Part shown: positions 1 to 64,000 of the stretch, piece after piece
Layout of the letters: each line of letters begins with the position of its first letter
How positions within the stretch are numbered: position 1 is the first letter of the stretch
DNA from: Desulfobacterales bacterium
Lineage (GTDB): Bacteria; Desulfobacterota; Desulfobacteria; Desulfobacterales; Desulfosalsimonadaceae
Assembly: GCA_018335195.1 (NCBI GenBank)
Contig: JAGXKN010000011.1
Location: 1-64,000, forward strand
DNA length: 64,000 bases
Direction of reading: 5' to 3'
Position numbers and translations under genes: made by a program
The notes under the pieces: generated by a model
What the model was told of the DNA's origin: nothing
Seen by the model: the letters and a program-made list of their open reading frames with translations, nothing else
The model's database searches: none

Positions 1-26
1 TGCTTTTTCTTTTCCCAACCCCCACT

Positions 27-46
27 ATACCAGAATGTTCTGGTAT
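27..46. promoter_or_regulatory. perfect palindrome, operator-like
   Basis: Two perfect 9-base arms (ATACCAGAA and TTCTGGTAT) are separated by TG. The palindrome is followed on the plus strand by a good ribosome binding site (AAGGAGG at 48-54) and an ATG at 65, but no recognisable protein follows. It looks like a regulator binding site. What it regulates is unclear, since the sequence before the window is not visible. Confidence 0.4.
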
Positions 47-71
47 GAAGGAGGTGCCTTTTATATGATTA

Positions 72-122
72 TCAAGTCTGCCCTTGACTCTTTTGGCAAA
101 AAAGAGTCAAGGGCAGACTTGA
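72..122. repeat. long perfect hairpin, terminator-like repeat
   Basis: A 23-bp perfect inverted repeat (arms 72-94 and 100-122) has a 5-base loop. The arms contain AAGTCTGCCCTTGACTC. It lies just after the stop of the minus-strand OB-fold gene and would form a strong RNA hairpin there. A related sequence, GTCAAGTCTACTCTTGACTC, lies at 19384-19403 after another minus-strand gene, so this is a dispersed element rather than a one-off terminator. Confidence 0.7.
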
Positions 123-142
123 CCCCTTATCTTTTTCCGGTA

Positions 143-559
143 TCAGGCCTTGTCTGCGAACAGGAACACCGGGCGGGCCATGGGGCCGTCCGAATACCGG
201 TCGCCCGGAAAGATCCGGCAGCCGAGCGTAACCGGCCTGCCGATCAGATCCATGCTCGCCCGCTCCGGGGCCATATCGCATAGATTGCCCATGATCCAGG
301 GGCCCTCCTCGAGTTCCACCATGACGATGATGTACGGGGCCTCGGTTTCCCGCCCCTCGGGTGCCACAAAGATCGTGGTGTATGTGGTGATCTTTCCGCT
401 GCCGGAGAGCTGCGTGACTTCCAGGTCATAGGAACTGCAGTTCCGGCAGCTCATCTGCGGCGGGCACGTGATCGTCCCGCAGCTGCTGCACTTGAGTCCC
501 AGGAGCTGTTTTTTCATCAGCGCCTTGTGATATTGCCGGAAGGGAAGTTTGTATTCCAT
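143..559 (-). CDS. DUF35 zinc-ribbon/OB-fold protein (thiolase partner)
   Basis: This is a 138-residue protein of the DUF35 family. It has an N-terminal rubredoxin-like zinc ribbon (C24xxC27 and C38xxC41) followed by an OB fold, the usual domain order and length. Such proteins act as partners of SCPx-type thiolases, in some cases as an obligate subunit (for example BbsA with BbsB in anaerobic toluene degradation). The gene is the last of a four-gene minus-strand operon, 72 bases after the thiolase, with GAGG before its ATG. The role as thiolase subunit is inferred from this pairing. The acyl-CoA substrate cannot be read from the sequence. Confidence 0.88.
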   Translation of the reverse strand: MEYKLPFRQYHKALMKKQLLGLKCSSCGTITCPPQMSCRNCSSYDLEVTQLSGSGKITTYTTIFVAPEGRETEAPYIIVMVELEEGPWIMGNLCDMAPERASMDLIGRPVTLGCRIFPGDRYSDGPMARPVFLFADKA

Positions 560-631
560 GGCATGTACCTCGGATGATTTTACGGTTTTTTGAATATCGT
601 GATTGCCCGCGCGGCTGCCAACAGCAGCAGT

Positions 632-1813
632 TTACCACCCGGCCTGCAGAACCAGGTTGGCGATAATGCCGTCTCCGCCCAGGGTGTCAACCAGCCCGGT
701 TCTGGCGCCCGCCACCTGCCGGCCGGAATCCGCCAGATCGCCCCGGAGCTGGCGCACGATTTCGCAGGTTTGAGAGGCGCCGGTGGCACCGATGGGATGC
801 CCCTTTGCCTTGAGTCCGCCGGATATGTTGATGGGGATTTTTCCGCCGATTTTCGTGTCCCCGTTTTCCCAAAGGCGGCCCCCTTCCCCGGCCTGCGCAA
901 ACCCGAGGTTTTCTGCGGCGATAATGGAGGCAATGCTGAAGCAGTCGTGCAGTTCGCAGATGTCAATGTCCTGCGGCGTGACCCCGGCCATCTCGTAGGC
1001 CTGCTTCACCGAAAGTTCCCTGGCCCGGATGCGGGGCAGGTAGGGTGCCTGTGCGCTCAGTCGGGGCGATGAGGCCTGGCCGAGCCCGGTGATATAAACC
1101 GGTTTGTCGGTCAGTTTTTTTGCGGCCTCTTCCGAGGCCAGAACCAGCACGGCCGCTCCGTCCGAAAACGGGCAGCAGTCCAGGAGCCGCAGGGGCGAGG
1201 CCACTGTGAAGCCCCCGGAAACCTGTTCCGGAGTGATCTCTTTGTGCCTGAACTGGGCATGCGGATTTTTGGTGCCGTAATAATGGGACTGCACCGAAAC
1301 CAGTGACATCTGTTCCCGGAGTTTTTCCAGGGGCACATTGTAGGTGCTGGCGTACAAATGGGCCAGAAGGGCGAAAAAGCCCGGAAACGTCAGGCCGGGG
1401 GCGAATTCGTACTTGGCCTCCGCGCCCATGGCAAAAGTGCGCGTGGCAAGCGGGGTGCCCATGGCCGTGGCTTTTTCGGTGCCGCCGACAACCACGATGT
1501 CATAGAATCCCGACGCCACCCACATGAAGGCATCCCGTATCGCCACGGTCGCAGATGCGCAGGCACCTTCAAATCGGGTTGCGGGCACGTTGTGAAAACC
1601 GAGCTCGTTTGCGATGAAGGACTGGATCATTCCCTGGCCCTCGGCAAAATCGCCGAACACGTTTCCGCAGAACAGGGCCTGGACCTGCTGCGGGCCAAGA
1701 TCGCATTCTGCCATGGCCTCGGTGGCCGCCTCGCAGAACAGTTCGATTTCGGTTTTTGGCAGCTCGGATCCGAATTCCGTGTGTCCGGTTCCGACGATGG
1801 CTACTTTTCGCAT
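632..1813 (-). CDS. SCPx-type thiolase / acyl-CoA acetyltransferase
   Basis: This 393-residue thiolase has the nucleophilic cysteine in GACASA (C85) and the catalytic histidines in CELHDCF (H289) and GHPIGATGA (H339). The C-terminal CxG cysteine of classical FadA/AtoB thiolases is replaced by LGGDG, as in the sterol-carrier-protein-x thiolases and lipid-transfer proteins. It should cleave a 3-ketoacyl-CoA with CoA in the cytoplasm. It sits between an HSD10-like dehydrogenase and a DUF35 protein, so dehydrogenation and thiolysis of one particular acyl-CoA is likely. The ATG is preceded by AGGAGAGG. The substrate is unknown; branched-chain or aromatic intermediates are possible. Confidence 0.9.
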   Translation of the reverse strand: MRKVAIVGTGHTEFGSELPKTEIELFCEAATEAMAECDLGPQQVQALFCGNVFGDFAEGQGMIQSFIANELGFHNVPATRFEGACASATVAIRDAFMWVASGFYDIVVVGGTEKATAMGTPLATRTFAMGAEAKYEFAPGLTFPGFFALLAHLYASTYNVPLEKLREQMSLVSVQSHYYGTKNPHAQFRHKEITPEQVSGGFTVASPLRLLDCCPFSDGAAVLVLASEEAAKKLTDKPVYITGLGQASSPRLSAQAPYLPRIRARELSVKQAYEMAGVTPQDIDICELHDCFSIASIIAAENLGFAQAGEGGRLWENGDTKIGGKIPINISGGLKAKGHPIGATGASQTCEIVRQLRGDLADSGRQVAGARTGLVDTLGGDGIIANLVLQAGW

Positions 1814-1848
1814 GGTGTCCTCTCCTGGTTGCAGATTTTAAGCGGCGC

Positions 1849-2616
1849 TTATTTCGCCTGCATCCGCATGGCCGAATCCAGCCGGATGGTTTCTCCGTTT
1901 AAAACCGGGTTGTCGAGAATGGAGCGGACCATCATTGCAAATTCGGTTGGCCGGCCGAAACGGGAGGGAAACGGCAGCTGCTCCTGCAGGGACTCTCGGG
2001 CTTTGTCCGGAAGGGCGGCAAACATCGGGGTGTCAAAAAGCCCCGGTGCGATGGTGACCACCCGGATGCCCGTGCCTGCAAACTCCCTGGCCATGGGCAG
2101 GGTCATTCCGACGATTCCGGCCTTGGAGGCCGCATATGCCGCCTGCCCCACCTGGCCTTCAAAGGCTGCCACGGATGCCGTGTTGATCACCACGCCCCGC
2201 TCACCTTCGGCGTTGGGGGTGTTTTCCATCATCCGGGCCGCGGCCAGCCGGGTCACGTTAAACGTGCCCACCAGGTTGACCTGGATGGTCTTGGTGAACT
2301 TGTCCAGGGGCATGGGGCCCTTTTTGCCAACCACCTTTGCCGGGATGCCGATGCCCGCGCAGTTGATCACGCCGTGAATCGCACCGAAAGCCTCCATGGT
2401 CTTGTTGACCCCGTTTTCCACGGAATCTTCATCCGCCACATCCGTTCGGCAGTAAATGGCGGCATTTCCCAGTTGTTCGGCCAGGGCCTGGCCCTGTTCG
2501 TCTGCGAGATCGAAGATGGCTGCGTTGCCGCCTTCCCGGAGCAGGTTTTCAACAACAGCCTTGCCCAGGCCCGATGCCCCGCCGGTTACAATAAACGTGT
2601 TTTCCTTGATTTCCAT
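1849..2616 (-). CDS. SDR-family 3-hydroxyacyl-CoA dehydrogenase (HSD10-like)
   Basis: This 255-residue classical short-chain dehydrogenase has the dinucleotide motif TGGASGLG (residues 11-18), D60, NCAG (86-89), S148 and the YxxxK pair Y161/K165. Overall it resembles 3-hydroxyacyl-CoA dehydrogenase type 2 (HSD17B10), including the VINTASVAAFEGQ stretch. It would oxidise a 3-hydroxyacyl-CoA to the ketoacyl-CoA that the adjacent thiolase cleaves. The gene follows the TetR gene with only 5 bases between them and precedes the thiolase by 35 bases, so the group is probably one transcript. The exact substrate is not identifiable. Confidence 0.9.
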   Translation of the reverse strand: MEIKENTFIVTGGASGLGKAVVENLLREGGNAAIFDLADEQGQALAEQLGNAAIYCRTDVADEDSVENGVNKTMEAFGAIHGVINCAGIGIPAKVVGKKGPMPLDKFTKTIQVNLVGTFNVTRLAAARMMENTPNAEGERGVVINTASVAAFEGQVGQAAYAASKAGIVGMTLPMAREFAGTGIRVVTIAPGLFDTPMFAALPDKARESLQEQLPFPSRFGRPTEFAMMVRSILDNPVLNGETIRLDSAMRMQAK

Positions 2617-2621
2617 GATCC

Positions 2622-3239
2622 CTAAGTCTCCCTGCTTGTTTGGTTTGAAATTCCGTGCGAAATGATTTCACACAAGTCATCCGCACACCGATCCGCCGGA
2701 ATTTCTCCGCCAAAGATTACCCCGGGCAGGCAGAGGTGCTCAATGCCGCCCAGTATTGCCTGGCGAATCTGGTGCGGTGCGATATCGTCCCGAATTTCAC
2801 CGGTTCTGACCCCCTCCTCAATGAGTTCGAGAATCATCTTCCCGTAGTCCTGCACGATTCGGTAGCTTTCGCTTTCAAAATAGGCCGGGTAATTTCGGAC
2901 TTCCAGTAGCAGGATTTTGGCAATTATCCGGTTTTCCGCGTAATAGTGAATGTGTCCCCGAATCAGGCCGTGCAGCTTGTCCAGCGCCCCCCTGATGTCT
3001 TCGACGTCTTTTTTTATCTGCAGCACCAGCGCCTTCAGGTCGTTGGCCAGCACTTGGTGAAGCAGGCCCCGCTTGTCCTTGAAGTAGCGATAGATGAGCG
3101 CTTCGTTGACTCCTGAGGTCCGGGCGATTTCAGCGGTGGTGATGGAGTTGAAGTCCTTGTGCTCCAGTAGCAGGCGCAGGGCGTTTTCGATTTTGACCTG
3201 CCCGGGCGGGACCTGTCGGGCCGTTTTTTCGAGTTTCAT
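2622..3239 (-). CDS. TetR/AcrR family transcriptional regulator
   Basis: The protein has an N-terminal TetR helix-turn-helix (AEIARTSGVNEALIYRYF) followed by an alpha-helical ligand-binding domain. The ATG at 3239 is chosen because it puts about 13 residues before the first helix. An upstream in-frame ATG at 3263 and a longer extension are possible, but the extension crosses an operator-like palindrome at 3275-3287. It heads the SDR-thiolase-DUF35 operon and so probably regulates it, perhaps with an acyl-CoA ligand as in other fatty-acid TetR regulators. No strong Shine-Dalgarno is seen, so the start is uncertain. Confidence 0.87.
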   Translation of the reverse strand: MKLEKTARQVPPGQVKIENALRLLLEHKDFNSITTAEIARTSGVNEALIYRYFKDKRGLLHQVLANDLKALVLQIKKDVEDIRGALDKLHGLIRGHIHYYAENRIIAKILLLEVRNYPAYFESESYRIVQDYGKMILELIEEGVRTGEIRDDIAPHQIRQAILGGIEHLCLPGVIFGGEIPADRCADDLCEIISHGISNQTSRET

Positions 3240-3274
3240 CTGGCATTCAGTCTGAAGGTGCATGGTTGAAGAAA

Positions 3275-3287
3275 AGTAAAACTTACT
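3275..3287. promoter_or_regulatory. candidate TetR operator
   Basis: AGTAA and TTACT arms are separated by AAC, immediately upstream of the TetR gene start, with an extra TTAC repeat beside it (GTAAGTAAG on the minus strand). Position and symmetry suggest autoregulation by the TetR protein. This is inference from sequence symmetry only. Confidence 0.4.
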
Positions 3288-3340
3288 TACATAGCGCAAA
3301 GAGATTTTACCCAAACCATGCAGTTTGTCAAGAAATGAAG

Positions 3341-3381
3341 TTTCCCATCGAACTTGGAATCGGTATCGGAATCGGTGAAAA
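3341..3381. repeat. interspersed AATCGGTATCGG repeat, copy 1
   Basis: This noncoding segment contains AATCGGTATCGGAATCGG. The same core recurs at 9035-9090, 9549-9600 and 53396-53455, always between genes. This copy is short and lacks the CCGATCCCGA half seen in the other copies. Confidence 0.55.
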
Positions 3382-3455
3382 CAAATTACGGCCGGGATTT
3401 TTTTAAAAAAACTTTACTGAAAAGTTTTGAGAATTCTTTTTATGCATAAAAACGG

Positions 3456-3713
3456 ATGTTTTTTGCGCATCCGGGGCCGGATTTTGAAATGTCTTCATGC
3501 AGCCGGCTTCGCGCCCGGAAGATGCAGGTCGAGGCGAGCGTGAAATTCGAGAATGCTTTTGAGGAGTTGCGCGACAGAATCGATGCGGCGCAAAGCCGTT
3601 TCGAGTCCATGGCCCGGGGTGAAGAAACCCGGGAGGAAATCCGGAGCCGGGTCAATGCCATCTGGGAGGACCTGAAAAACTCCCTGGAAAAGTTGAACTC
3701 CCGGCTCAAATGA
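3456..3713 (+). CDS. small coiled-coil protein, unknown function
   Basis: This is a reading frame of at most 85 codons. The likely conserved part starts at the internal ATG at 3522 (MQVEASVKFENAFEEL), giving 63 residues of charged amphipathic helix with no signal peptide or membrane segment. Heptad-like spacing suggests a coiled coil. No strong ribosome binding site precedes either start. It lies alone between the TetR promoter and the convergent GGDEF gene. I do not recognise the family. Confidence 0.5.
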   Translation: MFFAHPGPDFEMSSCSRLRARKMQVEASVKFENAFEELRDRIDAAQSRFESMARGEETREEIRSRVNAIWEDLKNSLEKLNSRLK

Positions 3714-3753
3714 CCGGGGCAGGCCGGGGGTTCCGGGGCGGGGAGACAGCAAC

Positions 3754-4800
3754 TCAGGCCGGCTGTTTCGCCTTTTCTCGTTCCCGGGATTCCCCGGCTT
3801 TTACCCGCTGCAGGGAATGTTTTGCCGCGTCCAGCAGTTTTTCAGGTGTGTCCACATCAGCCCCGGGTGCGGAGGCGACCGCGAAGCTGATGGAAATATG
3901 CAGCATGTGGTCGTTGACCGGGAGAGGGTGCGTATCGAGGTGTTGCTGTACCCGCTGGAGCAAACGCTCTGCGTGGAAGCTTGCGGTCTGCGGAAACAGC
4001 AAGGCAAATTCGTCGCCCGCCAGCCGGCCCACGAGGTCTTCTTCCCGGACCACTTCGGAGATGATTCCACCAACATATCGCAGGGCCCGCTCCCCGGCCT
4101 CGTGACCGTAGTTGTCATTGATCTGTTTAAAAGATGCCAGCTCGGCAACTGCCAGGCTCAGGTTGCCTGCTTCCCGGCAAGACCGGTTGAATTCGCTTTG
4201 TACTGCTTCGTTGAAGGCGTGTCGGTTCAGCCACCCGGTCAATCCGTCCCGGCGTAAGAGATGGGTGAGTTCTTCATGGGCGCACACGTTGGACAGGCAC
4301 AGGGAGATTTTCTGCATCATGTGGCTCAGCGAGGGCGTCGTTATTTCCATGCCAAAACGATGGTTTGAAACATCTCCGAAATTGATGCTACCCACGGTCT
4401 GCCCATCGATTTTTACCGGGCACACGGCCATGGACTTTACCGGATAGATGCCGTTTTCCGGGAAAAGGGGCGAAAATGTTTCAAGCGTATCGGATATCAT
4501 CTTCGGGCTCTCCGGGTTTTCCACAAGACCGGAAAATTCGGTCTGCGGGATGAAAGCGGTTCTGGCCCGGACCGTGAGCGAGTTGTCGATTCTCCGCACA
4601 AGGCCGGCCAGGCGGCTTTCTTCGATTAACGTGAGCCAGACATATGGGATGTCGAATCCGGCGATGACATAGGAAAGCAAATGTTCGAAGAAGTCCTTCA
4701 GGTTGAGCGTTTCCAGGATCCTGGCATCCACCTGGCGGAATTTTTCGTCCATGACTTCTTTTTCCTTGAGCTTCTCCACAATGTGTTCAACGTATTTCAT
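3754..4800 (-). CDS. DUF484/GAF-like sensor with GGDEF domain
   Basis: This 348-residue cytoplasmic protein has an N-terminal DUF484/GAF-like sensory domain (about 20-170) and a C-terminal GGDEF domain (about 180-335). The signature is AGDEF at 261-265 rather than GGDEF. The first metal-binding aspartate, normally in DxDxFK, is a glutamate (AELASFKQIND). Both changes are tolerated in some active diguanylate cyclases, so c-di-GMP synthesis is plausible but unproven. No RxxD inhibitory site is obvious. The ATG at 4800 is chosen because AAAGGGG precedes it and the upstream extension looks noncoding. The gene stands alone. Confidence 0.85.
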   Translation of the reverse strand: MKYVEHIVEKLKEKEVMDEKFRQVDARILETLNLKDFFEHLLSYVIAGFDIPYVWLTLIEESRLAGLVRRIDNSLTVRARTAFIPQTEFSGLVENPESPKMISDTLETFSPLFPENGIYPVKSMAVCPVKIDGQTVGSINFGDVSNHRFGMEITTPSLSHMMQKISLCLSNVCAHEELTHLLRRDGLTGWLNRHAFNEAVQSEFNRSCREAGNLSLAVAELASFKQINDNYGHEAGERALRYVGGIISEVVREEDLVGRLAGDEFALLFPQTASFHAERLLQRVQQHLDTHPLPVNDHMLHISISFAVASAPGADVDTPEKLLDAAKHSLQRVKAGESREREKAKQPA

Positions 4801-5072
4801 CGACTGGACCCCTTTTTGACCGCTGCATGTTTGGATGTTGTAATGTCTTGCGCATACAAGATGATTGCAAAAAAGGTGCCGTTTTGTCACGGATTGCGGG
4901 CCAGGGTGTAATAACTTGAAATAAAGGGATTTGTGGAGCAGTCTTGAAGTCTGTGCCGTGACCGGGGCAGGCTGATCTGTGTCTTTTCGTATACAGCATG
5001 TTTACAAAAAGATAACGTGCGTCTTTCCGGAAACTGCCTCTCACCTCCGGACGGGGGCGGGCCGTGACGGTT

Positions 5073-6779
5073 TTATTTCCGGACTTTAATTTTTTGTCGG
5101 CCCATCATGATTTGCTTTTGTTTTTCGCGGCCCTTTGGATGTTTTTCCACGAACAGGGGCTGATTGCCGGGAAACGTCTTTTCCGTGTAATACATGAGCG
5201 TGGCCACAGTGGAGGGTCCGGGGGTAAAGATCTGTACCTGTTCCGGGATAAAGCCGAGCTCGCGGCGGGCAAATTCGCTTGCCGCCTGCATGTCCGCGGT
5301 TGTGGACCCGGGATAGGCGGCGATAAAATAGCAGGTCAGGTAGCGCCGGAGGTGTAACTTGCGATTGGTACGGGCAAACAGGGAGAGAAATTTTCGTGTT
5401 TCCTCGATCCGGGGCTTGCCCATGAGCGCCAGGATATGGTCCCGGCTGTGTTCCGGGGCGATTTTCAATTGCCCGGAGATGTGGCGGGAAACAAGCGCTT
5501 CAAGGTAAGCCCGGCCGGATTTATTGTCTGCAAGGATTAAATCGTGCCGGATGCCGGATCCGATAAACACGTGCCGGATCCCGGGAATTTGACGCAGCTT
5601 GTCCAGCAGTTCCACCTGGGGGGCGTGATTGACCGGCAGCTCGGTACAGGTTTTTTCCCCCACGCAGCGTCGGTTCCGGCAGGCCCCTTTCTCCGCCTTG
5701 CGGCGGCATTCCATCGCGTACATGTTGGCGCTTGGCCCGCCCACGTCTGAAATGATGCCCGTGAATTTTTGGTGACGGGTCAGGCCCCGGGCCTCCCGGA
5801 CAAGGGAGTCCTGGCTGCGGCTGATCACGGTTTTGCCCTGGTGCGCGGTAATGGCGCAGAAATGACATTCCCCGAAACACCCCCGATGCGTGATCAAAGA
5901 AAATCGGATGGTTTCCAAGGCCCGCAATTCGCCCTGGTCTGCATGCACGGGATGGGCCTCCCGCTTGAAGTCGAGTTCGTGCACCCGGTCCAGTTCGGGG
6001 CTGCTCAGGGGCGCCTGCGGCGGATTGCACACCAGGTATCGTGTGTCCTGCATCTGGCACAGGCCGCTTGCCTTTACCGGGTCCGTGTGCCTGTAAAAGG
6101 TTTCAAACATTTGCCGGAAAAGTTCCTTGTCCTTACTCACCCGGGCATGGGAGGGCAGTTCGACAAAGTTTTCAGGCTTTTGCCCGGAGATATAGCATAT
6201 GCCGCGCACGTCAGTGATATCGGCTTTCTGCTGTATTTTCCGGGCCAGTTCCAGTACGGTCTTTTCCCCCATCCCGTAGACCAGAATGTCTGCCTTGGCG
6301 TCAAACAGGATGCTGCGGCGGACCTTGTCGGCCCAGAAATCATAGTGGGAAATGCGGCGCAGGCTCGCCTCCATGCCCCCGAGGACCACGGGCCGCGTAT
6401 TTTTGTAATACCGGCGGATCAGGTTGGTATAGGCGATTGCGGCGCGGTCCGGCCGCAGGTTGTTGCGTCCCCCCGGGGTCAGGTCATCCTGTTGGCGCTT
6501 TTTCTTGTTGGCCGTGTAATTGGCCACCATGGAATCCATGCACCCGGCGGTCAAGCCCCAGAAAAGCTCGGGTTCTCCCAGGCGGCTAATTTCTTCGCTG
6601 CCGGACATATCCGGCTGGGCAATGATTCCGACCCGGTAGCCGGAATCCATCAGCACGTTGGCGATTACGGCAGCCCCGATATGCGGGGTGTCAATCCAGG
6701 CGTCACCGGTGACCAGTATGATATCAAGTCCCTGCCAGCCCATGTCCCGGACCTGTTTTTTTGTGGCGGGCGGAAACAT
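5073..6779 (-). CDS. YgiQ family radical SAM protein (UPF0313)
   Basis: This 568-residue radical SAM enzyme has the CxxxCxxC cluster at C301, C305 and C308 (GCFGECHFC). The family N-terminus FPPATKKQVRDMGWQGLDII and the ITGD-type signature are present. A second cysteine group (CRRKAEKGACRNRRC) follows the radical SAM core. The reaction catalysed by this widespread family is not established. The ATG at 6779 has AAAGGA seven bases upstream and matches the family N-terminus. It starts 10 bases after the stop of the RsmG-TrmH fusion gene, so the two are probably cotranscribed. Confidence 0.93.
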   Translation of the reverse strand: MFPPATKKQVRDMGWQGLDIILVTGDAWIDTPHIGAAVIANVLMDSGYRVGIIAQPDMSGSEEISRLGEPELFWGLTAGCMDSMVANYTANKKKRQQDDLTPGGRNNLRPDRAAIAYTNLIRRYYKNTRPVVLGGMEASLRRISHYDFWADKVRRSILFDAKADILVYGMGEKTVLELARKIQQKADITDVRGICYISGQKPENFVELPSHARVSKDKELFRQMFETFYRHTDPVKASGLCQMQDTRYLVCNPPQAPLSSPELDRVHELDFKREAHPVHADQGELRALETIRFSLITHRGCFGECHFCAITAHQGKTVISRSQDSLVREARGLTRHQKFTGIISDVGGPSANMYAMECRRKAEKGACRNRRCVGEKTCTELPVNHAPQVELLDKLRQIPGIRHVFIGSGIRHDLILADNKSGRAYLEALVSRHISGQLKIAPEHSRDHILALMGKPRIEETRKFLSLFARTNRKLHLRRYLTCYFIAAYPGSTTADMQAASEFARRELGFIPEQVQIFTPGPSTVATLMYYTEKTFPGNQPLFVEKHPKGREKQKQIMMGRQKIKVRK

Positions 6780-6789
6780 CAGCAGTCCT

Positions 6790-8262
6790 TTAAGTGCGTT
6801 TGTTCTGCGACCAGGCATACAGCGCGATCGCCGCGGCCGTGGCCGCATTGAGCGATTCGATTTCCGGCCGGATGGGGATCGAAACGGTTTTTTGCCGCAG
6901 GTGCCCGGGCAGGCCAGGGCCTTCCATACCCGGCAGCAGGGCAAAGGTTTTTGGAAAGTCAAATTCCGCAATCGGCGTGCCTTCCGCGGAAAGGGCGACA
7001 ATGGGGATATTGCCGGGCAATTCATAGATCGATGGGCCCTGCATCAAGCGTGCATGCATCACTGCGCCGCCGGAGGCGCGCACAGCCTTGGGGTGAAAGG
7101 GATGGGCCGATTCTGCCAGCAAAATGATTGTGTCTGCACCGAATGCCGCTGCAGATCGGATAACCGTGCCCACGTTTTCCGGGTCCTGGAACGGCAACAG
7201 TACGCTGCATCCTTCGGGCAGTCCGCCTTCCGGGTCCCAGCCGGAGAGGTCCGACGTTTTCACCAGCAGCAGGGGCGCGTCCGTGCCGATGACGTCCAGG
7301 TCATCAAAGAGCCCGGGCTCAAGCTGGTACCAATGCGCATGCGCAGGCAGGTCTTCAGGGGGCGGCCACTTGTCGGATTTCGAGATCCAGGCCAGGCATT
7401 GTTGCGCAAAAGCGGTCATGATTTCCCGGACCTGTCGGCTGCCGGAAATCATGGCGCGTCCCTGCTTTTTGGCCCCCCTGCTGGTGAGCAGTTTTTTCAG
7501 TTCCTTGAAGGTCTGGTTCTGCCGGCTTTCCACGGTGCGCACGGCGTGTTTTTCCATGGCGTTTTCCCTGTGCTGGTGAAGCGGTGGGTCCTTGCGTTCA
7601 AATATGACCAGGCGACGGTGATGGGGCGTATGCGGAATTCGGTAGGCAATGTCGCCGGCCGGCCGGAATCGGTCTTCTGCGGCCTGTGCGGCTTCGGCGG
7701 CTTCCGCATCGCAGCCCGGGCCCTTCATGAAAATCGCCCGGCCCCCGCTGCGAAGGCAGCCCCGGATGCGGGGCAGGGTTTTTCCCATGTGTTCCACGGC
7801 CCGGGAGATCACACCGGCAACCGGAATTTGGCAGGAAGGCGTGACCGCATGAGCGTATACCCGGATGCCGGAAAGTCCGAGTTCGTGGATCGCGTCTTTT
7901 AAGAATGCCACCCTGTTCTGCCGGCTTTCTGCAAGTATCATTTCGATTTCGGGCCGGGCGATTTTCAGCGGGATGCCCGGCATGCCGGCGCCGGTGCCTA
8001 TATCCAGCAGGGGCGAGGGCAGGTCCGTGAGCTGGGCGGGCAGGATGGAATCCGCGTACAGCTTGAGCACCATGTTTTCGAACCTGTGAATCCGGGTGAG
8101 GTTTAATTCCGGATTGTACCGGCGCAGCAGGTTGTGGTACTGCCATAACAGTTCCACTTGCCGCCGGGTCAGTTCAATGCCGCAGCGGCGCAGCACCCGG
8201 TCCATGTCCGAGGGCGTATAATCCTTCTGTCCGGCAGATATTTGCGGGGGTTTCTTTTTCAT
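6790..8262 (-). CDS. fused RsmG (16S rRNA m7G527) and TrmH-type RNA methyltransferase
   Basis: A single 490-codon frame joins two RNA methyltransferases. Residues 1-225 are RsmG/GidB, with the SAM motif LLDIGTGAGMPGIPL at 85-99, which methylates N7 of G527 in 16S rRNA. Residues 236-490 are a SpoU/TrmH SPOUT enzyme with motif 1 (PENVGTVIRSAAAFG, 361-375), motif 2 (GMEGPG) and motif 3 (SLNAATAAAIALYAW). SPOUT enzymes usually 2'-O-methylate ribose. An internal ATG at 7557 (M236) has AGGGAAA upstream, so a free TrmH could also be made. The start codon lies one base from the divergent RluA gene. No stop or frameshift separates the two halves. Confidence 0.88.
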   Translation of the reverse strand: MKKKPPQISAGQKDYTPSDMDRVLRRCGIELTRRQVELLWQYHNLLRRYNPELNLTRIHRFENMVLKLYADSILPAQLTDLPSPLLDIGTGAGMPGIPLKIARPEIEMILAESRQNRVAFLKDAIHELGLSGIRVYAHAVTPSCQIPVAGVISRAVEHMGKTLPRIRGCLRSGGRAIFMKGPGCDAEAAEAAQAAEDRFRPAGDIAYRIPHTPHHRRLVIFERKDPPLHQHRENAMEKHAVRTVESRQNQTFKELKKLLTSRGAKKQGRAMISGSRQVREIMTAFAQQCLAWISKSDKWPPPEDLPAHAHWYQLEPGLFDDLDVIGTDAPLLLVKTSDLSGWDPEGGLPEGCSVLLPFQDPENVGTVIRSAAAFGADTIILLAESAHPFHPKAVRASGGAVMHARLMQGPSIYELPGNIPIVALSAEGTPIAEFDFPKTFALLPGMEGPGLPGHLRQKTVSIPIRPEIESLNAATAAAIALYAWSQNKRT

Positions 8263-8263
8263 T

Positions 8264-9016
8264 ATGAGCGATTCAGAGACATTTTTCTTTATCCGGAGCT
8301 GGCCGGTTTTTTATGAAGACAACCATCTTCTGGTTGTGTATAAACCATCCGGCCTGCTGATACAAGGCGATCGTAGCAAAGATGTTTCTTTGCTGGACCT
8401 GGCTAGGCGCTGGATAAAGCGTCGTTACCAGAAACCGGGAAACGTTTTTCTGTCCCTGGTGCACCGGCTGGACCGGCCGGTGGCCGGCGTGACGGCCTTT
8501 GCCCGTACCTCCAAGGCCGCCTCCCGGCTCAGCGAGCAGTTTCGTACCAATACGGTGAAAAAGCAGTACGTGGCCGTGGTCGAAGGCGTGGTTCCGGATG
8601 CCGCCGGCGAGCTCGTAAATTCCATGGAGCGCCGCGGCCCCACAAGCCGCATTCTGCATGCACCAACGGCAAAAAGTCAAGAAGCAAGGCTTTCCTACAG
8701 GGTGCTGGATGCCGGAGAAAAGCGCAGTTTTCTGGAAATCGACCTGCACTCCGGCCGGCATCACCAGATCCGGGCCCAGCTTGCGCACATGGGTTTTCCG
8801 GTGCTCGGCGATCTGCGCTACGGCGGCAGCAAGCCTCTGCCCCAAAAGCAGTTGGCCCTGTTTGCCCGCAGCCTGTCTTTTATCCATCCCACCCGGAAAT
8901 CCCGTATGGCCTTTTCCTGTCCGCTGCCCGCGGGCTGGCCCTGGCCGGATATCGCCAACACGCCCGATGCCCCGCCCTGGAACTGGCAGGACCTGCAGCC
9001 GGAGTTGGATTTATAG
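8264..9016 (+). CDS. RluA-family pseudouridine synthase
   Basis: This 250-residue RluA-type enzyme converts specific uridines in rRNA or tRNA to pseudouridine. The catalytic aspartate is D70 in HRLDRPVAG (67-75), and GRHHQIRAQLAHMGFPVLGD follows in the C-terminal half. It has no S4 domain, so it is closer to RluA/TruC-type than to RluD. Its start codon abuts the start of the divergent RsmG-TrmH gene, so its ribosome binding site (GGGGG, about 13 bases upstream) lies inside that gene. The target RNA cannot be assigned. The two neighbours suggest an RNA-modification group. Confidence 0.9.
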   Translation: MSDSETFFFIRSWPVFYEDNHLLVVYKPSGLLIQGDRSKDVSLLDLARRWIKRRYQKPGNVFLSLVHRLDRPVAGVTAFARTSKAASRLSEQFRTNTVKKQYVAVVEGVVPDAAGELVNSMERRGPTSRILHAPTAKSQEARLSYRVLDAGEKRSFLEIDLHSGRHHQIRAQLAHMGFPVLGDLRYGGSKPLPQKQLALFARSLSFIHPTRKSRMAFSCPLPAGWPWPDIANTPDAPPWNWQDLQPELDL

Positions 9017-9034
9017 TTTTTCTTCCGTAGCGCC

Positions 9035-9090
9035 CGAATCGGTATCGGGAACGAAATCGAAAAAAAATCCGATCCCGACAAAGAATTGGC
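9035..9090. repeat. interspersed AATCGGTATCGG repeat, copy 2
   Basis: Contains GAATCGGTATCGGGAACG, then GAAATCGAAA, then AATCCGATCCCGACAA. The two ends are partly complementary (ATCGG and CCGAT), so the unit can fold. The same order of blocks is seen at 9549-9600. Confidence 0.6.
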
Positions 9091-9307
9091 GGTTAATTGC
9101 TGTTGCTTTTCAATTCCGTTGTGCTCTGCAAAAAAATCGATTCTACCCGGGTTTTCGCAGGGTCGGGCCGGCGGGGAAGTTTGCGCATATGCCGTCCGCT
9201 TTCGCGCCCGATGCATCTGCGCAAATCACCCCGCCGTCCCGCCCTGTTCAACCCCTTGGGCAGCTTCCCCTATCTAATTTCGGGAATCTTTAAAAACCCC
9301 GGCGTAG

Positions 9308-9329
9308 GGGCGAACCTGTGTGTTCGCCC
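9308..9329. repeat. GGGCGAAC hairpin repeat, copy 1
   Basis: GGGCGAAC and GTTCGCCC form a perfect 8-bp stem around CTGTGT. A second, slightly degraded copy lies at 16525-16550, upstream of the Ni-SOD gene. Both are intergenic. Confidence 0.6.
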
Positions 9330-9548
9330 GAGTGCAGCGACATGCGGAAGCCCCGCCAAGCGACGCCCGCGGCCCGGCGTTGAAATCCGGGGTTTTCCCA
9401 GGAATTTTCAATCTCGTGAGGTTCTGCAAAAAAATATCAGGCTTCTCGGTTTTGGATAGCTGCCCCATCTAAATCCGGAAAGCTTCCCGCACGACTGCCG
9501 CTCACAGATTTCAAAGTTGTTTTCTGGATGTGACGAATTTTTCGGGGT

Positions 9549-9600
9549 CCAAATCGGTATCGAAGTCGAAAGAGGAGAAACCGATCCCGACAACGGCAAC
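9549..9600. repeat. interspersed AATCGGTATCGG repeat, copy 3
   Basis: Contains AAATCGGTATCGAAGTCGAA, then AAACCGATCCCGACAA. It has the same block order as copy 2 about 500 bases upstream, in the same orientation. Confidence 0.6.
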
Positions 9601-9746
9601 AAGACAACGAATTATCGGCCGGCTGCTGTCTGTTTCTGAATCACTGTTCCGGGAAACAAACACCTTGTTGGTTTGGGTTGACAATCGGACTGAACGGCAA
9701 TACAAAATGGAAAACATAAATCAATCCATATTTTCCAGGAGGAGAA

Positions 9747-10808
9747 ATGACAGATATTTATCAACAGCTCAGACAGCGGCTCGATGACCTGGGCACCGGG
9801 TTTCCGCCCACGCAGAACGGCATCGAGCTCAGTATCTTAAAGCGCCTGTTTTCAGAATCCGACGCCCGGATGTTTCTGATGATGACGCCCATGCTCGAGA
9901 CCCCGGAAGCCGTGGCCGAGCGGCTCGAGCTGCCGGCCGAAGACACGGCCGCGCACTTAGAGGACATGGGCCTGCGCGGATTATTGTTTCGCCAGCGCAA
10001 GGGCGACATGGTGCGCTATGCAGCAGTTCCTTTCGTGGTGGGTATTTACGAGTTCCAACTCAACCGCGTGGACCGGGAACTGGCCGAGGAAGTGGAAACC
10101 TATTACAAGGAGGCCCTGGGCAAAACCTTCCAGGCATGGTCCACGCCGGTGATGCGCACCATTCCCATCAACCGGGAGATTGCGGCAGAATGGCCCATTG
10201 CCGCCTATGAAGACGCCCTGGAAATCATTGACAACCAGAAAACCATTGCGGTGGCTCCTTGCATCTGTCGGACCGTGGCGGGAAAAATGGACAGAGGGTG
10301 TGACAAACCCCTGGAAACCTGCTTTCTTTTCGGCTCCCATGGCGCCTATTACGTGGACAACGGCATGGGCCGCTATATCGATAAGGCCGAGGCAAAGGAG
10401 ATCATCCGCAAAAACGACGAGGCCGGCCTGGTGATGCAGCCGTTTAATTCCCAGCACGTGGGCGGCATGTGCAGCTGCTGCGGCTGCTGCTGCGGCATGC
10501 TCAGATCCCTGAAAATGCAGGACAGCCCGGCAGAGGCGGTAAAGAGCAATTACTATGCATGGGCGGATGAGGAAACCTGTGTGGGCTGTGAAACCTGCCT
10601 GGATCGCTGCCAGATGGAAGCCATCGCGATTGTGGATGAAAAAGCCCGGGTCAATGATAACCGGTGCATCGGCTGCGGTCTGTGTGTGACCACCTGTCCG
10701 ACAGGCGCCATGTCGCTGTTGAAAAAATCCGAGGACGCCCTTTACCAGCCCCCGGAATCCGGGATGGAAACCTATATGAACATTGCCCGGGAACGGGGAA
10801 AAATATAA
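9747..10808 (+). CDS. 4Fe-4S protein with N-terminal winged-helix-like region
   Basis: This is a 353-residue cytoplasmic protein. Residues 1-95 look like a winged helix (RLELPAEDTAAHLEDMGLRG) with no transmembrane segment. The middle carries cysteines C172, C174, C185 and C192 and a striking MCSCCGCCCGM run (241-251). The C-terminus is a two-cluster ferredoxin (C278/281/284/288 and C307/310/313/317). A redox or electron-transfer role is likely; the partner is unknown. GGAGGAG precedes the ATG. It stands alone after the repeat-rich gap and converges on the next gene. Confidence 0.85.
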   Translation: MTDIYQQLRQRLDDLGTGFPPTQNGIELSILKRLFSESDARMFLMMTPMLETPEAVAERLELPAEDTAAHLEDMGLRGLLFRQRKGDMVRYAAVPFVVGIYEFQLNRVDRELAEEVETYYKEALGKTFQAWSTPVMRTIPINREIAAEWPIAAYEDALEIIDNQKTIAVAPCICRTVAGKMDRGCDKPLETCFLFGSHGAYYVDNGMGRYIDKAEAKEIIRKNDEAGLVMQPFNSQHVGGMCSCCGCCCGMLRSLKMQDSPAEAVKSNYYAWADEETCVGCETCLDRCQMEAIAIVDEKARVNDNRCIGCGLCVTTCPTGAMSLLKKSEDALYQPPESGMETYMNIARERGKI

Positions 10809-10809
10809 C

Positions 10810-11286
10810 CTATTTTTCCGGGATCACACGCCTGCGGCCGCCGAGGTCTATGCACAGCCGGCCGCGGGCGTCTTCGCCAAGCCATTTTGAGATCTTGATC
10901 ATGGCGCGTTCGGCAAACTTGACCCGTTCATCTGCGAGCATCATGTAAGGGCGGTCCTGGTGGATGTAGAGCCGGTCCGGGTCCAGGGGAACCTGCCGTC
11001 CGGTGTTGAGCGTCAGACGGATGTCACCGCGTGCCGGATCATCGGCATGTACATCGAACACGAAAAGGGCAGTGTCTTCGTACGGAAAATAGATTTTCTC
11101 CCAGCGCCCGCCCTTGTCGTGCATGAGGAAATATCCGTGTTCATCGCGGTCAATGCTGCGGTGGAAATAATCAATGATTTTTTTCTTCTGAAACCGGCCG
11201 CCGGCATTTCGCCACAAGCCTTCCCGGTCCAGCCAGAAGACCGCTTCCTGCTTTGGAATGACCACTGTCTCGGGTTGTTCTGTCAC
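10810..11286 (-). CDS. conserved hypothetical protein, DUF1285-like
   Basis: A 158-residue soluble protein without signal peptide or membrane segment. The middle (WLDREGLWRNAGGRF, then a stretch of alternating acidic and hydrophobic residues reading FPYEDTALFVFDV) resembles DUF1285-type proteins, whose role is unknown. It is convergent with the iron-sulfur protein, with one base between the stop codons, and divergent from the DUF72 gene. The family assignment is by general pattern and is not secure. Confidence 0.6.
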   Translation of the reverse strand: MTEQPETVVIPKQEAVFWLDREGLWRNAGGRFQKKKIIDYFHRSIDRDEHGYFLMHDKGGRWEKIYFPYEDTALFVFDVHADDPARGDIRLTLNTGRQVPLDPDRLYIHQDRPYMMLADERVKFAERAMIKISKWLGEDARGRLCIDLGGRRRVIPEK

Positions 11287-11384
11287 GCTTTTTCCGCTTC
11301 CTGTTTTCGGGCGCCTGTTTGCACATAAAGGACAATTGTATTACATTATAACGTAAAAGGTCAAACCGGAAAAGAGGGTGATCC

Positions 11385-12125
11385 ATGAAGCAGGCGGCTT
11401 CCAGAATTCATATCGGTACCTCGGGCTGGAATTACAAGCACTGGAAAGGCCCGTTTTATCCGGAAAATCTGAGCAGTAAAAACTGGTTTGCCTATTACGC
11501 CGAACGGTTCCACACCGTGGAGATCAACAATTCCTTCTACCGCCTGCCCGCGCGAAAGACCTTTGAGCAGTGGCGAAAAAACGCGCCGGACGGGTTTTTC
11601 TATTCCGTCAAGGCCAGCCGGTATATCACACACATCAAGAAATTAAAGGACCCTGAGGAGCCGGTGGTCAACTTCATGGAAAATGTCCGCGGGCTCGGGG
11701 AAAAATTGGGACCCGTGCTGTTTCAGCTGCCGCCGCGCTGGAAGTGCAACCCGGATCGCCTGGCCGCGTTTCTCGAAGCGGTTCCCGAAGACTACAGGTG
11801 CGCCGTGGAATTCCGGGATGAAACCTGGTGGGATCCCGGTGTATACGAGGTTTTGAGATCCTATAATACGGCGTTCTGTATTTATGATTTGGCCGGGCGC
11901 CAGAGTCCGTCGGAAATCACAGCGGATTTTGTCTATATCCGCCTGCACGGACCGGAGGAAGCCTACCAGGGGCTTTATCCCGATGAAACCCTGTCGGCGT
12001 GGGCCGATGCAATCCGGGGATGGGTCGCAGACGGCCTCTCTGTATATTGCTATTTTGACAATGACGAAAACGGCTATGCCGCCCGCAACGCGCTTCACCT
12101 GCAGCAGAAGCTGGAAGTCCTGTAA
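11385..12125 (+). CDS. DUF72 (YecE-like) protein
   Basis: This 246-residue DUF72 protein is a TIM-barrel-like family of unknown reaction. It shows the family opening IGTSGWNYKHWKGPFYP and the FHTVEINNSFYRLP, FYSVKASRYITH and CYFDNDENGYAARNA motifs, at the full family length. GAGGG precedes the ATG. It is transcribed alone, divergent from the DUF1285-like gene, and faces the terminator of the FKBP gene. Confidence 0.92.
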   Translation: MKQAASRIHIGTSGWNYKHWKGPFYPENLSSKNWFAYYAERFHTVEINNSFYRLPARKTFEQWRKNAPDGFFYSVKASRYITHIKKLKDPEEPVVNFMENVRGLGEKLGPVLFQLPPRWKCNPDRLAAFLEAVPEDYRCAVEFRDETWWDPGVYEVLRSYNTAFCIYDLAGRQSPSEITADFVYIRLHGPEEAYQGLYPDETLSAWADAIRGWVADGLSVYCYFDNDENGYAARNALHLQQKLEVL

Positions 12126-12163
12126 ATATCCAGGCCTCCTGTGTCACCGGCGCGCTTCGTGCG

Positions 12164-12209
12164 AAAAAAAACCAGGGGCCGCGGCCGGATTACCGGCCCC
12201 GGCCCCTGG
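12164..12209 (-). terminator. rho-independent terminator of the FKBP gene
   Basis: A 17-bp GC-rich stem with one mismatch (12172-12188 and 12193-12209, loop ATTA) is followed on the minus strand by eight T residues (12171-12164). It lies 27 bases after the stop of the minus-strand FKBP gene. Confidence 0.85.
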
Positions 12210-12236
12210 CAGAGGGGGGCATTTATCAGGGCGGAT

Positions 12237-12731
12237 CTAGCAGCACCCCGAGGAGCAGTCGCAGCCGCCGGAGCTGCAGTCTGCCGACATCTGGGTCGGG
12301 GTGTCGCTGATATCCACCACCTGGATTTCGAAATTCAGCTTTTCTCCCGCCAGGGGATGATTTAAGTCAACGACAACCTTTTCTTCATCCGTTTCTGCAA
12401 TTTTTGCGGGAATCTGCTGGCCGTCCGGAGTCTGCAGTCCGATCACATCACCGACCTGCGGATTCATCTCCGGGGGCACTTCCTGCCGGGAAAAGGTATG
12501 CAGCTGGTTTTCATCCCGAGAACCGTAAGCTTCATCCGGTTCAAGCGTAAATGATTTTTCCTCGTTTAATTCCATCCCCATAAGGGCATTCTCAAATCCC
12601 TGAATTACCTGGCCGCTGCCCACCTTGACCTCCATGGGCTGGCCGTCTTCACTTGAGTCAAATACCTCGCCGCTTTCCAGCGTGCCCTTGTAATTGACTG
12701 TGACGAACTTTCCGCTCTCGACTTTTTCCAT
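12237..12731 (-). CDS. FKBP-type peptidyl-prolyl isomerase, SlyD-like
   Basis: This 164-residue FKBP-fold prolyl isomerase has an IF-domain insertion typical of SlyD. It opens with the N-terminal FKBP strand (VTVNYKGTLESGEVFDSS) and ends with VDLNHPLAGEKLNFEIQVVDI. The C-terminal tail is cysteine-rich (CSSGGCDCSSGCC), recalling the metal-binding His/Cys tail of E. coli SlyD that delivers nickel to hydrogenases. It has no signal peptide, so it acts as a cytoplasmic chaperone and perhaps a metallochaperone. A Ni-SOD is encoded 4 kb away; a link is only speculative. AAGGAG precedes the ATG, and a strong terminator follows. Confidence 0.93.
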   Translation of the reverse strand: MEKVESGKFVTVNYKGTLESGEVFDSSEDGQPMEVKVGSGQVIQGFENALMGMELNEEKSFTLEPDEAYGSRDENQLHTFSRQEVPPEMNPQVGDVIGLQTPDGQQIPAKIAETDEEKVVVDLNHPLAGEKLNFEIQVVDISDTPTQMSADCSSGGCDCSSGCC

Positions 12732-12884
12732 AAAAAAACTCCTTTATTTAAATTTACATGCCTTTATATACTATGTATGAAAATGCTCACGTCAACCCCT
12801 TTTCCCGGCGGATATGCCGCAAATCCGATGCTGTTGCCCGGCATATGCAGGCTCGCGGTATTTAAAAAATACCGGCTTGCCGGC

Positions 12885-14138
12885 CTATCCGGGGCCCAGG
12901 GGGGAGGCGGGGCTCCACTGGCTGGTGTCGACCTTGCCGGTGACGGGCTTGCCAAATTTAAACACCGCGGAGATGTTATCCAGGGAGTCCAGGCATTTAA
13001 TATCGTGCAGGGGGTTTTGGTTCAAAACCAGGCAGTCTGCATACTTGCCGGCTTCAATGGTTCCGATGTCATCGGCCATCCCGATGGCTTGCGCGGCGTT
13101 GTGCGTGGCGGCAATGATGGCATCCATTTCACTCATCAGGCCGATGCTGACATAGCGGACGAGTTCCGTGGCGTTTTTGCCGTGATAGTTATAGGGCGTG
13201 CCCGCATCCGTGCCCATGACGACGCATACCCCTGCCGCAATGGCCCGGTGCAGGTTTTCCCGGCGGATCCGGGCGATTTCGTCTGCCTTGTCTGACATGA
13301 ATTTCGGGATCTCCAGGGACTGGCTTGCGTGATTTCGCATCCAGTAGTTGGAGCTCAGGGTGGAGATGAGATAAACCCCGTTGTCGGCCATCATCTTCAG
13401 GGCTTCTGCGTCTGCCAGGGTGCCGTGTTCAATTGTTCGGACACCGGCGCGCACGGCATTTTTTATGCCCCGGGCGCCGTGGGCGTGTGCGGCTGTGTGC
13501 TTGCCCGCCTTTTCCCCTTCGTTGACCACCGCGCGCATCTCGTCCGTGTCAAGTTGCGCAGCCCCGGGAATTCCGCCAGGATTCATGACAGCGCCGGTGG
13601 CCATGACCTTGAGTACATCCGCGCCTTCCTTGAGCTGCTCGCGGGCCGCCCTGCGGTTTTCTTCAACACCGTCGGCCTCCCGGTACAGGCCCCGGAAGTA
13701 CTCGCTTCCTGCTGACAGCATGCATATGATACGGCCGCTGGCCAGGATTCGCGGGCCAGCGAGCAATCCTTCCGCCACGGCCTGTTTCACTGCAATATCG
13801 ATGCAGTTGACGGATCCGGCATTGCGGACCGTTGTAATGCCAGCGCGAAGCGTGTTTGCCATTTCCCGGGCCGCCCGTATCGTGCGCAGCTTGTCCTCCA
13901 CCAGGCTTTCGTGATAGGTGTCTGCCATTCCGTGCATGTCCAGGTGCACATGGGTGTCAACCAGTCCGGGAAGGACAAATTTTCCGGTCAGGTCATGGCG
14001 CACCGCTTCCGGGAGCACCTGGATTTCTCCTTTTTTGCCCACTTCGGCAATGCGCTGGCCGTCAAATGCTACCACTGCATCCGGGATGCAGTTGCCGAGC
14101 CCGTCTATGAGCGTCATGCCTTCAAGTATCGTATCCAT
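12885..14138 (-). CDS. amidohydrolase family protein (imidazolonepropionase/prolidase-like)
   Basis: This 417-residue metal-dependent hydrolase has the amidohydrolase signatures HVHLDMHG, a lysine-containing GADVLKVMATG, HAHGARGI, IEHGTL and MGTDAGTPYNYHG, with the C-terminal return to the small domain (GTIEAGKYADCLVLNQNP). The closest general family is the imidazolonepropionase-like/Xaa-Pro dipeptidase branch, and the substrate is unknown. The ATG at 14138 is chosen because GGGAG lies six bases upstream; a longer N-terminus would cover it. There is no signal peptide, so it is cytoplasmic. Confidence 0.9.
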   Translation of the reverse strand: MDTILEGMTLIDGLGNCIPDAVVAFDGQRIAEVGKKGEIQVLPEAVRHDLTGKFVLPGLVDTHVHLDMHGMADTYHESLVEDKLRTIRAAREMANTLRAGITTVRNAGSVNCIDIAVKQAVAEGLLAGPRILASGRIICMLSAGSEYFRGLYREADGVEENRRAAREQLKEGADVLKVMATGAVMNPGGIPGAAQLDTDEMRAVVNEGEKAGKHTAAHAHGARGIKNAVRAGVRTIEHGTLADAEALKMMADNGVYLISTLSSNYWMRNHASQSLEIPKFMSDKADEIARIRRENLHRAIAAGVCVVMGTDAGTPYNYHGKNATELVRYVSIGLMSEMDAIIAATHNAAQAIGMADDIGTIEAGKYADCLVLNQNPLHDIKCLDSLDNISAVFKFGKPVTGKVDTSQWSPASPLGPG

Positions 14139-14425
14139 AATGCTCCCTGCAAAAAGTGTTTTACCTGCGGCCGGCATTGACCGCCGGTGGCCGCCCGAGA
14201 CGTTTTACTCCGGTTTTGCCGTTCGAGTGCTTGTTTCTGTGCCGTTTTCCATGCTATAAAATATCGCATGTCGTTGCCCCTCCGGCAGTTGCCGGATTGT
14301 TCAAAATTGTTAATATGATAAATATAATCCGGGAATTGTCAAGCATTTGGGCCGTTCGCCGGGGGCGAATTCGCATTTTGTACTTTTATAAAAAAATCCG
14401 GAAAATGTAAACAGCGGAGGCGCAG
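14139..14425. other. AT-rich divergent promoter region
   Basis: This 287-base gap separates the minus-strand amidohydrolase from the plus-strand cyclophilin-like gene. Its right half is markedly AT-rich (around 14300-14335 and 14380-14410) and should hold promoters for one or both genes. I see no convincing -35/-10 pair, palindrome or small gene. Confidence 0.4.
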
Positions 14426-14788
14426 ATGACGGATGCATTGCCGCAGCATGTCGTTCTTGATTTCGGTGGTTTCGTACTCCGGGCCGAACTTTTTGATACG
14501 GCAGTGGCGCGCCGTTTTGCCGGCCACCTGCCTTACCGGGTCAGCCTGACCCACTGGGACGGCGAGCTCTACGGACCGATCGGCCGAGACCTGGGCGAGG
14601 AAAACCCGGTGGCCGATATCTCCCCCGGAGGACTTGCCTACACAAACCAAGGCCACCTGGTGTGCATTTTTTTCGGGCAGAAACCGGCCTGGCCGGTGGA
14701 GCATATCGGGCAGATCCCAGGAGACCATTGGCGCGAGCTGCTTGAACACGAAGACAAGCACCGCCTGGAGATCCGGGCCGCCGATTGA
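14426..14788 (+). CDS. cyclophilin-like fold protein
   Basis: This 120-residue protein has the features of the small cyclophilin-like families: RYVSL-type strand LPYRVSLTHWDGELYGPIG, then PGGLAYTNQGHLVCIFFGQKP. These share the cyclophilin barrel but are not clearly active isomerases. CGGAGG precedes the ATG. It is 37 bases upstream of the alpha/beta hydrolase and probably cotranscribed. The function is unknown. Confidence 0.75.
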   Translation: MTDALPQHVVLDFGGFVLRAELFDTAVARRFAGHLPYRVSLTHWDGELYGPIGRDLGEENPVADISPGGLAYTNQGHLVCIFFGQKPAWPVEHIGQIPGDHWRELLEHEDKHRLEIRAAD

Positions 14789-14825
14789 GTGCCGGGGGCA
14801 GCCGAAAAACCACAAGGACAAAACC

Positions 14826-15671
14826 ATGCCGTATTTTACGTGCGATCATGCAAGGATCTATTTCGAGGATATCGGGGCCGGCGAGCCGATCATCGCGGTT
14901 GCGGGCCTGATTGAAAACATCGCCTACTGGCGTCTGCCCGGGGTGGCAGACCGCCTGGCAGAGCAGTACCGGTTTGTTTCAATGGATATGCGGGGGCACG
15001 GGTACACGGTGGTGGACGAAGCTTCTCCCGGATTTGATGTAAAGACCGTGGGCAAAGACATCACTGCCATGGCCGATCACCTGGGAATCGACCGGTTTCA
15101 CCTGCTTACGCACTCCACGGGCGGGTTTGCGGCCGTGCGCCATGCCATGGCCGACTCCGGCCGGTTTGCCTCCCTGATCCTCACCAATACCGGCTCGGCA
15201 ACATCGCCCGTCCAGGGAGACCAGGAAACCATAGACAATTTTCACGAGGCATTTGCCCGGTCGTTTGAAAACTACGACTGGGACGCCATGTTTGCCAATC
15301 TCCGGCAGAATCCGGGCCCGTTTTTCAAGGGTATTGTGGAATCTCAAAACGCCGAAGCGAGAATGGCAATGGCCCTGGAAATGGCCAGGCGCAATGACCG
15401 GCACGTGGTTGCCGAATTTGTCCGGTCCTTCTACAAGGACCCGGACCCCCGGGTCGAGGATCTGCGGGGCATTGACTGCCCGGTTCTGATTATTACCGGA
15501 GAGAAGGATGACCTGTTTGTGGAATCCAGCCGCCTGATGGCCCGGGAAATTCCGGGTGCGAAGTTTTTGGAATACGAGGGCATCGGACACATGACAGCCC
15601 TCGAGGCCCCGCAGCGGCTGGCAGATGACGTGGCGGAATTTGTCCGCCGGCATAGCCCGGCTGGAAAATGA
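14826..15671 (+). CDS. alpha/beta hydrolase
   Basis: This 281-residue alpha/beta-hydrolase has its nucleophile in THSTGG (S97), the acid in GEKDD (D228 or D229) and the histidine in GIGHM (H255). The oxyanion region is AGLIENIAYW. The family includes lipolytic, C-C bond and ester hydrolases, and the substrate is unknown. The ATG at 14826 follows AAGGAC and fits the family N-terminus (YFEDIGAGEPIIAVAG). There is no signal peptide. It follows the cyclophilin-like gene on the same strand. Confidence 0.9.
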   Translation: MPYFTCDHARIYFEDIGAGEPIIAVAGLIENIAYWRLPGVADRLAEQYRFVSMDMRGHGYTVVDEASPGFDVKTVGKDITAMADHLGIDRFHLLTHSTGGFAAVRHAMADSGRFASLILTNTGSATSPVQGDQETIDNFHEAFARSFENYDWDAMFANLRQNPGPFFKGIVESQNAEARMAMALEMARRNDRHVVAEFVRSFYKDPDPRVEDLRGIDCPVLIITGEKDDLFVESSRLMAREIPGAKFLEYEGIGHMTALEAPQRLADDVAEFVRRHSPAGK

Positions 15672-15689
15672 GCAGGGTTCCGTGCCGGG

Positions 15690-16367
15690 TCATTTGCCGA
15701 GCAGGCCTGCAAGCTCCTGCTCTGTAATATCATACCAGTTTTCATAGGCTTCTGCCACGGCAAAGGAAAACCCGCTGCGGATATTGGCGCAGTAAACCCG
15801 CATCGCTTTTTGCCCGGCCGCTCCTGCAGCCTGCTGATGGGCGGTGGGCACGGCCACGAAAATGTTTTTCGCGCCGGCATTTTTTACCGCGTCAATTGCG
15901 CAGAACATGGTAAACCCGGAGGCCAGGCCGTCATCTGTCAGTACCGCGGTTTTGTCCGACAGCCGCGGCATGGGCTGCTGCCCCCGCAGTTCGCGGGTCC
16001 GGCGGTTGACCTTTTCCTTTGTCTTTTCAATGCCTTCCTGTACTTGGGCCTCTGTCAGGTTCAGCCGCGCCAGCATCGCTTCGTTTAACCGCGTGGTGCC
16101 GTCAAAGGCCACCGCGCCGTAGCCGGCCTCGGTGTTCCAGGGCAGGGTGATCTTGCTGACCACCGCGATGTCAAAGGCAATGTTCAGCTCTCGGGACATG
16201 GCCAGGGCCACGGGAGCACCCCCGGCCGGAATCGCCAGCAGCAGCGAATTGTACGGATCGATATCCGCCCGGATCATGTCTGCCAGCACCGCCCCGGCAT
16301 GATCGCGGTCCCGGAACACAAAGGACCGGTTTTCGAGCTCCGGCATGGTAACAATGTTGGATGCCAT
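15690..16367 (-). CDS. phosphoribosyltransferase-domain protein
   Basis: This 225-residue type I phosphoribosyltransferase-fold protein has the PRPP loop as VLTDDGLASGFTM, with two acidic residues and the expected following loop, and an upstream VVSKITLPWNTEAGYGAVA typical of the stand-alone, ComF-unrelated group found in many bacteria. Members are often encoded beside hydrolases and dienelactone-like proteins; the substrate is not known. The ATG at 16367 is chosen because GGAGGG lies ten bases upstream. It is convergent with the alpha/beta hydrolase, with 18 bases between the stops. Confidence 0.85.
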   Translation of the reverse strand: MASNIVTMPELENRSFVFRDRDHAGAVLADMIRADIDPYNSLLLAIPAGGAPVALAMSRELNIAFDIAVVSKITLPWNTEAGYGAVAFDGTTRLNEAMLARLNLTEAQVQEGIEKTKEKVNRRTRELRGQQPMPRLSDKTAVLTDDGLASGFTMFCAIDAVKNAGAKNIFVAVPTAHQQAAGAAGQKAMRVYCANIRSGFSFAVAEAYENWYDITEQELAGLLGK

Positions 16368-16524
16368 TGCCGCAGATCCCTCCTTTTCAGACAGATTTCC
16401 GTCCATTTTTAACATAATCCGGTTTTTGCCCCGTGCAATCGGGTGTTTGGATTTGAAAACTTCAGGGATATGGTAATAATTAATTTTTATAAGCGGATGC
16501 AGACATTGACAAGCGTATATCCGT

Positions 16525-16550
16525 GGGGGCGAATTTGTGTGTTCACCCCT
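16525..16550. repeat. GGGCGAAC hairpin repeat, copy 2
   Basis: GGGGGCGAATTTGTGTGTTCACCCC can fold with one mismatch and shares GGGGCGAA and TGTGTGTTC with the copy at 9308-9329. It lies about 65 bases before the Ni-SOD start, directly after a TTGACA hexamer at 16506-16511, so it may overlap the sod promoter. Confidence 0.5.
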
Positions 16551-16615
16551 GCGTGGGTATGTATAACCGGCCGGAAGCGGCCGGGCAGAAAATCCAGACT
16601 CAAGGGAGGTAAAAA

Positions 16616-17068
16616 ATGAGGCAAATCCGGGAAATCTTTGTGGGTATGCTTTTGCTGGTACTGGGCGCAGTCAGCCTGTCTTATGCGCACTGCGAGATTC
16701 CCTGCGGCATCTATGACGATTCCGCGCGAATCGCAGAGATGCGCGAGCACATCAAAACCATCGAGCGCTCTATGAACCAGATCCATGCCATTGAAAAAGA
16801 CCTGGAAAAAGGGGATGCGCACGATTACAACCAGCTTGTGCGGTGGATCACCAACAAGGACGATCACGCCGGTAAGCTGCAGCACATCGTTTCCCAGTAT
16901 TTCATGACCCAGCGGATTTCAACCGATGATGAAAAATACGCCGAAAAAATCTCGGTCCTGCACCAGATCCTGGTTGGCGCCATGAAGTGCAAGCAGACCG
17001 TGGACACTGCACACGTGAAAAACCTTCGCGAACTGGTGGACCGGTTTGAAAAGCTTTACATGAAATGA
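16616..17068 (+). CDS. sodN: nickel superoxide dismutase with Sec signal peptide
   Basis: This 150-residue Ni-SOD dismutates superoxide to oxygen and hydrogen peroxide. The nickel hook HCEIPCGIY is present, with ligands H25, C26 and C30. It sits directly after a hydrophobic N-terminal segment (residues 8-21) and the signal-peptidase-like site SYA|H. Cleavage there would leave His as residue 1, Cys 2 and Cys 6, exactly the mature numbering of Streptomyces Ni-SOD. The remaining 120 residues are the usual helical bundle. So maturation could use signal peptidase instead of the SodX protease, and the enzyme would be periplasmic. No sodX is nearby. GGGAGG precedes the ATG. Confidence 0.93.
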   Translation: MRQIREIFVGMLLLVLGAVSLSYAHCEIPCGIYDDSARIAEMREHIKTIERSMNQIHAIEKDLEKGDAHDYNQLVRWITNKDDHAGKLQHIVSQYFMTQRISTDDEKYAEKISVLHQILVGAMKCKQTVDTAHVKNLRELVDRFEKLYMK

Positions 17069-19340
17069 TTTTCTTCTGTCCGGCCGGCATACTGCCGGTA
17101 CTGGTCCGGGGTCGGAATCCGCCCGAGAATGGCAGATACAGCGGCCACCTCGGCCGATCCCAGATACACGCGGCAGTGATCGCCCATGCGGTGGGGAAAA
17201 TTTCGGGTGGAAGTGGAAACCACCGCCGAATGGTCTTTTACCCGGGCCTGGTTGCCCATGCACAGGGAGCATCCCGGCGTTTCCATGCGGGCCCCGGCCC
17301 GGCCGAAGGTGGCATACCAGCCGCCCTTCCGGAGCGCATTTGCCGCCATTCGTGTGGGCGGGGCGATCCAGAGCCGCAACGGCACATGCCCGGTGCCCTC
17401 GAGAATCCGGCCGATGTTGTTTAGCTGTGAGACATCGGTCATGCAGGAGCCGATAAACACCTCGTCCACACGGGTGCCGGCGATTTCGGAAAGCGGGCGC
17501 ACGTCATCCGGGTCGTTGGGACAGGCCAATACCGGTTCGGTGATCCGGCTTAAGTCCACCTCGAGGTCTGCGGCATAGGCGGCATCCTTATCCGCCCGGA
17601 GCAGTTCCGGACTTTTCAGCCAGTTTTTCATTTCCGCAATCCGGCGCTCCAGGGTATGCGGATCGCCGTAGCCGGCTTCGATCATTTTGGAAAGCACGTC
17701 CATGCTTTCCCGCAAAAACGCGGCCACGGTTTCCGGGTTCAGGTCAATGGCGGCCGCTGCTGCCGAGCGCTCGGCTGCGGCATTGTTCAGCTCGTATGCA
17801 GCCGGGACCGGCAGATCCGGCAAACCTTCCATTTCCAGGATCCGGCCGGAAAACTGATGCCCAGGGGAAAGCGGGTATGGGAATCACCGCCGGTGCCCAC
17901 GGTATCCGGAAGCAGCATGCGGTTTAGCCACGAGTGAATGATGCCGTCTCCCGGATACAGGGCCACTCCGCCATGCTGCCGGATGAAATCCTGCAGTGTG
18001 TCTTGCATTTCAATGTCCACGGATCGGGGATAGGCCGCGGTATGGCAGAAGGACTGCATTACCAGGTCTGCCGAAAATTTCAGGCATGCCAGCTCCTTTA
18101 ATTCGTCCCGGGTCATGGGCCCGGTGGTGTCCTGGGAGCCCACGGTGGTCATTTTCGGCTCGCAGTATTGCCCGGGTCGCACCCCTGTCTTGCCGCAGGC
18201 GCGTCCCACCATCTTTTGCGCCAGGGTGTAGCCCGTGCCCGGTTCCGGGGGCTGCACGGGCCGGCGGAATACTTCTGAGGGCCCTATTTTCAGTCGTTTC
18301 CGGGCGTTGTCCGTTAGGGTCCGGCCGATAATCAGTGGAATGCGGCCGCCGGCCCGTACTTCGTCGGTGATCGTGGACGGTCTGAGGGTGAATTCCGCAA
18401 CGGCCTTTCCGGTCTCCGAATTCTCGATAATTCCGTCATACGGGTAAATCACCAGGATATCCCCGTTTTCAACGCCGGATACGTCGCATTCAATCGGCAG
18501 GACGCCGGCGTCTTCCAGGGAAGTAAAGAAAATGGGCGCAATCTTGCCGCCGAGTACGAACCCGCCCCGCCGCTTGTTGGGCACATGGGGGATGTCTTTG
18601 CCGATATGCCACAAAAGCGAGTTTACCGCGGACTTGCGCGAAGATCCCGTGCCCACCACGTCGCCCACAAAGGCCAGGGGATACCCTTTTTCCTTGAGCC
18701 GCGAAATGGTTTCCAGGGGGGTGTCAATTCTGCTGGCAAGCATGGCCCGGGCATGCAGCGGGATATCCGGCCGGCTCCAGGCCTCGGATGCCGGGGAGAG
18801 ATCATCTGTATTGATTTCGCCCGCAACCTTGAAGGCGGTGACTGTAATGGCTTCCGGCATCTCCGGGGTGCGGGTGAACCATTCCGCCTCGGCCCAGGCG
18901 CGGATGACGCGCCGGGCGCGGTCACTGGCGGCTGATTTTTCAAGCACCGGCTCGAATGCATCAAATATCAGGATGGTTTCAGAAAGGGCGTTTGCAGCCT
19001 GTTCACCCAGATCGGGGTCGTCGAGCAACTCCACGAGAGGATCGATGTTAAACCCCCCGCCCATGGTTCCCAGCAGGTATACGGCCCGTTCCGGCGTAAT
19101 TATTGCAGAGGCGGTTTGCCGTTTTGCCAGGGCTGCCAGAAACGCGGCCTTGATTTTGGCGGCCGCGTCAACGCCCGCCGGCACCCGGTTGACCATGAGG
19201 TCATAGAGGAAATCCGGGTCATGGTCTCCCGGATTTACCAGCAATTCTGTTAGGGTCTCGACCTGGTCCGCGTTGAGCGGCTTCGGGGGAATGCCCTGAG
19301 CGCTTCTTTCTTCGACGAGCCCGAGATAATCCTGGATCAT
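17056..19340 (-). pseudogene. acnB: aconitate hydratase B, broken by an internal deletion
   Basis: Two frames together make AcnB, the bifunctional aconitase/2-methylisocitrate dehydratase of the TCA and methylcitrate cycles. Residues 1-499 are intact from the ATG at 19340 (AGAGG upstream) to GISFPAGS. From 17843 down, a different frame resumes at ILEMEGLPDLP and carries the cluster cysteines (IGSCMTD, PGCSLCMGNQ) to the normal C-terminus. Compared with E. coli AcnB from memory, about 64 residues (GLVAFAAATG to IFSG) are missing and the frame shifts. The junction 17838-17844 (GGATCCG) would fit both flanks, as expected of recombination between 7-bp repeats. As read here the gene cannot make full-length enzyme. 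An assembly error is the alternative. Confidence 0.85.
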
Positions 19341-19383
19341 TGAATTGAAACCTCTTTTTTGTGCCGAAGGGGGCCCCGAAGGG

Positions 19384-19416
19384 GTCAAGTCTACTCTTGA
19401 CTCTTTTTGGCCCTTT
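19384..19416. repeat. GTCAAGTCT...CTTGACTC repeat, copy 2
   Basis: Shares GTCAAGTCT, then CTTGACTCTTTTTGGC, with the long hairpin at 72-122. Here the stem is only GTCAAG with CTTGAC. It follows, within ten bases, the stop of the minus-strand flavin oxidoreductase and is flanked by a second hairpin CCCCTTCGGGG (19373-19384 region), so it may act as its terminator. Confidence 0.55.
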
Positions 19417-19422
19417 TCCTCT

Positions 19423-21438
19423 TTAAATCTGCATGCCTGCTTTGTACCCGGAGTGCACCGCCTCAAATGCCCGGCCGATGTCTTCGGCGTCCCCGGCCAC
19501 GGTGTGGGCGATGCCCTTTTCTTTGAGCAGGGTTTCCAGTGCGTTGTTGGGCTTGGCTCCCACGCAGAGCACCACGCTGTCGGCTGCGATTTCTTCGGCC
19601 GGCCCCCCGTCGCCTTCGGCCTGCACCTTTATGCCGTTTTCCGTGATCTCCAGAACCCGGGTGGCGGGCATGGTCGTGATCCCGAAACGCGAGACATCCT
19701 GGAGCATGCTCCACTTGGTGGTTTTGCCGAAGTCTTTGCCGATTTTTTCCAGCATTTCAATGAGCGTGACCTGCTTGGTGCCCTTGGTGCAGAGTTCATA
19801 GAGCACCTCCGGGTTTTCGGCCCGGTTGACAAGCAGGAACTTCAGGGTTTCCCCGGAAAGTGTGCCTTTTTCAGCCAGAAACAGGGCGGTTTCAACACCC
19901 ACGGCGCCGCCGCCCACGATCACCACGCGGTTTCCGGTATATGCTTTGCCGACCAGCACGTCCCAGGACTGGACCACGTGAGCCATTTCCACGCCCGGGA
20001 TGGGCGGGCTCATGGGTTCGGCGCCGGTGGCCAGCACCACGTGATCCGGTTTTTCGCGCTCCAGTACCGAGCTGTCCACGACTTCGTTGAACCGCACATC
20101 AATGTTGCGGCATTTGACCTGCTCTTCCAGGTCCCGGGCAAGCTGGGCAAATTCCCCGCGTCCCGGGGGGGCTGCGGCCAGGTAAAGTTGTCCGCCGAGC
20201 CGGTCGCTCTTTTCGTAAAGCGTAACCCGGTGGCCCCGGTCTGCAGCCGCAATTGCCGCATTCATGCCCGCAGCGCCCCCGCCGATGACCATCACGGCTT
20301 TGGGCTGCTCTGCCCTGTCCGCGGCGGCTTCGAGTTCATGGCCTGCCATCGGGTTGCAGAGGCATTCCACGTGCTTGAGGTTAAACAGGTTGTCAAAACA
20401 GCCCTGGGCACATGCCACGCAGTGCACGATTTCGTTTTCCCGGCCCTGTCCTGCTTTTTCCGGCAGTGCGGGATCCGCGATCAGGCTCCGGCCCATGGCT
20501 GCCATGTCGCACATCCCGTCCGCGATTATTTCCCGGGCTGTGTCCGGGTCATTGATGCGGTGGCTGGCGATCACGGGCACGTCTACGGCTTCCTTGATAC
20601 CCCGGGACAGGTAGGCAAACGCGCCTCTGGGCACTCCGGTGGTAATCTGGGGCACCCGCGCCTCGTGCCATCCCACGTTGACGCAGATGGCATCGACACC
20701 GGCGCGGTTTGCCAGTGCGCGGGCGTATTCGCGCAGCTCGTCGCGCCCCTGTCCGTCGGCCATGAAATCGTTTCCGTTCATCCGGACGATCAACGGGAAG
20801 TCCGGCCCAACCATGTTCCGAATGGCGCTCATGACCTCGATGCCGAAGCGAATGCGGTTGTCAAACGTGCCGCCGTATTCGTCCTCGCGCTTGTTTGTCA
20901 GGGGAGAGAGAAATTCGCTGATCAAATACCCGGTGCCGTGGAGCACCTCGACTGCGTCAAAACCGGCTTCCTGTACCCGGCGGGCCGCCTGGGCGAAGTT
21001 ATCCACGATCTGCTTGATCTCCTCGGTTTCCAGGGCGCGCGGGGTTTCCTTGGTCATGCGCGAGGCCACCGCAGAAGGCGCCACCGGCTGCCGGCCGTCT
21101 AAGAAAAACGAGAAGTTGTACCTGCCCGCGTGATTCAACTGCACGCCGCTTTTGGCACCGTTTTCCCGGATCACGTCCGCCAGCTTTTTCAGGCCCGGCA
21201 AGAACTCATCCTTGTGGGCGCCGATGTTTAACACGTTTCCGGAAAGCTCGTCAACTGTGGCGTATCCCACCGTGATCATCCCGGCCCCTCCTCTGGCGCG
21301 CTCTCGGTAAAAGGCCAGAATCTGGTCAGTGATATGGAAATTATCCGCCATGCCCAGATGCATGGCCGGCAGATATATCCGGTTTTTGACCTGGGTCTTA
21401 TTAATGACAATCGACTGGAACAGCGGGTCGTAATTCAT
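19423..21438 (-). CDS. Old Yellow Enzyme-type FMN/FAD/4Fe-4S oxidoreductase (2,4-dienoyl-CoA reductase-like)
   Basis: This 671-residue enzyme combines an N-terminal OYE TIM barrel (1-330, with HGTGYLISEFLSP and YGG at 189-191), a 4Fe-4S site (C340xxC343xxxC347...C359) and C-terminal FAD and NAD(P)-binding Rossmann domains (VIGGGAAGMNAAIAA, VIVGGGAVGVETALF). This is the architecture of FadH, enoate reductases and trimethylamine dehydrogenase. Given the beta-oxidation genes in the window, reduction of an unsaturated acyl-CoA is likely but not proven. The ATG at 21438 has GGGGGG just upstream. It stands between acnB and an 88-bp repeat. Confidence 0.92.
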   Translation of the reverse strand: MNYDPLFQSIVINKTQVKNRIYLPAMHLGMADNFHITDQILAFYRERARGGAGMITVGYATVDELSGNVLNIGAHKDEFLPGLKKLADVIRENGAKSGVQLNHAGRYNFSFFLDGRQPVAPSAVASRMTKETPRALETEEIKQIVDNFAQAARRVQEAGFDAVEVLHGTGYLISEFLSPLTNKREDEYGGTFDNRIRFGIEVMSAIRNMVGPDFPLIVRMNGNDFMADGQGRDELREYARALANRAGVDAICVNVGWHEARVPQITTGVPRGAFAYLSRGIKEAVDVPVIASHRINDPDTAREIIADGMCDMAAMGRSLIADPALPEKAGQGRENEIVHCVACAQGCFDNLFNLKHVECLCNPMAGHELEAAADRAEQPKAVMVIGGGAAGMNAAIAAADRGHRVTLYEKSDRLGGQLYLAAAPPGRGEFAQLARDLEEQVKCRNIDVRFNEVVDSSVLEREKPDHVVLATGAEPMSPPIPGVEMAHVVQSWDVLVGKAYTGNRVVIVGGGAVGVETALFLAEKGTLSGETLKFLLVNRAENPEVLYELCTKGTKQVTLIEMLEKIGKDFGKTTKWSMLQDVSRFGITTMPATRVLEITENGIKVQAEGDGGPAEEIAADSVVLCVGAKPNNALETLLKEKGIAHTVAGDAEDIGRAFEAVHSGYKAGMQI

Positions 21439-21470
21439 GGTTCCCCCCTTTTTTATTTTTTTACAACTGT

Positions 21471-21558
21471 GATGGCTCCGTAAAAAGTCCAATATCTACG
21501 TTGCGCTGCATTCCTCGGGATTTGTGCGCCTTGATCTTGAACTTTTTACTTTGCCATC
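21471..21558. repeat. 88-bp MITE-like element with terminal inverted repeats
   Basis: The ends GATGGCTCCGTAAAAAGT and ACTTTTTACTTTGCCATC are inverted repeats (GATGGC and GTAAAAAGT arms). The interior has TTGCGCTGCATTCCTCGGGA. It lies between the divergent oxidoreductase and cobO. The structure is that of a short nonautonomous palindromic element, and I recall near-identical sequences in other Desulfobacterota. No transposase is in the window. Confidence 0.7.
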
Positions 21559-21726
21559 TCAAAATTGATTTTTTCCGAAACCGTCAATTTTGGATTTGAA
21601 AGAAAAAAGATCCCCTAACCGGTTTTTTCAGTCAAGAAAAAAGTTTCAGTATGCTCGCTTATTGATTGCATGTCCCGGCTGTGGTATGGGGTTTGTGAAA
21701 CGGACCTGCAACACCGGGAGGAGCGA

Positions 21727-22248
21727 GTGGAAAAGGGATATATACAGGTTTATACGGGAGACGGCAAGGGCAAGACAACCGCGGCCCTTGGGCTTGCGCT
21801 TCGGGCGGCGGGCTCCGGGCTGCGCGTGTATATCGCCCAGTTCATGAAAAAGGGGGATTACAGCGAAATCAAGGCCCTGCAGTCTCTGGCGGATTTCATC
21901 GTCGTGGAGCAGTTCGGCACGGGCCGGTTTATACGGGGTGCGCCCGGGCCGGAAGATCACGAAGCTGCGCAAAGCGGTCTGGATGCCGTGCATGCTGCCA
22001 TGGCATCCGGCGAGTATGATATCGTCATCCTGGAGGAGGCCAACGTGGCATTCGGAGCCGGTGTGCTCACGGAAACGGACCTGCTTGGGGTGATTGCGGC
22101 AAAGCCGGCCGGCACGGAACTGGTGTTCACCGGCCGGGGCGGGGCCCCCGGGGTGCTGGAAAAAGCCGACCTGATCACTGAAATGAAGCCGATCCGGCAT
22201 TATTTCGTCGAGCAGGCAGTGGCCGCGCGGAAGGGCATTGAAGACTGA
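21727..22248 (+). CDS. cobO: corrinoid adenosyltransferase (cob(I)yrinic acid a,c-diamide adenosyltransferase)
   Basis: This 173-residue CobA/CobO/BtuR-type ATP:corrinoid adenosyltransferase transfers the 5'-deoxyadenosyl group of ATP to Co(I) corrinoid in adenosylcobalamin synthesis or salvage. The P-loop GDGKGKTT lies at residues 11-18, with ILEEANVAFGAG and the terminal TEMKPIRHYF motif. The start is taken as GTG at 21727 with GGGAGGAG just upstream; an in-frame ATG at 21670 would add 19 residues without similarity to the family. It is one base from the cobU start. No cobalamin riboswitch is apparent upstream. Confidence 0.93.
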   Translation: MEKGYIQVYTGDGKGKTTAALGLALRAAGSGLRVYIAQFMKKGDYSEIKALQSLADFIVVEQFGTGRFIRGAPGPEDHEAAQSGLDAVHAAMASGEYDIVILEEANVAFGAGVLTETDLLGVIAAKPAGTELVFTGRGGAPGVLEKADLITEMKPIRHYFVEQAVAARKGIED

Positions 22249-22249
22249 G

Positions 22250-22777
22250 ATGGACAACAGGGAAAAACACCTGATCCTCGGGGGATGCAGAAGCGGCAAA
22301 AGCCGGCACGCCCTGGAGAAAGCCGATATCAGAGCCGCCGGCACCAATTTTTTTGTGGCCACCTGTGTGCCTGCAGACGAGGAAATGAAGGCCCGTGTGA
22401 TGCGCCATCAGCAGGAGCGCGATTCCCGGTGGACCACCGTGGAAGCCCCCTTGGCGCTGCCTAGTGTGATACAGGACAAGGCCGCGGATGCGGACGTGAT
22501 CTTAGTTGATTGTCTGACCCTGTGGGTCAGCAATCTCATGGAGCGTTATGAAAACGATGAATCGCTCATGGATCAGGTCAGGAGCCTTGGCAAAGCCCTG
22601 GACGTGGCCGCGTGCCCGGTGATAGTCGTTTCCAATGAGGTGGGCGGCGGCGTGGTTCCGGAAAATGTCATGGCCCGGCGTTTCCGGGATTTGGCCGGTT
22701 TTGCCAATCAGCATATTGCCCGGTGCGCGGACCGGGTCACCTGGATGGTGGCCGGAATTCCCGTGACCGTCCGGTAG
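22250..22777 (+). CDS. cobU: adenosylcobinamide kinase / adenosylcobinamide-phosphate guanylyltransferase
   Basis: This 175-residue CobU/CobP enzyme phosphorylates adenosylcobinamide and attaches GMP in the nucleotide-loop assembly of B12. The P-loop GGCRSGKSRHA lies near the N-terminus, then the DCLTLWVSNLM motif and VVSNEVGGGVVPE. Length matches the family. It starts one base after the cobO stop and is presumably cotranscribed. The rest of the pathway is not in the window. Vitamin B12 would serve methylmalonyl-CoA mutase or corrinoid proteins typical of sulfate reducers. Confidence 0.93.
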   Translation: MDNREKHLILGGCRSGKSRHALEKADIRAAGTNFFVATCVPADEEMKARVMRHQQERDSRWTTVEAPLALPSVIQDKAADADVILVDCLTLWVSNLMERYENDESLMDQVRSLGKALDVAACPVIVVSNEVGGGVVPENVMARRFRDLAGFANQHIARCADRVTWMVAGIPVTVR

Positions 22778-22808
22778 GTTTTCGACCCGCCGGGGCGGCG
22801 CGGTACGG

Positions 22809-23615
22809 TCACTCACCGACATTTTGGATGCCGGGTTGTTCAGGTAGTTCGATTTCAAAGCACCGGGTGTTTCCGGCAACCGGGATTCCGCGATCATTTG
22901 AAAATGTGCGCTCGCAGAAGACAAGCCTGCCGGATGCCTCCACCAGGATGACCGAGGATGAACGGGTGCCGTAGTTCGGGCTGGACACGAATACGGGTGA
23001 AAGCCGCCGTTCACACTCCGGGCCCACGCCGGTATCCGGAAGATTGTGATCCGGGTAAACCGTGCGGTCAAAGAGCAGGTCGAGCACGGAATAGGGGGCA
23101 ATGGCCCGGCTGCCTTGAATCAATGCGTGCAGCTTCCGCCGGATGGCTTCCACCTTGGGCCAGGGCGTGTTGAGCAGATGATTGCTGATGCCGTGGATGC
23201 CTGCCGGCAGCCGGATTTTCCCGCCGTTTTTATTGGAGTACCACCAGATCTCCCCGGTATTGCCAACCACCAGGTTGAAGCCGGTGTAGCTGGCCTTCTG
23301 CGCTTCCACCGCGGCCAGGTAATCCCCGGGCGACTGATCGGCCGCCAGGTAATCGCGTACCAGCTGACCCCGGGATTTGCCCCAGGGGGTCAATGCGGCC
23401 GGATCCCGGAAATTTGTCACAGCGCCGATTTTTCCGCTGCGGGTGACTCCGAGCCAGGTGCCCCGGCTTTCCAGGTCCCGCCCTGCCAGGATGTCGGGAT
23501 GATCCTCCCAGTAAGCCAGAGGTGCGGTGGGGCGGCTGTAGAATTCATCCCGGTTGGCCGCGATGATCAGCGGGTACTCCGGGTGGGATGCAATGGCAAT
23601 GGCGATTAGGCACAT
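22809..23615 (-). CDS. NRDE (TANGO2-like) family protein
   Basis: This 268-residue protein of the NRDE/TANGO2 family has the N-terminus MCLIAIAIASH and the eponymous AANRDEFYSRPT motif. Cys2 would become the N-terminal residue after methionine removal, as in Ntn-type hydrolases, but no activity is established for the family. Further motifs are GRDLESRGTWLGVTRSG and NFRDP. No signal peptide is present. It converges on cobU and diverges from the thiolase gene. Confidence 0.92.
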   Translation of the reverse strand: MCLIAIAIASHPEYPLIIAANRDEFYSRPTAPLAYWEDHPDILAGRDLESRGTWLGVTRSGKIGAVTNFRDPAALTPWGKSRGQLVRDYLAADQSPGDYLAAVEAQKASYTGFNLVVGNTGEIWWYSNKNGGKIRLPAGIHGISNHLLNTPWPKVEAIRRKLHALIQGSRAIAPYSVLDLLFDRTVYPDHNLPDTGVGPECERRLSPVFVSSPNYGTRSSSVILVEASGRLVFCERTFSNDRGIPVAGNTRCFEIELPEQPGIQNVGE

Positions 23616-23639
23616 GGTTTACGGGTCCCGGCTTTGTGC

Positions 23640-23668
23640 TTGAGTTTGGGATATAAATTTGATATAAT
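23640..23668 (+). promoter_or_regulatory. sigma-70-like promoter for the thiolase gene
   Basis: TTGAGT (23640-23645), a 17-base AT-rich spacer, and a perfect TATAAT (23663-23668). Transcription would start near 23675, giving an untranslated leader of about 95 bases before the thiolase ATG. Confidence 0.55.
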
Positions 23669-23770
23669 AAATAATTTATTAAAATAACAATGAATTGTCT
23701 GGATTCCAATCATTTTCGGGGCCGAGTGAATTGATGATAATTTCGATAACATAGCAAGGAGGATGCGGAT

Positions 23771-25057
23771 ATGCAAGAGGTGGTGATCGTCAGCGGGGCA
23801 CGGACGCCTGTGGGAGCATTCGGCGGATCGCTCAAGGATGTGACGGCCGTGGACTTGGGAAGCCTTGTCATCAGGGAGGCCATGAAGCGGGCCGGACTGC
23901 GGCCGGGGCTCAGCGATGCGATGAAGGCCGGGAGCCCGGATCCCTTGAAAGACCAGGGAAAGATCGAGTTGGAGAAAGCAGCCGCGGATTGGCCGGAAAG
24001 TGCTGCGGAAGTGGCCGTGGATGAAGTGATCATGGGCAACGTGCTCCTCGGCGGCCAGGGCCAGAATCCGGCCCGGCAGGCCATGATCCGTGCCGGCATG
24101 CCCAAGGAGACTCCGGCTTATACGGTCAACAAGGTATGTGCGTCCGGCTTGAAATCCATCTCCCTGGGCGCAGCCTCGATCATGTGCGGCGAATCCGAGG
24201 TGGTGGTGGCAGGCGGCCAGGAAAGCATGAGCTGTGCGCCCATGGCCCTGCCCAAGGCCCGCTGGGGACACCGCATGGAGGTGACCGGCAAGGGCGAGCT
24301 GCTCGACCTGATGGTGTATGACGGTCTTTTTGAGATTTTCTACGGCTATCACATGGGCGTGACCGCGGAAAATATCGTGGAAAGATACGGGGTTTCGCGC
24401 CGGGAGCAGGATGAAATTTCCGTGCTGAGCCACAATCGGGCGCGGGCCGCCATTGAAGACGGCACCTTTGCCAGAGAAATCGTGCCCGTGACCGTGAAGA
24501 CCCGCAAAGGCGACGTGGTGGTGGACACAGACGAGCGCCCCATGGAAACCGACATGGAAAAGATGGGTAAGCTCAAACCCGTATTCAAAAAAGACGGGAC
24601 CGTGACCGCGGGCAATGCCTCGGGTGTTAACGACGGGGCCGCGGCCGTGTTGCTCATGAGCGCCCAAAAGGCAAAGGCCCTGGGCATGACCCCGATGGCG
24701 AAAATCAAGACGTTTTCCGCCGGGGGGGTGGATCCCGCCTACATGGGACTCGGACCGATACCGGCCATTCGCAGCGTGCTCGGAAAATCGGGCATGTCCA
24801 TCCAGGGTCTGGACATCATTGAGTTAAACGAGGCTTTTGCCTCCCAGGCGCTGGCCTGCATGAAGGAACTCGGCATTGACACCCAGAAGCCCAACCAATA
24901 CGGCAGCGGCATTTCCTTAGGCCATCCCATCGGATGCACCGGCGCGCGCCAGATGGTCACGGCGGTGCACATGATGCAGGACAAGGGAGCCAAAGCCGGC
25001 ATGGTTTCCATGTGCATCGGCGGTGGCATGGGCATGGCCATGATCATTGAGGCTTAA
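23771..25057 (+). CDS. acetyl-CoA C-acyltransferase (thiolase)
   Basis: This 428-residue classical thiolase catalyses thiolytic cleavage of acetoacetyl-CoA or 3-ketoacyl-CoA. It has the nucleophile C123 in VNKVCASGLKS, NEAFA, GHPIGCTGAR and the proton-donor cysteine in MCIGGGMG. It carries about 35 extra residues (44-80) between AGL and VDEVIMGNVL compared with AtoB/FadA, which is why it is longer than the usual ~392. AAGGAGG precedes the ATG. A small membrane protein gene follows. It could serve fatty acid oxidation or acetoacetyl-CoA formation. Confidence 0.93.
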   Translation: MQEVVIVSGARTPVGAFGGSLKDVTAVDLGSLVIREAMKRAGLRPGLSDAMKAGSPDPLKDQGKIELEKAAADWPESAAEVAVDEVIMGNVLLGGQGQNPARQAMIRAGMPKETPAYTVNKVCASGLKSISLGAASIMCGESEVVVAGGQESMSCAPMALPKARWGHRMEVTGKGELLDLMVYDGLFEIFYGYHMGVTAENIVERYGVSRREQDEISVLSHNRARAAIEDGTFAREIVPVTVKTRKGDVVVDTDERPMETDMEKMGKLKPVFKKDGTVTAGNASGVNDGAAAVLLMSAQKAKALGMTPMAKIKTFSAGGVDPAYMGLGPIPAIRSVLGKSGMSIQGLDIIELNEAFASQALACMKELGIDTQKPNQYGSGISLGHPIGCTGARQMVTAVHMMQDKGAKAGMVSMCIGGGMGMAMIIEA

Positions 25058-25102
25058 GGACAGCAACCAGTTGATGACATTTTTTTCTACAGGAGTTTGC
25101 CA

Positions 25103-25270
25103 ATGATTCCCATCGAGTCGATCAGCAGAAAAATCGGAACATTGATTATTTTCGGAATCCCGGTTATTGTCGGCGCCGGCATTATCTATCATTTTGCCCA
25201 GAGCTTTCCGGCCATGTACGCCTTCGAGGTGGTCCTGGTGCTGGCGGCACTCGGGTTTATTGCCAGGTAA
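25103..25270 (+). CDS. small membrane protein, 55 residues
   Basis: A short frame of 55 codons starts at ATG 25103 with AGGAG eight bases upstream and ends at TAA 25268-25270. The product has a hydrophobic segment (about residues 12-26, IGTLIIFGIPVIVGAGIIY) and a second one (about 38-54, FEVVLVLAALGFIA), so it should be a two-helix inner-membrane protein. It begins 45 bases after the thiolase stop and may be cotranscribed. I do not recognise a family. Confidence 0.6.
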   Translation: MIPIESISRKIGTLIIFGIPVIVGAGIIYHFAQSFPAMYAFEVVLVLAALGFIAR

Positions 25271-25435
25271 TTTTTCAGTTTTCCGGCAGGCTTAGAACAT
25301 CCGTCGGGGCGGAAATATGACCGCAGCGCAGGGCTGCTGCCGGAGAAGTGTTGGCATGCCCGGGCAGGCCGGTTTGTATCATCATTAAACGAAGTTGCTT
25401 CGTGACCTGCGGGGCAAGGTTAAGCAGGAGTGGAA

Positions 25436-27898
25436 ATGGACGAAATCCAGCAGCGGATTAACGAAATCAGCATCGACAGCGAGATGCGCCAGTCTTATCT
25501 CGATTACGCCATGAGTGTGATCATCGGCAGGGCCCTGCCGGATGTGCGCGACGGATTAAAACCCGTCCATCGCCGCATTCTGTTCGCCATGCGCGAGCTG
25601 CGAAACGACTGGAACCGGCCGTATAAGAAATCGGCCCGCATCGTCGGCGATGTGATCGGTAAATATCATCCCCACGGGGATGCCGCGGTGTATGACGCCA
25701 CCGTGCGCATGGCCCAGAAATTCACCCTCCGCTATCCGTTCGTGGACGGGCAGGGCAATTTCGGTTCTGTGGACGGCGATCCGCCGGCGGCCATGCGGTA
25801 TACCGAAGTCCGGATGACCCGCCTGGCTCACCAGATGCTCGAAGACATCGACAAGGACACGGTGGACTGGCAGTTAAACTATGATGAGACATTAAACGAG
25901 CCCACCGTGCTGCCGGCAAAAGTTCCATCCCTGCTGTTAAACGGTTCTTCGGGAATTGCGGTCGGCATGGCTACAAATATTCCGCCGCACAATCTTTCCG
26001 AGCTTGCTGAGGCCATCAAGGCCCTGATTGACAACAGCGAAATGACCGTGGAGGAGCTGATCGAATATCTGCCGGGACCGGATTTTCCAACCGGGGGGAT
26101 CATCTACGGCACAGACGGGATTCGGCAGGCCTATCAGACCGGCCGGGGCAAGCTCAAGATCCGCGCCAGAATCGACATCGAGGTTGAGAAAAAGACCAAG
26201 AATGAAATCATCATTATCAAGGAACTGCCCTACCAGGTCAACAAGGCCGCGCTGATCGAGAAAATCGCCACCCTGGTCAAGGATCGGCAGATCGAGGGGA
26301 TCCGGTATATCCGCGACGAATCCGACAAGGAGGGCATCCGGGTGGCCATTGCCTTGAAAAAGGACCAGATGGCCGAGGCGATCCTCAACCTGCTCTACAA
26401 GCATACGCCCCTGGAGAGCAATTTCGGGATCATTCTCCTGGCCGTGGTCAACCGCCGGCCGGAGCTGATGAATCTCAAGCAGATCCTTGAGCATTTCGTG
26501 GTCCACCGCAAGGAAATCATCGTGCGGCGCACCCGCCATGATTTGAAAAAGGCTGAGGCTCGCGCCCACATCCTGGAAGGGCTGATCGTGGCCCTGGATA
26601 ACCTCGACGAGGTGGTGGCCTTAATCCGCGGGGCAACCTCCCCGGCTGAGGCAAAAAGCCAGCTGATGGCGCGTTTCGGTCTTTCCGATGCCCAGGCCCA
26701 GGCCATTTTAGACATGCGGCTCCAGCGGCTCACCGGCCTGGAACGCGACAAGATCAAGCAGGAGCACGTGGAAGTGCTCCAGGCAATCGCCCGGTACAAG
26801 GAAATCCTGTCAAGCGAGCAGATCGTGCTGCAGATTATCAAGGACGAGCTCAGCGAGATCCAGGAAACCTTCGGAGACGCCCGGCGCACCAAGATCGTGT
26901 CCGAAACCCGAGAAATCACCATGGAGGACATGATCGTCCAGGAGGACATGGTGGTCACCATCAGCAACGCCGGCTACATCAAGCGCAACCCCATCACCCT
27001 CTACCGGCAGCAGCACCGGGGCGGCAAGGGCAAGACCGGCATGGGCACCAAGGACGAGGATTTCGTGTCCCATCTGTTCGTGGCCTCCACGCATCATACG
27101 TTCATGTTTTTCACCAACCGGGGCCGGGTTTACTGGTGCAAGGTATATGACATCCCCCAGGGCGGCCGCACCAGCCGGGGCAAGGCCATTGTCAACCTGC
27201 TCAACTTCTCCCCGGACGAACACCTGACAACCGTTGTGGCGGTCCCGGAGTTTACGCCCGGCAATTACGTGCTCATGGCCACACGCCAGGGCGTGGTCAA
27301 GAAAACCGATATCATGGCCTTTTCCCGGCCGCGGGCGGGCGGAATCATCGCCATCAACATGAAGCAGGGCGATGAACTGATAGCCGCCCGGCTCACCGAC
27401 GGCACACGGCAGGTTTTCCTGTGCTCGCTTTTCGGCAAGTCCATCCGGTTTCACGAATCCGACATCCGCCCCTCGGGGCGCATTTCCCAAGGTGTCCGGG
27501 GCATGACCCTGACCGAAGGTGACCAGCTCGTGGGAATGGAAGTGCTTACCTACGGGCAGACCCTGCTGACAGCCACGGAAAACGGATACGGCAAGCGAAC
27601 ATCCATAGACGAGTACCCGGTCCGGCGCCGGGGCGGCAAGGGCGTGATTACCATCAAGACCAACAAGCGAAACGGCAGGGTCATGACCATCCTGGTGGTC
27701 AGCGACGCCGATGATGTCATGTTGGTCACGGATGCCGGCAAGATCATCCGGATGGCCATTGCAGACATTTCAGTGATCAGCCGCAACACCCAGGGCGTCA
27801 AGCTCATTGACATGGAAGCAGGCGAACGCCTGGTCAGCGCCGCACGGTTGGCCGAAGAAGAAGAGCCCGAGCCCGAATCTGCAGAAGACGGTCAATAG
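25436..27898 (+). CDS. gyrA: DNA gyrase subunit A
   Basis: This 820-residue GyrA is the DNA-cleaving subunit of gyrase. The catalytic tyrosine is Y122 (MRYTEVRM), the same number as in E. coli, which supports the ATG at 25436 (AGGAG upstream) over the GTG at 25430. The GyrA box is QQHRGGKGK and the C-terminal beta-pinwheel is complete, which separates it from ParC. In the quinolone-determining region residue 83 is alanine (HGDAAVYD) and D87 is kept. gpsA begins 6 bases after the stop. gyrB is not in the window. Confidence 0.97.
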
Positions 27899-27904
27899 GA
27901 AAGT

Positions 27905-28939
27905 ATGACAGCGATGTGGAATGTGGAAAACGCGAAAATCGGTGTGATTGGTGCGGGAAGCTGGGGGACGGCCATTGCCGGCATGCTGGGGGCCAAGGGG
28001 TATGCGGTGGATTTGTGGGCATACGAGGCAGAGGTCTGCCGCAGTATTTCCCAAAAGCTTGAAAATACGATGTTTTTGCCCGGAATCCGGCTTTCGGAAA
28101 ATATCCGGGTATCAGATGATATGCACAGCGTGGCAGCGGATAAAGACCTGGTGGTGCTGGTGGTGCCCTCGCACGTGATGCGCGAGGCGGCAAGCCGGGC
28201 GGCTTCGAGCCTGGATGCGGAAACCATAATCGTCTCTGCTGCCAAGGGAATCGAAAACGAGACCCACCTGACCATGACCGGCGTGCTCTCAGAGGTGATG
28301 GCGGGTTATAAAAACCAGCTGGCCGTGATTTCCGGTCCGAGCTTTGCCGGGGAAGTGGCCCGGGAAGTGCCGACGGTGGTGGCCTCAGCTGCTGACGATC
28401 CGGAGGTGGCGGCTTACGTGCAGCAGGTTTTTGCCACCCCCTTTTTCCGGGTATATACCAATCCCGATGTGGTGGGCGTGCAGCTGGGTGGTGCGGTCAA
28501 AAACGTGATCGCCATTGCTTCGGGCATCGTGGACGGGCTCGGTCTGGGTTTGAACAGCCGGGCGGCCCTTATCACCCGGGGGTTGACCGAAATCCGGCGT
28601 CTGGGCATCAAGCTCGGCGCCAATCCCCACACTTTTGCCGGATTAAGCGGTGTAGGCGATCTTGTCCTGACGTGTACCGGTGCGCTGAGCCGGAATCATA
28701 CGGTGGGTCAGATGATCGGGGAGGGAAAATCCCTGGATGAAATTCTTTCCCATATGAAGATGGTTGCCGAAGGCGTGCGCACGGCCAAGTCAGTTTACAA
28801 CCTGTCAAAAAAGGTCGGCGTGGAAATGCCGATTGCCGATTCGGTATACGCCGTACTCTACGAGGATTTAAATTCGGCTGATGCCGCGTACCAGCTGATG
28901 ACGCGCAGCCTGAAATCGGAACTCGAAGACGTGGAGTAG
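27905..28939 (+). CDS. gpsA: glycerol-3-phosphate dehydrogenase [NAD(P)+]
   Basis: This 344-residue GpsA reduces dihydroxyacetone phosphate to sn-glycerol 3-phosphate for phospholipid synthesis. The N-terminal Rossmann motif is IGVIGAGSWGTAIAGML; the catalytic lysine lies in GGAVKNVIAIASG, and GLGLNSRAALITRGL and GLSGVGDLVLTCTG follow. The ATG at 27905 or the one at 27914 may be used; the latter is better spaced from AGGAAAG. It directly follows gyrA, probably in one transcript. Confidence 0.96.
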   Translation: MTAMWNVENAKIGVIGAGSWGTAIAGMLGAKGYAVDLWAYEAEVCRSISQKLENTMFLPGIRLSENIRVSDDMHSVAADKDLVVLVVPSHVMREAASRAASSLDAETIIVSAAKGIENETHLTMTGVLSEVMAGYKNQLAVISGPSFAGEVAREVPTVVASAADDPEVAAYVQQVFATPFFRVYTNPDVVGVQLGGAVKNVIAIASGIVDGLGLGLNSRAALITRGLTEIRRLGIKLGANPHTFAGLSGVGDLVLTCTGALSRNHTVGQMIGEGKSLDEILSHMKMVAEGVRTAKSVYNLSKKVGVEMPIADSVYAVLYEDLNSADAAYQLMTRSLKSELEDVE

Positions 28940-28940
28940 G

Positions 28941-29007
28941 GAAATCCGAAATTCGAATATCGAAATCCGAAGCAATTTCGAATACTCGAATTCTCAAATT
29001 CCCGAAA
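28941..29007. repeat. TTCGAA/TCCGAA-rich palindromic repeat, copy 1
   Basis: Made of alternating GAAATCCGAA, ATTCGAATATCG and AATTTCGAATACTCGAATT phrases, between gpsA and radC. Two larger relatives lie at 45570-45722 and 57914-58085. The sequence is self-complementary over short stretches and noncoding. Confidence 0.65.
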
Positions 29008-29138
29008 TAAAGGCATTGCCCGGGTTGTGTATGTTGGGGAAACCTGTTTTGGCAGATTGAATCGGGCGCTTTTGGATTTGTTTGTCCATAGACGGCTCCC
29101 GCGAATTTTGAATATTTAAGATCCCGTTGAGAGCATTC

Positions 29139-29882
29139 ATGAAGAAAACCCCATCCCATGATAGTGAAGGGCACAGGCGGCGGCTGCGGGAAAAATTTTT
29201 GGAATCGGGATTAAGCGGGTTTCATGACTATGAGGTAGTGGAGCTGCTGCTAACTCTGGCAACTCCGCGCAAGGACTGCAAATCTGCTGCAAAAGCGGCG
29301 ATGAAGCGCTTTCAAACGCTTGCCGGCGTGCTGGAGGCACCTGTTGGTGAGCTTTGTGAGGTTGCGGGGATCGGACCCAAAAACGTTTTCGGTATTAAAC
29401 TTGTCCCCGCGGTCGCGGAGCGTTATCTTGAAAAAAAGACCGTGTGCTCGGATCCGGTCAACAATGCGGAAGTCCTTTTTGACTACCTGTACCACAGCAT
29501 GGCCGGCAAAAGCCGGGAAATTTTCAAGGTGCTGTTTCTCGACGCCAAGAATCGGGTGATGGCAACCGAGGTCCTGTTTGAAGGCACCCTGACCGCAGGT
29601 GCGGTTTATCCCCGGGAAGTGGTGAAAAAGGCGCTGGAATACCGGGCTGCTTCGGTGATTTTCGCACACAACCATCCTTCCGGGGACCCGGAGCCCTCGT
29701 CCGCGGACCTGTCCATTACCCGGCGGCTGGTTTTTGCATGCATGAGCACGGGCATTACGGTACACGAACATCTGGTCATCGGGGACCGGCGCTATTACAG
29801 TTTTGCGGATTCCGGTCATATCAAGCACATGTGCCGACAATATGAGCAGGAACTGGTCAAGTACACGGGTGGAAATGAGTGA
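29139..29882 (+). CDS. radC: RadC/JAB-domain DNA repair-like protein
   Basis: This 247-residue RadC family protein has an N-terminal helix-hairpin-helix-like region (GELCEVAGIGPKNVFGIKL) and a C-terminal JAB/MPN domain with the metalloprotease-like motif HNHPSGDPEPSSAD. The name is historical, and the actual role of the family, in recombination or otherwise, is not settled. The ATG at 29139 is chosen because the sequence before it is weak as coding. The stop overlaps the next gene by 8 bases, so the two are probably translationally coupled. Confidence 0.92.
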   Translation: MKKTPSHDSEGHRRRLREKFLESGLSGFHDYEVVELLLTLATPRKDCKSAAKAAMKRFQTLAGVLEAPVGELCEVAGIGPKNVFGIKLVPAVAERYLEKKTVCSDPVNNAEVLFDYLYHSMAGKSREIFKVLFLDAKNRVMATEVLFEGTLTAGAVYPREVVKKALEYRAASVIFAHNHPSGDPEPSSADLSITRRLVFACMSTGITVHEHLVIGDRRYYSFADSGHIKHMCRQYEQELVKYTGGNE

Positions 29883-30159
29883 TTCAGAAAACCGGCCGGA
29901 ATGCTTTGGAGTGCTCGAACTCGTGTTTCCGCCGGGCGAAGACGGGCTGCGCCATACCCCGGAAGTCTGCCTGGCCTGTGATCACAAGGTCGCATGCCTG
30001 AGACAAGCAGTTTCCGGCGGCGGCGGACTGAAAGTCGAAGATGAAAAGGTGGATCGGGCCTACCAAGCCCGAAGGATTTCTTTTCTTGAAAGATGGGCCC
30101 GGAAAAAATCCATTCACCGGAAAAAGCGGAAAAAGAGAACAGATAACAGGCAGCCTTGA
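29875..30159 (+). CDS. small cysteine-containing protein, unknown
   Basis: A 94-residue basic protein whose start overlaps the radC stop by 8 bases. It has a CLACDHKVACLRQA segment (C-x2-C-x5-C), suggesting metal binding, and a very basic C-terminus (RKKSIHRKKRKKR) suggesting nucleic-acid contact. I do not recognise the family. It lies between radC and pgk in a tight plus-strand group, with GGGTGG before its ATG. Confidence 0.65.
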   Translation: MSDSENRPECFGVLELVFPPGEDGLRHTPEVCLACDHKVACLRQAVSGGGGLKVEDEKVDRAYQARRISFLERWARKKSIHRKKRKKRTDNRQP

Positions 30160-30183
30160 GAAAACCGCTGAGGAGGGATGCCC

Positions 30184-31377
30184 ATGAGATCCATCAAGGA
30201 GTTGAACCTGGAAGGCAAACGGGTGCTTGTGCGGGTGGACTTCAATGTCCCCCTGGACGAGCATCAGAATATTACCGATGATACCCGGATCCGGGAAGTG
30301 CTGCCCACCTTGCGCTATATACTGGATCACAAGGGAAGGCTCGTCATCATGTCCCACATGGGACGGCCCAAGGGCAAGCGCGTGGAGGAACTGAGCCTGG
30401 CCCCGGTGGCCAAGCGCCTGGGCCGGCTGCTGGAGCAGGAAGTCGATTTGGCGGCCGGCTGCGTGGGCCCGGAAGTCGAAGACCGGGTTGGCAAGCTGGG
30501 CGAGGCTGAAATGATCTTGCTGGAGAACCTGCGGTTTTATCCAGAAGAGGAAAAAAATGATCCGCAATTCGCCAAAAAGCTCGCCAATCTGGCAGATGTG
30601 TATATTAATGATGCGTTTGCCGTCTCCCATCGCGCCCATGCCTCGGTCGAGGGCGTGGCTCGCAATTGCGCCGAAGCCGCAGCCGGTTTTCTGCTGATAA
30701 AGGAGCTCAAGTATTTCAAGGAGGCCCTGGAGAATCCCAGGCGGCCCCTTGTGGCCATTATCGGCGGAGCAAAGGTTTCTTCCAAGTTCGGTGCCTTGGA
30801 AAACCTTCTCTCCCGGGTGGATAAGCTCATTATCGGCGGCGCCATGGCCAATTCCTTTTTAAAGAGCATGGGTTTTGACCTGGGCCGCTCCAAAGTCGAA
30901 GACGAATTGGTGGAAGCCGCAGGAGAGCTCCGGCAGCGGGCCATACGGGAAGGCATCAAGTTCTATTTGCCCGTGGACGTGGTAGTGGCCCGGGAGGTGG
31001 ATCCAAAGGCCGAGACCAAGATCGTGCCGGTGCAGGAAATCCCGGCGGATTGGATGGCCCTGGATATCGGGCCGGCCACGTCCCGGTTGTTTGCAGAAGC
31101 CATATATAATGCCAAGACCATCGTATGGAACGGCCCCATGGGAATGTTTGAAATCGATGCCTTCAGCCGGGGCACCGTATCCATGGTCTACAGCGTGGCC
31201 GACTCTTATGCACTTTCCATTGTCGGCGGCGGGGATACGGACGTGGCGATCCACAGCACCGGCCAGACCGACAGGATTTCCTACATATCCACCGGCGGCG
31301 GGGCGTTTCTCCAGTTGCTGGAGGGAAAACCCCTGTCCGGGGTGGAAGCATTGGGAGGAACGGAAATCGTGGAATGA
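30184..31377 (+). CDS. pgk: phosphoglycerate kinase
   Basis: This 397-residue Pgk interconverts 1,3-bisphosphoglycerate and 3-phosphoglycerate with ATP. It has RVDFNVPLD, the substrate-binding MSHMGRPKG, the conserved [17 protein letters not shown] hinge region and the GGGDTDVA nucleotide loop near the C-terminus. The ATG at 30184 is preferred because AGGAGGG is correctly spaced from it and touches the ATG at 30178. The next gene overlaps its stop by 4 bases (ATGA). Confidence 0.97.
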
Positions 31378-32072
31378 AGGGCAGATCCCTTTCTTTTCTG
31401 CGGGATTACTGGATTCTTCTGCTGATCACGGCCGCGGGCATCGGTGCCGCTATATGGTTCATGACCCCCCTTCTGCGGTTCTATGACCTGCTGATGGACC
31501 GCCAAAGCGTGATCGATTACCTGGATGCCTGGGGGGCGGCCGCCCCGATCGCCTTTGTGGGCCTGCAGGTGCTGCAGGTGTTTGTCGCCCCCCTGCCCGG
31601 CGAAATCAGCGGCCTTATCGGCGGCTATCTCTTTGATGTTATACTGGGGTTTTTCTATTCGAGTATCGGCCTGACCCTGGGCTCAATGGTCAATTTCGGG
31701 CTCGGGCGCATCCTGGGCATGCGCGTGGTGCGCAGGCTGATTCCGGAACATCACCTGCGGGCCATGGATCGATTCTTAAAGCGCCAGGGATTGTTCCTTG
31801 TACTGGTGCTGTTCGTGCTGCCGGGATTTCCCAAGGACTACCTGAGCCTTTTTCTTGGTGTCAGCGCGATGCCCTTCCGGGTGTTTTTGCCGATTGTCGC
31901 AGTGGGGCGAATGCCCGGCACCCTGATGCTGAGCATGCAGGGGGCGTTTTTTTTCGAAAAGAAATACGTTTTGATGGGCCTGGTGCTGCTGGTCAGCATG
32001 ATCCTGTTGGCCGTGGCCTATCGTTTCAGAAAGCGCTTTTATGAATGGGCCGAGCGCCAGGATAACGGATAA
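31374..32072 (+). CDS. TVP38/TMEM64 (DedA-like) membrane protein
   Basis: This 232-residue inner-membrane protein of the SNARE-associated/VTT family has an N-terminal helix (14-35), then the family core ([26 protein letters not shown] and [13 protein letters not shown]) and two further hydrophobic segments at the end. The family is implicated in lipid scrambling or proton-coupled transport, but no specific role can be given. Its ATG overlaps the pgk stop (ATGA), so it is translated by coupling. Confidence 0.88.
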
Positions 32073-32076
32073 TTAC

Positions 32077-32105
32077 TTGACAATTCTGGAAAAATAGGTT
32101 AATCT
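32077..32105 (+). promoter_or_regulatory. sigma-70-like promoter before the 353-residue unknown gene
   Basis: A perfect TTGACA (32077-32082), a 17-base spacer and TAATCT (32100-32105). It lies 57 bases before the TTG start at 32162 and just after the tvp38 stop. Confidence 0.6.
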
Positions 32106-32117
32106 GATTTACAGATT
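32101..32117. promoter_or_regulatory. palindrome overlapping the -10 region
   Basis: AATCTG and CAGATT arms around ATTTA form a perfect inverted repeat that begins inside the -10 hexamer of the promoter at 32077-32105. This is the position expected of a repressor site. No neighbouring regulator gene is evident. Confidence 0.4.
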
Positions 32118-32161
32118 CGGCTCCCCGGCTGTTAACCCCTGTTGGAAAGGAGATCAGATTT

Positions 32162-33223
32162 TTGTACTGGCGCCCGCGGGAAGAACTCAGCCTCGAAAAT
32201 CGACTGCGAAGATCCTACTATGAACTGCTTCGCGATGAACTCGATCAGTTCATCCTTTCCTATTCCCTGAAGGAATCCTATGAAAATTTTAAAAACAGCA
32301 AGCTTCCCTATCCCTTCGTAGAGCGAAAGGAACTCAAGCCCCGCGCCCGGATTCCAAAGGAGGAGTTCAGCCTGCATAATACGTTTCTGGTGATTTTCGT
32401 GGAAGACACCATCCCCGAGCAGTACAAGAAATATATCCGGTTTTTTGACGTCAACAAAACCACCAAGACCAATTTGCTGCGCTCCAAGACGCTTTCGCTG
32501 GGGCCGGATTTTGACAGGAGCCAGAAGTTTCTGGATTCCGTGCATTTTTATAATTTTCTAAAGGACCTTCTTCCGGTGGACTACGCCCTGCTGGTCCAGC
32601 GCGATACCAGCCAGGCCAAATCCAAGCACCGGTATTACATCTCCCATTTTCACGTGCGCGTTGACTGGCCCATTTCCGAGGCTGCAGAAGACCTGGGTCG
32701 TTATCTGCGGTATATTTCCAAGGATGTGTACGAAAAAGGGGAAAAATACGCCGAAGACGTGCAGAAGAAGTTTTTCGAATACTACGGCCTGCCGGACATG
32801 ATCGGCGGCCGCAGAACCGCGGCCAGCGTGGCGGCCCAGTACCTGCGCCGGCTGCCGTTTATATCCACAGTCTACGTTTCCAGCAGCGAGTCGCGCTCGT
32901 TGATCCGTTACTCTGAACACGGGGTCCACAAGATGGTCCTCATGCGCCTGAGTGCCAGTGAGATGGAGCAGGTGGCCGAGCGAAACAAGATGCACCTCCG
33001 TGAGTTCAAGCGTTTTTACATGATCGACCAGGACGGCAAAAACGGCGTGTTTTTATTCCGGGTCGGATATGCGCATACCGCCCCGGCACTGCCCCCGGAA
33101 GACGGAAAGCTCCGGGAACTCAAACCGGAACTCTTCTGGCTGACGGTCAGATCCCAGCACATCCTGCCCCTGCCGGGGGTATGGGAGCATCCGCCGCTTC
33201 GCGTCAACCTCATCTATGCATAA
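32162..33223 (+). CDS. unrecognised 353-residue protein
   Basis: A complete gene with its own promoter, AAGGAGAT nine bases before a TTG start and a clear stop. The protein is soluble, rich in Tyr, Phe and Arg/Lys, with no signal peptide, membrane segment or cysteine motif. The N-terminal part (1-120) is highly charged, and the segment about 150-200 (LLVQRDTSQAKSKHRYYISH) is basic and aromatic. I do not recognise a family. The composition could suit a nucleic-acid-binding protein, but that is only an impression. It stands alone between tvp38 and the convergent acetyltransferase gene. Confidence 0.8.
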   Translation: MYWRPREELSLENRLRRSYYELLRDELDQFILSYSLKESYENFKNSKLPYPFVERKELKPRARIPKEEFSLHNTFLVIFVEDTIPEQYKKYIRFFDVNKTTKTNLLRSKTLSLGPDFDRSQKFLDSVHFYNFLKDLLPVDYALLVQRDTSQAKSKHRYYISHFHVRVDWPISEAAEDLGRYLRYISKDVYEKGEKYAEDVQKKFFEYYGLPDMIGGRRTAASVAAQYLRRLPFISTVYVSSSESRSLIRYSEHGVHKMVLMRLSASEMEQVAERNKMHLREFKRFYMIDQDGKNGVFLFRVGYAHTAPALPPEDGKLRELKPELFWLTVRSQHILPLPGVWEHPPLRVNLIYA

Positions 33224-33331
33224 CGCCGGATTTTCAGTTCCGCCGGCACCTGCTGCAAAGAAAAAAACAATATGGAAACGATTTTTTCGCGTGTTTCGCG
33301 GTTTCGTGGAGGCAAGCCGGACAGGGGGCAG

Positions 33332-33790
33332 TCAGGAAATCTGCTTGAGCAGGGCGGTTTCGTCGCAGTCCGGGAACTTGACGCAATGGATGCAGTCCGC
33401 CCAGATCTTGATGGGCAGCTCGGCCTTGTCAATGACGATAAAACCGAATTTTTTGAAAAAATCCGGGCGGTAGGTCAGGGTGAAAAGTTTTTTGATCTTG
33501 TACTCCCGTGCCTCGCCAAATGCGGTTTCCACCAGCCGGGTGCCGATTTTTTTGTCGATATGCGATTCGACCACGGCAAGCGAGCGGATTTCGGCCAGGT
33601 CTTCCCAGCAGAACTGCAGTGCGCAGCAGCCAAGAATCCGCCCGGTCTCGGGGTCCTCCCAGACGGAAAAATCACGCACATGATCATACAAACGACTCAG
33701 GGGACGGGCAAGCAGCTCACCCTTGCTGCCGTAATGCTTTAATATGGCGTGAATGGTTTTTATGTCTTCGATGGTGGCCTTGCGTATCAT
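33332..33790 (-). CDS. GNAT N-acetyltransferase (short ArgA-like)
   Basis: This 152-residue GNAT-fold acetyltransferase starts MIRKATIEDIKTIHAILKHY and has SLAVVESHIDKKIGTRLVE, the acetyl-CoA-binding V-x-x-x-x-R/Q-x-x-G-x-G region. It resembles the stand-alone short N-acetylglutamate synthases that begin arginine synthesis in bacteria lacking classical ArgA. The CIHCVKFPDCDE C-terminus is typical of that group. The ATG at 33790 matches the family start; the TTG at 33826 would add 12 residues. The arginine role is likely but inferred. Confidence 0.83.
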   Translation of the reverse strand: MIRKATIEDIKTIHAILKHYGSKGELLARPLSRLYDHVRDFSVWEDPETGRILGCCALQFCWEDLAEIRSLAVVESHIDKKIGTRLVETAFGEAREYKIKKLFTLTYRPDFFKKFGFIVIDKAELPIKIWADCIHCVKFPDCDETALLKQIS

Positions 33791-33838
33791 AGGGCCTTGT
33801 TTAACGGTTGCATCTGTTTGAATCAAGCTTTTTGTTGG

Positions 33839-35773
33839 TTACTGCGATTTTCTGATCCGCACGGTAACCCCTTTGTCCCCGGAGACCCGTTTTCCCGTGC
33901 CCGGATCCATGCGCACCTGCTCAAGCCCGTCCGGGAAATCAAAGTATTGCAAGGGCTGCTCGTCAAGTGCTTTTTTCATAAATGCCTCCCATATGGGCAG
34001 GGCGGCCCGGGCCCCGGTTTCGCCGGGGCCCAGCCGGGCATAATCGTCCCGGCCCACCCAGACACCGGTGACAATGGCCGGGGAAAATCCCACAAAAAGC
34101 GCGTCCTTGTACTTATCCGTGGTGCCGGTTTTTCCTGCGACAGCCCGGCCGATTTCCCGGGCCCGCCGCCCGGTGCCTTCGTTGATAACCCCTTTTAGCA
34201 TATCGGTCATGACCGCCGCCCCGGTCCGGGACATCACCATGCGCCTTTGCGGTTCCGCCTCCCGGATCATCCTGCCGTCAGGTCCGACCACCCGGACTGC
34301 GCCATGGGGCCCGGTAAAGCGGCCCCGGTTCGGAAATACCGCGTATGCGGCGGTCAATTCCAGCAGGGTCACTTCATGAGTGCCCAGGGCCATGGACAGG
34401 TCGGGCGACAGCGGGGATGTGATCCCCATGTCCCGTGCAAAGTCGATGACGGCCGCAGGACCGAGTTTTCGTAGCATGCGAACGGCAGGGATGTTCTTGG
34501 AATGGGTCAGGGCCTTGCGCAGGGTGATTTCACCGGCGTAATCTCGGGAGAAGTTCTGCGGCGTCCAATCGCCGTCCGGGTTCGCTCCGGAAAAGCTTAC
34601 GGGCGAGTCCTGCAGCATCGAATCCTGCCCGAAACCGTGCTCCAGTGCGCAGGCGTATACAATCGGCTTGAACGCGGATCCGGGCTGCCGGCGGGCTATG
34701 GTGGCCCGGTTAAACTGGTTTTCATGGTAATTTCGGCCGCCCACCATTGCCCGGATGCCGCCGGTTTGAACATCAAGTGCCACCAAGGCACCCTGGGGCG
34801 GGCTTCCGGTAAGGCCGTTTTTTTTCATTCTGCCGGCCAACTCGGATAAGCCTTTGTCCATGGCCTGTTCGGCCGCCTGCTGCAGTTTCCAGGAAAGGCT
34901 TGTAAAAATCGTAACGCCTCCTTTATAGAGCAGGTCCGAGCCAATAGCGGCTTCGACCCGCCGCTTGACGAAATCAACAAAATAAGGCGCCCGGGTTTTG
35001 CCGCGGTTGCCCTTTTCCGGCCGCGTGTAGGATTTGTCCCTGGCCCTGGCATAGGCTTCCGGGGTTATTGCACCGGTTTGGCGCATTTGCCGAAGCACAC
35101 GATTGCGGCGCTCCACGGCCAGTTCCGGGTCAATCAGCGGGGAATAGGCTGAAGGGGCCTTGGGCAGCCCGGCAATCATGGCGCATTCAGCCAGTCTCAG
35201 TTCAGATACCGATTTGTTGAAATATGTCTGCGCAGCGGCTTCCGCGCCGTAGGCGCCGCTGCCGAAATAGACCTGGTTTAAATACAGTTCCAGTATTTCG
35301 TCCTTGGTGTAGCGCCGTTCCATCTGCAGCGCCAGGATTGCTTCCTTGAGCTTGCGTTCCAGGGATTTTTCCGGGCTCAGAAACAGGGTCTTGGCCAGTT
35401 GCTGGGTGATGGTGCTGGCTCCCTGCTCAAAGGACATGGCCATGATGTCATGAACCATGGCGCGCAGAATACCCTTTAAATCCAGCCCGCTGTGCTCGTA
35501 GAACTGACGGTCTTCGGTGGCCAGCAGGGCGTCTTCCAGCCGGTCGGGAATCTGCTCAAGGGTCACCGGGATTCTTTTCTGCACAAAGACCTCGGATAAG
35601 AGCACCTCGTCTGCGGAATATATGCGGGACACCGAGGAGGGGGAGAAGTTTTCCAGGCGTCGGATTTCCGGCAGATCCCGCATGGCGGTAAACACCACCG
35701 CCGCCACCGCTCCGCAGGCCAGTGCGGATAGAATCAGGAGGCTTGATTTGATCCAGAACGATTTTTTCATCAT
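33839..35773 (-). CDS. class A penicillin-binding protein (PBP1A-type)
   Basis: This 644-residue bifunctional cell-wall synthase is anchored by an N-terminal helix (about 8-28). The glycosyltransferase (GT51) domain has ATEDRQFYEHSGLD and GASTITQQLAKTLF. The transpeptidase has SxxK as GSAFKP, SxN as SKN and KTG as GKTGTTD. It polymerises lipid II glycan and crosslinks peptides in the periplasm. At 644 residues it is shorter than E. coli PBP1A because the linker/OB region is small. It is divergent from the tRNA-Val gene and 48 bases from the acetyltransferase gene. Confidence 0.95.
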   Translation of the reverse strand: MMKKSFWIKSSLLILSALACGAVAAVVFTAMRDLPEIRRLENFSPSSVSRIYSADEVLLSEVFVQKRIPVTLEQIPDRLEDALLATEDRQFYEHSGLDLKGILRAMVHDIMAMSFEQGASTITQQLAKTLFLSPEKSLERKLKEAILALQMERRYTKDEILELYLNQVYFGSGAYGAEAAAQTYFNKSVSELRLAECAMIAGLPKAPSAYSPLIDPELAVERRNRVLRQMRQTGAITPEAYARARDKSYTRPEKGNRGKTRAPYFVDFVKRRVEAAIGSDLLYKGGVTIFTSLSWKLQQAAEQAMDKGLSELAGRMKKNGLTGSPPQGALVALDVQTGGIRAMVGGRNYHENQFNRATIARRQPGSAFKPIVYACALEHGFGQDSMLQDSPVSFSGANPDGDWTPQNFSRDYAGEITLRKALTHSKNIPAVRMLRKLGPAAVIDFARDMGITSPLSPDLSMALGTHEVTLLELTAAYAVFPNRGRFTGPHGAVRVVGPDGRMIREAEPQRRMVMSRTGAAVMTDMLKGVINEGTGRRAREIGRAVAGKTGTTDKYKDALFVGFSPAIVTGVWVGRDDYARLGPGETGARAALPIWEAFMKKALDEQPLQYFDFPDGLEQVRMDPGTGKRVSGDKGVTVRIRKSQ

Positions 35774-35804
35774 TTCGGCAAAATTTGCTTTCGGTCTTTT
35801 TCCC

Positions 35805-35834
35805 TTGACAGAGCGGCGCGGGCTGATTTATCTT
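35805..35834 (+). promoter_or_regulatory. promoter of tRNA-Val
   Basis: TTGACA (35805-35810), an 18-base GC-rich spacer and TATCTT (35829-35834). The predicted start is about six bases before the mature tRNA 5' end, so the 5' leader would be very short. Confidence 0.65.
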
Positions 35835-35846
35835 CCCTGCACATAA

Positions 35847-35922
35847 AGGCGCGTAGCTCAGTTGGCAGAGCGCTACCCCGACACGGTAGAAGTCAGCAGT
35901 TCGAGTCTGCTCGCGCCTACCA
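35847..35922 (+). tRNA. tRNA-Val (anticodon GAC)
   Basis: A 76-base cloverleaf. The acceptor is AGGCGCG paired with CGCGCCT, the D stem GCTC/GAGC, the anticodon stem CTACC/GGTAG with loop CCGACAC (anticodon GAC, reading GUC), the T stem AGCAG/CTGCT with TTCGAGT, and an encoded ACCA end. The variable loop is AAGTC. A promoter precedes it and a perfect terminator follows, so it is an independent transcription unit. Confidence 0.96.
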
Positions 35923-35930
35923 GAAAATGC

Positions 35931-35969
35931 AAGGGTTTACGGAGAAAGTCAACCGTAAACCCTTTTTTT
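35931..35969 (+). terminator. rho-independent terminator of tRNA-Val
   Basis: A perfect 12-bp stem (AAGGGTTTACGG, 35931-35942, with CCGTAAACCCTT, 35953-35964) and a 10-base loop are followed by TTTTT. It starts 9 bases after the tRNA CCA end. Confidence 0.88.
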
Positions 35970-36262
35970 ATGGCATCTGGTTTTTCGCAGCATCGGGCTG
36001 TCGGGGATATTAACCCGGAATCGGTCAAAAATCCGTACCACATTACATTGTCCGGGGAGAAGCGGCAAATATGCACAGAAGGCTGGAAACCGGGTCTTCC
36101 GGATTTTTCCGGTGTTGTAGTTGACAGCCGGGTGCGATTTTTCATATGTGGGGTATATCAGCGGAAAAAGCACCCGCAGGGAGCGGTATTGAAGTAACGA
36201 TCAAGCCGCCGGCCGGGGCCTGAGGTGAAAAACGGGAAATCACAGCCGGAAAAGGGGACAAT
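35970..36262. other. 293-base gap between tRNA terminator and cytochrome gene
   Basis: I see no credible gene, integrase remnant or repeat of the tRNA 3' end. TTGACA at 36121-36126, about 140 bases before the cytochrome start, may be a -35 element, but no good -10 follows at the right distance. Confidence 0.35.
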
Positions 36263-36967
36263 ATGAAAAAAGCTGCGCTGTTGTTGGGGATCGTCTGCGT
36301 ATTCGTATTTATGGGGTGCGGACAGGAAGAGGCCCCGCAGTCCGCCGAGGAGAAAACCGGGGAATCTGTTTCCGCGCAGAAGCCGGCAACCGGGGGAACA
36401 GCCGAGGGGGTAAAAACAGAGGCTGAGCAGACTGCCCAAAGCGCTGAAGAAAAAGCCGAAAAAGCGGTTGAAGAAGTCAGGGAACAGGCCGGTCAAGCCG
36501 TGGACACCGTAAAGGAGGAGGCTGCCGCAACCGCGGAAAGCGTTAAGGGAAACATTGATGAAACAGGGCAAACCGCGGCAGAGAAAACCGGTGAAACCAA
36601 AGCCGCCGGCGCCGTGGGCGTGATAAAAATGAAAAATGAAGCGGCTTTTTCGCAACACAACATGGGAATTGTCATGTTTGACCACAAGGCCCACGTGGAT
36701 GAATATGATCTTGGCTGCGGAAAGTGTCACCACGATGAAAAAAATCAGCCTTTAAACGATCTGGACTACGACGACCCGGTCAGGGGGTGCATGGCATGCC
36801 ACGACAAAAAGGGCCGGCCGAGCCGCGAGGGCTCCATGTCGGATCAGCAGTGGAAGCAGGCGCAGCTTGCGTATTATTATGGGGCAATTCACGAAAATTG
36901 CATGGGCTGCCACAAGGAAACCAGCGGGCCGGTAGGCTGCATGGCGTGCCATCCCAAGCCTGAATAA
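36263..36967 (+). CDS. lipoprotein with C-terminal tetrahaem cytochrome c3-type domain
   Basis: A 234-residue lipoprotein with a signal peptide ending in a lipobox (FMGC, C19). Residues 25-115 are an Ala/Glu/Lys-rich amphipathic stretch of repeated EEK/AEK and Q-A-V-type heptads, probably a coiled coil or extended tether. The C-terminal domain (about 125-234) has four CxxCH haem sites (CGKCH, CMACH, CMGCH, CMACH) and the FDHKAH histidine motif of class III cytochromes. It should carry electrons in the periplasm, attached to a membrane. Redox partners are not encoded nearby. AAAAGGGG precedes the ATG, and a bidirectional terminator follows. Confidence 0.9.
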   Translation: MKKAALLLGIVCVFVFMGCGQEEAPQSAEEKTGESVSAQKPATGGTAEGVKTEAEQTAQSAEEKAEKAVEEVREQAGQAVDTVKEEAAATAESVKGNIDETGQTAAEKTGETKAAGAVGVIKMKNEAAFSQHNMGIVMFDHKAHVDEYDLGCGKCHHDEKNQPLNDLDYDDPVRGCMACHDKKGRPSREGSMSDQQWKQAQLAYYYGAIHENCMGCHKETSGPVGCMACHPKPE

Positions 36968-36976
36968 ATAAATGAT

Positions 36977-37006
36977 AAAAAAAGGGGGCGCAAGCCCCCA
37001 TTTTTT
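36977..37006. terminator. bidirectional terminator
   Basis: GGGGGC (36984-36989) and GCCCCC (36994-36999) pair around GCAA, with a run of A on the left and TTTTTT on the right. It serves both the cytochrome gene and the convergent acyl-CoA synthetase gene. Confidence 0.88.
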
Positions 37007-37038
37007 CTGCAGGCATCTGAAGTGCGGATAGTTACGGC

Positions 37039-38808
37039 TCAGGACTTTTTCTTGGAACTCAGTTCCGGGAAATCCTGGTAAAAATATTCGTATTCGCCTT
37101 TTTGCCCGTCTTTTTCCTTTTTTTCAGTTTCCTGCTCCCGCAGTTCAATGCGCCGGATCTTGCCGGAGATGGTCTTGGGCACCTCGCTGACAAATTCGAT
37201 GATGCGCGGAATCTTGAACTTGGCCAGGATGCTGATGGTGTGCTGAAACAGTTCCAGGGCCAGGTCCCTTGAAGGCGCATGGCCGGGCGAGAGGATCACG
37301 TAGGCCTTGACCAGCTGGTAGCGCTGGGGATCCGGGCTGCCCACCACGGCCGCTTCTGCCACGGCCGGGTGCTCCACCAGTGCGCTTTCCACCTCAAACG
37401 GGCCGACCCGGAAATCCGATGATTTGATCACGTCATCGGCCCGGCCCACAAACCACCAGTAACCGTCTTCGTCAAACGCGGCCCGGTCTCCGGTATAGTA
37501 AAAATTGTTGACAAAGACCTGGTTCATTTTTTCCGGGTTGCCGATGTATTCGGTGAAAAGTCCGATGGCCCGCCACCTGTCGAGCCGGACCACGATATGG
37601 CCGGTTTCCCCCGGTGAGGTGATTTCGTTTCCCGCGTCATCTGCCAGGGTGACATCATACATAAACGACGGGGTGCCAAAGGACCCGAAGCGCATCCGGC
37701 CCTCCATCCACGGCGGGTTGCCGATCATGGCCGTGGACTCGGTCTGGCCGTAAAAATCCCGGATTTCCATGCCGGCGTATTTTTTCCACTGCTGGATGGC
37801 TTCCGGGTTCAGGGGCTCTCCCGCGCTGACCGACGAGCGCAGGGCGCTGAAGTCGAACCGGGAAAGATCAAGGCCTACAAACGCGCGCCATGCGGTCGGC
37901 GGCCCGCAAAACGTGTTGACCCGGTATTTGCAGACATAGTCCAGGTAGGTGTTGGGGTCCAGGGCTTTGAAGTTGAATCCGGCCACTGTGGCGCCCACGT
38001 TCAGGGGCGCAAAAAAGCTGCTCCATGCCCACTTGGCCCATCCCGGCGCGCTTAGGTTGTGATGGATGTCCCCGGGCCGGATGCCGATCATGATTGCGGT
38101 GGAAAGGTGTCCCACGGGATAGGAAGTGGCGCTGTGGCCCACACGCTTGGGCAGGCCCGTGGTACCGGAGGTAAAAAAGCAAAACAGCACGTCGTCCTTT
38201 TTGATTTGTGCCCCCTCGGCTTCTTCCGGCTCTGAAAAAAGCGCCGACCAGCTTGTCCAGCCCGCTTTTTCCCCGAGCACGATTTTGACTTTCGGAGCGG
38301 CACCTGTTTTTTTGAGTGCCTCGTCAATGGTATCCGCCACGCTCTGGTCTGCGACCACGCTGTCGGGGAGATAGGTTTCAAACCGGAACTGCAGTTCGCG
38401 CACGGTCATGGAGGTGGCCGTGGGCACGCTGATCAGGCCGCCCTTAAGGCAGGCCAGGCTGGCAAACCAGGTTTCGGGCACGATGGGGATCATCATGTAC
38501 ATGTTCCGGCCCTGATCCACTCCGTTTCTGCGCAGGAAGTTCAGGCACCGGTTGCCTTCGGCCGCCAGTTCGCTGTAGGAAAACCGGCGTTCCTGCCCGG
38601 TTTCCATGTCCGCCCAGATCAGGGCGGGATGATCGGGACCCTGCTTGACGTGAAGGCCCTCCAGGATTTCTTCGGCCCAGTTGAAATGCGCCGGCATTTC
38701 CATGTGGTTGAGCTTTTCAAAAAAGGTCCGGGCCGCCATCCGCCGGCTTTCCGGGTCTTCCATGGTGTTGAGCTCCATGGCTTCCTTGTAAAACTGTTGC
38801 ATGCCCAT
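37039..38808 (-). CDS. acyl-CoA synthetase (AMP-forming, medium-chain/ACSM-like)
   Basis: A 589-residue ANL-family adenylate-forming enzyme that activates a carboxylic acid to acyl-AMP and then acyl-CoA. Motifs are FFTSGTTGLPKRV (A3), GQTES (A5), YTGDRA (A7) and GRADDVIKSSDFRVGPFEVE (A8), with the C-terminal lysine region in GKIRRIELR. It resembles the medium-chain acyl-CoA and acetyl-CoA synthetase branch. It is the third gene of an acyl-CoA dehydrogenase - crotonase - synthetase operon, which suggests uptake and oxidation of a short or medium acid. GGAGGG precedes the ATG. Confidence 0.93.
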   Translation of the reverse strand: MGMQQFYKEAMELNTMEDPESRRMAARTFFEKLNHMEMPAHFNWAEEILEGLHVKQGPDHPALIWADMETGQERRFSYSELAAEGNRCLNFLRRNGVDQGRNMYMMIPIVPETWFASLACLKGGLISVPTATSMTVRELQFRFETYLPDSVVADQSVADTIDEALKKTGAAPKVKIVLGEKAGWTSWSALFSEPEEAEGAQIKKDDVLFCFFTSGTTGLPKRVGHSATSYPVGHLSTAIMIGIRPGDIHHNLSAPGWAKWAWSSFFAPLNVGATVAGFNFKALDPNTYLDYVCKYRVNTFCGPPTAWRAFVGLDLSRFDFSALRSSVSAGEPLNPEAIQQWKKYAGMEIRDFYGQTESTAMIGNPPWMEGRMRFGSFGTPSFMYDVTLADDAGNEITSPGETGHIVVRLDRWRAIGLFTEYIGNPEKMNQVFVNNFYYTGDRAAFDEDGYWWFVGRADDVIKSSDFRVGPFEVESALVEHPAVAEAAVVGSPDPQRYQLVKAYVILSPGHAPSRDLALELFQHTISILAKFKIPRIIEFVSEVPKTISGKIRRIELREQETEKKEKDGQKGEYEYFYQDFPELSSKKKS

Positions 38809-38865
38809 TGATGCCCTCCTTTTGCATTGCTTGCGGCAAAAACTTGTTTGCTCCGGTGCTATATG

Positions 38866-39642
38866 CTAACGCAATTTCCACTCCGGGCTGCGTTTGTTTA
38901 AAAAGGCGTTCACGCCCTCGTGGGCGTCTTCGGTGCTGCAGAGCAAAGCGAAATGGTTGTTGACCATTTCATAAGCCTTTTCATATTCAAGGTCCTGCAT
39001 TTTGTAGAAGGATTTTTTGCCGAGATTCACAGCCAGGGGGCTTTTTGCGGTGATTTTTCCCGCCAGGGCCAGGGTTTCGGACTCAAGGCTTTCCCCGGGC
39101 ACGACATTGTTAATCAGACCGATCCGCCATGCCTCTTCCGCATCAATCATTTCACCTGTGAGCAGCAGTTCCAGGGCTTTTTTGCGGCCGATATTCCGGG
39201 ACAGGGCCACGGCCGGTCCCATGCAGAAAAGCCCCACGTTGACAGCTGTTGCCCCGAATCGCGCGCCCTGGGCGGCCACTGCCAGGTCGGCCGAGGCCAC
39301 GATGGCAATGCCGTTGGCCACGGCAAGATCCTGTACGCTGGCAATCACCGGTGTGCCCATTTTAGAGATGCGCACGCTCATTTCCTCCATGTGGCTGACC
39401 CATAAATAGTAGTCCAGCCCGTTTTTTCCGGCCAGTTCGTTGACGTCAATGCCGGCGCAGAAAGCCTTGCCTTTGCCGCGGACCACGATTGCCCGAACGG
39501 CCGTGTCCTCTTCAAAATCGGCCAGTGCCTGGTTAAATTCCCCGGCCAGTGTTGAATTAAAGGTATTTAACTGGTCCGGGCGGTTAAAGTTGATAAACCC
39601 CACATAATCCCGGAGTTCGGTTTCAATGGTTTCATATGCCAT
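38866..39642 (-). CDS. enoyl-CoA hydratase/isomerase (crotonase)
   Basis: A 258-residue crotonase-fold enzyme with the oxyanion-hole segments AFCAGIDVNELAG and LAVANGIAIVASADLAVAA. The usual catalytic glutamate pair of enoyl-CoA hydratase is not obviously present: the G-x-x-P...G region reads VNVGLFCMGPAVALSRNIG. A function other than simple hydration (isomerase or thioesterase-like) is therefore possible. The ATG at 39642 has GGAGG eight bases upstream. It lies between the acyl-CoA dehydrogenase (38 bases away) and the acyl-CoA synthetase (57 bases away). Confidence 0.88.
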   Translation of the reverse strand: MAYETIETELRDYVGFINFNRPDQLNTFNSTLAGEFNQALADFEEDTAVRAIVVRGKGKAFCAGIDVNELAGKNGLDYYLWVSHMEEMSVRISKMGTPVIASVQDLAVANGIAIVASADLAVAAQGARFGATAVNVGLFCMGPAVALSRNIGRKKALELLLTGEMIDAEEAWRIGLINNVVPGESLESETLALAGKITAKSPLAVNLGKKSFYKMQDLEYEKAYEMVNNHFALLCSTEDAHEGVNAFLNKRSPEWKLR

Positions 39643-39680
39643 AATGAAATCCTCCATGCCTGTTTCATTATTCCATTTTT

Positions 39681-40835
39681 TTATTTCTTCGGTTTCTTCT
39701 TGTCTCCCAGCACCTCATTGGCGATGACCATTTTCTGGATTTCCGAGGTGCCCTCGTAAATGGTCAGCACCCGGGCGTCCCGGTATAATCGCTCCACCGG
39801 GAATTCCTTGGTGTAGCCGTAGCCGCCGTGGACCTGTAGGGCCTGCCCCGTAACCCGGTTGGCCATTTCCGAGGCATACAGCTTGGCCATGGAAATCTCC
39901 TTGCTGCATCTTTCCCCCTGGTCTTTTTTGTCCGCGGCATTGAGCACGAGCTGGCGGGCGGCCTCCACGTCAGTGGCCATGTCTGCAATCATCCAACGTA
40001 GCCCCTGGTTCTGGGCAATGGGGCGGCCGAACTGAACCCGCTGCCGGGCATAATCTACGGCCTGGTCCAGGGCGGCTTGGCCAAGTCCCAGGGAAAGCGC
40101 AGCAATCCCGATTCGGCCGTCATCCAGTCCGGACATGGCCACGATAAATCCTTCTCCCTCGTTTCCCAGAAGGTGATCGACCGGCACCCGGCAGTTGGTA
40201 AAAAGCAGGTCCGTGGTATCAGAGGCGCACTGTCCCATCTTGTCCTCCAGCCGGCCGGTGGCAAATCCTTCCATGTCCCGGGTGACCAGAAAAGCCGAAA
40301 TCCCCTTGTGTCCGGCTTCCGGATCGGTTCTGGCAAGCACGATGAACAGTTTTGATGTGGCCCCCCCGGTGATCCAGCGCTTGGTGCCGTTTAAGATGTA
40401 GCTGTCTCCGTCTTTTTCCGCCGTGGTCTGCATGGAGGCGGGATCCGAGCCGGCTTCGGGCTCGGACAGGGCAAAGGAACAGATGATGTCGCCTGCAGTC
40501 ATGGGCTTGAGGTATTTTTGTTTTTGATCTTCAGTGCCGAACCGAAGCAGGCTGCCGCAGCATATGGAATTGTGCACCGACATGATCACTGCGGTGGCGG
40601 CACAGGCATAGGCCACCTCGGTCATGGCCAGCACGTAGGAAACCGTGCCCAGTTCTTCCCCGCCGTATTGTTCGGGCACGAGCATGCCCAGCAGGCCCAG
40701 TTCCCCCATTTTTTTGAGGCTTTCGGCCGGGTACTCGTGGTTTTTGTCGCGTTCGGCGGCCAGAGCGGCCAGATCCCGACGTGCAAATTCCCTGGCGGTT
40801 TTCTGGATCATCTGCTGTTCCCGGGTCAGTTGCAT
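39681..40835 (-). CDS. acyl-CoA dehydrogenase
   Basis: A 384-residue FAD enzyme that introduces the alpha,beta double bond in acyl-CoA. The family motifs are CSFALSEPEAGSDPASM and QVHGGYGYTKEFPVERLYRD, with the catalytic glutamate in IYEGTSEIQ near the C-terminus, as in short-chain dehydrogenases. It is the first gene of the minus-strand operon; AGAGGA precedes its ATG. Electrons would go to electron-transfer flavoprotein, which is not in the window. Confidence 0.95.
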   Translation of the reverse strand: MQLTREQQMIQKTAREFARRDLAALAAERDKNHEYPAESLKKMGELGLLGMLVPEQYGGEELGTVSYVLAMTEVAYACAATAVIMSVHNSICCGSLLRFGTEDQKQKYLKPMTAGDIICSFALSEPEAGSDPASMQTTAEKDGDSYILNGTKRWITGGATSKLFIVLARTDPEAGHKGISAFLVTRDMEGFATGRLEDKMGQCASDTTDLLFTNCRVPVDHLLGNEGEGFIVAMSGLDDGRIGIAALSLGLGQAALDQAVDYARQRVQFGRPIAQNQGLRWMIADMATDVEAARQLVLNAADKKDQGERCSKEISMAKLYASEMANRVTGQALQVHGGYGYTKEFPVERLYRDARVLTIYEGTSEIQKMVIANEVLGDKKKPKK

Positions 40836-41037
40836 TTTGACGCAATCCTCTCTTGTGGTGATGGTTCTGGTTGGCTTGTTTGCTTCTTGTTATCGTTAAC
40901 TGGAAGTTTGGGCAAGTACGAATTTCGTTTTTCGGAACGTATTCAGCGATACATGAAATAATAACACAGTTTTTTTCAAAAAACGAGAACAGATCCTGTT
41001 GTTCCTATTTTGATAGGTAAATGGTGTTTACCGGTGA

Positions 41038-41068
41038 CAAAAGCCGGGAGCACTTCTGCCGGCTTTTG
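41038..41068 (-). terminator. hairpin after the FlgT-like gene
   Basis: A perfect 10-bp stem (CAAAAGCCGG and CCGGCTTTTG) with an 11-base loop lies 20 bases after the stop of the minus-strand gene. The only U-rich tract is inside the stem, so it may be a weak terminator. Confidence 0.5.
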
Positions 41069-41088
41069 GGGCGCGTTTGCCCCCGGCG

Positions 41089-42303
41089 TCAATCCCTGGT
41101 TAACTGCACGGACATGCCGTTTTCCGATATTTCGCGGATGTTGATGCCGAAACGGTCAAAGGACTGAACCAGGAGATTGTTCGCCAGTTCCCGAGCGGTT
41201 CCATTGAAGTCCACGGCGAGTGTTGCCGAGTTTCCGGTCATCTCGGAGGTTTGTATGCCGGAGACCCCGGATTGTTCCCTCAGCGCGCTGCGCAGGTCTT
41301 CGAGATAAAGCAGAACCGAGTCGCCCTGAACGCGGATCATGAACTGGTCGTCGGCTTGTTCGGTATTGCGCCACAGGGGGGCGACCCTGTCGACCAGGTG
41401 CTTGCCCGCCTGATAGGCCGCGTCCGCCAGGGCAGCCTTGCCTTCCTTGTCCGGATTCTCGCCCACGGTCAGGGCCCGTTTTTGCACGGTGGTCAGCGGC
41501 TTTCCAGTGCCGGCATCAATAACGCGCAGTTTCACATCCGCCTTGAATGTGCGGATGTTTTCTCCCATACGGTTGGAGGTGGCCTCGGCGACGGCCGTGC
41601 CCACGATGACGATGTCGGCATTTAAGCGGTTGGCCAGCAGGGAAGCTTCATGATCCGAGGGCCTGGCGCCCGGATCAATGCCGGAAAACAGGTCTCCGGG
41701 TGACCCCCCGCTGGAATCAGGCTGCACAAGCGTAAAGTCTTCCCGGGTAAAGACCTGCTTGATCGGAGATACGGAAGCCGGCTGGGAAAAATCGGCATAC
41801 CCCTGGCGCCACCAGTAGTCAAAGCCCAGATCGTCGATGTTTTTTTCCGCAACCATCAGCAACACGGCGGGCATCTGATCCGATTCAGTCCGAATACCTG
41901 CCCGGCTGAAGGCCTGTTGAATTTTCTGCTTTGACACCGTTGCCTGGACCAGGACCTGGTAGTGCTTTTCCCCCCGGAATTCCTTTAAAATGCGGTAGTC
42001 TTGGACAAAGGCGTCCTGCCGGGAAGAAAGCATCTCGGCAACCGTGCCGAAGTTTTCCGTCAGATCCCGGTTGGAAATCAGCTGCGCGGCCGCGGTCTGG
42101 ACCGCCGAGAGCAGTCCCCGGGAAACCGCGGCGTTTTTGGCACTGGCCACGTCGCCGTGTATCCGGCTGTCGCCGAAGGCGATAATGGACTGCGGTTCTG
42201 CGGCTGCTGGACCGCCGTGGATTGAACCGGCAAGAAAGACCCCGAGCATCAACAGCCCGGCAAAAGCGGTTTTTTTCATAATTGGGGGAAACAAACTTTT
42301 CAT
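41089..42303 (-). CDS. exported protein with FlgT-N-like domain
   Basis: A 404-residue protein with a signal peptide (hydrophobic 12-27, site about PAAAE). After it, FGDSRIHGDVASAKNAAVSRGL and the following helix/strand pattern resemble the N-terminal domain of FlgT and LPP20-type outer-membrane proteins. The middle (NRLNADIVIVGTAVAEATSN) recalls the LpoB/CsgG-like fold that binds or assembles envelope proteins. No flagellar genes are nearby, so the function is open. The ATG at 42303 has AAGGAA nine bases upstream and gives a normal signal peptide. It is last in a minus-strand group with rimO and the prenyl synthase. Confidence 0.78.
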   Translation of the reverse strand: MKSLFPPIMKKTAFAGLLMLGVFLAGSIHGGPAAAEPQSIIAFGDSRIHGDVASAKNAAVSRGLLSAVQTAAAQLISNRDLTENFGTVAEMLSSRQDAFVQDYRILKEFRGEKHYQVLVQATVSKQKIQQAFSRAGIRTESDQMPAVLLMVAEKNIDDLGFDYWWRQGYADFSQPASVSPIKQVFTREDFTLVQPDSSGGSPGDLFSGIDPGARPSDHEASLLANRLNADIVIVGTAVAEATSNRMGENIRTFKADVKLRVIDAGTGKPLTTVQKRALTVGENPDKEGKAALADAAYQAGKHLVDRVAPLWRNTEQADDQFMIRVQGDSVLLYLEDLRSALREQSGVSGIQTSEMTGNSATLAVDFNGTARELANNLLVQSFDRFGINIREISENGMSVQLTRD

Positions 42304-42351
42304 GATCGCCTGTTCCTTGCTTTTTGATGCATTCAAAGACCCGGGCACGGG

Positions 42352-43332
42352 TCACGATGTCCGGTTTAAGGCATAATCCGCCATTGTCAAAAGGATCTCG
42401 CGTTCGGTGGACGGGGCAAATATGTCCAGTTGTTTTTTTGCCTGCGCCAGGTGACCGGCGGCTTTTTTTTCAGCATAATCGAGTCCGCCGTATTTTTCAA
42501 GCAGGCTGAGCAGGAATTTAAAATCGCTCCGGGCAAATGTTTCGTTGGCAATGATCTCTTCTATGAGCCGCCGGTCGGCGCCTTCGGCCCGGCCCAGGGT
42601 GTAAATCAGCGGCAGGGTGAGTTTGCCCTCTTTTAAGTCCGTTCCCACGGTTTTTCCAAGTTCGGCCGTGTCCGCCGTATAATCCAGGAGGTCATCGGCA
42701 ATCTGGAAGACCAGTCCGAGATGCCGGCCATAAGCGGTAAGCGCGTTTTCCATCGCCTCAGCGGCCCCGGCGAGCAGGGCGCCGGTGCGGCAGGCCCCCT
42801 GGATGAGGATCCCGGTTTTGCGGCGGATAATGTCCATGTACTCGTCTTCCGTGATATGAACGTCGCCTTTTTTCATAAGCTGAAAAATCTCGCCCTCTGA
42901 CATCTCCTCTGTCATTTGCGAGACCACCTGGATAATTTTCGGGTTTTGGGTCTCGGCCACGGTGTGCAGTGCCCGGGCCAGGAGAAAATCGCCCACCAGC
43001 ACCGTCACCGGCGCGCCGTAAATGGAATGGGCCACCGCCTTGCCCCGGCGCATGGAGGCCCCGTCGATCACGTCGTCGTGCAGCAGGGTGGCGGTGTGGA
43101 GAAATTCAAATGTGGAGGCGAACTTGGGAACAAAATCGCTTTCATGGCCGCAGATACGTGCACAAAGTACTACCAGCAGCGGCCGCAGGCGTTTGCCCCC
43201 GGAGAATATCAGGTGGCCGGCGGTTTTGCGGACCAGTTCCAGGTGGGGGTCGAGGTTTTGCAACAGGGCGGATTCAATGGCCGCCAGGTCGGGATCCACC
43301 CATTGGAGCAGTTTCTGTTTCAACCCGGTCAT
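42352..43332 (-). CDS. polyprenyl (octaprenyl-type) diphosphate synthase
   Basis: A 326-residue trans-prenyl diphosphate synthase. The first aspartate-rich motif is LLHDDVIDGASMRRG, with the second as IADDLLDYTAD, and the small residues before the first motif fit a long-chain product. It condenses isopentenyl diphosphate with allylic primers, most likely for the menaquinone side chain. The rimO gene overlaps its start by four bases (ATGA). The gene is part of the minus-strand group of crotonase, rimO, prenyl synthase and the exported protein. Confidence 0.93.
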   Translation of the reverse strand: MTGLKQKLLQWVDPDLAAIESALLQNLDPHLELVRKTAGHLIFSGGKRLRPLLVVLCARICGHESDFVPKFASTFEFLHTATLLHDDVIDGASMRRGKAVAHSIYGAPVTVLVGDFLLARALHTVAETQNPKIIQVVSQMTEEMSEGEIFQLMKKGDVHITEDEYMDIIRRKTGILIQGACRTGALLAGAAEAMENALTAYGRHLGLVFQIADDLLDYTADTAELGKTVGTDLKEGKLTLPLIYTLGRAEGADRRLIEEIIANETFARSDFKFLLSLLEKYGGLDYAEKKAAGHLAQAKKQLDIFAPSTEREILLTMADYALNRTS

Positions 43333-44645
43333 ACCGGAACTCCTGTCAAATCGTATTCATCTGCCCGGGTTATGTGAAGATCCATATACATGCCGGTTCC
43401 CGCGGTTTTGGTTTCAATGAACGTTACGCCGTCGACTTCCGGGGCCTGGTATCGGCTGCGGCCGTAAAAGCGGCCGTCGTCGCTTTGTCCTTCGACCAGT
43501 ACCTGCATGCGGCTGCCGATTTTTTCCTGGTTCCTGGCAAGGGAGATATCTGCTTGGTGCTGCATTATCAGGTCGTGCCGGTCCTGGGCCGCTTGTACAG
43601 GCACGTGCCCGTCCAGGCGGTGTGAAGGCAAGTCCTCGGCATCCGAGTAAATAAATGCGCCCAGGTGGTCGAATTCCACTTGCTCCACGAATTTCAGAAG
43701 CGCCTCAAAATCCGCCAGGGTTTCCCCGGGAAAGCCGAGTAAAACCGTGGTGCGCAGCGCCGCATCCGGAAGGATTCCGCGGATGCGGTCAAAACGTGCC
43801 AGCAGCGTTTGCCGGTCATGGTTTCTGCCCATGCGTTTTAAAATCCGGCCGCTGGCATGCTGGATCGGGATGTCCAGGTACGAACAAATATTGTCATGCG
43901 CGGCAATCGTCTCCAGAAGCCGGTCATCGATTTTGTCCGGATGGCCGTACAAAAAGCGGATCCATGTCTCCGGTGCGGCTTCGGCCGTTTTTTCCAGCAG
44001 GTCGGCAAAGGACGCGCCCGCGCCGAAATCCGCGCCCCAGGAAGTGGTGTCCTGGCCCACCAGCACGATTTCGGCAAAACCCTTATTTGCCAGCAGCGTC
44101 GCCTCCCTTGCCACGTCTGCGGCCTCGCGGCTCCGCAGGGGGCCCCGGAGCTTCGGGATTACGCAGTAAGTGCAGTGCCTGCCGCATCCCTCCATGATCT
44201 TGATGTATCCGGTGGGCCAAGTATCATAAATTCTCGGCGTATGCCAGCACGGAAGTGCCAGCCGCGCAGGTTCCGGTAAAAGACAGGTTCCGGCTGTCCA
44301 GGGACTTTCAACAGCCTCGGCAATGCGGTCGTATGCGCCGGTGCCCAGAAACACATCAACCTCGGGCAGGGATCGGGCCGTGTCCCGGCCGTATCTCTGC
44401 GGCAGGCATCCGGCCACGATCAGGCTTCGGCATACGCCTTGCTTTTTCCAGGCAGCTAGTGTGAGGATCTCTTCAATGGCCTCATCTGCCGCGGATTCGA
44501 TAAACGCACACGTGTTGACGATAATGACCTCGGCCTCGGCAGGGGTTTCGGCAAGGGTATGGCCGCCCTCGGAAAGCCTGCCGAGCATAAGCTCGCTGTC
44601 TACTTGGTTTCGCACGCACCCGAGACTGGAAAGGTAAATATGCAT
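43329..44645 (-). CDS. rimO: ribosomal protein S12 methylthiotransferase
   Basis: A 438-residue RimO, an MTTase-type radical SAM enzyme that methylthiolates Asp89 of ribosomal protein S12. It has the N-terminal cluster cysteines in LSSLGCVRNQVDSE, VNTCAF and VAGCLPQRYG, the radical SAM CxxxCxxC in GCGRHCTYCVIPKLRG, and a C-terminal TRAM domain. The ATG at 44645 gives the usual N-terminus (MHIYLSSLGC). It is 16 bases after the crotonase stop, and the end overlaps the prenyl synthase start. Confidence 0.95.
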   Translation of the reverse strand: MHIYLSSLGCVRNQVDSELMLGRLSEGGHTLAETPAEAEVIIVNTCAFIESAADEAIEEILTLAAWKKQGVCRSLIVAGCLPQRYGRDTARSLPEVDVFLGTGAYDRIAEAVESPWTAGTCLLPEPARLALPCWHTPRIYDTWPTGYIKIMEGCGRHCTYCVIPKLRGPLRSREAADVAREATLLANKGFAEIVLVGQDTTSWGADFGAGASFADLLEKTAEAAPETWIRFLYGHPDKIDDRLLETIAAHDNICSYLDIPIQHASGRILKRMGRNHDRQTLLARFDRIRGILPDAALRTTVLLGFPGETLADFEALLKFVEQVEFDHLGAFIYSDAEDLPSHRLDGHVPVQAAQDRHDLIMQHQADISLARNQEKIGSRMQVLVEGQSDDGRFYGRSRYQAPEVDGVTFIETKTAGTGMYMDLHITRADEYDLTGVPV

Positions 44646-44661
44646 GGGTCCGCTGATTCGG

Positions 44662-45483
44662 TTACTCGCCTGTAAAGACCGGTTTGCGTTTTTCCGAAAA
44701 AGCGGCAATGGCTTCCATCAGGTCCTTTGACGGGATGATGTTGGCGCTGACCGAGCCCACGTATTTCAGGCCTTCGTCCACGGTTTTGCCCACCCCGTAA
44801 TTGAGCACGTCTTTGGATGCCTGCACTGCCAGGGGCGGATTTTCGGCAATTTGTCCGGCCAGGGCCTGCGCGCCTGCCATCAGGGCCTCATAATCGGTAA
44901 ATATATCGTTGACCAGCAGCATCCGGCCGGCTTTTTGCGCATCAAACTCCTTTGCCGTGTATGCCAGTTCCCGGGCATAACCCTGGCCCACGATCTGCGG
45001 AATACGCTGGAGCACGCCCACATCCGCCACAAATCCCACTGCCGCTTCCTTGAGGCAGAAAACCGCGTCTTGTGAACATATCCGGAAATCACAGGCTGTT
45101 GCCATGTCAAGGCCCGCGCCGATGCAGTGGCCGTGAATAGCTGCGATCACGGGTTTTCTGCACCACTCGATGCAGGAGATGGCGTTCTGCATGGCATATA
45201 TTTTCTTTAAAAGGTCCCACTTGATCCCGCCGGTCTGTCCGCTTTCCATGAGCTCGGGCAGTTCGCCGGCCATGCCCATCAGGTCGATGCCGGCCGAAAA
45301 ACAGGGGCCGCGGCCGGAGATCACCACCGCCCGGATTTCCTTGTCCCGGTCCAGGTCTTCGAAAATCGGGATGCTTTCCTTCCAGGCCGGCGGGTTCATG
45401 GCGTTTTTCTTATCCGGCCGGTTGAGATAGACCCAGGCCACCGGCGGCTGTTTTACCACTTCATAGAATTGATACGCACTCAT
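44662..45483 (-). CDS. crotonase family protein, dienoyl-CoA isomerase (ECH1)-like
   Basis: A 273-residue crotonase-fold enzyme. The segment KEAAVGFVADVGVLQRIPQI closely resembles the active-site region of delta(3,5)-delta(2,4)-dienoyl-CoA isomerase, including the acidic residue before AVG and the aspartate in ADVG. It would shift double bonds during oxidation of unsaturated fatty acids. The OYE-type reductase at 19423-21438 could act on such dienoyl-CoA. The ATG at 45483 has AGGAG upstream. It is first in the group with rimO. Confidence 0.88.
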   Translation of the reverse strand: MSAYQFYEVVKQPPVAWVYLNRPDKKNAMNPPAWKESIPIFEDLDRDKEIRAVVISGRGPCFSAGIDLMGMAGELPELMESGQTGGIKWDLLKKIYAMQNAISCIEWCRKPVIAAIHGHCIGAGLDMATACDFRICSQDAVFCLKEAAVGFVADVGVLQRIPQIVGQGYARELAYTAKEFDAQKAGRMLLVNDIFTDYEALMAGAQALAGQIAENPPLAVQASKDVLNYGVGKTVDEGLKYVGSVSANIIPSKDLMEAIAAFSEKRKPVFTGE

Positions 45484-45569
45484 CAAAACTCCTGTTGGTT
45501 TGGGTGTTGAGAATTTATTTCCGCGGCCTGGTCATCGTTGTTGACCGGTCGGCCGGATATCGCCTGGTC

Positions 45570-45722
45570 ATAAATCCGAAGCACGAAATCCGAAATTCGA
45601 AGGAGCAATGAATCTTTCAATTCGCAAATTTCGCCAAAGAGAGAATACTTGTGATTCTTTTTCAGTTTACGGGTTTCGGAAATTCGACATTCGGATTTCG
45701 ATATTCGGATTTCGAATTTTTA
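45570..45722. repeat. TTCGAA/TCCGAA-rich palindromic repeat, copy 2
   Basis: About 150 bases. The left end carries AAATCCGAAGCACGAAATCC and GAAATTCGAA. The right end carries the complements GGAAATTCGACATTCGGATT and TTCGGATTTCGAATTTTT. Together they form a long imperfect hairpin. It fills most of the 298-base gap between the crotonase and DtxR genes, with no coding frame. Confidence 0.7.
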
Positions 45723-45781
45723 ATCTATAATGTGATCTGATCCATAATGCAACAGCGGAAATCGTGTTTATACCGGCCGGT

Positions 45782-46294
45782 TCAGCGGCTGTCCTTTTCC
45801 CTGCCGTGTTTTTCAACACTTTTTTTCATGCAGGTTGTACAGTTGGCGGCTGCTTTTGTGCCCTGCCGGTGACAGGCGAATCCGTCGAGCCATTGCGCAT
45901 CGGTTCTGGGGCAGTCGTCAATGTATTCGATAAATGCCACAAGCCGATCCACAACAGTCCGGTCCATGGCGTGTTCCATGCGGCAGGCGTTATGTTCTGC
46001 CGTTTCATGGCCGATCTGGAGTACGTGCACCAGGAAATTTTTGATTACCCGGTGTCTGCGGTCGATCTCCCCGGCAACAGCCGCCCCTTTTTTTGTCAGC
46101 GTAATAAAGCTGTAGGGCTCGTAGTTGATCAGCCCTTTTTCCGCCAGGCTTTTTAACGCCCCCGTCACCGATCCGCGCAGCACGCCCCGGTGCTCTGCAA
46201 TGTCTTTGACACGGGCCACCTTGTTGATTTTTTCCAGCTCAAGAATGGTCTCCAGGTAATCCTCCAGGTTTTCGGATAAATCGATTCCTGTCAT
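45782..46294 (-). CDS. DtxR/MntR family metal-dependent regulator
   Basis: A 170-residue regulator with an N-terminal winged helix (ENLEDYLETILELEK, VRVKDIAEHRGVLRGSVTGALKSL) and a C-terminal dimerisation/metal-binding domain (HETAEHNACRMEHAMD) that has the Cys/Glu/His ligands of DtxR-type proteins. The C-terminus adds a CPRTD...CHRQG...CTTCM cysteine set. It should sense Fe(II) or Mn(II). The ATG at 46294 has AAAGGAGAGG upstream. It is divergent from a FeoB-associated gene, and two related palindromes lie between them. Confidence 0.9.
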   Translation of the reverse strand: MTGIDLSENLEDYLETILELEKINKVARVKDIAEHRGVLRGSVTGALKSLAEKGLINYEPYSFITLTKKGAAVAGEIDRRHRVIKNFLVHVLQIGHETAEHNACRMEHAMDRTVVDRLVAFIEYIDDCPRTDAQWLDGFACHRQGTKAAANCTTCMKKSVEKHGREKDSR

Positions 46295-46339
46295 TGCCTC
46301 TCCTTTGATTTCAGTGCAGGGCTGACGATATCCGATTTT

Positions 46340-46359
46340 TTTTGTTCTGGCAAACAAAA
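46340..46359. promoter_or_regulatory. DtxR-type operator candidate A
   Basis: TTTTGTT and AACAAAA arms around CTGGCA, 46 bases upstream of the DtxR gene. It shares TTTTGTT...GGC..AACAAAA with the longer palindrome at 46386-46423. Confidence 0.5.
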
Positions 46360-46385
46360 GACGCCTTGCTAAAAGAATATATTGG

Positions 46386-46423
46386 TTTTATATTTTGTTT
46401 GGGCTGCCAAACAAAATATAAAA
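46386..46423. promoter_or_regulatory. DtxR-type operator candidate B, 17-bp perfect palindrome
   Basis: A perfect 17-bp inverted repeat (TTTTATATTTTGTTTGG, loop GCTG, complementary right arm) lies between the DtxR gene and the FeoB-associated gene. Its centre matches candidate A. The AT-rich ends could also hold promoter elements. Binding by the adjacent regulator is inferred. Confidence 0.6.
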
Positions 46424-46502
46424 AAGATTGGTTGTTTAATTTTCCGAATGGCCTTCTGCCAGGGCGGCAGGCGGATGGGAGTTTAAACCCGGAGGCGGTA
46501 TC

Positions 46503-46766
46503 ATGGTACAGGAAATCATTGTATGGGTGCTCATTGTCGCGGCCCTTGGCTGGAGCATTCAAAACATCTGCAGGAAATTTAAAATTCAGAGCGCATGCGG
46601 TTGTGGGTGCAGCCGGTGTGAAAGAACCAGTTTGTGCTGCGGCCCGTTGGCCGGAACCGATGAGGTCCGGGGCAGTGGCGACAAGCAGAAGGCGCCAGAT
46701 TTCCCGGCAGATTGTCAGATCTCATCGCGCTCAAGTACCGGCAGCAATTCGGTCCTAAAAAAGTGA
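46503..46766 (+). CDS. FeoB-associated cysteine-rich membrane protein
   Basis: An 87-residue protein with one N-terminal membrane helix (VQEIIVWVLIVAALGWSI) followed by a cysteine cluster (CGCGCSRCERTSLCC), the layout of the small proteins encoded beside the ferrous iron transporter FeoB. FeoA/FeoB are not adjacent here, so this copy is an orphan. The C-terminal ~40 residues are unlike the short family members and overlap the convergent nucleosidase gene by 52 bases. GGAGG precedes the ATG. Control by the divergent DtxR protein is likely. Confidence 0.72.
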   Translation: MVQEIIVWVLIVAALGWSIQNICRKFKIQSACGCGCSRCERTSLCCGPLAGTDEVRGSGDKQKAPDFPADCQISSRSSTGSNSVLKK

Positions 46767-47350
46767 AACAGGCTATCCCGGTACTGCCGGATATGGGAGA
46801 TGATTTCGCCGCCGGTGGTGTGCGCTGCGGTGTCGCTGACGAATTTGAACAGGCAGCACCGGACTTGAAACTTCCGGGCCGCCTGGACGATGGCGGCTCC
46901 CTCCATATCGACCAGCTCGGCCATGGCTGATATCTCCATACGCTTTTCCGCCTCGAGGGCCGCCTGGTCCAGAGTCGCCAGCCGGGCGCTTGCAAATCCG
47001 GGCATTACATCGGGTTGTTGACGGAAAGGCTTGCCGGTTTGATAGTGCCGTCGGTCGGGTTCCACGGTTTCCCGGATCTGGTATATGGCCCCGAGACGAT
47101 CGCCGGCCCGGGTTGCGCCTGCCGCGCCCAGGTTGACAAGGCATGCGGGAAAAAACTGCATGCAAAGGCAGGCAGCGGCCATGGCGGCGTTGGCCTTTCC
47201 GATGCCGGAGATGATCAGCACCCGCTTGCTGTCATGATATACTGGAAATGGGGCCTCGGCTGCGCTGCTCCATGAAAGCCCGGTTAAAAATGGCTTTGCT
47301 TCCAGGCGGGTGGCCATAACCATTCCGATCGGCTGGTTCTGGTGCTGCAT
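46715..47350 (-). CDS. phosphorylase-superfamily protein (MTA/SAH nucleosidase-like)
   Basis: A 211-residue member of the nucleoside phosphorylase/MTAN superfamily. Signs are SGIGKANAAMAAA, NLGAAGA, the substrate-binding VDMEGAAI and the aspartate of FVSDT. It is shorter than typical MTAN (about 230), with the central loop reduced, so futalosine hydrolase or another nucleosidase is possible. AAGGA precedes the ATG. It is the last gene of the zraS-zraR-amidohydrolase group, 22 bases after the amidohydrolase. Confidence 0.75.
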   Translation of the reverse strand: MQHQNQPIGMVMATRLEAKPFLTGLSWSSAAEAPFPVYHDSKRVLIISGIGKANAAMAAACLCMQFFPACLVNLGAAGATRAGDRLGAIYQIRETVEPDRRHYQTGKPFRQQPDVMPGFASARLATLDQAALEAEKRMEISAMAELVDMEGAAIVQAARKFQVRCCLFKFVSDTAAHTTGGEIISHIRQYRDSLFHFFRTELLPVLERDEI

Positions 47351-47372
47351 GAGATAAATCCTTCGAGACAGG

Positions 47373-48245
47373 TTAAAGCCCGGCTGCTTTCATGAAATTT
47401 TTTCCCAGGATCTTTTCCTGATCCGCAGTCGATATCGGAAACTGCTTGATTTCAGAGAGAATCGCTCCGTGGTTGTATTTGCCGTCCTCAGCCGGGTATC
47501 CGAACGGCCCGTCCGTGCCGTACATGCATTTTTCCGGTCCAAGAGCATGGAGCGCGCGAAGACGCAGGGGCTTGTTCAAATACGGGCTGGACAGGTCCAC
47601 GTAGAGGTTGTCCCGGTCCTTGATGTAGTCCCAGATCCGCTGATAATGGGGCAGCCCGGCATGGGCGTATATGATCTTGAGATTCGGGTGGCGCTCGGGC
47701 AGGTACCGGAAATCGCCGTTATCCTTTTTTCCGCCCAGGTGGATCAGCAGGGGCAGGTTTTTCTCCGCACACCAGGCAGCCGCGTCATCCAGGTACCTGA
47801 CGGCGTAGCGGTGCCAGAAGGGATGGCATTTAACCCCGATCCAGCCGTCTGCGGTCATTTCCGATTCCAGGCGAAAGACGCTGTCTTCAACCGAGGGGTT
47901 AATGAAAAACCAGCCCCAGAACCGGTCCGGATGGGCGGCCATGGCTTTTTCCACCAGGCTGTTGTCCGGCGCGGAATAAATGTCGTACTTGTCGCCCAGA
48001 ACTGAGAACCTGCCGTTTTTGGTGACCGTGCTTTCATACATCATCAGCCCGATCCGGTAGCCCCGGCCGGTCAGCATTTTCCTGGCCAGGGAGGCCAGTT
48101 TTGCAGCCGCGCCCGCAACGTGAAAAGGGTCCACCATGGGCGCAATCAGGACGATCCGGTCAATGCCGTGCTGGTCCATCTGGGAAAGCAGGCGGTCCAT
48201 CGGCTCCATGCGTTCATCGATGTGGTAGTGCATGTCAATAATCAT
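47373..48245 (-). CDS. amidohydrolase family protein (TIM-barrel metal-dependent hydrolase)
   Basis: A 290-residue protein of the amidohydrolase-2/aminocarboxymuconate-semialdehyde decarboxylase-like branch. It starts MIIDMHYHIDER, with the metal-binding HxH, and has IGVKCHPFWHR, LLIHLGG, IYAHAGLPHYQ and MYGTDGPFG. These fit a (beta/alpha)8 metal enzyme hydrolysing or decarboxylating a small molecule; the substrate is unknown. The ATG at 48245 has AAAGGAGGGG upstream. It starts 10 bases after zraR, so it is probably cotranscribed with the two-component system. Confidence 0.87.
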   Translation of the reverse strand: MIIDMHYHIDERMEPMDRLLSQMDQHGIDRIVLIAPMVDPFHVAGAAAKLASLARKMLTGRGYRIGLMMYESTVTKNGRFSVLGDKYDIYSAPDNSLVEKAMAAHPDRFWGWFFINPSVEDSVFRLESEMTADGWIGVKCHPFWHRYAVRYLDDAAAWCAEKNLPLLIHLGGKKDNGDFRYLPERHPNLKIIYAHAGLPHYQRIWDYIKDRDNLYVDLSSPYLNKPLRLRALHALGPEKCMYGTDGPFGYPAEDGKYNHGAILSEIKQFPISTADQEKILGKNFMKAAGL

Positions 48246-48255
48246 GGCCCCTCCT

Positions 48256-49635
48256 TTACGCGATGTTGTATTTGTCAAGTTTGTTGTACAGCGTGCGCCG
48301 GGTGATGCCCAGCAGGCGCGCGGCTTCGCTTTTGTTGCCCCCGGCGCGCGCAAGGGCGCCGGTGATGGCTGATTTTTCCATTTCGTCAAGAGAGCCGGAA
48401 CCGTCCGGTTCCCCTGGGGCTGCAGATGGGCCGGGCGCGGCTTTTGTCGCGTTCTGCGAAATGTTTAAGGGCAGGTCCTTTTCGGTGACGTGTTCGCCGG
48501 GCGACAGGATTACCGCCCGTTCCACCACGTTTTCCAGTTCCCGGACATTGCCGGGCCACTGGTATTTGAGCAGATCGTCCATGGCCCTGGGGGTAAAGCC
48601 CTTGATCTGCTTGCGGTTGCGCGCTGCATATCGGTTTATGAAATGCTGGGCAAGAGCCGGGATGTCGTCTGTGCGTTGGGCAAGCGGCGGAACATGCAGG
48701 TTTACCACGTTTAAGCGGTAAAACAAGTCCTCCCGGAATTTGCCCTCGGCCACCATTTGGCCCAGGTCCTTGTTGGTGGCCGTGATGATCCGGACGTCCA
48801 CGGCAATCGGGGTATCGCCGCCCACGCGCTGGATTTCACCTTCCTGGAGCACGCGCAGCAGCTTGGCCTGCATGGCCATGGACATCTCCCCCACCTCGTC
48901 GAGAAACAGGGTGCCGCGGTCGGCCTGGACAAACCGTCCTTCCCGGCGCCTGTCTGCGCCGGTGAAGGCCCCTTTTTCGTGGCCGAACAGTTCGGACTCC
49001 AGCAGGGACTCGGTTAGCGCGGCGCAGTTGACAGCAACAAGCGGCCCGGTGCTGCGGCTGCTGTTGGCATGAACAGCCCGGGCGATAAGTTCCTTGCCCG
49101 TGCCGCTTGCCCCGGTGATCAGCACCGTGGCCTCTGAAGGCGAAATTGTGGCCACCATGTCAAGCAGGCCCTTCATCCGGTCACTGGCGGCAACAATCTC
49201 CCGGCTGTCTGCAAGGTTTTTCAGGCGGGCCTTGAGGTCCCGGTTTTCGTGTTTTAGCCGGGTATGCTCAAGTGCCCGTTCAATGGTCAGCCGGAGCTCG
49301 TCAAAGTCCAGCGGCTTGGTCAGATAATCATATGCCCCGGCTTTCATCGCCTCCACTGCGGATTCCACCGAGGAATAGGCGGTCATGATGATAATCGGAA
49401 TGGCGGGGTTATAGCCCTTGATCTGTTTGAGGGCCTCGATGCCGCCCATCTCGGTCATGCGCACATCCATGAGAATCAGATCAAAAGGGGCGGCCTTTAC
49501 CTGGCGGACCGCAGAATGGCCGTCATCGGCCTCGCTGATGCTGTGGTCCCAGCTTTTCAATACGGTCCGGAGCGTGGCGCGATGCCCTGCATCGTCATCT
49601 ACTACCAGGATCCCGGCCTGGTTTTCTATGTTCAT
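48256..49635 (-). CDS. sigma-54-dependent response regulator (ZraR/NtrC type)
   Basis: A 459-residue NtrC-family activator. It has a receiver domain (phosphoacceptor D57 in LILMDVRM), an AAA+ sigma-54 domain (Walker A GASGTGKE, the GAFTGA loop in HEKGAFTGAD, LFLDEVGEMS) and a C-terminal Fis-type helix-turn-helix (GGNKSEAARLLGITRRTLYNKL). It is 3 bases from the sensor kinase gene, and a near-perfect sigma-54 promoter lies before the ZraP-like gene. By this arrangement it should activate zraP when phosphorylated. It is closest in organisation to ZraR/HydG. Confidence 0.93.
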   Translation of the reverse strand: MNIENQAGILVVDDDAGHRATLRTVLKSWDHSISEADDGHSAVRQVKAAPFDLILMDVRMTEMGGIEALKQIKGYNPAIPIIIMTAYSSVESAVEAMKAGAYDYLTKPLDFDELRLTIERALEHTRLKHENRDLKARLKNLADSREIVAASDRMKGLLDMVATISPSEATVLITGASGTGKELIARAVHANSSRSTGPLVAVNCAALTESLLESELFGHEKGAFTGADRRREGRFVQADRGTLFLDEVGEMSMAMQAKLLRVLQEGEIQRVGGDTPIAVDVRIITATNKDLGQMVAEGKFREDLFYRLNVVNLHVPPLAQRTDDIPALAQHFINRYAARNRKQIKGFTPRAMDDLLKYQWPGNVRELENVVERAVILSPGEHVTEKDLPLNISQNATKAAPGPSAAPGEPDGSGSLDEMEKSAITGALARAGGNKSEAARLLGITRRTLYNKLDKYNIA

Positions 49636-49638
49636 TGC

Positions 49639-51438
49639 TTATGCCTCTTTTGTCTGCCGGTCCCGGGAAGCGGGCAGTACGACAGTGAAGACCGTGCCTT
49701 TTCCCGGTGTACTTTTAACGGTGATCCGGCCCTCGTGGCTTTCCACGATTTTGTGCACAATTGCCAGGCCCAGTCCGGTGCCGGTGGATTTGGTGGTGAA
49801 ATAGGGATCAAAAATCTGGCTGAGGTTTTCTTTGTCAATCCCTGGGCCGGTGTCTGATACTCGGATGACAATTTCGCCTTCCGCCGAACGGCTGCTTTCC
49901 ACGGCGAGTTCGCCGCCGCTTTCCATGGCCTGAATCGCGTTTAGGTAGAGATTGAGCAGGCACTGGATAAAGCGGTCCGGATCAATGTCTGCCAGGGGCA
50001 GATTTTCACCGCTGGATATTTTTAAGGGGACGTCCTGATTTTCTGCGTCCTGCCGGATTAGGCGGATGGAGTGGACCAGTATGGTGTTGATGTCCGCCGG
50101 ACGGGCATCAATACTGGAAGGTCGGGCGAATTCCAGCAGTTCGCTGATCACCCGGTTTAACCGGTCGGTTTCCTGCACCATCACCTCTGCTGCAGCTTTG
50201 GCCTCTGGATCATCAGCGGATTTGTTTTTGAAATAGGTGGCCATGCCTTTGACCGAGCTCAGCGGGTTGCGGATTTCATGGGCAATGCCTGCGGCTAAGT
50301 CGCCGATGGCGGCCAGCCTTTCCTTGCGCTGCATGGCTTCCTGCAGCGCCTTGATTTCGGTGAGGTCCCGGAAAATGACCAGGCTGCCGACAAACACGCC
50401 GTCCTCATTGACAATCCGTGCAGAGCTCACGCTCATGGGCACCGGCTCGGCCTGCCCGAACCGGCACGCCAGTTCCTGTTCGATCACGCGCGGCCCCGGG
50501 GTGTCCGGAGAGATCAGGTTGATCAGGTTCTCCGGCAACACCTCCCCGGCCGGCCTGCCGCGGACCTGCTGTGCGTCCAAGCCCGTGATGGATTGGGCCG
50601 CCGGGTTTGCCAGGAGGATGTTGCCCTTGTGGTCTGTTACCATTAATCCGACCGGCAGGCTGGCCACCACTTCATCGGCTATGGCGCTGGTATCCTGCAG
50701 CCGCCGCCGGGTGGCCCGGTAGTGCTGGGCCACAAACATGGTCATAAATCCGGCAAAGCCCAGTACAAGCAATACGGAAGAAATCAATGCGGTGTTTCTG
50801 AAGTCCTGCCTGCGGGCCTGGATAAACGGGGTCCGGTCAAACCCGATAAAAATGATCTGCCGGTTTTTTTCAAAGTTGTCCGGCGCGCACCAGGGGCCCG
50901 TTTGCCCGGATCTGTCCCCCCGGGGTTCGGTTTGCCGCATATGCCCCATGTGCCCCATTTGCCGCATATGCCCGCTTCTGCCCGTAAACGGGTCGAAAAA
51001 TCGGTACACCTCAAAAGCCGGCAGATCGTTTTCTGCCGTGGTCAGTCGCCAGTTTGCCGATTGCCCGGCCGCCGGGGTTCCGGTTTCAGATGCAGCGGGA
51101 AATTGTTCGCCAATGCGGTTCGGATCACTGTGGGCCAGGATTTGCCCGTTGTCGTCTGTTACCGCGATATAAAGGACGTCTGCCTGGTCGGCCAGTTCCT
51201 GGAGCAGATACTGGACCTGGTTTTCCCCCCAGCCCATGGCCCGCATGCCGGTACGGGTGCCGGCCTCGAATGATTTGATCAGTGCAGATCCCTTTTCAAG
51301 CAGGATCTCTGACATGTAGTGCTTTTCCCGGTTATAGTTGCTCACCGCCAGGGTTACCGCCACAACAAGCAAAATGGCTGCGGCACTGATAATCATCCAG
51401 GGAGAAATGTATAGACTGAGATGCTTTTTCTTTATCAT
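49639..51438 (-). CDS. sensor histidine kinase (ZraS-like) with Met/His-rich sensor insertion
   Basis: A 599-residue membrane kinase with two helices (about 12-32 and 218-237) bracketing a ~180-residue periplasmic domain, then a PAS domain (about 255-365), HisKA with the phosphorylated H387 (GIAHEIRNPLSSVKG) and HATPase (DTGPGIDKENL, STGTGLGLAI). Within the sensor domain, residues 156-169 read GHMRQMGHMGHMRQ, encoded by a 9-bp tandem repeat (50932-50976), a plausible Cu(I)/Zn(II)-binding loop. It is cotranscribed with the response regulator and lies opposite zraP. Confidence 0.92.
   Translation of the reverse strand: MIKKKHLSLYISPWMIISAAAILLVVAVTLAVSNYNREKHYMSEILLEKGSALIKSFEAGTRTGMRAMGWGENQVQYLLQELADQADVLYIAVTDDNGQILAHSDPNRIGEQFPAASETGTPAAGQSANWRLTTAENDLPAFEVYRFFDPFTGRSGHMRQMGHMGHMRQTEPRGDRSGQTGPWCAPDNFEKNRQIIFIGFDRTPFIQARRQDFRNTALISSVLLVLGFAGFMTMFVAQHYRATRRRLQDTSAIADEVVASLPVGLMVTDHKGNILLANPAAQSITGLDAQQVRGRPAGEVLPENLINLISPDTPGPRVIEQELACRFGQAEPVPMSVSSARIVNEDGVFVGSLVIFRDLTEIKALQEAMQRKERLAAIGDLAAGIAHEIRNPLSSVKGMATYFKNKSADDPEAKAAAEVMVQETDRLNRVISELLEFARPSSIDARPADINTILVHSIRLIRQDAENQDVPLKISSGENLPLADIDPDRFIQCLLNLYLNAIQAMESGGELAVESSRSAEGEIVIRVSDTGPGIDKENLSQIFDPYFTTKSTGTGLGLAIVHKIVESHEGRITVKSTPGKGTVFTVVLPASRDRQTKEA
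50932..50976. repeat. 9-bp tandem repeat inside the sensor kinase gene
   Basis: Five imperfect 9-base units (TTGCCGCAT, ATGCCCCAT, GTGCCCCAT, TTGCCGCAT, ATGCCCGCT) in phase with the reading frame. On the minus strand they encode the GHM-rich segment. Changes in copy number would lengthen the loop by three residues without frameshift. Confidence 0.75.
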
Positions 51439-51570
51439 ATGATTTTATCGGCAATTTTGATGCCGGAATCTGCAGACAGGCGAAACAGCAAATATTCCGG
51501 TGAGTTTACAGTGTCTTTAATTTCACCCCGCCTTTATTTCCCGCAGATGTGAGCATATTTTTTACAGACT

Positions 51571-51585
51571 TGTATAAAATATACA
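51571..51585. promoter_or_regulatory. candidate upstream activator site for the response regulator
   Basis: TGTATA and TATACA arms around AAA form a perfect palindrome about 100-115 bases upstream of the sigma-54 promoter of the zraP-like gene. The placement suits an NtrC-type enhancer. No second copy is obvious. Confidence 0.4.
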
Positions 51586-51681
51586 CATAATATGGCCGGA
51601 AATCTACCGTAAAGTTTTTTAAAGGAGTGAGGGATGAATATTTTTTGTTCAAAATCAATAGGTTGTGTGGTTATTGAGGAT

Positions 51682-51698
51682 TTGGCACATCTGTTGCT
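51682..51698 (+). promoter_or_regulatory. sigma-54 promoter of the zraP-like gene
   Basis: TTGGCACATCTGTTGCT matches the -24/-12 consensus: GG at 51684-51685, ten bases, then GC at 51696-51697, with TGGCAC and TTGCT complete. The likely start is about 51709, 49 bases before the ATG. The sigma-54 activator is encoded just across the divergent region. Confidence 0.85.
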
Positions 51699-51757
51699 TT
51701 ATATATTGTCAAAACAAATCATGTGTAAAACCAAGCAACCCAGAGGAGGAAAGGAAA

Positions 51758-52174
51758 ATGATGAAAAGAGCAATCACGATACTTACGGTTCTCGCAGTGG
51801 TGGGGCTGATCGCAGGCGTGGCATTTGCCGGACCCTGGGGCGGCTCCCGGGGTGGTTATCATAACGGTTATGGACCCGGAGGGCACGGTGGTCCCTGTTA
51901 TTACGGGGGCAATGCCGGCCCGGAACATCAGGCCTTTCTGGAGGAAACAGCCGAGCTTCGCAGCGAACTTGCAGGCAAGCGGGGCGAGTACCATGCGCTG
52001 ATGAGCCGGGAAAATCCGGATCCCGAGCGGGCGGCAGCGCTGCAGCAGGAAATGAGCCGGATTCGCGAACAGATTCAGGCAAAGGCGCGGAACTATGAGT
52101 ATAACGGTCCTTCCGCATCCCGGGGCTATGGCGGCGGCTGGGGCCACCACAGGGGCGGCGGCCGTTGTTGGTAG
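51758..52174 (+). CDS. ZraP-like periplasmic protein (zinc resistance-associated/heavy-metal sensor fold)
   Basis: A 138-residue exported protein. A signal peptide (hydrophobic 6-22, site about AFA|GP) is followed by a Gly/His/Tyr-rich stretch, then a helical core (QAFLEETAELRSELAGKRGEYHALMS...ERAAALQQEMSRIREQIQ) like that of ZraP/CpxP/Spy periplasmic chaperones, and a GGGWGHHRGGGRCW tail that could bind metal. In E. coli ZraP is a zinc-binding chaperone that dampens ZraSR signalling. The divergent ZraS/ZraR genes and the sigma-54 promoter support the same role here. A strong terminator follows. Confidence 0.88.
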   Translation: MMKRAITILTVLAVVGLIAGVAFAGPWGGSRGGYHNGYGPGGHGGPCYYGGNAGPEHQAFLEETAELRSELAGKRGEYHALMSRENPDPERAAALQQEMSRIREQIQAKARNYEYNGPSASRGYGGGWGHHRGGGRCW

Positions 52175-52180
52175 CCCGGT

Positions 52181-52224
52181 AAAAAAACCGGCGGGAAGTT
52201 TCAGAATTTCCCGCCGGTTTTTTT
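52181..52224 (+). terminator. rho-independent terminator of the zraP-like gene
   Basis: CCGGCGGGAA (52188-52197) pairs with TTCCCGCCGG (52208-52217), flanked by A7 on the left and T7 on the right. It starts 7 bases after the stop codon. Confidence 0.9.
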
Positions 52225-52270
52225 GTGCCTCCCCCTTGACCCCCGTGCAAACAAAGGGCACAAAGACGGA

Positions 52271-53290
52271 ATGAATGATCTGATTTCTCGTCTCAATGAC
52301 CCGGTGCGTATCGGCGACCATGCGGTTTATCCGCGCCTGCTAATGGCGCCCATGGCCGGCCTGACGAGTGTGGCCTTCCGGGAGTTGGCTGCGGAATACG
52401 GCGGCTACGGCCTGATGTTTACCGAGATGTGCAGCGCAAAGGCCCTACCGTCGGAAAATCCCCGGGTTTCCGCCGTGTTCCAATGGCGCGCCCCGGAGCT
52501 GCCGCATCTGGTCTGCCAGATTTTCGGTTCGGATCCGGCCCAGATGGCCCGGGCGGCCGGGCGGATCGAATCCGAGGGATTCTTCGGGGTCGATATCAAC
52601 ATGGGATGCTCGGTGGCTGCCATATGCAAGCAGGGGGCAGGGGCGGGTCTGCTCAAAGAACCCGGCCGGGCTGCAGAAGTGGTGGCTGCCGTGCGAAAGA
52701 CGGTTTCCATTCCGGTAACCGTGAAATTCCGCACCGGCTGGCAAGACGCGCCGGAGCCGGCCGTGGATCTGGCGCGCCGGCTGGCAGCGGCGGGGGCAGA
52801 TGCCCTGACATTTCATCCCCGGGTGGCCCCGGACCGCCGATCCCGGCCGCCGAAATGGGACTATATCCGGGCTGTCAAGCAGGCCGTGGATATCCCGGTA
52901 TTCGGCAATGGTGAGGTGTTTTCGGAAAACGACTGCCTGCGCATGCTGGCAGATACGGGATGCGACGGTGTGGCCATCGGCCGGATGGCCCTGGCCCGGC
53001 CCTGGATTTTTGCCCAGTGGACCCAAGGCTTTGTGCCGTCTGCGGAGATTTACCCGCACTGCGCCCACCGGATGCTGGATCTGCTGGAAAAATATTATGA
53101 ACCGGTAAATGCGCTTCGCCGCTACAAAAAGTGGCTCGTGTATTTTGCAGCCAACTTTACCTACGGCCACCGGTTTGCCACCCTGGTCACAGGGGCCGCA
53201 GATATCCCGGCCGCACACCGTGAAGTGGATGCCTTTTTCCAATCAGATCCGGCAAGAAGCCGCACTCCCAACATGAACCTTTTTCGTTGA
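52271..53290 (+). CDS. tRNA-dihydrouridine synthase family protein (DusB-like)
   Basis: A 339-residue FMN enzyme that reduces uridine to dihydrouridine in tRNA. The TIM barrel starts APMAGLTSVAFRELA; the catalytic cysteine is in DINMGCSVAAICKQGAGAG, followed by VTVKFRTGW, the histidine of LTFHPRV and the FMN-phosphate region GNGEVFS and DGVAIGRMALARPWIF. The catalytic loop departs from the NMGCPAKKV of DusB, so the subclass is uncertain. GGA before the ATG is weak. It is an isolated plus-strand gene after the zraP terminator. Confidence 0.88.
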   Translation: MNDLISRLNDPVRIGDHAVYPRLLMAPMAGLTSVAFRELAAEYGGYGLMFTEMCSAKALPSENPRVSAVFQWRAPELPHLVCQIFGSDPAQMARAAGRIESEGFFGVDINMGCSVAAICKQGAGAGLLKEPGRAAEVVAAVRKTVSIPVTVKFRTGWQDAPEPAVDLARRLAAAGADALTFHPRVAPDRRSRPPKWDYIRAVKQAVDIPVFGNGEVFSENDCLRMLADTGCDGVAIGRMALARPWIFAQWTQGFVPSAEIYPHCAHRMLDLLEKYYEPVNALRRYKKWLVYFAANFTYGHRFATLVTGAADIPAAHREVDAFFQSDPARSRTPNMNLFR

Positions 53291-53626
53291 TTTCCGGAAA
53301 ACACGTCCGGCCCTTTTTGCAGCAATCCTCTGTTAATTTTTCAAGTCGCGGCAATAGGCATATATGAAGTTCCTTTTCTGATTTTTTCGCAGTTTGATCG
53401 AAATCGGCATCGGGGTCGATTTCGGTACCGATTTCGTTTCCGATCCCGATAAGACTGAACCAGCATAACAACAACCTGATAATTATTCACCGGAAATTGC
53501 TGCCCCTTTCGGGGCGATCTTTACAATTACAAAGAGATGTGAGATAATAAATTGTTATTTATATTTTATGAATATTAATTTGCACAAGTTGTGCCTTCGG
53601 GGTGGAGGATGCTCTGGGATCCGCAT
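53291..53626. other. 336-base gap with repeat, no gene seen
   Basis: The gap holds the fourth AATCGG repeat (53396-53455) and a small hairpin GCCCCTTTCGGGGC (53502-53515). The right part, 53530-53590, is AT-rich and is the likely promoter region for dgt. No coding frame is convincing. Confidence 0.5.
53396..53455. repeat. interspersed AATCGGTATCGG repeat, copy 4
   Basis: Contains AAATCGGCATCGGGGTCGAT, then TTCGGTACCGATTTCG, then TTTCCGATCCCGATAAG. It is the most palindromic copy: the halves AAATCGG...GGTCGAT and ACCGATTTCG...CCGAT are complementary around GGTACC. Confidence 0.65.
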
Positions 53627-54685
53627 ATGACAAATATCCGGGAGGATTTTGAAAAGCGGGAAGATTCTTTTATCTCTCCTTACGGGAGCCGTGCCTCGCA
53701 GTCCAGGGGGCGCTGTCAAACCGAGCGGCCGTGTCCGGTGCGAACCGTATTTCAGCAGGACCGGGATCGGATCGTTTTTTCCAGCGCGTTTCGCCGTCTC
53801 AAGCACAAGACCCAGGTCTTTTTATCCCCCCTGGGGGATCACTACCGCACCCGCCTGACCCACACCCTGGAGGTGGCCGAGGTGGCCCGGACCATTGCCC
53901 GGGCCATGCGCCTAAACGAGGACCTGGCCGAAGCCGTGGCTCTGGGTCATGATCTGGGGCATACCCCTTTCGGGCACAGCGGCGAGACCGCGTTAAAGGA
54001 AATATTTTCGCCGGATTTCAATCACAGCGATCAAAGTCTCCGGGTGGTGGACGTGCTGGAGCGCCACGGCCAGGGGCTGAATCTCACCTTTGAGGTCAGA
54101 GACGGCATCCTGAAGCATTCCAAGGGATTTGGTGATATTATTCCCGCAGATCCCGGGAAGATGGCGTGCACTGTCGAGGGCAGAATCGTGCGCTTTGCCG
54201 ACATCATCGCTTATCTGAACCATGACCTGGATGATGCGGTCAGAAGCGGTGTGATCTCGGATTCGGCGGTTCCCGGAATCTGCGTCAATGTATTGGGCCG
54301 CACCCACGCCGAGCGGGCCACCAGCATGATCCGGGATCTGATTTTTTCCAGCCGGGTGACGGAAGGCAACCTGGAGCTGGCGTTTTCAGGCCGGGTCTTT
54401 GAGGCCATGAGCGAACTGCGCCGGTTTCTCTACGGAAACGTGTACCGCTCCACCCGGGTGCATGCAGAGTTTATCAAGGCCAAGAAGATGATCTCCGAGA
54501 TCTATATGTATTTTTTAAACAATCCGGATCAGCTCCGGGAAAAAACAAAGAGCATGGAGATGCGTGCGGCGTATTTCAATGAGGCGCCCGCGGAGCGAAT
54601 CATCTGCGATTATATTGCCAGCATGACCGACCGCTACGTGCTAAACCTCTATCATCAGCTTTTTGTTCCAACGCCCCTGGTGTAG
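53627..54685 (+). CDS. dgt: deoxyguanosinetriphosphate triphosphohydrolase-like HD-domain protein
   Basis: A 352-residue dGTPase-family HD hydrolase that splits dNTPs into nucleoside and triphosphate. Motifs: RDRIVFSSAFRRLKHKTQVF, the HD ligands in THTLEVAEVAR and GHDLGHTPFGHSGE, then VEGRIVRFADIIAYLNHDLDD. The start is set at ATG 53627 to match family N-termini (NIREDFEKRE). An ATG at 53609 just after GGAGG is the alternative. One base separates its stop from the next gene, so it leads an operon with two YkgJ proteins. Confidence 0.93.
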   Translation: MTNIREDFEKREDSFISPYGSRASQSRGRCQTERPCPVRTVFQQDRDRIVFSSAFRRLKHKTQVFLSPLGDHYRTRLTHTLEVAEVARTIARAMRLNEDLAEAVALGHDLGHTPFGHSGETALKEIFSPDFNHSDQSLRVVDVLERHGQGLNLTFEVRDGILKHSKGFGDIIPADPGKMACTVEGRIVRFADIIAYLNHDLDDAVRSGVISDSAVPGICVNVLGRTHAERATSMIRDLIFSSRVTEGNLELAFSGRVFEAMSELRRFLYGNVYRSTRVHAEFIKAKKMISEIYMYFLNNPDQLREKTKSMEMRAAYFNEAPAERIICDYIASMTDRYVLNLYHQLFVPTPLV

Positions 54686-54686
54686 G

Positions 54687-55325
54687 ATGACGGTATCCAC
54701 AGTTTCGGTAGACAGCCTGGCCATAGAGCCGTCTTTAAAATACCTGATTACGGAACTCGAAGAGCTGTACGGGCAAATGGATCGTTTGTATGCGCAGAAA
54801 TCAGCGCATTACGGGTTTGAATGCACCGGGTGCAGGGAAAACTGCTGCTTGACACGGTTCTATCACCATACTTTTCTGGAGTATATCTATCTGCGCAAAG
54901 GATTTGCCGGCCTGCCTGCATCAAAGCAGGCCGCAGCCCGGCAGCGGGCCGAAGCATACCTGGATGTTCTGGCGAAATCAGAATCCGGGCAAAATGGGCC
55001 GCCCTTTCGCAGAATGTGCCCGCTGAACGAATCCGGGTGGTGCCTGCTGTATGCCTGGCGGCCCATGATATGCCGGCTCCACGGGATTCCCCACGAGTTT
55101 GCCCCGCCGGGCAGATCAAATCGGGTCTACGGGGAAGGGTGTGCGGAATTTATTGCCGCTTGCGGGCACTTGCCGTATTCTCCCTTTGACCGGACCCCGT
55201 TTTATGTCCGGATGTCCGAACTCGAGGGCAGACTCAGAAAATCCCTTGCCGTTTCCGGCAAGTCAAAAAAGACAAACGCCCACATGCTTGTACAAGACGA
55301 GGTGCCTGTAGATGCGGTATATTGA
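54687..55325 (+). CDS. YkgJ-family cysteine cluster protein 1
   Basis: A 212-residue cytoplasmic protein with cysteines in FECTGCRENCCLTRF, RRMCPLNESGWCLLYAWRPMIC and YGEGCAEF, the layout of the zinc/iron-chelating YkgJ-type domain (DUF6485-like or YkgJ family), whose function is unknown. It follows dgt by one base and overlaps the second YkgJ gene by 14 bases, so the three genes form one translationally coupled unit. The ATG at 54687 has only a weak ribosome binding site. Confidence 0.85.
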   Translation: MTVSTVSVDSLAIEPSLKYLITELEELYGQMDRLYAQKSAHYGFECTGCRENCCLTRFYHHTFLEYIYLRKGFAGLPASKQAAARQRAEAYLDVLAKSESGQNGPPFRRMCPLNESGWCLLYAWRPMICRLHGIPHEFAPPGRSNRVYGEGCAEFIAACGHLPYSPFDRTPFYVRMSELEGRLRKSLAVSGKSKKTNAHMLVQDEVPVDAVY

Positions 55326-56091
55326 TGAAAAGGACGCCGGGCAGATTCCGGGGCGTCTGCTCTCAGAAAACGAGCAGTTCGCCTTTGCCTGCCATCCCGG
55401 AATTTCGTGTTTTAACCAATGCTGCCGGAACCTGAACCTGTACCTGTATCCCTATGACGTCATCCGGCTGAAAAACTGCCTGGGCATTTCCTCCGGGACG
55501 TTTATTGATACCTACACCCACGTGGTGCTGCGGGAAGGCAGTTTTTTCCCGCACGTGCTTCTGGCCATGGCCGAAAACGGGGAAAAGACCTGTCCCTTTC
55601 TCACCGATGAAGGCTGCCGGGTATACCCGGACCGCCCCCAGACCTGCCGGGCTTTTCCGGTGGAGCAGGCTGTGTATTTTGAAGCCGGCAAACCCCGGCT
55701 GCTGCATTATTTCCGGCCGCCGGAGTTCTGCCGGGGGCAGGCGGAAGCATGCTATTGGACGGTGAAATCCTGGGAGGCGGATCAGAACGCGGGTTTTTAC
55801 AACCAGATGACCGTGGAATGGGCCGAAGTCCTGGGCCTTTTCTCGCAGGACCCTTGGGGGGAGGAGGGTCCTTACGGGCAGAAGGCGAAAATGGCCTTCA
55901 TGGCCGTCTACAACGTGGATGATTTCCGGCAGTTCGTTCTGGAAAGCAGCTTTCTTTCGCGTTTCAAGGTGAAACCGGATCTGCGTCTGAAAATCAAAAA
56001 CGACGACGTGGCACTGTTGCGCCTGGGCCTGGCCTGGATCAAGCTGATGGTCTTCGGCATCCGCACCACACAGTTGTCTCCGAAAAAATAA
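55312..56091 (+). CDS. YkgJ-family cysteine cluster protein 2
   Basis: A 259-residue protein with the YkgJ metal-binding signature: CHPGISCFNQCCRNLN near residue 27, CPFLTDEGCRVYPDRPQTCR at about 97-118, and FCRGQAEAC. It differs from the preceding protein by its longer C-terminus (after 150), which is soluble and has no clear motif. The start ATG overlaps the end of YkgJ protein 1. A role in metal-cluster chemistry is suggested only by the cysteines. Confidence 0.87.
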   Translation: MRYIDEKDAGQIPGRLLSENEQFAFACHPGISCFNQCCRNLNLYLYPYDVIRLKNCLGISSGTFIDTYTHVVLREGSFFPHVLLAMAENGEKTCPFLTDEGCRVYPDRPQTCRAFPVEQAVYFEAGKPRLLHYFRPPEFCRGQAEACYWTVKSWEADQNAGFYNQMTVEWAEVLGLFSQDPWGEEGPYGQKAKMAFMAVYNVDDFRQFVLESSFLSRFKVKPDLRLKIKNDDVALLRLGLAWIKLMVFGIRTTQLSPKK

Positions 56092-56109
56092 CCCGGCTTC
56101 TGCGTCCGG

Positions 56110-56577
56110 CTATACGATGTTGGAATACCGGATCACGCAATCGGCTTCCTCCGGATCAGGCAGCTCCATGCGGCGGGCAAAATCGTCGAGCACCGCTTCG
56201 GCAACCGGGTCGGGCCGATCCCTGTTGCGCTGCCGGCAGACCTCGAGCGGGACTTCAAAATACACGATTTTGACTTGGTAGCCGGCCTCCCGGGCCATTT
56301 CCACCAGCGGCCGGCGGTGTTTTTTCAGGATATTGGTGTTGTGGACCACCACGTTTTCACCGTTTTTCAGGGCTTCGCGGATTTCCATGTTGTGCAGGGC
56401 AATCAGCAAACCCGTCCCGCCGGGCCCGTCCTGGATGCTGCGATCGCCCCAAAGTTTTTCCCGCCAGTCATCCAGGCACACCGCCCGATCAAACCCGGCC
56501 TGCCTGGCCCACCATGTTTTACCGCTGCCCGGCAGGCCCACGGTGATGGTCAGGATTTTTTCTTCAGCTCCCGCCAT
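56110..56577 (-). CDS. P-loop kinase-like ATPase (AAA_33 / polynucleotide kinase-like)
   Basis: A 155-residue single-domain P-loop protein with Walker A GLPGSGKTWWAR at 14-25, VVVHNTN and the lid-like RQRNRDRPDP region typical of the zeta-toxin/polynucleotide-kinase-like AAA_33 proteins. The substrate is unknown. Its start overlaps the end of rarA by 28 bases, so it is probably translated with rarA. No antitoxin-like partner is nearby. Confidence 0.82.
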   Translation of the reverse strand: MAGAEEKILTITVGLPGSGKTWWARQAGFDRAVCLDDWREKLWGDRSIQDGPGGTGLLIALHNMEIREALKNGENVVVHNTNILKKHRRPLVEMAREAGYQVKIVYFEVPLEVCRQRNRDRPDPVAEAVLDDFARRMELPDPEEADCVIRYSNIV

Positions 56578-57887
56578 TTGTCCAATCTTTGCTTGATCAG
56601 CTTTTCATGCCCCCGGTCTGTGGGATGGTAAAACAGGGTGTCCTGCAGTTGTTCCGGCAGGTGGTCCTGGGGAGCAAAAGCGTCCTTGTAGTCATGGGCG
56701 TACTTGTAGCCCCTGGCATACCCGAGGTTTTTCATCAACTGCGTCGGTGCGTTACGGATATGATGGGGAACCGGCAGGGAGCCGGTTTTCTCCACCGCGT
56801 CCCGTACCCGGCCCCAGGCGGCATATACGCTGTTGCTCTTGGGCGCCGTGGCCAGGTAAACGGCTGCCTGTGCCAGGCAGAGATCGCCTTCCGGGGATCC
56901 CAGAAACCGGTATGCCTCCATGGCGTCCATGCTGACGGACAGCGCCTGGGGGTCGGCGTTGCCGATATCCTCGGAGGCAAACCGTACCATGCGGCGGGCA
57001 ATATAAAAAGGATCCTCCCCGGCGCCCACCATGCGCGCCAGCCAGTACAGGGCTGCGTCCGGGTCGCTTCCGCGCAGGCTCTTGTGTAGTGCGGAAATCA
57101 GGTTATAATGTCCCTCGCCGATTTTATCATAGTCAAATGCCTGGCGCTGGAGCGCGCCTTCCACCTGCTCCAGGCCGATCCGGGGCGGTCGGTTGTTTGT
57201 GTCCGTGTGGGCAATGTCTGCGGCCACGATTTCAAGGGCGTTTAAGGCCGAACGCGCATCTCCGTCGGAGATGGCGGCAATATGGTCTGCGGCCGCCTCG
57301 TCAATGGCCAGTTCCATGTCCCCCAGCCCCCGCTCGCTGTCTGCAAGTGCCCGTTTGATCAGGGTTTTCATTTCCGCCTCGGAAAGCCGATCCAGGGTGA
57401 TGACCCGGCAGCGCGAGAGCAGGGCGGATATGACCTCAAACGAGGGGTTTTCCGTGGTGGCGCCGATCAGGGTGATCAGCCCACTTTCCACGTGATGCAG
57501 AAACGCGTCCTGCTGGGACTTGTTAAAGCGGTGGATTTCATCCACAAAAAGGATCGTGCGCCGGCCGTGGAACTTCTGCTGGTTTTTGGCCGTGTCAATC
57601 ACGGCCCGGATGTCCTTGACCCCGGTGAGCACGGCGGAGAACTGGACAAAGTGGCAGCGGGTGCGCGCGGCAATGATCCGGGCCAGGGTGGTTTTGCCGC
57701 TGCCCGGCGGGCCCCACAGGATCACGGAAAAGATCCGGTCGTTTTCAATAGCGTTTCGGATCAGCGAACCCGTGCCCACGGCGTGCTGCTGGCCGATAAA
57801 CTCGTCAAGGTCCCGCGGCCGCATGCGGTCTGCCAGCGGGCGGGTGGCCGCGCTTGCCTTTTCTGCCTGGTAGTCAAACAGGTCCAA
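56550..57887 (-). CDS. rarA: replication-associated recombination protein A (MgsA-type AAA+ ATPase)
   Basis: A 445-residue RarA/MgsA/WRNIP1-type AAA+ ATPase acting at stalled replication forks. It has an N-terminal PLADRMRPRDLDEFIGQQH, Walker A GPPGSGKTTLA, Walker B ILFVDEIHRFNKSQQD, the sensor 1 region GATTENPSFEV and the family C-terminal domain ending in FYHPTDRGHEKLI. The TTG at 57887 with AGAGGA six bases upstream is chosen as start; longer frames run into a palindromic repeat. It is followed, with overlap, by the kinase gene. Confidence 0.95.
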   Translation of the reverse strand: MDLFDYQAEKASAATRPLADRMRPRDLDEFIGQQHAVGTGSLIRNAIENDRIFSVILWGPPGSGKTTLARIIAARTRCHFVQFSAVLTGVKDIRAVIDTAKNQQKFHGRRTILFVDEIHRFNKSQQDAFLHHVESGLITLIGATTENPSFEVISALLSRCRVITLDRLSEAEMKTLIKRALADSERGLGDMELAIDEAAADHIAAISDGDARSALNALEIVAADIAHTDTNNRPPRIGLEQVEGALQRQAFDYDKIGEGHYNLISALHKSLRGSDPDAALYWLARMVGAGEDPFYIARRMVRFASEDIGNADPQALSVSMDAMEAYRFLGSPEGDLCLAQAAVYLATAPKSNSVYAAWGRVRDAVEKTGSLPVPHHIRNAPTQLMKNLGYARGYKYAHDYKDAFAPQDHLPEQLQDTLFYHPTDRGHEKLIKQRLDKWRELKKKS

Positions 57888-57913
57888 TCGGTATCCTCTG
57901 TCAGAAAAATATG

Positions 57914-58085
57914 GAATAAATCCGAAGCCCGAAATCCGATCCAAATCCAACTATGGAATGTTTAAAACCACCGTTTATTTAAAGGTGCGTTTGTTTTGAA
58001 CATCCGAATTTTGATTTTTCGATATTGTTTATCCCCATGGGATGTTTCGCGCGGATTTCGAGTTTCGTACTTCGGATTTTTCGTC
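57914..58085. repeat. TTCGAA/TCCGAA-rich palindromic repeat, copy 3
   Basis: Left part AAATCCGAAGCCCGAAATCC, middle unrelated sequence with CATCCGAATTTTGATTTTTC, right part GGATTTCGAGTTTCGTACTT and CGGATTTTTCG. It lies between rarA and der. The ends are partly complementary, and the middle may hold the promoter for rarA. Confidence 0.65.
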
Positions 58086-58087
58086 TT

Positions 58088-59446
58088 TTATTTTGCCCTA
58101 GCCGGCCGCTTCTTTTTGGGTGCTTTTCGCTGTCGGGTTTCACCGCGTTTGCGCAGCAGTAGCCGGACGGGCACCAGGTCGAGCCCGGCGGCATCCCGGA
58201 TCTGGTTGACCAGGTAGCGCTGGTAGGAGAAATGAACCCCTTCCGGGTAATTGACAAAACAGACAAAGGTGGGCGGTTTGATGCCGGTCTGGGCTGCATA
58301 GTAAAATTTGAGTCGCCGGCCGTGGTGCATGGCCGGCTCTGTGCGCGTGGTGGCCGATTCGATGATGCGGTTCAACGGGCCTGTGGCGATGCGGCGGGTA
58401 TACTGCTGGTAAACCGCGTCTGCAAATTCGAAGATTTTGGGCACCCGCCTGCCGGTCAGCGCAGATATGGTCAAAATCGGGGCAAAGTTTAAATATCCGG
58501 CGCGATAACGGATCTCGTCCTTGATCTGCTTGAAGATCCTGTCGTTTTTTTCCACCAGGTCCCATTTGTTGAGCAGAAAGATACACGCCCGCCCCTTTTC
58601 ATAGGCGTACCCGGCAATCCGGACGTCCTGCTCGGTAATCCCGGTTTCGGCATCCAGCATGATCAGGGCGATATCGCAGCGATCCAGGCTGTCCAGGGCC
58701 TTGCCGATCGCATATTTTTCGATCCGCTCCCTGACCCTTGATTTGCGGCGTACCCCGGCGGTATCAATCAGCATATAAGGTTTGCCGCCGACCTCGCAGA
58801 GCGTGTCAATGGCGTCTCTCGTGGTACCGGGCGTGTCGCTGACAATGATGCGCTCCTGGCCCAGGATGCGATTGATCAGCGAGGACTTGCCCACGTTGGG
58901 ACGCCCGATCACGGCCATTCTTACAGGCTCGCTCGGGGCGGCGGATTCGATTTTCGGCAACACGGCGATCAGGTCGTCGAGCAGGGTATTGATTCCGTGG
59001 CCGTGGGTGGTGGATACCGCATACAGGGTATCCATGCCCAGGGCGTAGAAATCGTAGAGGTTGTCTTCCCGGCCGGGATGGTCGATTTTGTTGATGGCGC
59101 AAAACACCGGGATGTCAAATTCGCGCACCAGGTCCGCCAGATCGCGGTCATATGCGGAGATGCCGTGGGCGCCGTCAAAAAGCAGAATCACGGCATCTGC
59201 GCCGGCGATTGCCTCCCGGAGCTGGTAGTGGGTCTTTGCGGCAAACGCGTCCGTGTCCCGGGCATAGAATCCGCCGGTATCCACGAGGTCAAATTCCACC
59301 CCGCCCCAGGCCGCCGCGGCATAGAGGCGATCCCGGGTGACGCCCGGCAAGTCGTCCACCAGTGCGCTCCTGGAGCGTGTCAGACGGTTAAACAGGGTGG
59401 ATTTGCCGGCGTTGGGCGGTCCTGCGATTGCGACAACTGGTTTCAT
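58088..59446 (-). CDS. der: ribosome biogenesis GTPase Der (EngA)
   Basis: A 452-residue GTPase with two tandem G domains and a C-terminal KH-like domain, needed for 50S subunit assembly. G1 of the first domain is GPPNAGKSTLF, a variant of the usual GRPNVGKS. G1 of the second domain is GRPNVGKSSLIN. DTGGF and DTAG (G3), NKID and NKWD (G4) are all present. It begins 6 bases after the stop of the 5-FTHF cyclo-ligase gene. The basic C-terminal tail (KRGETRQRKAPKKKRP) is longer than in E. coli. Confidence 0.95.
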   Translation of the reverse strand: MKPVVAIAGPPNAGKSTLFNRLTRSRSALVDDLPGVTRDRLYAAAAWGGVEFDLVDTGGFYARDTDAFAAKTHYQLREAIAGADAVILLFDGAHGISAYDRDLADLVREFDIPVFCAINKIDHPGREDNLYDFYALGMDTLYAVSTTHGHGINTLLDDLIAVLPKIESAAPSEPVRMAVIGRPNVGKSSLINRILGQERIIVSDTPGTTRDAIDTLCEVGGKPYMLIDTAGVRRKSRVRERIEKYAIGKALDSLDRCDIALIMLDAETGITEQDVRIAGYAYEKGRACIFLLNKWDLVEKNDRIFKQIKDEIRYRAGYLNFAPILTISALTGRRVPKIFEFADAVYQQYTRRIATGPLNRIIESATTRTEPAMHHGRRLKFYYAAQTGIKPPTFVCFVNYPEGVHFSYQRYLVNQIRDAAGLDLVPVRLLLRKRGETRQRKAPKKKRPARAK

Positions 59447-59452
59447 GAAAGT

Positions 59453-60043
59453 TTATATCTTATAGATGATGCGTTTTTCCGTGATAATGATATCCATGTA
59501 TTTGTCATGGGCTTCCATGGGGATCTGGAAAAACATTTGTTCCTCAAAGGCAAGCGCCACCTTGCGCGCGGTGTTGGGAAGCATGGGGATCAGCCGGTCA
59601 TATCGGCCGGATCCGCTGCCCAGCCGGCCGCCTTTTTCGTCAAATGCCGTGCCCGGAACAATGGCGAGGTCCACGCTGTCAAAGGAAGCCGGCTTGCACC
59701 GCCGGGGGTCGGGCCGCCCGAGTGTTTCCGGTCCGGTCTGCAAGTCTTCATCGAGATTGTTGATCCGGTATAACTGCGGATCCTTTCCGGCTGCCTTGTC
59801 AAACAGGGGCAGAACGATATTCTTGCCCGATTGCATACAGGTCAGCATGATGTTTTCAGTGCTGACCTCGGGTCCCCGGCTGACATGGAAAAAAATGGTT
59901 TGGGCTTCCTTGAAATTGGCAAATTCAAACAGTTGTTCTTCAATCCGGGCTCTTTTTTCCGACAGCTCCGGTTTCGCCACGGCATTGATTCGGTTTTTCG
60001 CTTCCTGCCGCAGTTTCAGCTTTTTATCCTTGATATCTTCCAT
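59453..60043 (-). CDS. 5-formyltetrahydrofolate cyclo-ligase
   Basis: A 196-residue enzyme that converts 5-formyl-THF to 5,10-methenyl-THF with ATP. The family motif PGTAFDEKGGRLGSGSGRYDR is present at about 130-150 (GRLGSGSGRYDR is the substrate/ATP loop), with the N-terminal LRQEAKNRIN and LPLF sequences. It is upstream of der in a minus-strand operon with rarA and the kinase. No 6S RNA-like structure is apparent next to it. Confidence 0.93.
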   Translation of the reverse strand: MEDIKDKKLKLRQEAKNRINAVAKPELSEKRARIEEQLFEFANFKEAQTIFFHVSRGPEVSTENIMLTCMQSGKNIVLPLFDKAAGKDPQLYRINNLDEDLQTGPETLGRPDPRRCKPASFDSVDLAIVPGTAFDEKGGRLGSGSGRYDRLIPMLPNTARKVALAFEEQMFFQIPMEAHDKYMDIIITEKRIIYKI

Positions 60044-60187
60044 GGAATTTCTCCCGGTATGAGAACAGCTACTTTCTTATAGCCTAAGACAGGGCAATTT
60101 GCAATAATCATTGACGAAACAAGGCGTGCATGATATCGATGATAAGTTTTTTTATGAACAACCCCCTTATTTTCTTAAATTATTTAA

Positions 60188-62973
<2,786 letters not shown>

Positions 62974-62978
62974 CCGGA

Positions 62979-64000
62979 ATGCAATCGCATGGTTTGCGTG
63001 TTTTGGGCGGACTGCTATGGGTGTGTGCCCTGGCGGCTGTGCTGCTAATGATTCCGGAGCCTACCCATGCAGTTTTTTACCAGAAACATTACGCGGTCAA
63101 GCAGTACCAGGGAAAGGACGTGCTCTGCGATCCCTACGTGGTTCAGGAAGATGATTACGTGACCCGGCTTTTAAAGCAGCGGGGCGATATTTCGCACAGG
63201 GATTTCCCGCGTTTTTTGAGAATTTTCAAGCACATCAATCCGGATGTAACGGACGTGGACCTGATCTATCCCAAGGAGCGGATCCTGATCCCGCTGCGGG
63301 TTCTGGCCCCCGGCACCCTGGCCGGCCAGGAAAGCGGAGAAGTGACCATCCCGGTAGTTACCATCACCGATTTGCCCGAAGCCCTGAAGCGCTATTCCGA
63401 AAAATACCGGGTCCGTTACGGGGACTGGGTATCCCGGCTGATTTCCGAGCGCTTCGGCGATTACGGCACCCAGGCTTACAAGCGCGGGATCAAGCTGTTT
63501 CAGAGATTGAATCCGGAAATTACGGATCTGGATGAAATCCAAGCGGGCATGCAGGTCCGGCTTCCGGATCCGGATGTTCGCAACCAGGGCTGGTATGAAG
63601 CGCTTTTCCGGGAATCCGAGCCCGAGGAGCGGGAGATGCACAAATCGGAAGCCGTGCCTGTGCAAATCGGATCCGGCCCGGAAGCGGCACGGGCAGAGGC
63701 CGGGGAAGCCGAAAGCTCGGAACCTTCACCTTCTGTTGCGCCGCCGGTGCAATGGTTTGAGGACTTGTCCGTATTTGCCAAGGCAGCCGAAATCCTGGGC
63801 GCCGAACTCCTGGACAGCGGGCAGTATTATTTCCCCCGGCCGGTCCGGGGCGACTTCCGGCTTGATCTTTCCCGCACACCGGTGCTGGCCTTTGAAAACG
63901 GCCTGCGCTTTTTGTTTACCAAGCGCAGGTGGCTCAGTCCTTCAGAGCAGATGGTCATTCAGCAGCACTGGAAAAATCTGGAAGTTATGTTTGTCCAGGG
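62979..64000 (+). CDS. exported LysM-like protein (partial, cut by window end)
   Basis: A frame open to the end of the window, at least 340 residues. The N-terminus has a hydrophobic segment (about 8-25, ending PTHAVFY) that is probably a signal peptide. Two repeated modules follow: YVVQEDDYVTRLLKQRGD...INPDVTDVDLIYPKERILIPL (about 50-110) and YRVRYGDWVSRLISERFGD...LNPEITDLDEIQAGMQVRLPD (about 142-200). Their spacing is LysM-like, which suggests peptidoglycan binding. A low-complexity Glu/Ala linker follows at about 215-250. The start is 5 bases after thrC. Confidence 0.75.
   Translation, partial: MQSHGLRVLGGLLWVCALAAVLLMIPEPTHAVFYQKHYAVKQYQGKDVLCDPYVVQEDDYVTRLLKQRGDISHRDFPRFLRIFKHINPDVTDVDLIYPKERILIPLRVLAPGTLAGQESGEVTIPVVTITDLPEALKRYSEKYRVRYGDWVSRLISERFGDYGTQAYKRGIKLFQRLNPEITDLDEIQAGMQVRLPDPDVRNQGWYEALFRESEPEEREMHKSEAVPVQIGSGPEAARAEAGEAESSEPSPSVAPPVQWFEDLSVFAKAAEILGAELLDSGQYYFPRPVRGDFRLDLSRTPVLAFENGLRFLFTKRRWLSPSEQMVIQQHWKNLEVMFVQ

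Follow-up and report, generated by a model that had tools for sequence, protein, structure and literature searches.

The question raised by this locus is whether a polypeptide joining an RsmG-like domain to a TrmH/SpoU-like domain is real and, if so, what it does. It lies in a 64,000-nucleotide stretch of a Desulfobacterales genome (hereafter the window), for which a first-pass annotation had described one uninterrupted 490-codon frame with all RsmG motifs followed by all three SPOUT motifs, and had suggested that two RNA methylations may be linked in one protein. The frame was borne out: it has no internal stop and runs on the minus strand, which the annotation had left unstated, while the plus-strand reading of the same interval is interrupted by stops. 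Both Pfam matches, to the GidB and SpoU_methylase domains, score far above their cut-offs, and the AlphaFold model of the fusion has a mean pLDDT of 90.9 and a pTM of 0.76 (Table 1). A promoter and terminator scan of positions 4900-9300 gave no signal exceeding that of shuffled sequences.

Table 1. Features of the fusion gene and its neighborhood, in window coordinates.
Feature	Positions	Strand	Basis or remarks
Fusion gene, RsmG-type + TrmH-type SPOUT	6790..8262	minus	490 aa, ATG start, stop TAA at 6790-6792
RsmG/GidB-type class I methyltransferase domain, residues 36-194	7681..8157	minus	PF02527, 6.7e-31, 107.5 bits
SAM-binding motif I DIGTGAGMPGIP, residues 87-98	7969..8004	minus	D87, G89, G91, G93, P95, G96 invariant in 38 fusions
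Loop following strand beta-3 (shortened), residues 137-147, at the site of R-x-E in free RsmG	7822..7854	minus	alignment
Interdomain linker helix, residues 226-240	7543..7587	minus	AlphaFold model helix 228-238, pLDDT about 90
Internal ATG (Met236) at which a free SPOUT protein may start	7555..7557	minus	first base 7557
L30e-like RNA-binding subdomain of the SPOUT half, residues ~241-345	7228..7542	minus	structural match to RlmP/RlmR/MRM3
SPOUT (SpoU/TrmH) catalytic domain, residues 354-482	6817..7203	minus	PF00588, 1.4e-26, 93.7 bits
SPOUT motif I, N363 to R369	7156..7176	minus	N363, G365, R369 invariant in 38 aligned fusions
SPOUT motif II, G445 to G450	6913..6930	minus	G445, E447, G448, G450 invariant in 38 aligned fusions
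SPOUT motif III, S470-L-N472	6847..6855	minus	invariant in 38 aligned fusions; equivalents S236/N238 of RlmR
RluA-family pseudouridine synthase gene, divergent	8264..9016	plus	PF00849, 7.1e-33
YgiQ-family radical SAM protein	5073..6779	minus	TIGR03904, 747.7 bits

The search for the same domain order in relatives, which the first-pass annotation had proposed, recovered a full-length, stop-free fusion in 18 of 60 relatives, with a 19th interrupted by a contig edge. A scan of species genomes confirmed 120 loci, and the best 80 of these, all from other genomes, are without exception full-length open fusions, with identities of 45-91%; they belong to Desulfobacterota, some of whose records are titled only Deltaproteobacteria, and to Planctomycetota (Isosphaeraceae, Kuenenia and others). 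As relatives share the fusion, the two explanations to which separate genes in relatives would have pointed, a sequencing error and a recent lineage-specific fusion, are excluded. The more general possibility that an artefact of sequencing or assembly joined two genes is contradicted by independent assemblies and by the complete chromosomes NZ_AP021874, NZ_AP021875 and NC_019892, and we give it practically no weight. The window's order was sampled evenly, and 20 of the 146 genomes carry the fusion, each checked as such; dN is well under dS in both halves in all four pairs of relatives compared. Thus, the fusion is a real, old and conserved two-domain RNA methyltransferase.

Among 108 sampled Planctomycetota genomes, the centre genome (Singulisphaera) has the fusion; eight long RsmG frames of 417-971 aa (L188-L195) considered as further fusions in that phylum were rejected, there being no SPOUT domain inside them. 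Matches were found to 43 plasmid records, none of which covers 80% of the query, and seven of the eight among the matches listed comprise the SPOUT half only. Two features of individual loci may be recorded here: L109 has a second SPOUT fragment at 6418-7158 (query residues 390-474), about 1 kb after the fusion and perhaps a duplicated or broken copy, and in L062, L088 and L103 the fusion sits inside stop-free frames of 846-951 aa, which probably reflect high G+C rather than a third domain.

We then examined the amino-terminal half. On the NCBIfam equivalog model TIGR00138 (cut-off 99.5 bits) the full fusion scores 107.5 bits and this half alone 109.7, both passing, and model residues 14-230 match the RsmG fold of Bacillus subtilis, Thermus thermophilus and Escherichia coli with Z-scores of 23.6, 22.9 and 22.5. 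Along with the fold, it has in common with RsmG (GidB), the 16S rRNA m7G527 methyltransferase, SAM motif I, R139 and K165-G166 (E. coli numbering here and below): motif I (D71, G73, G75, G77, P79), R139 and K165 are kept in all 51 fused rows of our alignment, and motif I, E/D96, R139, K165-G166 and R197 in all 56 rows of a subfamily that also includes five unfused Planctomycetota proteins. However, the first-pass statement that all RsmG motifs are present does not hold, since the R-x-E motif (R123/E125) is missing: all 51 fused rows show a gap in the E125 column, and so do the five unfused ones, whereas free RsmG rows have the arginine in 63 of 64 cases and the glutamate in 62. These counts refer to the aligned column, which was used in place of a plain text search for R.E in the aligned segment, which also picked up eight of the 51 fused rows and overlooked three of the 64 free ones. 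The loop is likewise remodeled, with the interval from L114 to R139 spanning exactly 24 residues in 56 of 56 subfamily rows as against a median of 29 (range 25-48, n=64) in free RsmG, a shortening of about five residues. In RsmG, E125 and its neighbor carry annotations as SAM contacts, and the R-x-E site presumably corresponds to motif III of class I enzymes, which contacts the adenine, and so forms part of the SAM adenine pocket; with the motif missing throughout the subfamily, the amino-terminal half could therefore be inactive or changed.

Phylogenetic analysis of the RsmG domain is in line with this distinctness. A tree of 120 rows places the 51 fused and the five unfused Planctomycetota proteins together on one side of a branch with support of 99.9, opposite 64 free RsmG rows from both phyla and E. 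coli, and one state change suffices for the fused rows. For this tree and the motif counts the long branches L190, L193, L204 and L207 were removed, L191 was replaced by the same gene in L218, and the new free rows L220, L223, L224 and L231 were omitted. An earlier tree of 113 rows, which included one of the five unfused proteins and from which near-duplicates had first been dropped (fused above 72% and free above 85% identity, leaving 51 fused), recovered the fused clade with support of 80. Judging from alignment and trees, then, the fused half is best described as a separate RsmG subfamily lacking R-x-E and not as the lineage's housekeeping RsmG. The branch splitting the fused rows from the five unfused proteins is weak (21), and on that account fission remains conceivable for the latter, which may thus be derived from fused ancestors. 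The SPOUT halves likewise form one clade (support 97/99, with 19 of the 38 aligned fusions used). The simplest reading of these trees would be a single fusion event followed by transfer between the phyla, in either direction. In Planctomycetota both components also occur separately, as unfused proteins of the RsmG subfamily and as free relatives of the SPOUT half; an ancestral pair, with an unfused subfamily gene beside a free SPOUT gene, was not found in the five loci searched (L214-L218).

In the carboxy-terminal half the claim of three complete SPOUT motifs proved correct, motifs I (N..G..R), II (G.EG.G) and III (SLN) showing no variation across the 38 aligned fusions. The whole chains of RlmP (Z 23.7) and RlmR (Z 23.4) can be aligned to model residues 240-490, with 31% and 30% identity respectively over nearly the whole half, and further matches are a Sinorhizobium rRNA methyltransferase (Z 23.4), AviRb (22.8) and MRM3 (20.5). 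On TIGR00186, the model for RlmB (Gm2251), the fusion scores 59.5 bits, below the cut-off of 160.15. Among the families compared, the SPOUT half therefore most closely resembles RlmP and RlmR, enzymes of the 23S rRNA A-loop. According to one study, RlmR makes Um2552 and RlmP and MRM3 make Gm2553, an L30-like domain precedes the SPOUT domain in all of them, and Arg128, Ser236 and Asn238 are the catalytic residues of RlmR (PMC12123411). By motif, R369, S470 and N472 of the fusion correspond to these three residues and would be their counterparts; the catalytic arginine and the motif III serine and asparagine are thus in common with T. thermophilus RlmR (23S Um2552), and the L30e-like plus SPOUT architecture over its whole length, together with motifs I-III, with B. 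subtilis RlmP (YsgA; 23S Gm2553) and human MRM3. RlmP is a free protein, unlike the fused half, and the tree gives no specific placement with it: at 31% identity to RlmP, the fused clade is the only group that the tree resolves, it joins no single characterized enzyme, and the tree carries a long-branch warning. The match to AviRb, a methyltransferase of antibiotic resistance, is almost as good, and this counts against assigning an A-loop role.

Within the A-loop, U2552 is probably not the target, because an RlmE-type enzyme is already present in 19 of the 20 order-sample carriers (matches with E of 4.8e-48 or lower), which sets the fusion apart from RlmR; family resemblance would make G2553 or a nearby site more likely. 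For the same reason replacement of RlmE by the fusion was rejected as a general rule. Strong RlmE-type matches occur in 140 of the 146 order genomes, none of them over the curated cut-off of 300 bits. In the window's own genome (G000; 3.29 Mb, 99 contigs, 99.7% complete) no RlmE-type enzyme was found (best match 3.3e-4), its FtsJ match being TlyA; this genome has no GidB gene besides the fusion and three further SpoU genes, which by NCBIfam are RlmB-like (204.6 bits, over one cut-off), TrmH-like (best match, under the cut-off) and TrmJ-like (subfamily cut-off passed).

We further asked how the fusion relates to the ordinary RsmG of its carriers. A free RsmG accompanies it in 16 of the 20 carriers of the order sample, so that the fusion is unlikely to be the sole m7G527 enzyme there. 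It is the only RsmG in the other four (G000, G007, G016, G143), and 16 of 126 non-carriers have no RsmG over the cut-off; loss of RsmG is thus no commoner in carriers (Fisher p 0.48), and replacement of the free RsmG by the fusion is unsupported in the window's order. A second set of 25 carriers was chosen from the best 80 of 120 loci. Ten belong to the Planctomycetota side (nine by record title or name, and L105, whose title reads just 'bacterium'), and 15 do not. All ten of the former have no other RsmG over the cut-off, and 12 of the latter 15 have both the fusion and a free RsmG. By coordinates, four of the 15 recur in the order sample (three with both genes and one carrying just the fusion), which means that the two samples overlap and are not wholly independent. 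In Desulfobacterota the fusion is redundant, at least in part, or different, and in Isosphaeraceae it may do the job of RsmG. RsmG is regarded as highly conserved, yet no RsmG exceeds the cut-off in 16 of the 146 order-sample genomes of at least 90% completeness. The free RsmG genes of one genus of the order, g49 (L167, L183-L186), lie in open frames of 323-380 aa with about 100 extra residues on the N side.

In a gene-neighborhood analysis of the best 80 of 120 loci, 51 of the 55 from outside Planctomycetota proved to have an RluA-family gene adjoining the fusion and oriented oppositely to it: our script placed it upstream in 49, but not in L072 and L079, where a long opposite-strand frame overlaps the fusion. 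The misses are L041 and L071, with under 450 bases of upstream sequence, and L064 and L081, where about 4 kb is available and the gene is absent. The nearest solved relatives of this synthase are named large-subunit synthases. No RluA-family gene occurs in the available flank of the other 25 loci, 18 of which were compared and share one recurring neighbor in about a dozen cases, presumably a MoaB/MogA-like gene going by its sequence. The YgiQ-family gene, whose probable start at ATG 6779, ten bases past the fusion stop, is suggested by AAAGGA-N6-ATG, is a neighbor in only five of the 80. At 8260-8266 of the window the start codons of the fusion and the RluA-type gene stand one base apart on opposite strands, too close for each gene to have a promoter or ribosome site of its own; either gene may instead have its start further inside.

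Based on these observations, we propose, at slightly better than even confidence, that the gene product is one bifunctional rRNA methyltransferase, similar in principle to E. coli RlmKL (YcbY), which likewise has two rRNA methyltransferases in one chain; its targets are put forward from family membership. The earlier idea of two RNA methylations in one polypeptide thus stands insofar as two folds are joined and conserved, with SAM and catalytic residues largely kept, and falls short in that the amino-terminal half is not housekeeping RsmG. The SPOUT half would dimerize and 2'-O-methylate a 23S rRNA nucleotide, most likely in or near the A-loop and at G2553 rather than U2552, by means of Arg369 and Ser470/Asn472. 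The amino-terminal half would N7-methylate an rRNA guanine: in genomes with no other RsmG most likely 16S G527, and possibly another guanine where it coexists with the ordinary enzyme. Fusion would supply equal amounts of two early-acting rRNA modifiers, with one SPOUT dimer carrying two RsmG domains. It counts against such a bifunctional enzyme that targets divided between two different subunits would, to our knowledge, be out of the ordinary for a fused enzyme.

Alternatively, the amino-terminal half could be active and retargeted to a 23S guanine near the SPOUT target, the fusion and its RluA-type neighbor then constituting a large-subunit modification module. The distinctness of the subfamily, its remodeled loop, its coexistence with ordinary RsmG and the conserved divergent pairing with a synthase related to large-subunit enzymes all favor this, as does the precedent of RlmKL, whose marks are m7G2069 and m2G2445 (PMC4119055). 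However, the 23S target is hypothetical, no second RsmG reaches the cut-off in the ten Planctomycetota-side carriers and the fusion itself passes the RsmG equivalog cut-off, such that we regard retargeting as a serious possibility but a rather unlikely one. Somewhat more doubtful is that the SPOUT half alone is catalytic, the RsmG half having lost N7-methylation along with R-x-E to serve as an RNA-binding or assembly-timing module: the invariable loss of the motif, the fixed short loop in 56 of 56 rows and the ordinary RsmG in most order-sample carriers speak for this, yet the remaining SAM-binding and conserved positions from motif I to R197 persist in every subfamily row, dN/dS of this half is low (about 0.2-0.3) and the ten Planctomycetota-side carriers have no free RsmG over the cut-off. 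In a fuller scenario, a hitherto undescribed RsmG subfamily would have rebuilt its SAM-adenine loop, been joined a single time to a SPOUT enzyme of the A-loop type and been retargeted to a new guanine; in Desulfobacterota the fusion and the RluA-type synthase would together install a set of large-subunit rRNA modifications, and in Isosphaeraceae the fusion would have taken over from ordinary RsmG. Taken as a whole we consider this scenario improbable, if worth stating.

Compatible with any of these readings is internal initiation at 7557, by which some free SPOUT protein would be made besides the fusion, as the first-pass annotation had suggested from an ATG preceded by AGGGAAA. Both elements are present. 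A methionine occupies this position in 29 of 81 loci (the window plus the best 80 of 120) and is absent from 52. Predicted anti-Shine-Dalgarno pairing at these sites, -5.3 kcal/mol, exceeds that at 647 other internal in-frame ATGs (-3.1 kcal/mol, p 8e-7), and synonymous recoding gave a mean of -4.2 kcal/mol with 2 of 500 simulated means as low, p-values which are too small because the loci are related. The window's own site is unremarkable by itself (0.148 in the synonymous control, with 21% of other ATGs as good). The signal above controls thus hints at a free SPOUT product, possibly in part of Desulfobacterota, even as its general occurrence appears unlikely from the loci devoid of the methionine.

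Enzymes that modify rRNA are seldom fused, and where they are, this usually indicates that the two marks belong to one assembly step. Both halves of RlmKL are class I domains; in the present fusion, by contrast, one half is class I and the other SPOUT, with unrelated folds. Literature searches aimed at the fusion found no description in titles and abstract openings, subscription journals being mostly outside their coverage. The two-methyltransferase principle is known from RlmKL; the combination of an RsmG subfamily of class I and a SPOUT domain of the A-loop type appeared in none of the literature searched. The fusion unites two unrelated methyltransferase folds and has been kept in two phyla, and its RsmG subfamily breaks a motif that is otherwise nearly universal in housekeeping RsmG. 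Annotation pipelines that accept it as RsmG may hence predict m7G527 wrongly in its carriers. The presence of the fusion in named strains (Singulisphaera, Desulfosarcina, Desulfacinum) makes the question of what its two halves modify a testable one.
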